Source: an uncultured Eubacteriales bacterium (GTDB taxonomy: Bacteria; Bacillota; Clostridia; Christensenellales; DTU072). Taken from it: a stretch of DNA of 32,049 bases. The translations under genes were made by a program, and so were the position numbers. The notes under the pieces were generated by a model. That model was not told where the DNA came from. It saw only the letters and a program-made list of their open reading frames with translations, and made no database searches. The stretch lies in contig CASFAV010000003.1 of NCBI GenBank assembly GCA_949292905.1, forward strand, positions 1-32,049, read 5' to 3'. Of this stretch, positions 1-32,049 are shown one piece after another (the first letter of the stretch is position 1; every line of letters begins with the position of its first letter).

Positions 1-127
1 ATTGCGAGGTATGGATTGTATATAGCATTACTTCATCGAGCGACTCTACATTAGTTAGTTGTATGTACTGCGCTTCCTAAATGCGTACTCGATTGCTATT
101 ATCGTTTATTTAAGAGAAATCTTACAC
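1..127. other. Left flank of the CRISPR array, no gene seen
   Basis: This AT-rich stretch precedes the first repeat. It is the upstream end of the array with respect to crRNA transcription and is therefore the candidate leader. I see no convincing -35/-10 pair, no degenerate repeat and no coding region in it. The lack of a leader promoter fits an array whose repeats carry their own promoters. Confidence 0.4.
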
Positions 128-154
128 GTTTTAGTTCCCTTTATTTCTTTGGTA

Positions 155-163
155 TGGTATAAT
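155..163 (+). promoter_or_regulatory. Repeat-embedded extended -10 promoter (one per repeat)
   Basis: The last nine bases of each repeat are TGGTATAAT, a perfect TGn extended -10 followed by the consensus TATAAT. The copy in the first repeat is given here; the others end at 229, 295, 361, 427, 493, 559 and 625. Transcription would start about 7 bases into the following spacer and leave about 24 nt of guide. That is the arrangement and guide length known for Neisseria type II-C crRNAs. No consensus -35 is visible, as is usual for extended -10 promoters. Confidence 0.75.
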
Positions 164-259
164 AGTGCCGCCATAAGTATTATGCAACTGAAAGTTTTAG
201 TTCCCTTTATTTCTTTGGTATGGTATAATGAAATCGACGCGCAGGTCAAGGCGTTCGAG

Positions 260-295
260 GTTTTAGTTCCCTTTATTTCTTTGGTATGTTATAAT
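260..295 (+). repeat. Variant CRISPR repeat 3
   Basis: The only repeat that differs from the others: repeat position 30 is T instead of G, giving TGTTATAAT at its end. The change falls on the free middle base of the TGn extended -10, so the embedded promoter motif is preserved. Confidence 0.95.
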
Positions 296-616
296 ATCTG
301 CGTTAAAAGAAGAGAATAAAGCCGAGTTTTAGTTCCCTTTATTTCTTTGGTATGGTATAATGCACGATAATGGAACCTATAATTTACTATTGTTTTAGTT
401 CCCTTTATTTCTTTGGTATGGTATAATCTTTTCTTGAAGCGCCTTCGTAAGTATTTGGTTTTAGTTCCCTTTATTTCTTTGGTATGGTATAATCTAAGAG
501 GCGTTAAAATCCCTAAATTACAAGTTTTAGTTCCCTTTATTTCTTTGGTATGGTATAATTATCACCCTTTTGCGGCTGAGGAAGACACGGTTTTAGTTCC
601 CTTTATTTCTTTGGTA

Positions 617-625
617 TGGTATAAT
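617..625 (+). promoter_or_regulatory. Extended -10 of the last repeat, reading into the terminator hairpin
   Basis: The eighth repeat is intact and also ends in TGGTATAAT, but no spacer follows. A transcript starting near 632 would contain only the hairpin at 641-680 and end in its U tract near 686, giving an RNA of about 55 nt. Whether this RNA exists is inference. Confidence 0.5.
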
Positions 626-635
626 TGAAGGGACG

Positions 636-686
636 AAAAAGAACGCGATGAACCTCTTAATAGGGAGGTTTATCGCGTTCTTTTTT
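636..686. terminator. Bidirectional intrinsic terminator between array and cas2
   Basis: A 16-bp stem pairs 641-656 with 665-680, with one G-U pair on the plus-strand RNA and an 8-base loop. It is flanked by five A residues at 636-640 and a T tract from 681. It can therefore terminate the array on the plus strand and cas9-cas1-cas2 on the minus strand. Confidence 0.9.
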
Positions 687-756
687 GTGTTATTGACGTA
701 CAATCAGCACTTTTCGAACGTAGCGGCGTTGAAGAAAATTTATCAAAATTCGGAAA

Positions 757-1083
757 TCAATCGAGTATAAACGCTGTCTGAATGAATTTTGCCGGTTTTT
801 CGCGCGGCGATTTGGCACCCGCTATAATGCGGATCGAAGCGTATTGCTTCTCCGTTACGGTAAGCATTCTGACTGAACCGTATTCGGGTGCGTTTTGCCT
901 TACCCTGGCGCAATGTTTTTCTACATGATCGTTACCGTTACACAGTCTGCCGTAAACGGAGAACTGTATCATATAATAGCCGTCTTTAATAAGAAAGTTG
1001 CGGAAAGCGGTAGCAGCTTTTCTTTCCTCTTTTGTGCCTGTAGGCAAATCGAAAAATACTATCAATCTCATAAATCTACTCAT
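757..1083 (-). CDS. cas2: CRISPR-associated endonuclease Cas2 (type II)
   Basis: Cas2 is the structural partner of Cas1 in spacer integration. The 108-residue protein has the ferredoxin-like start of the family: a hydrophobic strand followed by FFDLP, with the conserved Asp at residue 12, then a helix rich in charged residues. I chose the ATG at 1083, which overlaps the end of cas1 by 8 bases (ATGAGTAG contains both the start and the cas1 stop). This suggests translational coupling, because no good Shine-Dalgarno sequence is seen. An upstream in-frame start at 1107 would add eight residues, and an ATG at 1071 would remove four. It is the last gene of the cas operon and ends before the shared terminator. 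Confidence 0.93.
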   Translation of the reverse strand: MSRFMRLIVFFDLPTGTKEERKAATAFRNFLIKDGYYMIQFSVYGRLCNGNDHVEKHCARVRQNAPEYGSVRMLTVTEKQYASIRIIAGAKSPREKPAKFIQTAFILD

Positions 1084-1960
1084 AATCGTGGCGGCATACG
1101 CCAGCAAAAGAGGGGAGCAGTATATCGGAGGAATTTTCCCTATAACAGTTTAGAAGACTTTCGGCGCTCATTTCGGCGGCGGCAGCTAAAGTATACGAGC
1201 CGCTTTTGATATTGACGTCGACGTCGAGAACGGTAAATATTTTGCGTTTATCGAAAGAAGCCCCTTCCACTTCGATATATCGGTAAACTACGGCGTCGAC
1301 GACGGGACGGAACGGTTCCATTAAATCGTCCGCGAGATTATAGGCATTGCACTTGTTACAATGAAATAATCCGTATGCGCATTCGAAGCCGCGTGCGCAG
1401 AGTTCGCGTGCCACTGTGGCGCGCACTATGGCGTAACCGTAATTTAATGCGGAATTTATCTCGTTATCGGATTTGCGTGTAAAACTTTCGCCGAAAAGCG
1501 CGCGGAAATATATTCTTGCGCTTTCAGCTTCTTTGTTGCCCGAATCGTTGCTCGTGACTTTAGCGGCGAGAGCTGTAAGTTTGTCGGCTCCGTCTATTCC
1601 GAAGTATCCGAGACATTCTGCCTGATTGAGAATTTTGCGCTTGACGATACGTTGCCATAATTGCTTTTGAGCGGGTTTAGATAGCGCGGACTGCGCTTCG
1701 AGAGTGTCTAGCCGTCTGTAATACCCCGATTGCGGCAGAAGTACGGAATAAGGGAGGTGCGTTTCGTCGCAAATTATCACGCTGACCCCGGCTTTACTTA
1801 AAGCGTTGAGAGCATACACGGATACCGCGGTGCGAAGATTATCTATAACGACGCAACCGAGATCCTCTATAGGGTAGCTGACACCGTCTTTTAAGATCAG
1901 TTGATCTTTGTTTACGCGGATATTACACTCCGCACCGACAAATATGTTTATGAATCCCAC
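1076..1960 (-). CDS. cas1: CRISPR-associated integrase Cas1 (type II)
   Basis: Cas1 is the metal-dependent integrase that, with Cas2, inserts new spacers. The 294-residue protein has the N-terminal beta domain, then the helical catalytic domain. The expected ligands are visible: Glu144 in a KEAESARIYF context, His200 in GLFHC and Glu215 in DLMEPFRP. The EPFRPxVD motif is typical of the family. The start is GTG at 1960, inside the last codons of cas9, giving a 13-base overlap. No better ATG is available before the conserved N terminus. Gene order cas9-cas1-cas2 without csn2 or cas4 marks the locus as type II-C. Confidence 0.96.
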   Translation of the reverse strand: MGFINIFVGAECNIRVNKDQLILKDGVSYPIEDLGCVVIDNLRTAVSVYALNALSKAGVSVIICDETHLPYSVLLPQSGYYRRLDTLEAQSALSKPAQKQLWQRIVKRKILNQAECLGYFGIDGADKLTALAAKVTSNDSGNKEAESARIYFRALFGESFTRKSDNEINSALNYGYAIVRATVARELCARGFECAYGLFHCNKCNAYNLADDLMEPFRPVVDAVVYRYIEVEGASFDKRKIFTVLDVDVNIKSGSYTLAAAAEMSAESLLNCYRENSSDILLPSFAGVCRHDYE

Positions 1961-4900
1961 TCTGTGTTCAGCCTTTTTTCTTTGCTTACTTCGGTTATAT
2001 TCCCAAGTAAGTCAACGGCGCATTTCTTCATCGATTTTACTGTTTTCAGACCTATATTTAAGGTATATGCGTTGTCATGCGATATAAATGTCGCCGCTCC
2101 GGTACTTCGATTTATACTCCTATAATAGAAATATCCGCTCATTGCTTTAAGCGGCAAGAGGGATTTGTCGTTAGGCGCAAGATTGAAGCTGCGGTTGTTC
2201 TCGATATATACGAGATCGTTGGGATACAATGCAAATAAGAATTCGTAGGTTTCGTCTATTATATCCCATTCGTCGTAAGACTTATTTGCGGTAATCGCTC
2301 TGTTAGGTAGCTTTTTCGCGGCGATGTCGCTCGTGTATACGGGTACGCAGTAGAATTTACCGTTTTTGGTAAAAACGTCGGTTCTTACGATACTGTCGAA
2401 TTCGGCAACGGCTTTGCCGTTGGGGAAGCGGAAGCCGTGATTGAATACGTCGTCTATGAGCACGCTTTTGACTATCGGCGCTTTGGACGGGTCGGCGGAG
2501 GGCTTGCGGAAAGGTTCCTTGAATGCGAGTTTCGCTTCTCCGTCAAATTCTTTAAGCCGTGTTAGAAGCGCTTCGTACAGCGCGCGGTCGTCGCGCATGG
2601 CTTGCTCGTTATAGCCTGCGATAGCGTCTTTTGCGGCAGTGAGTTTAAGCTTGGTAAGCGCTGTTTTGAGCGTTGAGACGCCTTTGTCGATATAGCGAGC
2701 GGAGCGTATGGTTTCTTTGTGCAGGGCGCCGCGCGCGCCGCGAGAGGGCGCGCGGGAAACGAATATCGCTTTAATCGAAGTGATTTCATCTTCCGAATAG
2801 CCGAGCGACCTGAGCATATCGGTATCGTAGTACACGCTTTCTTGAGGATCGCCGTCGAGGCGAAGCAGGAGTTCTCTGCGGAAATGCTCGTACGGCTCTT
2901 TCAGCGTGCCGTATTTTGCGTCATATTCGTCTGCGGTAAGCACTTCGCCGTCGGAATCTATATATTCGTATTTTTGCGATTCTTTGTTAAAACGCTTGAC
3001 GCAACTTTCTTTGAGCTTGCTGTACTCGGTTATCTTCTTTACGGTCCCGTCCGTGACCAAAGCTATTACCGCCGCGTCCTGGGCGTGATGCTTGTCTCCG
3101 GCGCCGCGTATCTTGGTAAGCCCCCAGAATTTCCTTAAATAAGAGGTTATCCTTCCGTTTACGGCGGTCACCTGCTTCTTGCGACCTTCGACGGGGTCAA
3201 GCATGAGATAATCGTTGATCAGATTATATAAAAGTATAGAGCCGTATTTGGTGTCCTGCAACGCACGCGCTTTCCACTCGCGCGCGTTATCGTCGGTGAA
3301 CTTTTCGCGCAGAAGATTGGCGCGCTTTTTAGCGCTTGCGCTTTCTCTGTAGGTTGCGCGAACGAATTCGGTAAACTTACTCCATCTCTCGCCGTCGCCG
3401 AAATATTCGTAGGGGATACGGTTGCCTTTATTCCTGTTCTCCGCAGTCATTACGAGTACCTTATTTGAATAGCTGTCGTCGAACGAACGGCTGTAGGGTA
3501 TGATATGGTCGATCTCGGTGTATGTGGGATCCGTGAGCAAGCGTTGTGCGTCTATCACGCTTTGACTGTATGCGCACTTGCAACCTTGTTCCTCGTATAG
3601 TCTATACTTGAGTATGTCGGTAGCGGTCACGCGGGTAAGCCCGTAAGTTTCTTTCAATAATTTCTCCGTTTCGCTACGGTTTTTTTCGCGTTCCTTGTTA
3701 TCTTTACCTATTTCGTCGCGTTCCTTGAACGGCTTGCCTATTTCGCGCGCCGTTTCGATATTTACCGCGCACGGGGAACCGTATTTGTCGATAAGCGCGT
3801 TAAGCACCTTCAAAGTTTGAGATACTGCCCTGCGTACGACGGGAGAAGTTACGGAATCCACAATCTCCTTCACGGCTTCGCCGCGCAATTTCACGGTCTT
3901 ATTCTTTCCCGCATGTGCTCCGGCTCCGCCCCATATTTCGGTGCATGCGTCGGTATATTTGTAACCGCTTTCGAGAAGTGGTATCAGCTTCTTCATGGCC
4001 TTGAACGACAGCGCGCCGAAAGTCGCACAGTCTATTCCGAGCAACGCGTCGCGCTCCGTCTCGCTCAATACCGAGCATACGTCGGTTTCGTCCATTCGTT
4101 TAAGGCGCTTTTGATCGGTTTTGCAATGCGACAGTATAACCGCAAGTATGTCTATAAGTTCGTTGTCGGAAGCGTTTGCCTCCGAAAGCGCCTTCCTTAT
4201 TTCGTTACTGCGGCGCATGCTCGCAAATACTGCGCGTTCTACTTCGTCGACTGTTTTTTCTTTGCCTTTTTTATCGCCTTGCGAATAGTTTATAAGATTA
4301 AAAATCGAAGTTTCGGGTATCTTTAACCATTTGCGCAGTTGCCCGAACTTAATTTCGTTTACGCTTTTTAATTTTTCGATCAAGAAAGAGCGTTCTTCGT
4401 CTGTAAGCCTGCGTTCTCCGTCAGCGCCGATTATTTTAAGATTGTTCAGCTTCTGTAGAGCGGTACAATATTCGTAAGTGTAGCTCGCTTTAGGCGCGCG
4501 ATCCTCGTCCGTATCGAATGTGCATTTGCCGACGTTGTAATTTTCTGTACGGTAGGGACTCGGCTTGCCAGGACCTTCGTCGTATTCGCGTTGCGAGAGG
4601 AAAATTTCCATGTATTTTTCTATCGTCGCGGAATCGATAACGCCGTAAGATTCCTGCTTGAGAAGAATAAGATTTATTTCGTCCTTGAGCCTTGCGCGGT
4701 ATACCGTTCTTCTGTAATCTCCGCCTTTGTTGCGTATACTGTATATGCGTTTCCCCTCGACTAGGCGCGAATATTCGGGGTCGAGATAGCACATCTCTCC
4801 TACGGTGCGGTAGCCTTTTTCTTTCATATAGGCTTCGTTTGCTTCTACCGCGGCAAGCAGTTTACCGCCTTCTTTAGTATTCTTTTCGCTTTTGCGGTTT

Positions 4901-5286
4901 GATTTGAAGCCGCGGTGCTTGGCAAAATATATCATTATCCGCGCAAGTTGCGTGCGCGTCAGTTCTTCGTCAAGTCCTTTTACTCTCAGATATACGAGAT
5001 CGTCGCGATTTTCGTTAGCTTCGGCAAGGACGTTTTCTCCCCATTTCATTCCGATGAGATTCCTTACCCGCTCCACTCTGTGCGCTCTGCGTCTTATAAG
5101 TCGACGCAGGCTTCTCGCGGCTCTGCGTTGCGCCGCGCCCGTTTTGCCGGTTTTAGCTTCTTCCGGAATGTCGAATATGCGCGTTCCGAGATCGAGTATT
5201 CTTAATGGTTCGCCGTATTCGTTGCAGCCTATAGCCGCGAAACCTACCGATTCGATGCCGACGTCTAAACCTATGCGATATTTCAT
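1948..5286 (-). CDS. cas9: CRISPR-associated endonuclease Cas9, type II-C
   Basis: RNA-guided double-strand DNA nuclease, 1112 residues, close to the compact size of II-C Cas9 proteins. Domains in order: RuvC-I at the N terminus with catalytic Asp8 in GLDVGIESVG; an Arg-rich bridge helix at about 52-78; a recognition lobe to about 490; RuvC-II with Glu511 in NIETAREIG; an HNH domain with His594 in EIDHIIPYSRSFDDS; RuvC-III with His734 and Asp737 in HHAQDA; and a C-terminal PAM-interacting region from roughly 830. All catalytic residues are present, so both strand-cutting activities should be intact. The ATG at 5286 follows GGAGGAG at the right distance. A 16-residue upstream extension would run into the tracrRNA and is not needed. 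The PAM cannot be read from the sequence. Confidence 0.97.
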   Translation of the reverse strand: MKYRIGLDVGIESVGFAAIGCNEYGEPLRILDLGTRIFDIPEEAKTGKTGAAQRRAARSLRRLIRRRAHRVERVRNLIGMKWGENVLAEANENRDDLVYLRVKGLDEELTRTQLARIMIYFAKHRGFKSNRKSEKNTKEGGKLLAAVEANEAYMKEKGYRTVGEMCYLDPEYSRLVEGKRIYSIRNKGGDYRRTVYRARLKDEINLILLKQESYGVIDSATIEKYMEIFLSQREYDEGPGKPSPYRTENYNVGKCTFDTDEDRAPKASYTYEYCTALQKLNNLKIIGADGERRLTDEERSFLIEKLKSVNEIKFGQLRKWLKIPETSIFNLINYSQGDKKGKEKTVDEVERAVFASMRRSNEIRKALSEANASDNELIDILAVILSHCKTDQKRLKRMDETDVCSVLSETERDALLGIDCATFGALSFKAMKKLIPLLESGYKYTDACTEIWGGAGAHAGKNKTVKLRGEAVKEIVDSVTSPVVRRAVSQTLKVLNALIDKYGSPCAVNIETAREIGKPFKERDEIGKDNKEREKNRSETEKLLKETYGLTRVTATDILKYRLYEEQGCKCAYSQSVIDAQRLLTDPTYTEIDHIIPYSRSFDDSYSNKVLVMTAENRNKGNRIPYEYFGDGERWSKFTEFVRATYRESASAKKRANLLREKFTDDNAREWKARALQDTKYGSILLYNLINDYLMLDPVEGRKKQVTAVNGRITSYLRKFWGLTKIRGAGDKHHAQDAAVIALVTDGTVKKITEYSKLKESCVKRFNKESQKYEYIDSDGEVLTADEYDAKYGTLKEPYEHFRRELLLRLDGDPQESVYYDTDMLRSLGYSEDEITSIKAIFVSRAPSRGARGALHKETIRSARYIDKGVSTLKTALTKLKLTAAKDAIAGYNEQAMRDDRALYEALLTRLKEFDGEAKLAFKEPFRKPSADPSKAPIVKSVLIDDVFNHGFRFPNGKAVAEFDSIVRTDVFTKNGKFYCVPVYTSDIAAKKLPNRAITANKSYDEWDIIDETYEFLFALYPNDLVYIENNRSFNLAPNDKSLLPLKAMSGYFYYRSINRSTGAATFISHDNAYTLNIGLKTVKSMKKCAVDLLGNITEVSKEKRLNTEWDS

Positions 5287-5305
5287 AGTTTCTCCTCCGT
5301 ATCCG

Positions 5306-5311
5306 ATTATA
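5306..5311 (-). promoter_or_regulatory. Possible cas9 -10 element at the 3' end of the tracrRNA
   Basis: A perfect TATAAT on the minus strand lies just downstream of the last tracrRNA hairpin and 19 bases before the cas9 start. Transcription from it would begin near 5299, directly before the ribosome site. There is no good -35 hexamer, so the call is weak. The alternative is that cas9 depends on readthrough from the tracrRNA promoter. Confidence 0.35.
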
Positions 5312-5406
5312 AAGATGTCCCTGCGAAAAAACACAGGGACAGAGCTTTGCGGGAAAAATCCCTTATTTTAGTAACCTTTAATTCTTTGGTATGGTATAAA
5401 GTTACT
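5308..5406 (-). ncRNA. tracrRNA of the type II-C system
   Basis: The anti-repeat at 5365-5400 is complementary to the CRISPR repeat at 31 of 36 positions; mismatches are at repeat positions 1, 9, 10, 17 and 36. Reading on along the minus strand there is a short hairpin GGGATTTTTCCC (5351-5362), then GCAAAGCTCT, then a hairpin with arms CAGGGAC/GTCCCTG (5317-5340) and a tail ATCTTTATAA. The order, and the motif CGCAAxGCTCTG followed by a C-rich hairpin and an ATCxTTTAT tail, matches my memory of the Neisseria meningitidis tracrRNA. The 5' end is inferred from the promoter at 5413-5441. It lies directly upstream of cas9 in the same direction. Confidence 0.93.
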
Positions 5407-5412
5407 ATTAAC

Positions 5413-5441
5413 AGTATAAACCGACGGGGAGCTCGTGTCAA
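5413..5441 (-). promoter_or_regulatory. tracrRNA promoter
   Basis: On the minus strand, TTGACA at 5441-5436 and TATACT at 5418-5413 are separated by 17 bp. The predicted start is near 5406, about six bases before the anti-repeat. It is among the strongest promoters in the window. It may also supply cas9-cas1-cas2 if transcription passes the tracrRNA terminator. Confidence 0.85.
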
Positions 5442-5496
5442 GAGTGATAATTATAAATTTTGGCGTTAATTCTTTATGAAGGCTTTTTGAAACATA

Positions 5497-5525
5497 TTGA
5501 CGGATAGGGCGAGGTATCGTAGAAT
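5497..5525 (+). promoter_or_regulatory. Promoter of the first GPH symporter
   Basis: TTGACG and TAGAAT are separated by 17 bp, with a predicted start near 5532. This leaves a leader of about 49 bases before the ATG at 5581. Confidence 0.65.
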
Positions 5526-5580
5526 AAATATGTGTCGCGCGTATGTGCGCGTAAGAAATTCTGTATAAAGGAGAGTTCGT

Positions 5581-7065
5581 ATGGATGACAATACCACTCC
5601 GGTAACGCCCGTAACTCAGGTTCAGGAAAATTCGGGTAAAAGCGGTCTGCCGCCTTTCGGTTGGAAAGACAAGATCGGTTACGCCCTCGGCGATTTCGGC
5701 TGTAACCTGAGCTTTGCGCTTATTTCCGCTTTTATGGTGGACTTCTACACGCAATACATCGGGATACCTTCCGCGGCGTGGGCGGTCATCATCATTCTCA
5801 CCAAGGTGTGGGACGGCGTCAACGACCCCATTATGGGCGGTATTATGGACGCCGTTCATATCAAAAATACCAAAAGTAAGTTCAAGCCATGGATGAGTAT
5901 CGGCGCTATAGGACTTATCGTATCGGGAGCACTCGTATTCCTGCCGATACCGAACGCCGCTACCTGGGTGAAAATAACCGTTTGCGTGGTGACGTATCTT
6001 CTCTGGGATATCTGCTATACCTTGCTTAACGTGCCGTACGGCGCATTGAGCAGCGCCATAACCGGCGATTCCATCGAACGCACGCAGCTTTCCACTTGGC
6101 GCAGTATAGGAGCCGCGATAGGCGGGGCGCTTTGCGTAATACTTCCGTTGTTCGTCTACGACGACAACAACAATATCATCGGCGGCAGGCTCATATGGAT
6201 AGGCATCATTCTGGGCGGTATAGCTTACGTCGCGTATATGTTCTGTCTTAAACTTACTACCGAGCGCGTCGTCGTCCCGAAAGCCGAAAAACAGAAATTC
6301 AATTACATCAAGACCATCAAAGGCTTCCTGCATAACCGTCCGCTTCTCGGACTGTGCCTTGCGTCCTTTGCGCAGATAGTGTTCCTCATGTCCTGCACGC
6401 AGACCGCGAAGTGGCTTTTCCAGGTGCATTTCGGTAACGCCGACGTAATGGTCACGGTGGCGACGGTCATCGCGTATCTGCCGATGGTATTCTTCATTCC
6501 TTTCACTTCGAAAATAGTCAAGAAATTCGGCACGAAACTTGCCGTCGCGGCACCGCTGTTCTTGAGCCTTGCCGCTTCGCTCGTGATGATGTTCGTACCC
6601 ATGCCCGCGACGACCGGAGGAACGGTCACGTTCATATTAGGGCTGATGCTCGTACAGACGGGCGGCGGACTTTTCAGCCTGCTTGCCTGGGCGATGGTCA
6701 ACGACTGCATAGACTATCAGCAGATCAAGACTGGCTCCCGCGACGAAGGAAGCGTGTATGCGCTCTACAGTCTTTTCCGTAAAATTTCGCAGGGCGTGGC
6801 GCTCTCGCTTCCGCTCCTCTGCATGGAAGCCGTGGGGTATAACGCCAAAGCCAATCCCATAACCGCGCAGGAAGCGGGCGTCGCCGAAAAAATGGTCACG
6901 GTGTCCTTCGTACTGATGTTCGTCGGCGCGGCTCTCATGCTCGTAGCGTTTTTCCTCGTGTACAATCTCGGTAAAAAACAGGTGGAAGCGAATTCCGCTC
7001 TGCTCGGCAAGACCAACGACATAAGTCTTACCGACGTTCTCGGCGAAACCGCGGACAAAGACTGA
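5581..7065 (+). CDS. GPH-family sugar:cation symporter (MelB/XylP-like)
   Basis: A 494-residue inner-membrane transporter with about twelve hydrophobic segments, of the glycoside-pentoside-hexuronide family that imports sugars or glycosides with a cation. Family signs include the KIGYALGDFGCNLSF start with the conserved Asp, the WDGVNDPIMGGIMD segment after TM2, and the YQQIKTGSRDEGSVYALYSL segment late in the protein. The N-terminal 25 residues are polar and rich in Thr, Pro and Gln. An AAAGGAGAG ribosome site precedes the ATG. It is transcribed away from the cas locus, alone, and ends in a good terminator. No glycosidase is next to it, so the substrate is unknown. A paralogue lies at 28345. 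Confidence 0.9.
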   Translation: MDDNTTPVTPVTQVQENSGKSGLPPFGWKDKIGYALGDFGCNLSFALISAFMVDFYTQYIGIPSAAWAVIIILTKVWDGVNDPIMGGIMDAVHIKNTKSKFKPWMSIGAIGLIVSGALVFLPIPNAATWVKITVCVVTYLLWDICYTLLNVPYGALSSAITGDSIERTQLSTWRSIGAAIGGALCVILPLFVYDDNNNIIGGRLIWIGIILGGIAYVAYMFCLKLTTERVVVPKAEKQKFNYIKTIKGFLHNRPLLGLCLASFAQIVFLMSCTQTAKWLFQVHFGNADVMVTVATVIAYLPMVFFIPFTSKIVKKFGTKLAVAAPLFLSLAASLVMMFVPMPATTGGTVTFILGLMLVQTGGGLFSLLAWAMVNDCIDYQQIKTGSRDEGSVYALYSLFRKISQGVALSLPLLCMEAVGYNAKANPITAQEAGVAEKMVTVSFVLMFVGAALMLVAFFLVYNLGKKQVEANSALLGKTNDISLTDVLGETADKD

Positions 7066-7090
7066 TAAATCAAATTATTACGTCAAAATG

Positions 7091-7117
7091 AAGGAACCGC
7101 TCGTGCGGTTCCTTTTT
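7091..7117 (+). terminator. Intrinsic terminator after the GPH symporter
   Basis: AAGGAACCGC pairs with GCGGTTCCTT around a TCGT loop, followed by TTTATATT. The hairpin sits 25 bases past the stop codon and also separates the symporter from the convergent ferredoxin. Confidence 0.9.
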
Positions 7118-7144
7118 ATATTATTTCCCGGTATAAATCCGCCG

Positions 7145-7540
7145 TTATTCCGCAACGGTTTCGGCGTATTCTATGATCACCGCCTGCGGTTTGCATTTGA
7201 CGGCGCATTGACCGCAACGTATACAGCGCGATTCTATGATGCGGAAGGGGCTTTTTATAACGCCTTCCACCGCTTCCGCGGGGCAGTTCCGCTTGCAAAG
7301 CGAGCACCCGATACATTTCGATTCGTCGATACGCACGCGCTTTATCGCGCGGTGTCCGGGCGCGGGGGATATGCAGACCGCGGGGCAGGTTTCCGCGCAT
7401 TGCCCGCAACCTGCGCATTTTTCTCCGATCGCATAATAGTATATTCCCGCTTCTTCCTTTTCTTCGATCGCGCCGAAAGGGCAGATATATCCGCAATATC
7501 CGCAGTCTACGCATTTCTCTTTGTCGATTCGATACGCCAT
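7145..7540 (-). CDS. Polyferredoxin with four [4Fe-4S] motifs
   Basis: A 131-residue soluble iron-sulfur protein with four complete CxxCxxCxxxC motifs, beginning at Cys10, Cys42, Cys76 and Cys106. The spacing suggests two bacterial 2[4Fe-4S] ferredoxin modules in tandem, so it could hold four clusters and act as an electron wire. The third and fourth motifs read CIGCSLCKRNCP and CIRCGQCAVKC; the fourth has Lys where the others have Pro after the last Cys. A GGAG sits upstream of the ATG, and a promoter lies at 7583-7611. It is a single-gene unit with no catalytic partner next to it, so its donor and acceptor are unknown. The EFR1 proteins at 11356 and 18191 are possible partners by type only. 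Confidence 0.88.
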   Translation of the reverse strand: MAYRIDKEKCVDCGYCGYICPFGAIEEKEEAGIYYYAIGEKCAGCGQCAETCPAVCISPAPGHRAIKRVRIDESKCIGCSLCKRNCPAEAVEGVIKSPFRIIESRCIRCGQCAVKCKPQAVIIEYAETVAE

Positions 7541-7582
7541 TGTCGTGCTCCGTGATATGAGTCGGTATTAACCGCCATCAAT

Positions 7583-7611
7583 ATTTTAGCACGCGGCACG
7601 CTCATTGTCCA
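7583..7611 (-). promoter_or_regulatory. Promoter of the polyferredoxin gene
   Basis: On the minus strand, TGGACA and TAAAAT are separated by 17 bp. The start is predicted near 7576. Confidence 0.65.
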
Positions 7612-7661
7612 GTACCGATTTCGGGCATTGATAAGGGATGATTTTACGAATTTCAAATAAA

Positions 7662-7690
7662 TTGACATTTGATTCGTATTTTGTTACAAT
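7662..7690 (+). promoter_or_regulatory. Promoter of the exonuclease-acetyltransferase operon
   Basis: A perfect TTGACA and TACAAT are separated by 17 bp, with transcription predicted from about 7697. This leaves a leader of about 20 bases that carries the ribosome site. Confidence 0.85.
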
Positions 7691-7717
7691 ATTCGCAGTA
7701 TAGATTGGAGAGCGGTC

Positions 7718-8869
7718 TTGGATTATTTATTCTACGACATCGAATGCAGCGACGGCAGGCATATGTGCAGTTTCGGTTACGTGATAACCGACGAATATTT
7801 CAATATATTGGAAAAAGCCGATATCCTCATCAACCCCGAAGCGATCTTCCATACCGGCGCGTGGAGCAAAAAGAACAGAGAGAAAGACCCCGGCATAGAA
7901 CTTGCTTATCCCAAAGAACGTTTCAAAGCCAATCCAACTTTCCCCGGAAGATATGAACGCATACAACGCCTTCTGCAGCACGACGATCGCAAAATAATAG
8001 GATTTTCGCATCACAACGACGCTCTATTCCTTACCGTCGCGTGCAAGAGATACGAACTTCCCGTCATCAATTACAAATTCTACGACGCGCAGGAAATGTT
8101 CGGCGAGAGCCGCAACATAGTCAACCAGGTAGCGTTGAACGCCATAGCCGAAGCGCTCGAAGTGGATCTGAGTAAGCTTGTTCAGCACCGCAGCGACGAC
8201 GACGCGGAAGCGTCAATGCTCGTGACCAAAGCGCTTTGCGAGGATCTCGGGCTTACTATAGAAGAGCTGATAGGGCATTGTCCGCGTTGCGCCGGCGAGG
8301 TAACTGCGGAAGGTAAATGCAAATATTACGTGCGCGAAGCCAAACGCGCCGAAAAGCGCATGCGTGCCGCCGCCGTGCGTTCCAACAGAATGACCACGAA
8401 AAACCTCGAGGAATTCAAAAAGTACGTTCGCGGGCTTCAACCTGATCCCATCCTGGAATTGACGCTCAGAGGGAAGAAGGTCACTTTGAATTCACCTTAT
8501 GAATACAAGCATTTCAAAGAGGCCTGCCTCATCGCCAAAGAAATAGCCGCTCGGGGCGGCAGATACGTGCGTATGGGCTCGGAAGCGGACATTTACGTAG
8601 CGGACGGGCAAGGCAAACGTTGTATGCGGCTTCCGCACGTAAAAAGGGCTATCGCCGCGGGAAAAGCGGTGGAGATCATTACTTTCGGGGAGCTCCTGAC
8701 AAGGCTCTCACTCACGGAGAAGGAGCTCGAAAACGCGGAGTTTCCGGTCGTGCCGGAGGAGGGTACGCCCGTAGTAAAGAAAAAACGCAGAAGATCGAGA
8801 AAGAAGCACAGACCCGCCTCCGTAGCGACGGCGAATGCGTCGGGAGCAGTTAACGATGACGGAAAATAG
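7718..8869 (+). CDS. DEDDh 3'-5' exonuclease-domain protein with C-terminal extension
   Basis: A 383-residue cytoplasmic protein. The N-terminal ~175 residues form a DnaQ/RNase T-type exonuclease domain: Asp7 and Glu9 in YDIEC, Asp101 in HHNDALF, and His157 with Asp162 in HRSDDDAEA. All five active-site residues are visible. A CxxC with a further Cys follows at 188-201 and could bind zinc. After a charged helix, residues ~215-340 form a region I do not recognise. The last 40 residues are very basic (KKKRRRSRKK), suggesting nucleic-acid binding. The start is TTG at 7718 with GGAGAG upstream; no nearby ATG precedes the Asp7 motif. Its end overlaps the acetyltransferase start by 14 bases. Confidence 0.82.
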   Translation: MDYLFYDIECSDGRHMCSFGYVITDEYFNILEKADILINPEAIFHTGAWSKKNREKDPGIELAYPKERFKANPTFPGRYERIQRLLQHDDRKIIGFSHHNDALFLTVACKRYELPVINYKFYDAQEMFGESRNIVNQVALNAIAEALEVDLSKLVQHRSDDDAEASMLVTKALCEDLGLTIEELIGHCPRCAGEVTAEGKCKYYVREAKRAEKRMRAAAVRSNRMTTKNLEEFKKYVRGLQPDPILELTLRGKKVTLNSPYEYKHFKEACLIAKEIAARGGRYVRMGSEADIYVADGQGKRCMRLPHVKRAIAAGKAVEIITFGELLTRLSLTEKELENAEFPVVPEEGTPVVKKKRRRSRKKHRPASVATANASGAVNDDGK

Positions 8870-9467
8870 AGAAAGGATGCAAAAGGGGCTCATTTACGAT
8901 CCTACGGATCCGGAGCTCATGAAAGAACAGGGCGCGCTCATAGCGCGTATGAACGAATATAACGCGACTTCTCCCGCGGAAACGGAAAAGCGTGCGGCGC
9001 TTATCAAAGAGATGTTCGCCGAAGCGGGCGAAGGCTGTTACATAGAGCCGCCTTTCCGCGCCAACTGGGGCGGCAAGCACGTCAGGCTCGGAAACTACGT
9101 TTACGCGAATTTCAACCTCACTCTCGTGGACGACGGCAATATCGATATCGGCGACAACGTGATGTTCGCGCCCAATGTCACCGTCATCACGGCTACGCAC
9201 CCGGTGCTTCCCTCTTTACGCGAAAAGGGCTTGCAGTTCAACGTCGACGTCAAGATATGTAGTAACGTTTGGATAGGGGCGGGGGCGATAATTATGCCCG
9301 GAATAACGGTAGGCGAGAATTCCGTCGTCGGCGCGGGAAGCGTGGTGACCAAAGACGTGCCGCCGAATACCGTAGTCGTGGGCAACCCCGCGAGAGTGCT
9401 GCGCGAAATAGGCGAGCACGACCGGATATATTATTTCAAAGACAAGAAAATAGATATTCCCGTATAA
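8856..9467 (+). CDS. Maltose O-acetyltransferase-like hexapeptide acetyltransferase
   Basis: A 203-residue acetyl-CoA-dependent sugar O-acetyltransferase of the LacA/Maa/NodL group, cytoplasmic and usually trimeric. Visible are the N-terminal helical cap (EKRAALIKEMFAEAG), the ANWGGKHVRLGNYVYANFNL strand, the catalytic His in TATHPV, and left-handed beta-helix hexapeptide repeats through GENSVVGAGSVVTKDVPPNT with the NPARVLREI end. I chose the ATG at 8856, which overlaps the exonuclease end by 14 bases and has GGGAG upstream. An in-frame start at 8835 would add seven residues. It shares a promoter with the exonuclease; the functional link between them is not obvious. Confidence 0.9.
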   Translation: MTENRERMQKGLIYDPTDPELMKEQGALIARMNEYNATSPAETEKRAALIKEMFAEAGEGCYIEPPFRANWGGKHVRLGNYVYANFNLTLVDDGNIDIGDNVMFAPNVTVITATHPVLPSLREKGLQFNVDVKICSNVWIGAGAIIMPGITVGENSVVGAGSVVTKDVPPNTVVVGNPARVLREIGEHDRIYYFKDKKIDIPV

Positions 9468-9473
9468 TTAAAT

Positions 9474-9498
9474 ACGCCCCGTGAGCGGGGCGTTGTTT
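9474..9498. terminator. Shared terminator between acetyltransferase and histidine kinase
   Basis: ACGCCCC pairs with GGGGCGT around a short loop, followed by TGTTT on the plus strand. On the minus strand the stem is followed by ATTTAATTAT. It serves two convergent genes within 29 bases. Confidence 0.75.
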
Positions 9499-10606
9499 AA
9501 TTCTGTTTTTCGTTGCTTTCAGCGTCTGTGCCGTCGGCGGATTTTGCCGCTTTCAAAGCCGTTTTTTGCTTTTTCCGCATTTCGCGTCCGGCTTTTTTGA
9601 TCTCATCGTTCTCTTTGTGCGCGTGGCCGCTTTCGCCTGCGTATTTGATCAGAAGATAAAGGATATAGAAGAAATCCACTGCGACCACGAAGGGGAAGCC
9701 GAGGAGAAAGAAGCAGGCGCCGATTATCTTGCGCTCTGTAGCGGTGAGCCCTTTCGACTTGGGCGAGTAACGCGGCAGATACAGAGTGAATACGGAACCC
9801 TTGCCGGGCTTACTTGTGCAAGAGACGTCCCCGCCGTGATTTTTCATTACCTCTTTGACGGTCGCGAGACCTATACCCGTACCGCTTCCGTTACGCGCCT
9901 TGTCGGCGGTATAGTACCTTTCGAATATGTGCGGCATATCTTCCGCTTTGATACCCGTGCCGGTGTCTTTTATCTTAATGAAAAAATATTTGCGCGACTT
10001 ACGGAAGCTTATAGTTATCTTGCCGCCTTTCGGTGTGAATTTAGCGGCGTTGGAAATAACGTTGGCTATCGCGGAATCGAGATCGCGCTCCGCTACCGCT
10101 ATGCGCAACCTGGGTATGCGCTTTACGCGCACCGAAACGTTCTTCTCCGTGGCGTACGGGATATGCCTCAAGACTATCGCCGTCAGCGTTTCGCGGGCGT
10201 CGACAAGCTTGAGCGTTTCCTTGGCTTTGCCTGCCGAGTTTCTCGCGGCATCGATTATTTTGAGCACCGTGTCGTTCATGTCGGCGGCTTTGGAACGTAT
10301 GAGTTCGGGGTAGTTCTTGTCGTCCATTCCGTCCTCGATACATTCAGCATAACCCGATATGAGCGCGAGAGGAGTTTTGAGATCGTGGGTAACCGAAGCA
10401 ATCGTTTCCTGAGTACGGGCTTCCTTTTCCGATTCTTCGGAAGCCTTTTCGACAAGAGTTTTACGCAACGCTTCAAGCGACGCGACAACCGGCGAGAATT
10501 CGCCGGCGTCCTCTATCCTTAAAGGCTCGTATATTTTTCCTTCGCGCATGTCGCGTATGCGGTCGTTGAGTTTGCGCATCGCAAGCGTTCTCGTCAGCTT
10601 TGCCAT
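9497..10606 (-). CDS. Sensor histidine kinase with C-terminal membrane segment
   Basis: A 369-residue kinase that pairs with the adjacent response regulator. Domains in order: a short HAMP-like linker (about 10-65), HisKA with His74 in SVTHDLKTPL, and HATPase with the N box at 182-186, DTGTGI at 214-219 and GTGIGLATV at 242-250. Instead of an N-terminal sensor flanked by membrane helices, the hydrophobic stretch is near the C terminus at about 294-322, followed by a ~45-residue Lys/Glu-rich cytoplasmic-type tail. The start overlaps the regulator end by 13 bases, so a longer N terminus would need a different frame. What it senses cannot be told. Confidence 0.9.
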   Translation of the reverse strand: MAKLTRTLAMRKLNDRIRDMREGKIYEPLRIEDAGEFSPVVASLEALRKTLVEKASEESEKEARTQETIASVTHDLKTPLALISGYAECIEDGMDDKNYPELIRSKAADMNDTVLKIIDAARNSAGKAKETLKLVDARETLTAIVLRHIPYATEKNVSVRVKRIPRLRIAVAERDLDSAIANVISNAAKFTPKGGKITISFRKSRKYFFIKIKDTGTGIKAEDMPHIFERYYTADKARNGSGTGIGLATVKEVMKNHGGDVSCTSKPGKGSVFTLYLPRYSPKSKGLTATERKIIGACFFLLGFPFVVAVDFFYILYLLIKYAGESGHAHKENDEIKKAGREMRKKQKTALKAAKSADGTDAESNEKQN

Positions 10607-11280
10607 TTATATCCGAACCCCCACACGGTGACGATGTTGTTGATGCCTTCGCGTTGGAGTTTTTCCCTGAGCCGAGCGACGGTCACGGCGACGGTGTTTT
10701 CGTCGATGTATTCGTCCGTACCCCATACGCGGTCTATAAGCTGTTGCTTGGAGAATATCCTGTCCGCGTCAAGAGTGAGCGCGTCGAGCAGTTTGAATTC
10801 CTTGTTCGAGAGGTTGAGAAGCTTGCCCGATACGCGTGCTTCGAAGCGCTCCGGGGATATGGTCAGGTTCTCGTATCTGCGTTCTGCGTCGTTAGTAATC
10901 GGCTTCTTGTTGAAATCGTAATACCTTCTCAACTGCGCGTTCACGCGCATTACGGCTTCTTTGAACGAAAAAGGTTTGGTGATATAATCGTCGGCGCCCA
11001 GCTCGAAAAGTCTGAGTTTGTCCTCTTCCGCCTCGCGCGCCGAAGTGACTATGATGGGCGAATTCAGGAAGCCGCGCACGGTGTTGCACACTTCGTATCC
11101 GTCTTTTACAGGCATCATTATGTCCAACAATATCAAGTCGGGACGCATTTTCGCCGCCATGTCTATCGCCTGCGCGCCGTCGAACGCCTGATATACGACG
11201 TGTCCCGCCTTGATGAGGTAGTTCCTCATCATATCTGAAAGTTCGGTATTGTCTTCCGCTATCAGTATTTTTCTTTGCAT
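10594..11280 (-). CDS. OmpR/PhoB-family response regulator
   Basis: A 228-residue DNA-binding response regulator. The receiver domain has the acidic pair at Glu9-Asp10, phosphoacceptor Asp53 in LILLDIMMP, the conserved Thr/Ser at VTSAR and Lys in YITKPF. The C-terminal winged helix (about 130-228) has LLNLSNKEFKLL, then FSKQQLIDRVWG and VTVARLREKL, and ends in the typical VWGFGYKW. GGAGAAAACG precedes the ATG. It is cotranscribed with the kinase through a 13-base overlap and has its own promoter at 11324-11352. The target genes are unknown; direct repeats at 13824-13852 are of the kind bound by this family. Confidence 0.94.
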   Translation of the reverse strand: MQRKILIAEDNTELSDMMRNYLIKAGHVVYQAFDGAQAIDMAAKMRPDLILLDIMMPVKDGYEVCNTVRGFLNSPIIVTSAREAEEDKLRLFELGADDYITKPFSFKEAVMRVNAQLRRYYDFNKKPITNDAERRYENLTISPERFEARVSGKLLNLSNKEFKLLDALTLDADRIFSKQQLIDRVWGTDEYIDENTVAVTVARLREKLQREGINNIVTVWGFGYKWQS

Positions 11281-11323
11281 CGTTTTCTCCTCAACGCTTA
11301 ATTGTGACGTGTTGACTGTTTCT

Positions 11324-11352
11324 ATTATAACCGCGTAACGGAATTATGGCAA
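11324..11352 (-). promoter_or_regulatory. Promoter of the two-component operon
   Basis: On the minus strand, TTGCCA and TATAAT are separated by 17 bp. The start is predicted near 11317. The -35 lies within a few bases of the stop codon of the upstream EFR1 gene, so the operon can be read independently of it. Confidence 0.75.
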
Positions 11353-11355
11353 CAG

Positions 11356-12195
11356 TCATTTGTTTTTGTCGGCGAAGTATTTTTCGTAGGACTTTCTGCA
11401 ATATGCGCCGATCACCGCTTCGTCGGGATTGGCGTTAAAATCGTAGGCGCCGTTCACCTTGATGGGATTGAGAAGCCCGGTCTTTATGGCGTCGGCGGGG
11501 CAATCGAAGGCGCAACGCGCGCAACCGATACAATTACCGCCGAAACGGAATTTACCGTTCTCGTATTTAATGTTGGCGACGGGACAGCCGCGCACGCACT
11601 TCATACAGCCGATGCATTTATTTTTATTTACCTTATACAATCTGCCGTTGAGGCGCATTCCGGGGCGCTCTATCTTACACACTATCGCCATGAGGCGGGC
11701 GCGCAGAGGATATTCGACAGGGGTTAACGTGCCGGACAACACGGCTTGCGCGTCCTCGGGTATGCGCGCTTTTGCGGTGGCGAGCATCTTTGCCGCCATT
11801 GCGTCGCTGTGACGGTAGACCATATTGTAAGGCATAACGTAGTGTCGTTCTCCGATAAAGCGGTAGCCTTTATCTTCCGCGATACGGCTCAATTCCAAAG
11901 AAGACGCGTCGTTGAGTCGGAGCGGCTCGCCGGAAGTCTTGATGGCGAAAAGGGATTTGCCGTTGCCGCAAGGCAGTTTTTTCGCAAAGTCCGTGACGAT
12001 CTCCGGAGTATTGAAGCCGTGTACGGGATAGGCTATGCCTACGGCGTCGTATCCTTCAGTTTCGGGTGCGTCGCAGCCGACCATATCGCGTATTTCTACT
12101 TCAGCCCCGCACGCTTCGAGCGCTTCCGAGAAAAGCCCGGTTATCTTTTTCGTGTTTCCCGTGCCGGAAAAATAGTAGATGATTATATTTTGCAT
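11356..12195 (-). CDS. EFR1-type flavodoxin/ferredoxin fusion protein
   Basis: A 279-residue redox protein. The N terminus is a flavodoxin-like FMN domain with the phosphate loop YFSGTGNTKK and the AYPVHGFNTPEIV segment. The C terminus carries two [4Fe-4S] motifs, CIGCMKCVRGCP and CIGCARCAFDCP, of a bacterial ferredoxin. Such EFR1 proteins are common in clostridia and are thought to shuttle electrons; the partner is not known here. I chose the ATG at 12195, directly before the flavodoxin strand; it overlaps the epimerase stop by 13 bases and has AGGA upstream. A much longer open frame upstream lies inside the epimerase gene and is not real. A second EFR1 gene is at 18191. Confidence 0.9.
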   Translation of the reverse strand: MQNIIIYYFSGTGNTKKITGLFSEALEACGAEVEIRDMVGCDAPETEGYDAVGIAYPVHGFNTPEIVTDFAKKLPCGNGKSLFAIKTSGEPLRLNDASSLELSRIAEDKGYRFIGERHYVMPYNMVYRHSDAMAAKMLATAKARIPEDAQAVLSGTLTPVEYPLRARLMAIVCKIERPGMRLNGRLYKVNKNKCIGCMKCVRGCPVANIKYENGKFRFGGNCIGCARCAFDCPADAIKTGLLNPIKVNGAYDFNANPDEAVIGAYCRKSYEKYFADKNK

Positions 12196-13766
12196 AACGC
12201 ACCGTCCTTCATGCGGAATCCTACCGCTTTGCCGTTCTTGTAGTAATAGATACCGTTCTCTCCGCGAGCGTGAGAGTCGTACCAGACTTGCGCGAAGAAG
12301 GGAATGCTTTTTGCCAGCATATCGAATTTCCAGGGCTCCGGCTGACAACATTCGGGGCACCAATGTCCCGCTTTCAATACGGTATAAGGGGAAGCTTCGA
12401 AGCGGTGACCGTCGTGACATTCCCACAAAAGTTTGGTGTACAGATCGCCTTTCGTCATGCTCTCGGAAAGGCACTTCCCGCCGCGGAACGCGGCTGCCGA
12501 ACGCATATCGTCGATATCGAGCTCGGAGTCGGGTTTGCTTTCGTCGTAACCGTGGTCGAGAAGATAGCCGTGAGTGCGGGCGTATTCGTCGTCGCGGAGC
12601 GCGTCGTAATCTATCTCGCCGTCGGCGAGCCTGCCTTTACTGAGCAGGGGATATTCGTCCCAGCTTACCGGGCAAAGATCTATATTGTCGGTGCTTCCGA
12701 AAGCAGCAGCGACTTTAGCCGCTTCGTGAGATCTTACCCAGCGCATCGGGGCGTTGGAGTCGCCGAGCAATCTCTCTATCGCCAGTTTCTTGATAAGCTT
12801 CGAGGGGAGGAATTTCGCTACGGCATAGACGGGATGAGCTTTCGCCACGATCTCCCAGTAGTCCTCAACGGTCTGAGTGCGGAAATGAAAATAATCTTCG
12901 AGCACCTGCGAGTCGCTGAACCATACGCCGTGGAAGTTGCGCGGGCAGTTCCATACCGGTTCGAGGAAGCTCTCCGCCGAGCCGCCGATAATGGCAAAGC
13001 CGCCGTCGAAGGTGTCGTAACCCGTTCTTCTGTTTATTTTGCCGCCGCCGATGTTGTAGACGCGTTTCCAGAAGCCCTGTGCTTTTCCGTCCGAATCGTA
13101 TTCTATGAGGTTGCGGATCAGGAGTCCGGAGTCGTCCGCGGTCACCCATTCGAGAGGGGCGTTCCAGGAGGTGTGGAACATCAGTCCGTCTTTCATGTTG
13201 TTTTCGAGCATCTTGAGGTGAAGGATACCTGTCTGACGGAGGATCGCCCAATTCTCTATATCGGAGTCGAGTATGTAACGCTCTGCGCGCACTTTGGTCG
13301 CGGCGTACACGTCGAAGGTGCTCGGCAGAAGGGGATCGCCCACTCTGCCCCACGGGTGCAGATAATTACGGTTGCCGTAAACGGCTACCGACGAAATATA
13401 TACGAATTTGGGTTGCGGATCAGTAGCGCGCACCGCGTCCGCGAGATTGACGGTGCCGACGTAATTGGTGCGTTTGGTCTCCTCGAGCCTGTGGTCGGAG
13501 GCGGGAGGTATGAGCGCCGCCATGTGTATCACGTAGTCCGCGCCTTTCACCAGCCTGTCGCAATCCGCTCTCACGGCGACGTCGCCGTAAATTATTTCGA
13601 GCTTTGCGGGGTCCGTTCCTTTGAGCGAACGGGCGTATTTACGCGATACCGCGTCGTCGCGCAACAACAATCTGAGTTTGTGATTTCTTTCAGAAGCGAG
13701 TAAAAATTTCACAGCCGCCGAGCCCATCGCGCCGCTCGCTCCCGTCAATGCTATCGTAAGAGCCAT
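12183..13766 (-). CDS. NAD-dependent epimerase/dehydratase with C-terminal zinc ribbon
   Basis: A 527-residue protein. Residues 1 to about 330 form an extended short-chain dehydrogenase domain: the Rossmann loop GASGAMGS at 9-16, the acidic segment GDVAVRAD, and Tyr154 and Lys158 in VYAATK. It should act on a nucleotide sugar or similar NAD(P)-linked substrate. From about 340 there is a Trp-rich region, then a compact zinc-ribbon-like segment with Cys450 and His454 (ECHDGH) and Cys470 and Cys473 (CPEC). Its W-x-C-x-x-GH-x-F/W-x-A pattern resembles the treble-clef zinc ribbons of the DUF4379 type. GGAGGTCACGATA precedes the ATG. It is first in an operon with the EFR1 gene and overlaps it. The exact substrate is unknown. 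Confidence 0.85.
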   Translation of the reverse strand: MALTIALTGASGAMGSAAVKFLLASERNHKLRLLLRDDAVSRKYARSLKGTDPAKLEIIYGDVAVRADCDRLVKGADYVIHMAALIPPASDHRLEETKRTNYVGTVNLADAVRATDPQPKFVYISSVAVYGNRNYLHPWGRVGDPLLPSTFDVYAATKVRAERYILDSDIENWAILRQTGILHLKMLENNMKDGLMFHTSWNAPLEWVTADDSGLLIRNLIEYDSDGKAQGFWKRVYNIGGGKINRRTGYDTFDGGFAIIGGSAESFLEPVWNCPRNFHGVWFSDSQVLEDYFHFRTQTVEDYWEIVAKAHPVYAVAKFLPSKLIKKLAIERLLGDSNAPMRWVRSHEAAKVAAAFGSTDNIDLCPVSWDEYPLLSKGRLADGEIDYDALRDDEYARTHGYLLDHGYDESKPDSELDIDDMRSAAAFRGGKCLSESMTKGDLYTKLLWECHDGHRFEASPYTVLKAGHWCPECCQPEPWKFDMLAKSIPFFAQVWYDSHARGENGIYYYKNGKAVGFRMKDGALCKI

Positions 13767-13823
13767 TATCGTGACCTCCTTTTGCTTTCTGTCTAAATGT
13801 TAACAGGGCTTTCTTGCGAGCTT

Positions 13824-13853
13824 TTGACAAATCTCTTACAAATTTCTTACAAT
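13824..13853 (+). promoter_or_regulatory. Direct repeats overlapping a possible plus-strand promoter
   Basis: TTGACAA at 13824, TTACAA at 13836 and TTACAA at 13847 are spaced 12 and 11 bp apart, about one helical turn. This is the layout of sites bound by OmpR/PhoB-type regulators. The same bases give a plus-strand TTGACA and TACAAT pair at 18-bp spacing, although no gene follows on that strand. The element lies upstream of the epimerase operon, about 60-90 bp before its start codon. Confidence 0.35.
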
Positions 13854-13891
13854 GGATTTTTTTTCGTGAAACGTATGCTACGGGCGGAAGG

Positions 13892-13912
13892 ACGCGCTCG
13901 CGGCGAGCGCGT
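13892..13912. repeat. GC-rich inverted repeat
   Basis: ACGCGCTCGC and GCGAGCGCGT are separated by one base, forming a tight hairpin in either strand's RNA. There is no T tract next to it. It lies between the esterase terminator and the direct repeats and has no assigned role. Confidence 0.5.
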
Positions 13913-13920
13913 ATTGTATA

Positions 13921-13952
13921 TAAAAAACAAGCCGCGGGATATCCCGCGGCTT
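13921..13952 (-). terminator. Terminator of the esterase gene
   Basis: A perfect 24-bp palindrome at 13929-13952, centred on GGGATATCCC, is followed on the minus strand by TGTTTTTTATA. It lies 27 bases past the esterase stop codon. Confidence 0.88.
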
Positions 13953-13978
13953 CTAACGGATACAAAGATTTGAAGGAG

Positions 13979-14998
13979 TTATTTATTAGCTACCGTATTT
14001 CTCCAGAAGCTCACCGCTTCTTCCACCCAGCCTTCGGCAGTCGTTCCTATGCCGAGGCCGCAGCCGTGGTTGACGCCTTCGCAGAGATTGTAGCGGTAAG
14101 CCACGCCCGCAGCCGCGAGCGCTTCGACCATGACGTCGGAATTGTATTTGTGCGGCACCACGAAATCGTTGTCGCCTTGCATTATATAGGTGGGAGGGTA
14201 GTCGGCGTCCACGTGGTTTTGGACGCATACTCCCGCTTTGGCTTCTTCGTCGGGGAAGAATTTGCCGAGCAGGAATTTATTGCCGATGAGCTGAGACACT
14301 CCCGCTACGGCTTCCTGCCAGCAGTTGCCGGTAAGTTCTATTTTACCGTTGATGTTTATCCAGGGATAGGCGAGCGAGAGAGTCGCGGGAGCGGGTAGAC
14401 CGTATTTGGCGTAGCCCAGTTCCTTGCTTGCGAAAAGTCCCGCGAGGTTGCCGCCCGCGGAATACCCGAATATCGTATAATTCTCGGTATTGACGTTGAA
14501 TTCGTCGGCGTTTTCGGTAATATATTCGACGGCGCGCGCGAGGTCGTCTATCGGCGCGTAGGCGGACGAATACTTGCCGTAGCGGTAACCCAGTACGAAT
14601 GCGGAATATCCCATTTCGTTGAGGGTGGCGGCGCAGGGCAGCCCCACTTTATAGATGTCGCATTCGTAATATCCGCCGCCCGGCAGTACTATGGCGTAGT
14701 CCGTGGTCTCGCCGCCGTCTGAGGGGAAATAATATAGCTTGACTACTTCGAGATCGGAGTTCGCGGCGATTTCCGCTTCGGTATAGATATCGTAGCTTTC
14801 GGGAATGCCGCGCGCTTTAAGCTCCTCGTAGCGCTCTTCGCCGAGCTCCGTGTTGCGTGATGTTTTGTTCTGTCCGACCATGTGCAAGAGGTCTTCGAGA
14901 GTAAGGAAAAGTCCGCTCAGCACGTAAGACAACGCGAGCAACAGAACGATTCCTATGAGAGACTTGATAACGGAACCTTTGCGGGTCTTGGCTTTCAT
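13979..14998 (-). CDS. Membrane-anchored alpha/beta hydrolase (acetyl-esterase-like)
   Basis: A 339-residue protein with a basic N terminus and one hydrophobic segment at about residues 10-32 (signal anchor), so the enzyme domain should face outside. The hydrolase domain has LPGGGYY as the oxyanion-hole strand, the nucleophile elbow GYSAGGN, an acid in QGDNDFVVP and the catalytic His in EGVNHGCG. These are features of the BD-FAE/acetyl-esterase group, which removes acetyl or feruloyl groups from sugars. The ATG at 14998 has GGAGG six bases upstream; an upstream in-frame start at 15061 is rejected. It is a single-gene unit with its own promoter and terminator. Confidence 0.86.
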   Translation of the reverse strand: MKAKTRKGSVIKSLIGIVLLLALSYVLSGLFLTLEDLLHMVGQNKTSRNTELGEERYEELKARGIPESYDIYTEAEIAANSDLEVVKLYYFPSDGGETTDYAIVLPGGGYYECDIYKVGLPCAATLNEMGYSAFVLGYRYGKYSSAYAPIDDLARAVEYITENADEFNVNTENYTIFGYSAGGNLAGLFASKELGYAKYGLPAPATLSLAYPWININGKIELTGNCWQEAVAGVSQLIGNKFLLGKFFPDEEAKAGVCVQNHVDADYPPTYIMQGDNDFVVPHKYNSDVMVEALAAAGVAYRYNLCEGVNHGCGLGIGTTAEGWVEEAVSFWRNTVANK

Positions 14999-15032
14999 CC
15001 GATACCTCCGCCGAGATAATATAATATATTCA

Positions 15033-15061
15033 ATTATACCATTAAGGTAAAATAATCTCAA
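15033..15061 (-). promoter_or_regulatory. Promoter of the esterase gene
   Basis: On the minus strand, TTGAGA and TATAAT are separated by 17 bp, and the -10 is extended (TGGTATAAT). It is divergent from the tautomerase promoter, with 17 bp between the two -35 hexamers. Confidence 0.75.
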
Positions 15062-15078
15062 TACCGGAATTTCTTTTG

Positions 15079-15107
15079 TTGAATTCCGTAAAGGATTATA
15101 TTATAAT
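15079..15107 (+). promoter_or_regulatory. Promoter of the tautomerase-MFS operon
   Basis: TTGAAT and TATAAT are separated by 17 bp, with a predicted start near 15114. The ribosome site AGGAGG and the ATG follow within about 25 bases. Confidence 0.78.
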
Positions 15108-15139
15108 GTCGGTGCGCGCTCTTGCGCGCAGGAGGTAAT

Positions 15140-15361
15140 ATGCCGCACATAGCAGTCACGATGTATCCCGGAAGGGACGACGAGATCAAAAGCCGTTTTG
15201 CCTCAAAGCTGACGGCGTTCGTAGCCGAAGAGCTGGGAGTAAGTCCTTCCGTAGTTTCCGTATCCGTGGAGGATATAGAAAAAACAGACTGGGAAAAGCA
15301 CCTTGCTTCGTTCGACGAAGAAATAATGTATGTCAAAGAAGGAAAGTCTCTCAAACGCTGA
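15140..15361 (+). CDS. 4-oxalocrotonate tautomerase-family protein
   Basis: A 73-residue protein of the tautomerase superfamily. The start Met-Pro-His-Ile would leave Pro at the mature N terminus, the catalytic base of this family. The beta-alpha-beta pattern follows, with helix IKSRFASKLTAFVAEELG and strand SVVSVSVEDIEKTDW. The ATG at 15140 has AGGAGG five bases upstream; an in-frame GTG-type start further up would bury the Pro and is rejected. It overlaps the next gene, an MFS permease, by 32 bases, so the pair is translationally linked. The substrate is unknown; a small keto or enol acid carried by the permease is possible. Confidence 0.85.
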   Translation: MPHIAVTMYPGRDDEIKSRFASKLTAFVAEELGVSPSVVSVSVEDIEKTDWEKHLASFDEEIMYVKEGKSLKR

Positions 15362-16556
15362 ATCGCCGCTGACCAAATATTTACTGCTGGCAATAATATA
15401 TCTTACGTTCGTATCGCTGGGACTTCCGGACTCCGTATTCGGAGCGGCGTGGCCGCAGGCTTACGTCGATATCGGAGTCGATCAGAGCCTGGGTTCGTTT
15501 TATTCCGTGGTGACCGGTATAACGTCGGGAGGCACGAGTTTCATGGCGGGTAAACTTATCCGCCGTTTCGGTACGGGCGGCGTGACGGCTGTTTCGGTAG
15601 GGCTCACTGTTGCCGGGCTTATCGGGATAAGTTTCGCGCCGAACTTTATCGTTATGATGGTGTGCGCCGTCGTGATGGGGATAGGCGCGGGCGCCATCGA
15701 CACCGGACTCAACAATTACGTTTCTCGCAATTACAAAGCGGGACACATGAACTGGCTTCATTGCTTCTGGGGCGTGGGGGTGACGGCGAGCCCGATAATA
15801 ATGTCGCTGTTTCTCCGTGACGGCGACTGGCGCAAAGGCTACCTTACGATAGGGCTTATCCAGCTTGCCATCGCCGTGGCGGTCGCGGCGAGTCTGCCGC
15901 TTTGGAAAAAACTCGCGCCGCCGTCGCTTCCCGAAGAAAGCGCCGCGAAAGCTCCGAAAAAGAGTTTCCGCGAAATAATCGCTACGCGCGGAGTTATAGC
16001 GGGGATATTGAGTCTCGGCTGTTACTGCTCGATGGAATTCATAATAGGAACGTGGGGAGCAAGCTATCTCGTGAACGCGGGAGGAAATACGCCTGCGGAC
16101 GCATCCAAATTCGTTTCGGCGTTTTTCGGAGGGATAATGTTCGGAAGGCTCGTGGCGGGATTTGCGGCGTTCAAGTTCAAAGACAAGACGCTCATTCGGA
16201 TAGGCACCGTAGCGGCGTTACCGGGAATGATATTGCTCGCCGTGCGCGCGGGGACGGTCACGGACGTGATCGGTATGCTGTTGATAGGCGCGGGCTTCGG
16301 ACCGATATTCCCGTCCGTCATACATTCCGTACCCGAGAGGTTCGGCGCGGAGTATTCGGCGGATATAACGGGATATCACATGGGCGGCGCGTATGCGATA
16401 GCGTTTGCGGTACAGTTCACGTTCGGCTTCGCGGCGACGAATACGACGTTCGTAATAATGCCTTACGTGTTGCTTGCGTTCCTCGTTTTCATGGCAGTCG
16501 CGTGCGAAAGCGCGGTGCGACTCACGGAGAAGAAGCCCGGCGGCGCGGAGAGCTGA
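15330..16556 (+). CDS. Major facilitator superfamily transporter
   Basis: A 408-residue inner-membrane permease with about twelve hydrophobic segments. The MFS signature lies between TM2 and TM3 (AGKLIRRFGTGG), with GAGAIDTGLNNYV in TM4 and the central charged loop after about residue 195. The pattern (FGAAWPQAYVDIG, HCFWGVGVTASP) resembles the FucP/YbjJ-like sugar or small-molecule group. The ATG at 15330 lies inside the tautomerase gene and has only a weak purine-rich ribosome site, as expected for coupled translation. The substrate is unknown. Confidence 0.87.
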   Translation: MSKKESLSNAESPLTKYLLLAIIYLTFVSLGLPDSVFGAAWPQAYVDIGVDQSLGSFYSVVTGITSGGTSFMAGKLIRRFGTGGVTAVSVGLTVAGLIGISFAPNFIVMMVCAVVMGIGAGAIDTGLNNYVSRNYKAGHMNWLHCFWGVGVTASPIIMSLFLRDGDWRKGYLTIGLIQLAIAVAVAASLPLWKKLAPPSLPEESAAKAPKKSFREIIATRGVIAGILSLGCYCSMEFIIGTWGASYLVNAGGNTPADASKFVSAFFGGIMFGRLVAGFAAFKFKDKTLIRIGTVAALPGMILLAVRAGTVTDVIGMLLIGAGFGPIFPSVIHSVPERFGAEYSADITGYHMGGAYAIAFAVQFTFGFAATNTTFVIMPYVLLAFLVFMAVACESAVRLTEKKPGGAES

Positions 16557-16777
16557 ACGGTCCGATCCCGGGTGCGTAAAACCGCCGTAAACTTCCGAAA
16601 ACGAGTAAAAACGCAGCGGCGATATCCGGTCAAAATAAAGTAAAAAACTGACACTTCTGTAAATATATTCCGAATAAGGGATACCGATATATGCTTAACG
16701 GAACACTTTATCAGTAATTTCGAGCGCGCGTCTCGCACCGTCGCACGGCACGTGCGCGCGCTTTTATCAGAAAAGTA
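16557..16777. other. Intergenic region between MFS and peptidase genes
   Basis: No coding region is supported here. Apart from the GC-rich hairpin at 16723-16766 I see no known riboswitch or RNA gene. The stretch between 16570 and 16720 is moderately AT-rich and without recognisable structure. Confidence 0.5.
16723..16766 (+). terminator. Probable terminator of the tautomerase-MFS operon
   Basis: AGCGCGCG pairs with CGCGCGCT, followed by TTTAT. The 24-base interior can fold further. It is 166 bases past the MFS stop codon, which is far, so the call is moderate. Confidence 0.5.
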
Positions 16778-16806
16778 TTTACAACGCCGTTTTAATATGT
16801 TATATT
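16778..16806 (+). promoter_or_regulatory. Promoter of the peptidase gene
   Basis: TTTACA and TATATT are separated by 17 bp. The start is predicted near 16813; a GGAGGAGAG ribosome site follows before the ATG at 16840. Confidence 0.72.
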
Positions 16807-16839
16807 AACATTATTGAACAAACTTCGGAGGAGAGAGGT

Positions 16840-18093
16840 ATGTCGAAGTACGATAGACTTATCGAGAAAAAAGCGGACAGCGCGCAATATATGGTGGACG
16901 AGATCACCCATATCTGTAAAGATATGCCCAAGCGCGGTCCCGGAAGCGAAGGCGAAAAAGTAGCCTGCGAGTACATGGCGCAAGTCCTTAAAGAGCAATG
17001 CGGTTGCGAGAGAGCGGACGTGGAATCCTTCAAGGAAAATCCCGGCTCCTTCCTCGGTTGGCTGTATTTCACGCTCACGTTCGCGCTTGCCGGAATGATA
17101 CTGTATTTCTTTATGCCGGCGCTCGGCGCGGCTATCATCGCGCTCGGCTTCGTTATCATGGTGGTGCAGTTTGGTTTCTATAAAAAATTCATAGATTTCT
17201 GCTTCCCCGAAAAGACCGGTCATAACGTGACGGCGATCAAGAAATGCAAAGGCGAAGTTAAAGCGAGGATATTCTTCAACGGACATCCCGACGCAGCGTG
17301 GAACTGGCCCGTGAACGAAAGATTCGGCGGCGCGGTGTACGAAGCGCATATCGCTTCCGGCGTGCTCGGCGCGCTCATCGTCATGATACTTTCGATAATC
17401 GCCGCGGTCAAGACGGGCGGCGTTCCCGGAGTGGCTTCTCCCGAGACCTACGGTCCCGCGCTTTTCTGGTGCGGTATAGCGTCGCTTATTTTCGCTCCTT
17501 TGCTTATCGGTCTTTATTTCATGTGGGACGAGAACACTATCGTCGACGGAGCTAACGACAACCTGACCGGTTGCTATATGGGTATAGCCATACTTAAAGC
17601 GCTCAAAGACGAGGGCATCGAGCTCGAGCATACCGAAGTGGGCGTTATACTGAGCGGTTCCGAAGAAGCGGGACTCAGAGGCGCCAAAGCGTGGTGCGAA
17701 GCGCACAAAGACGAATTCAACGACGTGCCCACCTGGATACTTTCCTACGACACGATACACGAGAGCAAGTTCCTGGGCGTCAACTACCGCGATCTCAACG
17801 GCACGGTAAAAGCGGATAAAGAGGTGAGCGACGCCTTCATGGCGGCGGCTAAAGAGCTCGACATAGCCTGCCAGAAGACCTGGGTACCTCCGCTCGGCGG
17901 AGCCACCGACTCGGCGGCGTTCGCGCAGGCGGGCTTCCGCGCCACAGGTATCACCGCGCTCAACCACGTGCTCGAGGATTATTATCACACGAGGAAGGAC
18001 TCCTACGACAACCTTGACAAGGATTGTCTTGCGGACTGCTACGCCATTTCGGTGAAGTGCCTCGAGAACTTCGAAGAAAAGTACGGCAAATAA
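16840..18093 (+). CDS. M28-like metallopeptidase with inserted membrane segments
   Basis: A 417-residue di-zinc aminopeptidase-type protein. Candidate metal ligands in order: His149 in NGHPD, Asp240 in GANDN, Glu275/Glu276 in SGSEEAG, Asp304 in SYDTIH and His383 in DYYHTRKD. This matches the M28/M20-like order. Unusually, hydrophobic segments lie inside the chain: about 73-116 (two helices), 171-191 and 206-228. The zinc site is thus built from parts on both sides of the membrane segments, and the first ligand lies between the two pairs. With an even number of helices both halves of the site would sit on the same side. The start has GGAGGAG upstream, and the gene stands alone with its own promoter and terminator. 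Substrate unknown. Confidence 0.82.
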   Translation: MSKYDRLIEKKADSAQYMVDEITHICKDMPKRGPGSEGEKVACEYMAQVLKEQCGCERADVESFKENPGSFLGWLYFTLTFALAGMILYFFMPALGAAIIALGFVIMVVQFGFYKKFIDFCFPEKTGHNVTAIKKCKGEVKARIFFNGHPDAAWNWPVNERFGGAVYEAHIASGVLGALIVMILSIIAAVKTGGVPGVASPETYGPALFWCGIASLIFAPLLIGLYFMWDENTIVDGANDNLTGCYMGIAILKALKDEGIELEHTEVGVILSGSEEAGLRGAKAWCEAHKDEFNDVPTWILSYDTIHESKFLGVNYRDLNGTVKADKEVSDAFMAAAKELDIACQKTWVPPLGGATDSAAFAQAGFRATGITALNHVLEDYYHTRKDSYDNLDKDCLADCYAISVKCLENFEEKYGK

Positions 18094-18110
18094 TCAGAAT
18101 TCGAATATAA

Positions 18111-18133
18111 AGCCTGCTTCGGCAGGCTTTTTT
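18111..18133 (+). terminator. Terminator of the peptidase gene
   Basis: AGCCTGC pairs with GCAGGCT around a TTCG tetraloop, followed by six T residues. It lies 18 bases past the stop codon. Confidence 0.93.
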
Positions 18134-18190
18134 CGATATTTAAGCATAAAATCGTCGGCTTACGGCGTATAATGAGCCTCGGAGGTCAAT

Positions 18191-18907
18191 ATGATAGTTT
18201 ATTTCAGCGGAACTGGTAATTCCCGTTCGATAGCCCTCAAACTCGCCCGCGAAGGCGAGAGAGTGGAGGAGATATGCGCGATATCGGATAGCGTTCTCGA
18301 AGACGACAGGATAGGGATAGTTTTCCCGGTATATTGCGGCGACGTGCCGCGCGCGGTTGCGGAATTTCTCAAGCGCGTAAAATTGGTTTCGCCCTATATT
18401 TTTTCCGTGGCGACGGCGGGCGGCGGTGCGGGACATTCGCACAAAAGCGCGGCGTATCTGCTCGAAGCTCAGGGTGCGGAACTTGCGTATGCCGCGACCG
18501 TCATAATGCCCGACAGCTGTATAGTGTTCGCGACGCCCGCCAAGACCAAAACGCGCCTTCTCGCGGAAGAAGGGAAGCGAGCGGAGGCGATAGCGAAAGA
18601 TCTTGCCGAGCGTAAGCGCATTCCGGTGAAACCGTCTGCGCCATACGGGGCGGGAACGTGGTTTATGTGGAAGTTTTTCAGGGCGGTATTCGGGCTCGAC
18701 CGTAAAAAAGTAGGCGGCTCCTGCGTGGGTTGCGGCTTATGCGCGGCGGGCTGCCCCGTGAACAATATCGAAATGCGTAACGGAAAAGGCGCTTTCCTCG
18801 GCGGCTCTTGCGAAAACTGTTTCCGTTGCATACAGAGTTGTCCCGAAAGGGCGATAGAATTCGGAAGGCTCAAAGTAAACGACCGCACGCAATACCTTCA
18901 CGAGTAG
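18191..18907 (+). CDS. EFR1-type flavodoxin/ferredoxin fusion protein (second copy)
   Basis: A 238-residue paralogue of the protein at 11356. The N-terminal flavodoxin domain has the FMN phosphate loop YFSGTGNSRS and FPVYCGDVPRAV. The C-terminal ferredoxin domain has CVGCGLCAAGCP and CENCFRCIQSCP. GGAGG lies six bases before the ATG. A TATAAT at 18168-18173 is the likely -10, with a poor -35. Its stop codon directly abuts the stop codon of the convergent methyltransferase gene, so there is no room for a terminator between them. Electron donors and acceptors are unknown. Confidence 0.9.
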   Translation: MIVYFSGTGNSRSIALKLAREGERVEEICAISDSVLEDDRIGIVFPVYCGDVPRAVAEFLKRVKLVSPYIFSVATAGGGAGHSHKSAAYLLEAQGAELAYAATVIMPDSCIVFATPAKTKTRLLAEEGKRAEAIAKDLAERKRIPVKPSAPYGAGTWFMWKFFRAVFGLDRKKVGGSCVGCGLCAAGCPVNNIEMRNGKGAFLGGSCENCFRCIQSCPERAIEFGRLKVNDRTQYLHE

Positions 18908-20083
18908 TCAGCGCGCGTTAACGGAAAGAACGTAAAATTTGAGGTAGCCCGTTTCGCCGTCTGTAAGCGAAACCGGGTGATCGGGCGCCTGTATCCTGAT
19001 CTCCAGTATCCTGACAGAGCGTCCGCTCTCGCTCGCCGCTTCGGCGAGCATTTTTTCGAAAAGGGGCATCGTCATATAATGCGTGCACGACGAAGTTACG
19101 AGATAACCGCCGTCGCTCACTATTTTCATTCCCGACGCGTTTATGTCTTTGTAGCCCCGGTAAGCGTCTTTTATTTCGGCGGCGCTCTTGCAGAAAGCGG
19201 GCGGATCCAGTATGACCGTGTCGAAGCGTCTGCCTTCCTTACGGTATTTGCGCAATTCCTCGAATACGTCCGCGCACACGGCGTTCACGTTGGTAAAACC
19301 GTTGAGCGCGGCGTTTGCCATGACTTCGTTTACGGCGCGCTCGGAGATGTCCACAGAGGTGACTTCTTCGGCTACCGTCGCCGCGTTCATGCTGAAACCG
19401 CCCGTATTGGAGAAGCAGTCCAGTACCCGTTTGCCGCGGCAATATCTTCTCACCGCGAAGCGGTTGTCCTTCTGATCGAGGAAATATCCCGTTTTCTGTC
19501 CGTTACGGACGTCCACGTATAATTTTACGCCGTTTTCTTCGACGATGACCTTTTCGGGCACTTCGCCGTAAAGGACGCCGACCGAAGGCTCCAGTCCTTC
19601 TTTGAGCCTTACTGAGGCGTCGCTTCTTTCGTATATCCCGTCGGGCGAAAACGCTTCCGCGAGAGCTTCCGTTATCAAAGCTTTGCGCTTGTCGAAGCCC
19701 AGCGAAAGAAATTGCACCGAGAGCACGTCGCCGTAACGGTCGACTATGAGCGAAGGAAGTCCGTCCGCTTCGCCGTAGCACAGACGGTAGGCTTCGCCGA
19801 GCGCGAGATCTTTGCGCATGGCGTCCGCTTTTTTCAGACGCCTTACGAAAAATTCCTTGTCGTCCGTTTCCTTTTCGTCTCGTATGAAAATCCTAACCAG
19901 TATCCGCGAAAGGTGATTTATATAGCCTTTGCCGATAAACTTTCCGTCGTGCGAGTATACGCTCGCGAGAGAACCGTTCTTGTCCTTGCCTTCCGTGCGC
20001 GCGACTTCGTTGGCGTATACCCAGCTCCTGCCGCGCAGTATTTCGCGCTCCTCACCTTTTTTAAGATATACCGAATATGCCAT
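18908..20083 (-). CDS. rlmI: Class I rRNA large-subunit methyltransferase (RlmI-like, m5C)
   Basis: A 391-residue SAM-dependent methyltransferase resembling E. coli RlmI, which makes m5C1962 in 23S rRNA. The N-terminal ~75 residues form a PUA RNA-binding domain (VYLKKGEEREILRGRSWVYANEV). Then come a linker, a GQKTGYFLDQKDNR motif at 195-208, SAM motif I DCFSNTGGFS at 222-231, ILDPPAFCKS at 291-300 and SSCTHYM at 331-337. The Cys of SSC and the DPPAF region are typical of the family. The ATG at 20083 has GGAACGGAG close upstream, and a promoter lies at 20116-20144. The exact target base is inferred from the family. Confidence 0.88.
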   Translation of the reverse strand: MAYSVYLKKGEEREILRGRSWVYANEVARTEGKDKNGSLASVYSHDGKFIGKGYINHLSRILVRIFIRDEKETDDKEFFVRRLKKADAMRKDLALGEAYRLCYGEADGLPSLIVDRYGDVLSVQFLSLGFDKRKALITEALAEAFSPDGIYERSDASVRLKEGLEPSVGVLYGEVPEKVIVEENGVKLYVDVRNGQKTGYFLDQKDNRFAVRRYCRGKRVLDCFSNTGGFSMNAATVAEEVTSVDISERAVNEVMANAALNGFTNVNAVCADVFEELRKYRKEGRRFDTVILDPPAFCKSAAEIKDAYRGYKDINASGMKIVSDGGYLVTSSCTHYMTMPLFEKMLAEAASESGRSVRILEIRIQAPDHPVSLTDGETGYLKFYVLSVNAR

Positions 20084-20115
20084 GCTCCGTTCCTTACGAA
20101 TTCAAAGATGATTAA

Positions 20116-20144
20116 ATTATATACGCCTAATACCGTTTTGTCTA
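20116..20144 (-). promoter_or_regulatory. Promoter of the RlmI-like gene
   Basis: On the minus strand, TAGACA and TATAAT are separated by 17 bp. The predicted start is near 20109. Confidence 0.72.
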
Positions 20145-20176
20145 CCGGTGCGCGCGCGTTCGTTCAAACGGCGGTA

Positions 20177-20205
20177 TTGACCTGAATTGAGTTATATGAT
20201 ATTAT
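20177..20205 (+). promoter_or_regulatory. Promoter of the SGNH hydrolase-lipoprotein operon
   Basis: TTGACC and TATTAT are separated by 17 bp. The predicted start is near 20212; GGAGG follows before the ATG at 20242. Confidence 0.72.
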
Positions 20206-20241
20206 GACTTTGCGGATGGACCCGCGCGCGGAGGATATCGT

Positions 20242-21282
20242 ATGAGATTTCGAAAAGCCGTTGCTGCGTTGCTTACAATAGCTTTCATTGCCGTAATCGC
20301 GACTGCTGTCGTGACGGAGTTTGTAAAAAACGACGAGAAAGAGATCAATGCTCCGGAGCCTTTGCTTATAACGTTCTGGGGAGATTCCATCGCCGAAGGC
20401 GTGCTGGGACCGTCACCGCTCAAAGAGCGTGATTCTTACGCGTATTTCGCTATAGTCGGCAGAGACAACGGTTATATTTATAAAAACCGTTCGGTATCAG
20501 GGCATCAGACTTCCAATATGCTCGAATATATACAACGCCCCGACGAGAACGCTTACCTCACCGATACGCTCATGCGCACCTCGGACATAATCCATATTTC
20601 CATTCTCGGCAACGACCTTCTCCAGAACAGTCTCGGCGCGATGGTCGTGAATTACGCCAAGGGCGATTCCTCTTCGCTCGACGCCAATATAGCGAAGGCG
20701 CGGATCAATTTCGCGGAAATAATGGATCATATCGCTTCGGTGAACCCCGACGCTTTCGTCATGATAAACACCGTGTATAACCCGATGTTCGAAGGGAGCG
20801 CGATATTGCCGCAAAGCTGTATAGACGAGATGCACGCGCTCGGAATGGACTCAGCGGACATACGCGCTACCGGTTCGGCGATGCTTGCGGAGCTTAACGG
20901 CATAATCTTCGATTATCTCGCGGAGCACGAAGGCGCTTACGTCGTGATCGACGCGGAAAAGGAATTCGACAGGATATTCAGTGAGGACGAAGAGAGGGGT
21001 AAGGGACTTTTCTACAAGGACGGCGTACACCCTTCCAACGAAGGCCATGCCGTGATAGCCGATCTCATCCAACGCGCTCTTGAGAAGGCTGGACTTGCGG
21101 ACGAAGCCGCGGCGCTTGCCAATTACAAGAAATTGCGCACCGAGCAGCTCGCGAGGCTTTACGCGGGCACGGCGGACACCGCGGAAAACCGCGCGCGGAT
21201 AGCGGGAGCCGCAAGCGTCGAGGAAGTTACGGACGCATATTTCCGCGCCATAGAAGGCTATTCTCCCGTTTACTACGATTGA
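20242..21282 (+). CDS. Membrane-anchored SGNH/GDSL hydrolase
   Basis: A 346-residue exported esterase or acetylhydrolase. One hydrophobic segment at about residues 5-25 is a signal anchor or uncleaved signal peptide. The SGNH blocks are all visible: GDSIAEG with nucleophile Ser49, Gly in SVSGHQT, Asn124 in ILGNDLL, and Asp260-His263 in DGVHPSNEGH. The last ~70 residues form an extra helical region after the catalytic block. GGAGGATATCGT precedes the ATG. It is followed 13 bases later by a lipoprotein gene, and both products should act at the cell surface. Deacetylation of a cell-wall or exported polysaccharide is plausible but not shown. Confidence 0.88.
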   Translation: MRFRKAVAALLTIAFIAVIATAVVTEFVKNDEKEINAPEPLLITFWGDSIAEGVLGPSPLKERDSYAYFAIVGRDNGYIYKNRSVSGHQTSNMLEYIQRPDENAYLTDTLMRTSDIIHISILGNDLLQNSLGAMVVNYAKGDSSSLDANIAKARINFAEIMDHIASVNPDAFVMINTVYNPMFEGSAILPQSCIDEMHALGMDSADIRATGSAMLAELNGIIFDYLAEHEGAYVVIDAEKEFDRIFSEDEERGKGLFYKDGVHPSNEGHAVIADLIQRALEKAGLADEAAALANYKKLRTEQLARLYAGTADTAENRARIAGAASVEEVTDAYFRAIEGYSPVYYD

Positions 21283-21295
21283 AGAGGTGGCAATT

Positions 21296-22042
21296 ATGAA
21301 AAAGATTAGAAGGATATTGACAGTCGCAATATTATTGACGGTGCTCGCGTTACCCGCGACGCTGCTTACGGCGTGCGACGAAAGCGGCGAGGAGACGTCC
21401 GATCCCGCGGACGGATATCACGTAGAGAAAACCGAAAGATATTATTTAGACGAATTGTCCACCGTAGTTTTGGATCTGCCGTTGGGAATACTGTTCGATC
21501 CGTACGAGAGTTATTTCGAATTCAGACCGGACGGCACTATGAAAATACGCGCCATGATCAAAAGCGCGTTTCTTTTGAATATTTCTTCCGTGCTCAATAA
21601 GTACGGCATCGATCTTTCCAATGTGAATCTGCAAAGCACCGTAGACACTTACGTAGTCGAATTGATGCCGTCGTTCACTTTGAAGGACATACCGTTTTCG
21701 CTCGGTCTGTTGGACGCCACTCTGGGTATAAAAGTACTGGGCTTCGACACCGAATATAAGGGGATACGCGAGCTTTGCGACGCGCTTTACGAGAACGCGA
21801 GCCTGCCGAGTGTATTAGATCTTCCCGCAGGGCTCGGATTAGAGTACGAAGGAACCTACGTAATGAAAGATCTCACCAGTGTCACGACCGGTAAAGTTTA
21901 CCGAGCGGCGTTCACCGGCGGCAGTGCCGAAAACGGCGAACCTTACGGCGTGATGACCTTCGGCGAGAACGCCGAAGGCAAAAAGACCGTGGATCTGCAC
22001 GTCGAATTTCTCAAAGCCGACGTCGTAGGAGTGGCATTGTAA
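21296..22042 (+). CDS. Lipoprotein of unknown function
   Basis: A 248-residue protein that I do not recognise. It has a lipoprotein signal peptide: a basic start (MKKIRRI), a hydrophobic core and the lipobox LTAC with Cys27, followed by an acidic linker. The mature part is rich in beta-forming and charged residues and contains no catalytic motif that I can name. The ATG at 21296 is preferred because AGAGGTGG sits at ribosome-site distance; a GTG at 21287 would overlap that site. It is cotranscribed with the SGNH hydrolase upstream and may assist it at the membrane surface. Confidence 0.75.
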   Translation: MKKIRRILTVAILLTVLALPATLLTACDESGEETSDPADGYHVEKTERYYLDELSTVVLDLPLGILFDPYESYFEFRPDGTMKIRAMIKSAFLLNISSVLNKYGIDLSNVNLQSTVDTYVVELMPSFTLKDIPFSLGLLDATLGIKVLGFDTEYKGIRELCDALYENASLPSVLDLPAGLGLEYEGTYVMKDLTSVTTGKVYRAAFTGGSAENGEPYGVMTFGENAEGKKTVDLHVEFLKADVVGVAL

Positions 22043-22049
22043 CGAGGAC

Positions 22050-22069
22050 GCGCGCGCCGCGGCGCGCGC
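22050..22069. repeat. Perfect 20-bp GC palindrome
   Basis: A self-complementary GC-only run starting GCGCGCGCCG lies 8 bases past the lipoprotein stop codon. It has no T tract. It may stabilise the mRNA 3' end or assist the terminator at 22091. Confidence 0.5.
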
Positions 22070-22090
22070 AACATTAACGATATAAACAAA

Positions 22091-22120
22091 ACGCCCGCCG
22101 TGAGGCGGGCTCTCTTATTT
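22091..22120 (+). terminator. Terminator between lipoprotein and ZIP transporter genes
   Basis: GCCCGCC pairs with GGCGGGC around a GTGA loop, followed by TCTCTTATTTTA. The stem on the minus strand is followed by GTTTTGTTTA, so it can serve both convergent genes. Confidence 0.87.
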
Positions 22121-22150
22121 TATCGTAAGGGCTGCGTTTCTTATAAATTC

Positions 22151-23005
22151 TCAAACGTAAATGATTATCAATCCGAGCATGACTCCCGCGAGCATCGTAA
22201 CGGCGGGAAACTTGCTTTTCCACATAAGGTAGGCGGCGGGCAGGAGCTCGCCGAATACGACGTAGAGCATCGCGCCGGAGGCGAAAGAGAGCGCTATCGT
22301 GAGCCATATGTCTCCGAGAGTGCCGAGCCAGTAGCCGATCAACGCGCCGATAACGGTGGGAAGCCCGCTCAGGAAGGTGATGACGATGGCTTTCAGTCTG
22401 CTCGAACCTCCGGTGATGAGAGGTACCGCGACAGCCATTCCTTCGGGTATGTTGTGGAGCCCTATGATTATCGCAAGCGTTATAGCGGTGCCGCCCGTAG
22501 CGATACCGCCGTTTGCTATAGCCGCGCCTATGACCATTCCTTCGGGAAGATTGTGGAGCGCTATGGCGAGTCCCATCACTATACCCGCCGCGAAAAGCTG
22601 TTTTTTATTGACGACCGGTTCGTTCGCGTGATGGGCGTAGTGGTCGCTGTGTATGAGTTCGTCGAGATTATCTGCCGTTTTGGGGTGATCCTCGTCTATG
22701 TGACGGACTTCCTTATTGGTAGCCTGGTCGATAAGTATATTGAGAAGATAAACTATAAAAAATCCCGCGAGAGTACCGCCGATGACGACAAAAATGTTGG
22801 CAGGTTCCGTTTCGGAAGGCAGAATGGCGGACGGTACGAGATCGAAACACACGATCGCAAGCATAACGCCGCCCGCAAGAGCCAGAAGCAGGGAGACGAT
22901 TTTGGTATTGTCGCGCTTGAATATCGCGCCGACAACGCCGCCGAGTCCGGTTCCGACTCCTCCTGCAATAAAAGTTATCACTACCACCCACGCTAACATC
23001 GACAT
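22151..23005 (-). CDS. ZIP-family metal transporter (ZupT-like)
   Basis: A 284-residue inner-membrane importer of zinc or related divalent metals. About eight hydrophobic segments are present. The metal-site motifs HNLPEGM and HNIPEGM lie in two consecutive membrane helices, as in ZupT and ZIP proteins. The loop between TM3 and TM4 is rich in His and acidic residues (HIDEDH, HSDHYAHH), typical of metal-sensing loops. The ATG at 23005 has no ribosome site, and the -10 of its promoter ends 7 bases upstream, so the mRNA is probably leaderless. The gene is divergent from the RlmA operon. Confidence 0.9.
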   Translation of the reverse strand: MSMLAWVVVITFIAGGVGTGLGGVVGAIFKRDNTKIVSLLLALAGGVMLAIVCFDLVPSAILPSETEPANIFVVIGGTLAGFFIVYLLNILIDQATNKEVRHIDEDHPKTADNLDELIHSDHYAHHANEPVVNKKQLFAAGIVMGLAIALHNLPEGMVIGAAIANGGIATGGTAITLAIIIGLHNIPEGMAVAVPLITGGSSRLKAIVITFLSGLPTVIGALIGYWLGTLGDIWLTIALSFASGAMLYVVFGELLPAAYLMWKSKFPAVTMLAGVMLGLIIIYV

Positions 23006-23011
23006 AGTTAA

Positions 23012-23040
23012 AGTGTAGCTAACGCGCCGCGAATTGTAAA
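23012..23040 (-). promoter_or_regulatory. Promoter of the ZIP transporter gene (leaderless)
   Basis: On the minus strand, TTTACA and TACACT are separated by 17 bp. Counting 7 bases from the end of the -10 places the transcription start on the A of the start codon. Confidence 0.65.
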
Positions 23041-23081
23041 GCGTTTTCGTGTAAATCGGTTTATTTTTCGGGGGAGCGCGT

Positions 23082-23089
23082 GCTATTAT
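23082..23089 (+). promoter_or_regulatory. Extended -10 of the RlmA operon (leaderless)
   Basis: TGCTATTAT, the TGn extended form, ends at 23089, exactly 7 bases before the A of the start codon at 23096. No -35 is obvious. A GGGGGAG run at 23070-23076 is too far to serve as ribosome site and would lie outside the transcript. Confidence 0.55.
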
Positions 23090-23095
23090 AAGAAT

Positions 23096-23932
23096 ATGAG
23101 GAATTATTCGCGTTTAGTATGCCCGAAATGTAAAGAAAAGCTCGTCAGGAAGGGCGGCAGTCTGTATTGCGCAAACGGTCATTGTTACGACGTTGCGGCT
23201 TCGGGTTACGTCAATCTCGCGGCAGGTCCGAAAAGCTCTGCCGACTCGGGCGACTCGAAGGAGATGACTGCGGCGCGCCACCGCATAATGAGCCTCGGCT
23301 ATTACGACGGCTTACTCGGTAAGGTGTGCAAGAGCGTATCCGGATTTTCGCCGCGTTTCATTGTTGACTGCGGCGCGGGAGAGGGGCGTTTCGCACGCGC
23401 TCTCGCGGAGGCTTTTCCCGACGCGGACGTAGCGGGCACGGATCTTGCGAAGGCTGCCGTGAACGTAGCGTCGCGCACCGTCAAAAACGCCGTCTTTGCG
23501 GTAGCCAACAGCAACGCGCTTCCCTATGCCGACGGAACGGCGGACGTTGCCTTGTGCGCCTTTGCGCCCGTGTTCCCGAAAGAAATATACAGGATATTAC
23601 GCACGGGCGGCGGATTTTTGCGCATAACTCCGGGCGCGCGGCACCTGTACGGTCTCAAGGAAAAGCTTTACGAAAAGCCTTATCTCAACGAGGAAGCCGA
23701 GGACGTTCCGGAAGGCTTTACTCTTAAAGAAGTCTTGAGAGCGGAGTATCCGTTTACGGTAAAAGGAGAGGACGTGCACGCGCTCATACAAATGACCCCG
23801 TATTTTTACCGCACGGCGGCGGAAGCGCTGGAAAGAGTGGGCGCGGAGAAAGAGCTTACGACGGAACTCGCGTTCCGCATAGACGTCTTTCTAAAAAATA
23901 AAAAGGTCGAAACGCTTCGGGCGAGAAAATAA
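23096..23932 (+). CDS. rlmA: 23S rRNA (guanine) methyltransferase, RlmA-like
   Basis: A 278-residue SAM-dependent methyltransferase of the RlmA/TlrB group, which methylates N1 of a guanine in 23S rRNA helix 35 (G745 or G748). The N-terminal zinc finger has Cys9, Cys12, Cys25 and His29, followed by the family's YDVAASGYVNLA segment and the EMTAARHRIMSLGYYDGL helix. SAM motif I is VDCGAGEGRFARAL, with GTD on strand 2 and a late LRTGGGFLRITPG strand. Which of the two guanines it modifies cannot be decided. It opens an operon with the MGMT-like and YgjP-like genes, and its mRNA looks leaderless. Confidence 0.9.
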   Translation: MRNYSRLVCPKCKEKLVRKGGSLYCANGHCYDVAASGYVNLAAGPKSSADSGDSKEMTAARHRIMSLGYYDGLLGKVCKSVSGFSPRFIVDCGAGEGRFARALAEAFPDADVAGTDLAKAAVNVASRTVKNAVFAVANSNALPYADGTADVALCAFAPVFPKEIYRILRTGGGFLRITPGARHLYGLKEKLYEKPYLNEEAEDVPEGFTLKEVLRAEYPFTVKGEDVHALIQMTPYFYRTAAEALERVGAEKELTTELAFRIDVFLKNKKVETLRARK

Positions 23933-23971
23933 AATGCGAATACCTTTCGCTTCGTAAGGAATAATCGGTAT

Positions 23972-24274
23972 ATGAGCTTTTACGATAAAGTGTACGAACA
24001 GGTGAAGAAGATACCCGAAGGCAAAGTCGCCACTTACGGGCAGATAGCCGCTATGTGCGGTTCGCCGCGCGCCTCGCGCGCGGTGGGATACGCGCTTCAC
24101 TTCAATCCGACGCCCGGAGTCATTCCGTGTCATCGCGTCGTCAACCGTTTCGGCGCGCTTGCCGCAAGGTTTGCCTTCGGCGGAGCGGAGGCGCAGAAGG
24201 CGCTCCTCGAAAGAGAAGGCGTCGAGGTGAACGGCTACTTCGTCGATCTGGAAAAATACGGTTATGGCGGTTAA
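23972..24274 (+). CDS. MGMT-family DNA-binding domain protein
   Basis: A 100-residue protein equal to the C-terminal domain of O6-alkylguanine-DNA alkyltransferases, without the N-terminal domain. The helix-turn-helix and active-site region is clear: GKVATYGQIAAMCGSPRASRAVGYAL, then PCHRVVN with Cys53. Because the acceptor Cys is kept, it may be a true small alkyltransferase rather than an Atl-type protein, where Trp replaces Cys. AAGGA lies 11 bases before the ATG. It is 39 bases after the RlmA gene, and its end overlaps the next gene by 11 bases. Confidence 0.87.
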   Translation: MSFYDKVYEQVKKIPEGKVATYGQIAAMCGSPRASRAVGYALHFNPTPGVIPCHRVVNRFGALAARFAFGGAEAQKALLEREGVEVNGYFVDLEKYGYGG

Positions 24275-24938
24275 AGAAGAAATACGCGACGGGATAAAGT
24301 ACAGATACGTCAAGCGCAAGAATATGCGCCGCATAAGGCTGTCCGTAGCGGCGGACCGTACCGTCAGGATAAGTATGCCGTATTACGTGACGTTCGACTC
24401 GGCGCGGGAATTCGCGTTAGCCAACCATAACTGGGTGCGCGCCAAGCTTGCCGCGTCGTCCGCCTGTTCGCCCACCGTCCTCCGCGGCGGGGAAGGATTC
24501 GTATATTTCGGAAGATCTTATCCTCTCGCAATCGAGGAAGGAACAAAATATAAATTCGAGTTCAGGGACTCCGTAGCGGTATTAAAGGAGCCCAAAGACG
24601 GAAATACCGATAAAAGAACGGCGTTTATGCGCAAGTGGTTCGCGAAAGAGCTCGAGAAGCGCATAGCGGAAAGGCTCCCGTACTGGGAGATGGTCACCGG
24701 CATGCGCGCCGGGAAAGTCACCGTAAGATTCACGACGTCGAAGTGGGGCAGTTGTACTTACGACAACAGGATATCGGTGAGCGGCTTTATCGCGGAGAAG
24801 CCTCCGGAGTGTCTCGATTATCTTCTCGTTCACGAGCTCGTACATACCGTCGTGAAGAACCACGGAAAAGCCTTTTACGAAGCGCTCGAGAGGTATTATC
24901 CCGACTGGAAAAGGGTTCGCAAAATATTGAGATCTTAA
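24264..24938 (+). CDS. YgjP-like metallopeptidase-domain protein (DUF45)
   Basis: A 224-residue protein of the M48-related YgjP/DUF45 family. The zincin motif HELVH (His190, Glu191, His194) is followed by His200 in NHGKAFY, and the conserved TSKWGSCTYDNRIS strand precedes it. The N-terminal region has the family's RKNMRRIRLSV start. It is thought to be a metal-dependent protease, often found in or near restriction or repair loci, but the substrate is unknown. It overlaps the MGMT-like gene by 11 bases and ends the operon. Confidence 0.87.
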   Translation: MAVKEEIRDGIKYRYVKRKNMRRIRLSVAADRTVRISMPYYVTFDSAREFALANHNWVRAKLAASSACSPTVLRGGEGFVYFGRSYPLAIEEGTKYKFEFRDSVAVLKEPKDGNTDKRTAFMRKWFAKELEKRIAERLPYWEMVTGMRAGKVTVRFTTSKWGSCTYDNRISVSGFIAEKPPECLDYLLVHELVHTVVKNHGKAFYEALERYYPDWKRVRKILRS

Positions 24939-24952
24939 TTTTCGCTATTCGC

Positions 24953-24982
24953 TTGCGGAGAGAACGGGCACGGATATATAAT
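24953..24982 (+). promoter_or_regulatory. Promoter of the amidohydrolase gene
   Basis: TTGCGG and TATAAT are separated by 18 bp. The predicted start is near 24989, leaving a leader of about 29 bases. Confidence 0.55.
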
Positions 24983-25017
24983 ATCCGCGTTCCGATACGG
25001 ACGAATGCAGGTGAGAC

Positions 25018-25818
25018 ATGATAATCGATTTCCATACGCACATATTTCCGGACGCGCTCGCCGTAAGAGCGATGAGCGCCCTTCAGAGCAACTGCCACGG
25101 CGAATACAAGCCCGTTCACGATCTTACGCTGAACGGATTGCTTGCGGCGATGGACAGATTCGGCGTAGACAAGTCGGTGGTGATGCCGGTGAGCACGAAG
25201 CCCTCGCAGAGCATGAAAAACCTCATCTGGGGCGAGAGCATACGCTCCGAGAGGATTATACCTTTCGCGGGGATCTTCCCCGAAGCGGAAAGCTGGCGCG
25301 AAAATATCGATTACGCCGTGGAGCACGGATATAAAGGTATCAAGCTTCATCCCGAATATCAGAATTTCGACGTGGGCGACGAGAAGATGTTCCCTCTGTA
25401 CGAATATGCGCTCGACAAAGGACTTATCATACTTTTCCACGCGGGGTACGATCCGATAGGCACGCCTCCTTACAGAAGCAATCCCGCCGCCTTCCGCAAG
25501 GTGGTTCGCGCAATGGGCGGCGGCGTGATAGTCGCGGCGCATTTCGGCGGTCAGTCGCAATGGGACGACGTCGAAAAGTATCTTGTGGGCGAAAATATTT
25601 ATCTCGACACTTCGATGGGAACGGAATATTATTCCGAGGAGCAGTTTTTGCGTATCGTTCGCGCCCATGGCGCAGATAAAGTGCTTTTCGCTTCCGACTC
25701 CCCCTGGAGCGACGCGGGTAAAGAGATAGCCAATATCGAAGCCATGCCTTTGAGCGCGGAAGAAAAGGAAGCCGTTTTTGCGGGCAACGCGAAAAAACTG
25801 CTCGGTATAGCCGAATAA
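25018..25818 (+). CDS. Amidohydrolase-family (amidohydrolase 2) TIM-barrel protein
   Basis: A 266-residue metal-dependent hydrolase or decarboxylase fold. The metal-binding HxH is at the start (DFHTHIFPD, His6 and His8); later come GIKLHPEYQ, ILFHAGYDP, AAHFGGQ and FASDSPWSD, which hold the other His and Asp ligands. This order is typical of the amidohydrolase 2 family, which includes decarboxylases such as ACMSD and many uncharacterised hydrolases. The substrate cannot be named. AGGTGAG precedes the ATG. It is a single gene between the RlmA operon and the phosphate operon. Confidence 0.87.
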   Translation: MIIDFHTHIFPDALAVRAMSALQSNCHGEYKPVHDLTLNGLLAAMDRFGVDKSVVMPVSTKPSQSMKNLIWGESIRSERIIPFAGIFPEAESWRENIDYAVEHGYKGIKLHPEYQNFDVGDEKMFPLYEYALDKGLIILFHAGYDPIGTPPYRSNPAAFRKVVRAMGGGVIVAAHFGGQSQWDDVEKYLVGENIYLDTSMGTEYYSEEQFLRIVRAHGADKVLFASDSPWSDAGKEIANIEAMPLSAEEKEAVFAGNAKKLLGIAE

Positions 25819-25858
25819 TTAAATGCATCCCGAAAAATAAAAATTTTCCTTCCTGCTC

Positions 25859-25887
25859 TTGCAAAAAGCGGGATAATGTTGTATCAT
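25859..25887 (+). promoter_or_regulatory. Promoter of the pit operon
   Basis: TTGCAA and TATCAT are separated by 17 bp. The predicted start is near 25894. The 5' end of the transcript can fold a CCGCGC/GCGCGG hairpin at 25897-25912 before the ribosome site. Confidence 0.6.
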
Positions 25888-25895
25888 ATTATCCC
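25870..25895. promoter_or_regulatory. Inverted repeat over the pit -10 region, possible operator
   Basis: GGGATAAT and ATTATCCC are separated by 10 bp and flank the -10 hexamer. The position is that of a repressor site. No regulator gene lies next to it, and I do not recognise the half-site. Confidence 0.4.
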
Positions 25896-25936
25896 CCCGC
25901 GCAGGTGCGCGGTAAATTACGGAAGGCAGGCGGTAT

Positions 25937-26971
25937 ATGAGCGCTTACGCGATAGCGGTTTTCATCTTCATATTGGCATATTCGTTCTATATGGGAGTCA
26001 ACGACGGCTCCAACGCCATCGCCACCACCGTCGTGACGCGCGCCGTCCAGCCGCGCACGGCTATCTTGATCGCTGCGCTTATCAATTTTGTTGTGCCGAT
26101 AGCGGTTTTCCTGCTCGGCATGCTCTCCGTTGCCGACAATATCAGCTACAAACTTATCGCGAACAGCGAATTCGTCGATATTTCCGAGAAACAGGCGTTT
26201 TCTTTTGTTTTCAGCGGTCTGCTCGGCGCGATCATCTGGGGAGGAATAACTTTCTGCCTCAAGATACCCAACAGCACTTCTCATACTTTGCTCGGCGGCA
26301 TCATAGGCGCCGGCATCGCGGCTTTCGGGTTCAACTCCGTGCAATGGTCCGATTACGTTCTTCTGAACGTGGTATTGATGATAGTGCTCGCTCCGGTAGT
26401 GGGACTTATCCTCGGATTTTTCATAATGAAGCTGGTAAGGCTGCTCGCGCGGCGCGCCAACCGCGGTATAAATAAGATCATGGTGCTCCTGCAAAGGCTT
26501 AATCTGCTCATTCTCGCGAGCTCGTTCAGCAGTAACAACGCGCAGAAGTCGATGGGTATCTTTTTCCTGCTCGGAGCGGTGGGACTTACCGCGTACAGCT
26601 CCTCCAACGTGCCCGTATGGATACCGATCTCGATAGCGAGCGCGCTCACGCTGGGCTTATTACTCGGCGGATACCGTGTCATAAATACCGTGGGGCGCAA
26701 AATATATAAATTACAGCCCGTGCATTCCGTAGTCGCGCAGTTCACGACGAGCCTCGTCATGATAACGGCGACTTCGCTCGGTATCTCGCTCAGCACGGGG
26801 CAGATAATGTCCTCGTCGATAATGGGCGTGGGCGCCGCCGAAAGAATAAGCGGCGTACACTGGAATACCGCTATACGCATACTCGTGAGCTGGATGCTCA
26901 CGCTCCCTTGCAGCGCGGGTATGGGCGCCGTATTGTATCTTCTCGTAGGTAAAGCCATTTTCGGGATATAA
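25937..26971 (+). CDS. pit: Inorganic phosphate transporter, PiT family
   Basis: A 344-residue inner-membrane low-affinity phosphate (metal-phosphate) transporter. The duplicated family signature is visible: GVNDGSNAIATTVVTRAVQPRTA near the N terminus and GAAERISGVHWNTAIRILVSWMLTLP near the C terminus, with a cytoplasmic loop after about residue 170. The KIPNSTSHTLLGGIIGAGIA segment is also typical. About ten hydrophobic segments are present. It is first in an operon with a DUF47/PhoU-like gene, the usual partner of PiT transporters. Confidence 0.94.
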   Translation: MSAYAIAVFIFILAYSFYMGVNDGSNAIATTVVTRAVQPRTAILIAALINFVVPIAVFLLGMLSVADNISYKLIANSEFVDISEKQAFSFVFSGLLGAIIWGGITFCLKIPNSTSHTLLGGIIGAGIAAFGFNSVQWSDYVLLNVVLMIVLAPVVGLILGFFIMKLVRLLARRANRGINKIMVLLQRLNLLILASSFSSNNAQKSMGIFFLLGAVGLTAYSSSNVPVWIPISIASALTLGLLLGGYRVINTVGRKIYKLQPVHSVVAQFTTSLVMITATSLGISLSTGQIMSSSIMGVGAAERISGVHWNTAIRILVSWMLTLPCSAGMGAVLYLLVGKAIFGI

Positions 26972-26996
26972 GCCGGAATAAAGGAGGTCTTCTTAT

Positions 26997-27611
26997 ATGA
27001 AATTTCTGGACAAATTCAGGAAGAACAAAGAACCCGATTTCTTCGAACTGCTTACCAAGCAGGCGGAATTCATCAATAAAGGTATCAGGCTTCTCAACGA
27101 ATACTGCATCACGCACGACGAAAGCATCGCCGACGCGGTGGTGAAAGCGGAAGACGACGGCGATATGGTGCGCCGCGTGCTCGTCGACGATATGAACAAG
27201 ACCTTCATAACGCCTTTCGACAGAGAGGACCTTTTCAAGCTTTCCGCCAAGCTCGACGAAGTTCTCGATTATGCCAAAACTTCCGTTGACGAGATAAGGC
27301 TTTTCAAGATAACTCCGGACGACGAAATGACGGAGATAACGACCGCGCTCCACGAGATGAGCGAGCACATCATACTTGCGGTATCCAATATCGAAAGGCA
27401 CGAAGCCATAGCGAGGGACGAAGCCATTTACGTCAAGAGAATGGAAAACAAAGTAGGGGATCTCACCGTGCAGGCGCTCGAAAGGCTTTTCGATACCGCC
27501 GATTTCCGTTCGATATTCAAATATCGTGAAATTTATCGTCATCTCAATCAGACCGCGGACATAGCGGACGAAGCGATGGACTGTCTGCTCAAGATCCTCG
27601 TCAAGAAATAA
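26997..27611 (+). CDS. DUF47-family PhoU-like protein (Pit accessory)
   Basis: A 204-residue, almost all-helical cytoplasmic protein with the charged helix pattern of the DUF47/PhoU fold (e.g. VVKAEDDGDMVRRVLVDDMNKTFITPFDREDLFKLSAKLD, cited here by its positions 43-82 and its conserved TPFDREDL). Such proteins bind metals and modulate PiT transport. AAAGGAGG lies close upstream, and the gene starts 25 bases after pit. The next gene follows after 8 bases. Confidence 0.93.
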   Translation: MKFLDKFRKNKEPDFFELLTKQAEFINKGIRLLNEYCITHDESIADAVVKAEDDGDMVRRVLVDDMNKTFITPFDREDLFKLSAKLDEVLDYAKTSVDEIRLFKITPDDEMTEITTALHEMSEHIILAVSNIERHEAIARDEAIYVKRMENKVGDLTVQALERLFDTADFRSIFKYREIYRHLNQTADIADEAMDCLLKILVKK

Positions 27612-27619
27612 AATCCTTT

Positions 27620-28201
27620 ATGGCAAAAAACAACTTTTTCGCATACCTGAACAGGATGAAATATATCGAGCGCTGGTCGCTTATGCACTCCACGGTCAAA
27701 GAAAACGTGATGGAGCACAGCGAGCAGGTGGCGCAGATAGCGCATGCGCTCGCGACGATCAACAACGTCGTATACGGCGGGAGCGTCAATGCGGATAAAT
27801 GCGTTACGCTTGCGGTATTCCACGAAGCGAGCGAAGTGATAACGGGCGATCTGCCGACGCCAATCAAATATTATAACAACGAAATAAAAGTCGCGTATAA
27901 AGGGCTCGAAGGAGTGGCGAACGAAAAGCTGCTTACGATGCTTCCCGAGGAAATGCGCGACCGTTACCGCGCGGTGATTTCGCCCGATGTTTCGGGCGAG
28001 GAATACCGTATCGTAAAAGCCGCCGACAGGCTGGCAGCTTATATCAAATGCGTGGAGGAGATGAAGTCCGGCAATAAGGAATTCGCCAAAGCGCTCAAAA
28101 CGATAGAAGCCGACATTAAGGATTGCGGCATTCCCGAAGCGGAGTATTTTATGAAGAATTTTCTTCCGGGATTCAGGCTTACGCTCGACGAGTTGGACTG
28201 A
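27620..28201 (+). CDS. yfbR: YfbR-like 5'-nucleotidase (HD domain)
   Basis: A 193-residue cytoplasmic HD-domain phosphohydrolase, close in layout to E. coli YfbR, which dephosphorylates deoxynucleoside monophosphates. Shared features are NRMKYIERWSLMHS with the specificity Trp, NVMEHSEQVA with His33, HEASEVITGDLPTPIKY with His68, and KAADRLAAYIKC with Asp136. The HD pair is His68-Glu69, not His-Asp. It starts 8 bases after the DUF47 gene with no clear ribosome site, so it should be read in the phosphate operon. Releasing phosphate from nucleotides would fit that context. Confidence 0.9.
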   Translation: MAKNNFFAYLNRMKYIERWSLMHSTVKENVMEHSEQVAQIAHALATINNVVYGGSVNADKCVTLAVFHEASEVITGDLPTPIKYYNNEIKVAYKGLEGVANEKLLTMLPEEMRDRYRAVISPDVSGEEYRIVKAADRLAAYIKCVEEMKSGNKEFAKALKTIEADIKDCGIPEAEYFMKNFLPGFRLTLDELD

Positions 28202-28231
28202 TTTAGGAGGCTTCGATACGAAGAATTGTTG

Positions 28232-28260
28232 CGGGCGCGGTGCGCCCGTTAAAATTTTAT
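28232..28260 (+). terminator. Terminator of the phosphate operon
   Basis: CGGGCGC pairs with GCGCCCG around a GGT loop, followed by TTAAAATTTTAT. The T tract is interrupted, so termination may be partial. Confidence 0.6.
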
Positions 28261-28282
28261 ACTTTATTTTAATTTTGCGGTA

Positions 28283-28311
28283 TTGAAAACGGATTTGACT
28301 TATGTTACACT
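28283..28311 (+). promoter_or_regulatory. Promoter of the second GPH symporter
   Basis: TTGAAA and TACACT are separated by 17 bp. The predicted start is near 28318; GAGGAGAAA follows. Confidence 0.68.
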
Positions 28312-28344
28312 CTATTTGTATGTTTTCGAGGAGAAATTGCCGGA

Positions 28345-29820
28345 ATGTTGAAGTGGCTACGTAAATTTTTCGAGTATAAACCCGACAGGGAAGTGCAGAA
28401 CAAAGAGCTTGTGGATTTTGCCATAGGCGTTGCGGGACAGAATCAGGCTTACAATATAGTCAGCAGTTGGTTCATGTATTTCTGTACGGACGTGCTTTTT
28501 ATGAATACGCTTTTCATAGGCACGGTACTCGGCGCGATGCGTATATGGGACGCGTTCAACGACCCGCTCGTCGGTACGATAGTGGACAGACACGTTTTCA
28601 AGAACGGCGAAAAATTGCGTCCCTTCCTCAAAATCACCGCTATTCCGATAGGTATCCTTACCGCGTTGATGTTCGTGGACTGGGGCATGCCGGAGTCCTG
28701 GACGGGCGTATACATCACGGTGATTTACTTCCTTTGGGATTTCCTGTATTCCTTCCAGGATCTTTCGATGTGGGGAATGACCGCGATGATATCCACGCAC
28801 TCATCGGAGCGCGCCCGCGCCGCGCAGTTCGGACGCATAGGCGCGATGGTGGGCGGCTGGATTCCCGGACTCATTCCGCTGATGATAGATTACCTTCCGG
28901 ACTTCGGTATCTCGGAGCTTGCGATATTTACCACGCTCGGCGTATTGATGGGTATCGGCGGTATGTCGATATCCATGTTCAGCGCGAAAGCGAAGGAGCG
29001 TTCCCCCGTTTATACTCCCGATTGTTCGCTCGGAGAATCGATAGGACTGATATTCAAGAACAAGATAGCGATGTCGCTCGTTATCGCGAGTATTTTAAGT
29101 AACTTCACCCTCGCCGTGCAGGACGTGTACTTCTTCAAATACATGGTATCCGTCAACATACTCGGCTTCCAGATGGACGGTATGACGGTTAAATTCTTTT
29201 ACGGCATACTTGTAGGGCTTCCGGGGACTCTGATGATGTTCGTCGCGACCTGGTTCGCGCGGAAAATAGGCGGAATGAAGCGTGTGCTTATCCTCGGCAC
29301 TTCTATGAATATAATTATGCGCGTGATATCCTATTTTATAGGGTTCGAAGGCTGGAGAATTTTCGTGGTCATAGGACTTATGGCGCTCGCCGGAATACCG
29401 AATAACCTTAACGGCATAGCTTCCACCGCCATATGGGGCGACAGCATCGATTATATGGAATGGAAGACGGGGCACCGCAGCGAAGGAAGCGTGTTCGCGC
29501 TTCAGAATCTCGTCGCGAAAATAGGTACGGCGCTCAGTACGTTCACTACCGGTCTTACGCTCACTATAATGAAGTTCGACGCCACGAAGTACGATCAGGG
29601 ACTTCCGCAGGATCCGCTGTTCTATAAACTGATATGGCCGTTCTTCATGCTTGCTCCCGCGCTCGGCTCGGTATTCTATCTGATACCGCTTCTGATGCTC
29701 AAGTATGACGAGAAACAGAAAGCGGCTGTGGAAAAAGAACTCTATGCGCGAAGACACCGCGCCGAACTCGAAGCGGAGGCGTCGCCCGACGGCAATGTGC
29801 TCGACATGCCTATTTATTGA
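28345..29820 (+). CDS. GPH-family sugar:cation symporter (second copy)
   Basis: A 491-residue inner-membrane transporter of the same family as the one at 5581, but clearly diverged. Shared landmarks are the RIWDAFNDPLVGTIVDR segment after TM2 and the MEWKTGHRSEGSVFALQNL segment late in the chain. The N terminus is amphipathic (MLKWLRKFFEYKPDRE). About twelve hydrophobic segments are present. GAGGAGAAA precedes the ATG. It is a single gene between two terminators, and no sugar-degrading enzyme is adjacent, so the substrate is unknown. Confidence 0.88.
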   Translation: MLKWLRKFFEYKPDREVQNKELVDFAIGVAGQNQAYNIVSSWFMYFCTDVLFMNTLFIGTVLGAMRIWDAFNDPLVGTIVDRHVFKNGEKLRPFLKITAIPIGILTALMFVDWGMPESWTGVYITVIYFLWDFLYSFQDLSMWGMTAMISTHSSERARAAQFGRIGAMVGGWIPGLIPLMIDYLPDFGISELAIFTTLGVLMGIGGMSISMFSAKAKERSPVYTPDCSLGESIGLIFKNKIAMSLVIASILSNFTLAVQDVYFFKYMVSVNILGFQMDGMTVKFFYGILVGLPGTLMMFVATWFARKIGGMKRVLILGTSMNIIMRVISYFIGFEGWRIFVVIGLMALAGIPNNLNGIASTAIWGDSIDYMEWKTGHRSEGSVFALQNLVAKIGTALSTFTTGLTLTIMKFDATKYDQGLPQDPLFYKLIWPFFMLAPALGSVFYLIPLLMLKYDEKQKAAVEKELYARRHRAELEAEASPDGNVLDMPIY

Positions 29821-29860
29821 CGGCAGGCGTTGCATAACGTGTTTCAAGTTGACAGTGACG

Positions 29861-29893
29861 AAAGGGGAGGTCGCACTTCGCGACCTCCCCTTT
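29861..29893. terminator. Shared terminator of the GPH symporter and Spo0A-like gene
   Basis: A perfect 14-bp stem pairs 29861-29874 with 29880-29893 around ACTTC. The T tracts are short on both strands (CTTTCTATG on plus), but the stem is very stable. Confidence 0.75.
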
Positions 29894-29926
29894 CTATGGG
29901 GGAAATAAAGAAAGTGGGTATGGTCT

Positions 29927-30658
29927 TTACGAATACTCTATCATCAGCTTATCGGCGATAAGCGCGATGAGTTCTCCGTTAGTGGGTTTCTCGCCCTTGG
30001 CGAATATCTTAATGCCGTAGATATTGTTGATGTTTTCTATTTTTCCGCGCGACCATGCGACTTCTATAGCGTGGCGTATTGCGCGCTCTACCTTCGACGG
30101 GCTCGTGGCGAATTTGTCCGCCACCGCGGGATAAAGTTCCTTCGTTATATTGTTGATCATTTCGGGTAGTTTGACCGTCTGCTTGACGGCTTCTCTGAGG
30201 AATTGATATCCTTTGATGTGCGGAGGTATCCCCGCCGATATGAAGATGTTTGCGATGCGCTCGTCGAGAGCGCGTTCCCGCGTCAGTTTCAGCTCGATCT
30301 GCTTGTTGTTCTTTTCCGTGCCGCTCGCTTCTATTATCGCGTCGGCTATGTACGCGCAACCTCTCGACGGATTGACGAGCGCGTCTGCGTATGCGCCTTC
30401 TCCGTTCCCTTCGGTTATGATCACGACGGTAGGGGATTCGGGTATCGCCTTTACGTATTCCGTAAAACTTTTGAGCTCGGCTACGTCTTTCGTACCGTAT
30501 ACCGCCACTGCCGACGGTGCGCGCTCGTTGAGCACGCTACGAGCTTCCGCGTAACCGTCGGCTGCCGCCGTAACTTTGAGTTCGAGCGGTCGCGCCATCT
30601 TCAATCCCTGTAATTCGGCATTGGGAAAACCTACCGCGAGGCAGGAAACAGCGTTCAT
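29927..30658 (-). CDS. spo0A: Spo0A homologue with degenerate receiver domain
   Basis: A 243-residue transcription factor. Residues from about 125 to the end match the Spo0A DNA-binding domain: IPPHIKGYQFLREAV, ITKELYPAVADKF, SKVERAIRHAIEVAWSRG and KPTNGELIALIADKL are near-identical to the family core. The N-terminal ~110 residues have receiver-like size and strand-helix order, but the phosphorylation residues are gone: the Asp-Asp pocket near residue 10 reads AVGFPN, the phosphoacceptor position is Tyr54 in AVAVYGTKD, and the KP motif reads VNPS. It probably works without phosphorelay input. GGAGG precedes the ATG. In Bacillus, Spo0A controls entry into sporulation; the role here is open. 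Confidence 0.9.
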   Translation of the reverse strand: MNAVSCLAVGFPNAELQGLKMARPLELKVTAAADGYAEARSVLNERAPSAVAVYGTKDVAELKSFTEYVKAIPESPTVVIITEGNGEGAYADALVNPSRGCAYIADAIIEASGTEKNNKQIELKLTRERALDERIANIFISAGIPPHIKGYQFLREAVKQTVKLPEMINNITKELYPAVADKFATSPSKVERAIRHAIEVAWSRGKIENINNIYGIKIFAKGEKPTNGELIALIADKLMIEYS

Positions 30659-30787
30659 ACTATATAATCCTCCGATCTATTTACTTCCTTTTATTCTTTT
30701 TCCCGGATATTTCGCCCGACTTTACGGGTCTTTTGCGTAAATAACGTTCGCGTTTGGCGAATGTTAGCATTTTTTGTTTGCGTTCAC

Positions 30788-30816
30788 ATTATAGCACGCC
30801 CTTTTTCGGGGTGCAA
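30788..30816 (-). promoter_or_regulatory. Promoter of the spo0A-like gene
   Basis: On the minus strand, TTGCAC and TATAAT are separated by 17 bp, and the -10 is extended (TGCTATAAT). The predicted start is near 30781. Confidence 0.75.
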
Positions 30817-30836
30817 GTTATTTTTGTAAAAAATTA

Positions 30837-30843
30837 TGTCGAA
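30837..30843 (+). promoter_or_regulatory. Spo0A-box-like heptamer
   Basis: TGTCGAA matches the core of the Bacillus 0A box exactly. It lies 20 bp upstream of the -35 of the spo0A-like gene and about 80 bp upstream of the -35 of the ABC operon. A single heptamer can occur by chance, so this is only suggestive. Confidence 0.35.
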
Positions 30844-30924
30844 TAATTTATAATTTTGTAAAAAAATATCCCGAACGGTGCTCTGCGGGTATCCGTAATT
30901 CGTCCGATAAAATGCTTCAAACGG

Positions 30925-30953
30925 TTGACTTTGCCGCTTTAGCGTGTTAAATT
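30925..30953 (+). promoter_or_regulatory. Promoter of the ABC transporter operon
   Basis: TTGACT and TAAATT are separated by 17 bp. The predicted start is near 30960; AAGGAGG follows before the ATG at 30987. Confidence 0.68.
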
Positions 30954-30986
30954 ATTATCGTCTATAACGACAAGGAGGCTATCAAG

Positions 30987-31829
30987 ATGAAGAAAATTTT
31001 AACCGTTTTACTTATCGTCGTGCTGTGCGTGGCGACCGTATTGACCGCCGTCGCGTGCACTTCTTCCGAGCTTAATTTCGGCAAAAAACTCGTCAAGACC
31101 GGCGCGATGATAGATATTCTCACCGAACTCACCGCCAAAACCGCCGACGTAGGCATTATGGACAGCATAATGGCGAACTATTATCTCACCATCAATCCCA
31201 CATACGCTTCTCAATTACAGCTCGTAGAAGGGCTCGTGCTTGCGGAAGAGGAGTACGGTATAGCCGCGCGCAAGAACGCGAAATCCACGATCTATAAAGT
31301 GAATTACGCGCTCAAGGCGCTCAAGGCGGACGGCACCGTCAACGAGATAGCCGCCGAATACGGTCTCGTCAACGAACTCGTTATCGACGGAAGCGCCGAT
31401 ATAGGCAACGAGCCTACCGACGCGGACTGGAGCGAGATCATCAAGGACGGCAAAATTAAAATAGGATATACCGTATTCGCGCCCATAGCTTATACCGACG
31501 CCAACGGTAAACTTATCGGATTCGACACCGAGCTCGCCGAAGCCGTTGCCGAATACTACGGCTTGACTGCTGAATTCATCGAGATACAGTGGGATTCCAA
31601 GACCATGGAGCTTGAGAGCAAGAACATCGACCTCATCTGGAACGGAATGACCATCACCGACGAGATCAAGGCGGCTTGCGAAATAAGCATTCCTTATCTT
31701 CAGAACCGTCAGGTCGCCGTCATCCGTAAGGCGGACGCCGACAAGTATACCAAAGACACTTCGACGATGAGCGACGCCGTTATCGCCGCGGAGAGCGGTT
31801 CCGCAGGACAAGCCGTCGTGGAAAAATAA
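30987..31829 (+). CDS. Circularly permuted ABC transporter substrate-binding lipoprotein
   Basis: A 280-residue extracytoplasmic binding protein of the polar-amino-acid (GlnH/HisJ) family with its halves in reversed order. Residues 1-24 are a lipoprotein signal peptide ending in Cys24. Residues ~28-126 match the C-terminal part of the family: lobe 2 (KTADVGIMDSIMANYY, with Asp59), then EEYGIAARKN and ALKALKADGTVNEI, which normally end the protein. After a linker (~127-153), residues ~154-280 match the N-terminal part: GKIKIGYTVFAPIAYTDANG, LIGFDTELAEAVAEYYG, NIDLIWNGMTITDE, and they stop after AAESGSAGQAVVEK in mid-lobe 2. The two pieces together make one complete domain without duplication. 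AAGGAGG precedes the ATG; the permease starts 23 bases after the stop. Confidence 0.85.
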   Translation: MKKILTVLLIVVLCVATVLTAVACTSSELNFGKKLVKTGAMIDILTELTAKTADVGIMDSIMANYYLTINPTYASQLQLVEGLVLAEEEYGIAARKNAKSTIYKVNYALKALKADGTVNEIAAEYGLVNELVIDGSADIGNEPTDADWSEIIKDGKIKIGYTVFAPIAYTDANGKLIGFDTELAEAVAEYYGLTAEFIEIQWDSKTMELESKNIDLIWNGMTITDEIKAACEISIPYLQNRQVAVIRKADADKYTKDTSTMSDAVIAAESGSAGQAVVEK

Positions 31830-31852
31830 CCGAGTGACGGAGATCTGATCCG

Positions 31853-32049
31853 ATGCAACCGGAATTCTCGTATGTTATACAACATTTGATGTCGGGGTTC
31901 GGCGTCACTTGTACGATATTCTTCTTGACGCTCGTCATGGCGCTCCCGCTGGGACTGCTGATAGCGTTCGGTTCGATGTCGAATTTCAAACCCGTCAGAC
32001 TTATCACCCGCGCTTTCGTGTGGGTGATAAGAGGAACTCCGCTTATGTT
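31853..32049 (+). CDS. ABC transporter permease, amino-acid type (partial, runs off the window)
   Basis: The first 65 codons of an inner-membrane permease of the HisM/GlnP type. Visible are an amphipathic N terminus (MQPEFSYVIQHLMSGFGVT), the first membrane helix (TIFFLTLVMALPLGLLIAF) and the family motif VWVIRGTPLM where the window ends. GGAG lies ten bases before the ATG. It is the membrane partner of the binding protein upstream; an ATPase gene is expected beyond the window. Confidence 0.9.
   Translation, partial: MQPEFSYVIQHLMSGFGVTCTIFFLTLVMALPLGLLIAFGSMSNFKPVRLITRAFVWVIRGTPLM

Follow-up and report, generated by a model that had tools for sequence, protein, structure and literature searches.

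Can the two halves of a solute-binding protein (SBP) of an ABC importer change places along the chain, and if so, by what route? The question is raised by an intact 280-codon ORF, whose product is called P0001 here, near the end of the window, the whole stretch of 32,049 nucleotides from an uncultured Eubacteriales bacterium that was analyzed. An earlier note, written from the letters alone, had read this ORF as a GlnH-type binding protein in which the segment that normally ends the domain comes first. That reading held up. In a phmmer search of PDB sequences, residues 147–275 of the window protein matched residues 13–139 of 3hv1 (91.2 bits), and residues 32–123 matched residues 155–244 of the same chain (15.2 bits); 4zv1 was likewise matched in two parts (62.5 and 26.0 bits), also in swapped order.

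The same order emerged when the sequence was doubled so as to be read circularly. Against a profile built from ten native-order proteins and 43 rotated members of the family, one of them the window protein, the score rose from 218 bits as written to 368 bits doubled. Against a control profile made from 125 native-order domains and containing no permuted rows, it rose from 169 bits (profile positions 2–134) to 241 bits (positions 2–234), so that the permuted-order alignment is both longer and better than the native-order one. On the first profile the C terminus of the window protein falls at position 136, and most proteins cut at the same place (register A, see below) start their N-terminal stretch at 137 or 138. 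Thus, the break falls at about position 137, within lobe 2, and nothing is doubled or missing, as had been proposed. The structure model of the window protein is confident (pLDDT 92.9, pTM 0.84), and residues 143–280, the half that was compared, superpose on 4ohn with 1.7 Å over 135 residues. The Foldseek and VIA-align rows mostly covered residues 140–280 only; the top VIA-align row was 5jkq (PfVFT1), and a literature search turned up nothing on its topology. We conclude that the ORF encodes a GlnH-type SBP in swapped order, which is predicted to fold into a single domain of two lobes and to close on its ligand in the usual way.

The window protein scores 92.6 bits against PF00497 (SBP_bac_3; gathering score 26.4), in two stretches, and fails the canonical sequence of lobe 1, lobe 2, and return to lobe 1. 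By its sequence, then, we class it as a permuted relative and not as a canonical family-3 member like GlnH. It lies below the NCBIfam cutoffs for the lysine/arginine/ornithine, cystine, GlnH, ArtJ, and HisJ families (the best score was 88.2 bits for TIGR01096, with a cutoff of 256.35, and GlnH gave 68.2 against 303), as does a native relative scanned alongside it. No type I periplasmic-binding family appeared among its five Pfam hits at E ≤ 10. The features of the gene and its surroundings are listed in Table 1. The column of the predicted lipidated cysteine is invariant among 43 aligned family members.

Table 1. Features at the permuted SBP locus (positions in the window)
Feature	Position	Strand	Basis or remark
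MFS_2 transporter	28345..29820	+	Flank common to same-genus genomes G008 and G001, which have a native-order SBP there
Spo0A_C-domain gene	29927..30658	-	Between the flank gene and the operon
AGGAGG, Shine-Dalgarno-like	30973..30978	+	Sequence; 8 bases 5' of the ATG
Circularly permuted SBP gene, register A, 280 aa plus stop	30987..31829	+	Sequence, Pfam, phmmer, profile tests
Predicted lipoprotein signal peptide (residues 1–23) and Cys24 (predicted lipidation)	30987..31058	+	Sequence
Residues 28–126, native C-terminal segment (rest of lobe 2, return into lobe 1)	31068..31364	+	phmmer and profile
Asp59	31161..31163	+	Alignment of permuted and native domains
Residues 127–146, linker from native C-terminal end to native N-terminal end	31365..31424	+	Alignments
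Residues 147–280, native N-terminal segment (lobe 1, first part of lobe 2), terminating at the register-A break	31425..31826	+	phmmer, profile, superposition
Ile227	31665..31667	+	Arg (TITDER) here in 66/86 register-A domains
ABC permease (BPD_transp_1)	31853..32049	+	Gene extends past the window to 32506

Does the rearranged protein still serve a transporter? The window SBP is the first gene of an SBP-permease-ATPase operon: the stop codon is followed after 23 bases (31830–31852), as the earlier note had counted, by the BPD_transp_1 permease gene (31853–32506) and then by the gene for the ABC ATPase (32508–33335). Permease and ATPase follow the SBP in 131 of 136 permuted records (in the remaining five the available sequence stops within 2 kb) and in 49 of 57 native records. 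Among 13 later permuted records with longer flanks, 11 have both genes; L288 lies at a contig edge, and for L287 (genome G276, register B, SBP at 4857–5684 on the minus strand) neither permease nor ATPase was detected in 4.8 kb downstream. The window gene is under purifying selection, with dN/dS of 0.094 and 0.078 in comparison with its counterparts in genomes G010 and G012, respectively. The column of Asp59, which from the GlnH and LAO literature we take to bind the amino group of the ligand, holds Asp in all 165 permuted and in 119 of 120 native aligned domains, and the Trp, Ser, and Phe/Tyr positions of the binding site differ little between permuted and native order. The Arg of the TITxxR motif, presumably another binding-site residue, is found in 66 of 120 native domains and in 66 of 86, 24 of 28, 19 of 26, and 16 of 25 domains of registers A, B, C, and D, respectively; it is missing from 54 native domains and, being replaced by Ile227, from the window protein. 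The conserved Asp, the low dN/dS, and the operon together make it most likely that the window protein works as an ordinary SBP.

A gene of the Trp-repressor family (PF01371; 33332–33619, L353:9333-9620) overlaps the end of the ATPase gene just outside the window. Where at least 2.6 kb of downstream sequence was available, such a gene was present within that distance in 38 of 106 permuted operons and in 3 of 31 native ones, and from its occurrence downstream of many permuted operons tryptophan or a related amino acid might, by a weak inference, be the ligand. We also note that in one protein (P0132) a register-A SBP and its permease are fused into a single chain of 505 residues, and that in two loci the A gene is immediately preceded by another SBP-like gene, of diverged sequence: that of L039 (4882–5850) reads S1-S2-S4 in A order, for which the doubled test gave no confirmation, and that of L040 (4885–5823) is in native order by the doubled test.

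The window protein is far from alone. Its relatives occur in native order (N) and in four permuted registers (A, B, C, and D), for each of which there is a single cut site. The 347 ORF records correspond to 283 distinct proteins, of which 136 are N, 74 A, 29 B, 23 D, and 21 C. Doubling raised the score against the native-only profile by more than 10 bits in 185 of 187 permuted and in none of 160 native records; the two exceptions were L151 (C) and L332 (B), and a search for a signal peptide in the latter found none. In protein collections, 231 of 240 proteins read S1-S2-S3-S4 like the window protein, and of the 80 loci in species-level genomes, 78 were permuted (62 A, five B, nine C, and two D), the remaining two (L030 and L073) having been dropped because contig ends cut them; both searches were seeded by the window family, so neither is a census. 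The homologues of the same order that the earlier note had called for are plentiful. Records were dropped if their profile span was under 195–200 or their score under 95 (for counts) or 120 (for the tree), as was L208, cut by a contig end; the register of L330, L337, and L341 was ambiguous, and three rows first typed as "?119/?120" were assigned to register D from their C-terminal end.

How widely is permutation spread? Matches to profile A1, natives among them, were obtained at the level of the order in 159 of 248 genomes (E ≤ 1e-6), at that of the class in 194 of 291 (E ≤ 1e-20), and at that of the phylum in 91 of 299 (E ≤ 1e-25). Among genomes with typed loci, which were picked by score and interest and hence not at random, a permuted SBP was present in four of ten for the genus of the window, five of eight for the family, 44 of 80 for the order, 27 of 83 for the class, and two of 27 in the phylum's other classes. 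Among the relatives that have names are uncultured Clostridia, Christensenellaceae, Oscillospiraceae, and Bacilli, many of them, to judge by their titles, from animal gut samples. A separate amino-acid SBP subfamily (L101, L161, and L165–L168) is permuted too, in registers B and D, and permutation thus extends beyond one subfamily. Proteins in different registers can be close relatives: L083 (C) and L050 (A) are 75% identical, L203 (B) and L292 (N) 69%, L126 (D) and L298 (N) 68%, and L280 (D) and L268 (N) 67%. Three further proteins stand apart; P0123 and P0131 each come from one contig (2.8 and 2.2 kb, respectively) and are possible chimeras, and P0011 carries a partial family domain behind an unrelated N terminus.

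To follow the changes of order, 85 representatives were rotated to native order and placed on an unrooted maximum-likelihood tree (rows were thinned by identity, at 60% for A, 52% for N, 72% for C, and 75% for B and D). The best tree needs 18 register changes. Its starred, well-supported branches alone force at least ten switches between native and permuted order, and seven changes for D, five for B, three for A, and two for C; 22 of 82 inner branches are open, and deep branches are partly weak, the base of a mixed A/C/D group carrying 84/5. A single clade of all 59 permuted rows was rejected (p-AU 6.6e-6), as was one origin of the 13 D rows (p-AU 2e-5). Starred groupings join L083 (C) with L050 (A) and place L067, L070, and L071 (B) inside A; others unite D with native proteins, namely, L207 with L220, L279 and L280 with L177, and L159 with L099 (the native protein being named second). 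These trees imply that the order changed many times in the family, and the native order, which the solved relatives have, was probably ancestral. An apparent reversal from C to native order (L129 and L131, beside C proteins) was set aside: its support was weak, and the N termini of the two proteins resemble those of other natives.

Independent of the tree is a scar in the proteins themselves. After the lipid cysteine, 75 of 86 register-A proteins begin with a motif of a hydrophobic residue, Gly, and Lys (a motif defined after the sequences had been seen). This motif is sealed in mid-chain in five of 28 B proteins (L067, L069, L070, L072, and L089, of which L069 and L089 are the same protein) and in one of 26 C proteins (L083); in mid-chain it occurs in none of 25 D and three of 120 native proteins. 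The scar-bearing B group and L083 are those nested within A on the trees, and the remaining nested B protein, L071, has IGSEY at the scar position. From the sealed A motif it is likely that some B proteins and one C protein were permuted twice in succession, from native to A and then from A to B or C.

At the window's own locus the native order can still be seen in relatives of the same genus. G008 and G001 have a native-order SBP there. G008 is 86% identical in DNA to the window from 28339 to 31001, which reaches 15 bases into the SBP gene; there is no match across the rest of the SBP, 65% identity over 32016–32815, and 90% over 32927–33675, a stretch that begins within the ATPase gene. The downstream limit in G001 is nearly the same (78.5% over 32942–36799). 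Meanwhile, G010 and G012 have the A operon between the same flanks, at 93% and 89%–91% identity, respectively. The simplest reading of native and permuted operons at one locus with matching flanks is that the SBP-permease-ATPase allele was replaced by recombination, with A probably replacing native in the window's lineage.

By what route were the ends joined? The earlier note had proposed tandem duplication of the gene followed by loss of both outer halves. In all registers a linker, with a median of 11–15 unmatched residues, lies between the native C and N ends, which is the outcome expected from tandem duplication and subsequent trimming. Fused tandem SBPs also exist: 6h30 is the solved tandem SBD1-SBD2 of GlnPQ, and P0122, a 697-residue protein from 11 contigs, has three tandem SBP domains with both ends inside domains. 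No intermediate was seen in the genomes searched; the P0122 concatemer itself was found in none of 196 genomes (E ≤ 1e-40, a few best candidates being scored per genome) and on no viral contig. Thus, the proposed route is plausible, with its linker and tandem precedents in place and an intermediate absent from those genomes.

Proteins of one and a half copies, recovered with a doubled-P0001 query and then a P0137 query, were considered as intermediates and rejected. All from one subfamily, they comprise 14 with a full domain plus an N-half, 29 with a C-half plus a full domain, and one longer protein (P0241). By window-wise identity, examined in 16 of the 44, they appear to be mosaics of native and D sequences. 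In P0137, all 40-residue windows as far as residue 179 have an identical counterpart in a known native protein, and all of those from 180 onward have one in a known D protein, with a mixed window starting at 160; P0139 has nearly the same pattern. Switches between native-like and D-like sequence occur in the remaining 14 as well, weakly in P0252, P0262, and P0271, and for most of the 14 the verdict is softer, near-identical alleles being lacking. None was found in 291 genomes at E ≤ 1e-60 or in 250 at E ≤ 1e-100 (541 together, with a few best candidates scored in each). We therefore treat them as assembly chimeras or recombinants; P0137, P0139, and others of P0241–P0311, metagenome proteins of about 375–430 residues and apparently native/D chimeras, are a possible trap in hunting for duplication intermediates.

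The permuted proteins are, by prediction, nearly all lipoproteins. A lipobox was predicted in 185 of 187 permuted and 142 of 160 native records by a simple rule that sometimes selects a Cys inside the signal. The median leash from the lipid cysteine to the domain is four residues in A and three in C, compared with 11 in natives, eight in B, and nine in D. The anchor site lies on lobe 2 in A, B, and D and is retained on lobe 1 in C; register A would thus tether the window protein by lobe 2 instead of lobe 1, as had been suggested. Our best guess as to why permutation recurs, drawn from the leash lengths alone, is that it moves the membrane anchor to a new place on a fold tolerant of such cuts, and neutral drift on that fold is at least as likely. 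A bolder reading, less likely than not as a whole, is that in these Clostridia the SBP is repeatedly re-cut at the four sites, and in part rotated twice with scars to show for it, in operons that compete with native ones for one slot, because shifts of the anchor between lobes and a shorter leash retune docking on the permease.

The reading that we favor, at a probability of roughly 0.85, is that the window encodes a permuted GlnH-type lipoprotein SBP of an amino-acid ABC importer whose ends were linked, whose chain was re-opened, and whose operon was swapped in. The protein would be the ligand-catching subunit working with the adjoining permease and ATPase, with its lipid anchor attached to lobe 2 through a short leash. 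A linker would have joined the ends of the native chain, once or more and probably after tandem duplication, and the chain would have been re-opened at one of the four sites; some lineages would have been re-opened again, by way of native to A to B and native to A to C; and in the window's genus the permuted operon likely replaced the native one by recombination in flanking homology. That each register instead arose once and early, the scatter on the tree coming from horizontal transfer and poor resolution, is improbable. Operons do move, as the alternation of native and A at one locus in the window's genus attests, and some deep branches are weak; yet transfer moves genes between genomes and the tree is of the genes themselves, a single origin was rejected in both cases that the test covered (D and all permuted rows), pairs in different registers are as much as 67%–75% identical, and the scars indicate second events. 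A different route to the joined ends would be fission into half genes and refusion in the other order or reinsertion of a circular DNA copy. Few and discrete break points and the absence of a duplication intermediate from the genomes searched speak for it, the fused tandem SBPs speak for duplication, and we hold it to be a tentative, minority alternative.

Closest to even odds, although just short of them, is the view that permutation is neutral, the fold tolerating these cuts and recombination doing the remainder. Nearly all records of each register occupy the same operon position, the registers recur at the same four sites, and the binding-site positions are similar across orders, with no functional difference known. 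Against neutrality can be set the near-universal lipobox of the permuted records, the short leashes of A and C, and a permuted treponemal SBP that is also a tethered lipoprotein, for which its authors raised anchoring (PMC4990184, as far as the text consulted goes); most natives are lipoproteins too, however, and anchoring alone therefore does not separate the permuted forms. It is very unlikely that the window protein is the product of a gene in decay, or of one put to another use, with no transport role left: the Arg kept in most register-A domains has become Ile227, but many native domains lack it as well, the dN/dS is 0.08–0.09, and the operon is intact. As for an artefact of assembly or gene calling, the named relatives are metagenome-assembled or uncultured, but the window gene lies in a 229-kb contig, a B gene (L145) lies inside a 1.30-Mb contig, and recurrence of the order in so many genomes and proteins refutes the idea, in line with the earlier judgment that an assembly error was improbable; we give it next to no credence.

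How do these proteins compare with known systems? The two best solved relatives by sequence, the streptococcal polar amino-acid SBPs 3hv1 and 4ohn, match in both parts and, unlike the window protein, have the native order with lobe 1 first. The SBDs of GlnPQ, which are fused to its permease, belong to the same family and supply the two tandem domains that a duplication model requires, again in native order. The nearest precedent for a permuted SBP is TpMglB-2 (Tp0684), of "Cluster Bc", a natural, lipid-anchored, circularly permuted sugar SBP of an ABC importer, which binds glucose and changes conformation, whose topology is shared with relatives in spirochetes and in Gram-positive, often gut, bacteria, and whose topology, its authors proposed, may be an adaptation to anchoring (PMC4990184, in the portions consulted). 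The window protein resembles it in being a natural permuted SBP of an ABC importer with a lipid anchor, predicted in our case. The two differ in that TpMglB-2 is a type I, cluster B sugar binder with its new termini in the N lobe and a single permuted order described, whereas the window family is type II (family 3), has its new termini in lobe 2 in the case of the window protein, and comprises four registers with repeated and second-generation events (PMC4990184). In the DNA methyltransferases, a fold family with circular permutations, duplication intermediates are documented (Jeltsch 1999; Bujnicki 2002; both as reported in what we consulted of PMC3320104); those are enzymes, whereas here binding proteins alternate in register among close relatives at one operon position.

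Among the titles and abstract openings searched, with subscription journals mostly outside that search, TpMglB-2 was the one natural circularly permuted SBP that we recognized, and none reported four recurrent SBP registers at a single operon position together with second-generation scars. The earlier note had known of no natural example in this family, and within the literature searched that stands for the family; a permuted SBP does exist in another fold class. Circular permutation, one permuted SBP, and permutations within a family are thus already known; what is new, as far as this literature goes, is the recurrence of four registers of one SBP in one operon position, together with the second-generation scars.

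For those who annotate such genomes, these proteins carry a warning: models and aligners that depend on order match permuted SBPs piecewise. Most accounts of circular permutation treat it as a rare accident, seen between distant proteins. In this family one domain occurs in five orders, native and four permuted, at the same operon position, with pairs about 67%–75% identical across registers and with scars, and such close pairs and scars make the path, the rate, and the selective value of permutation directly testable.
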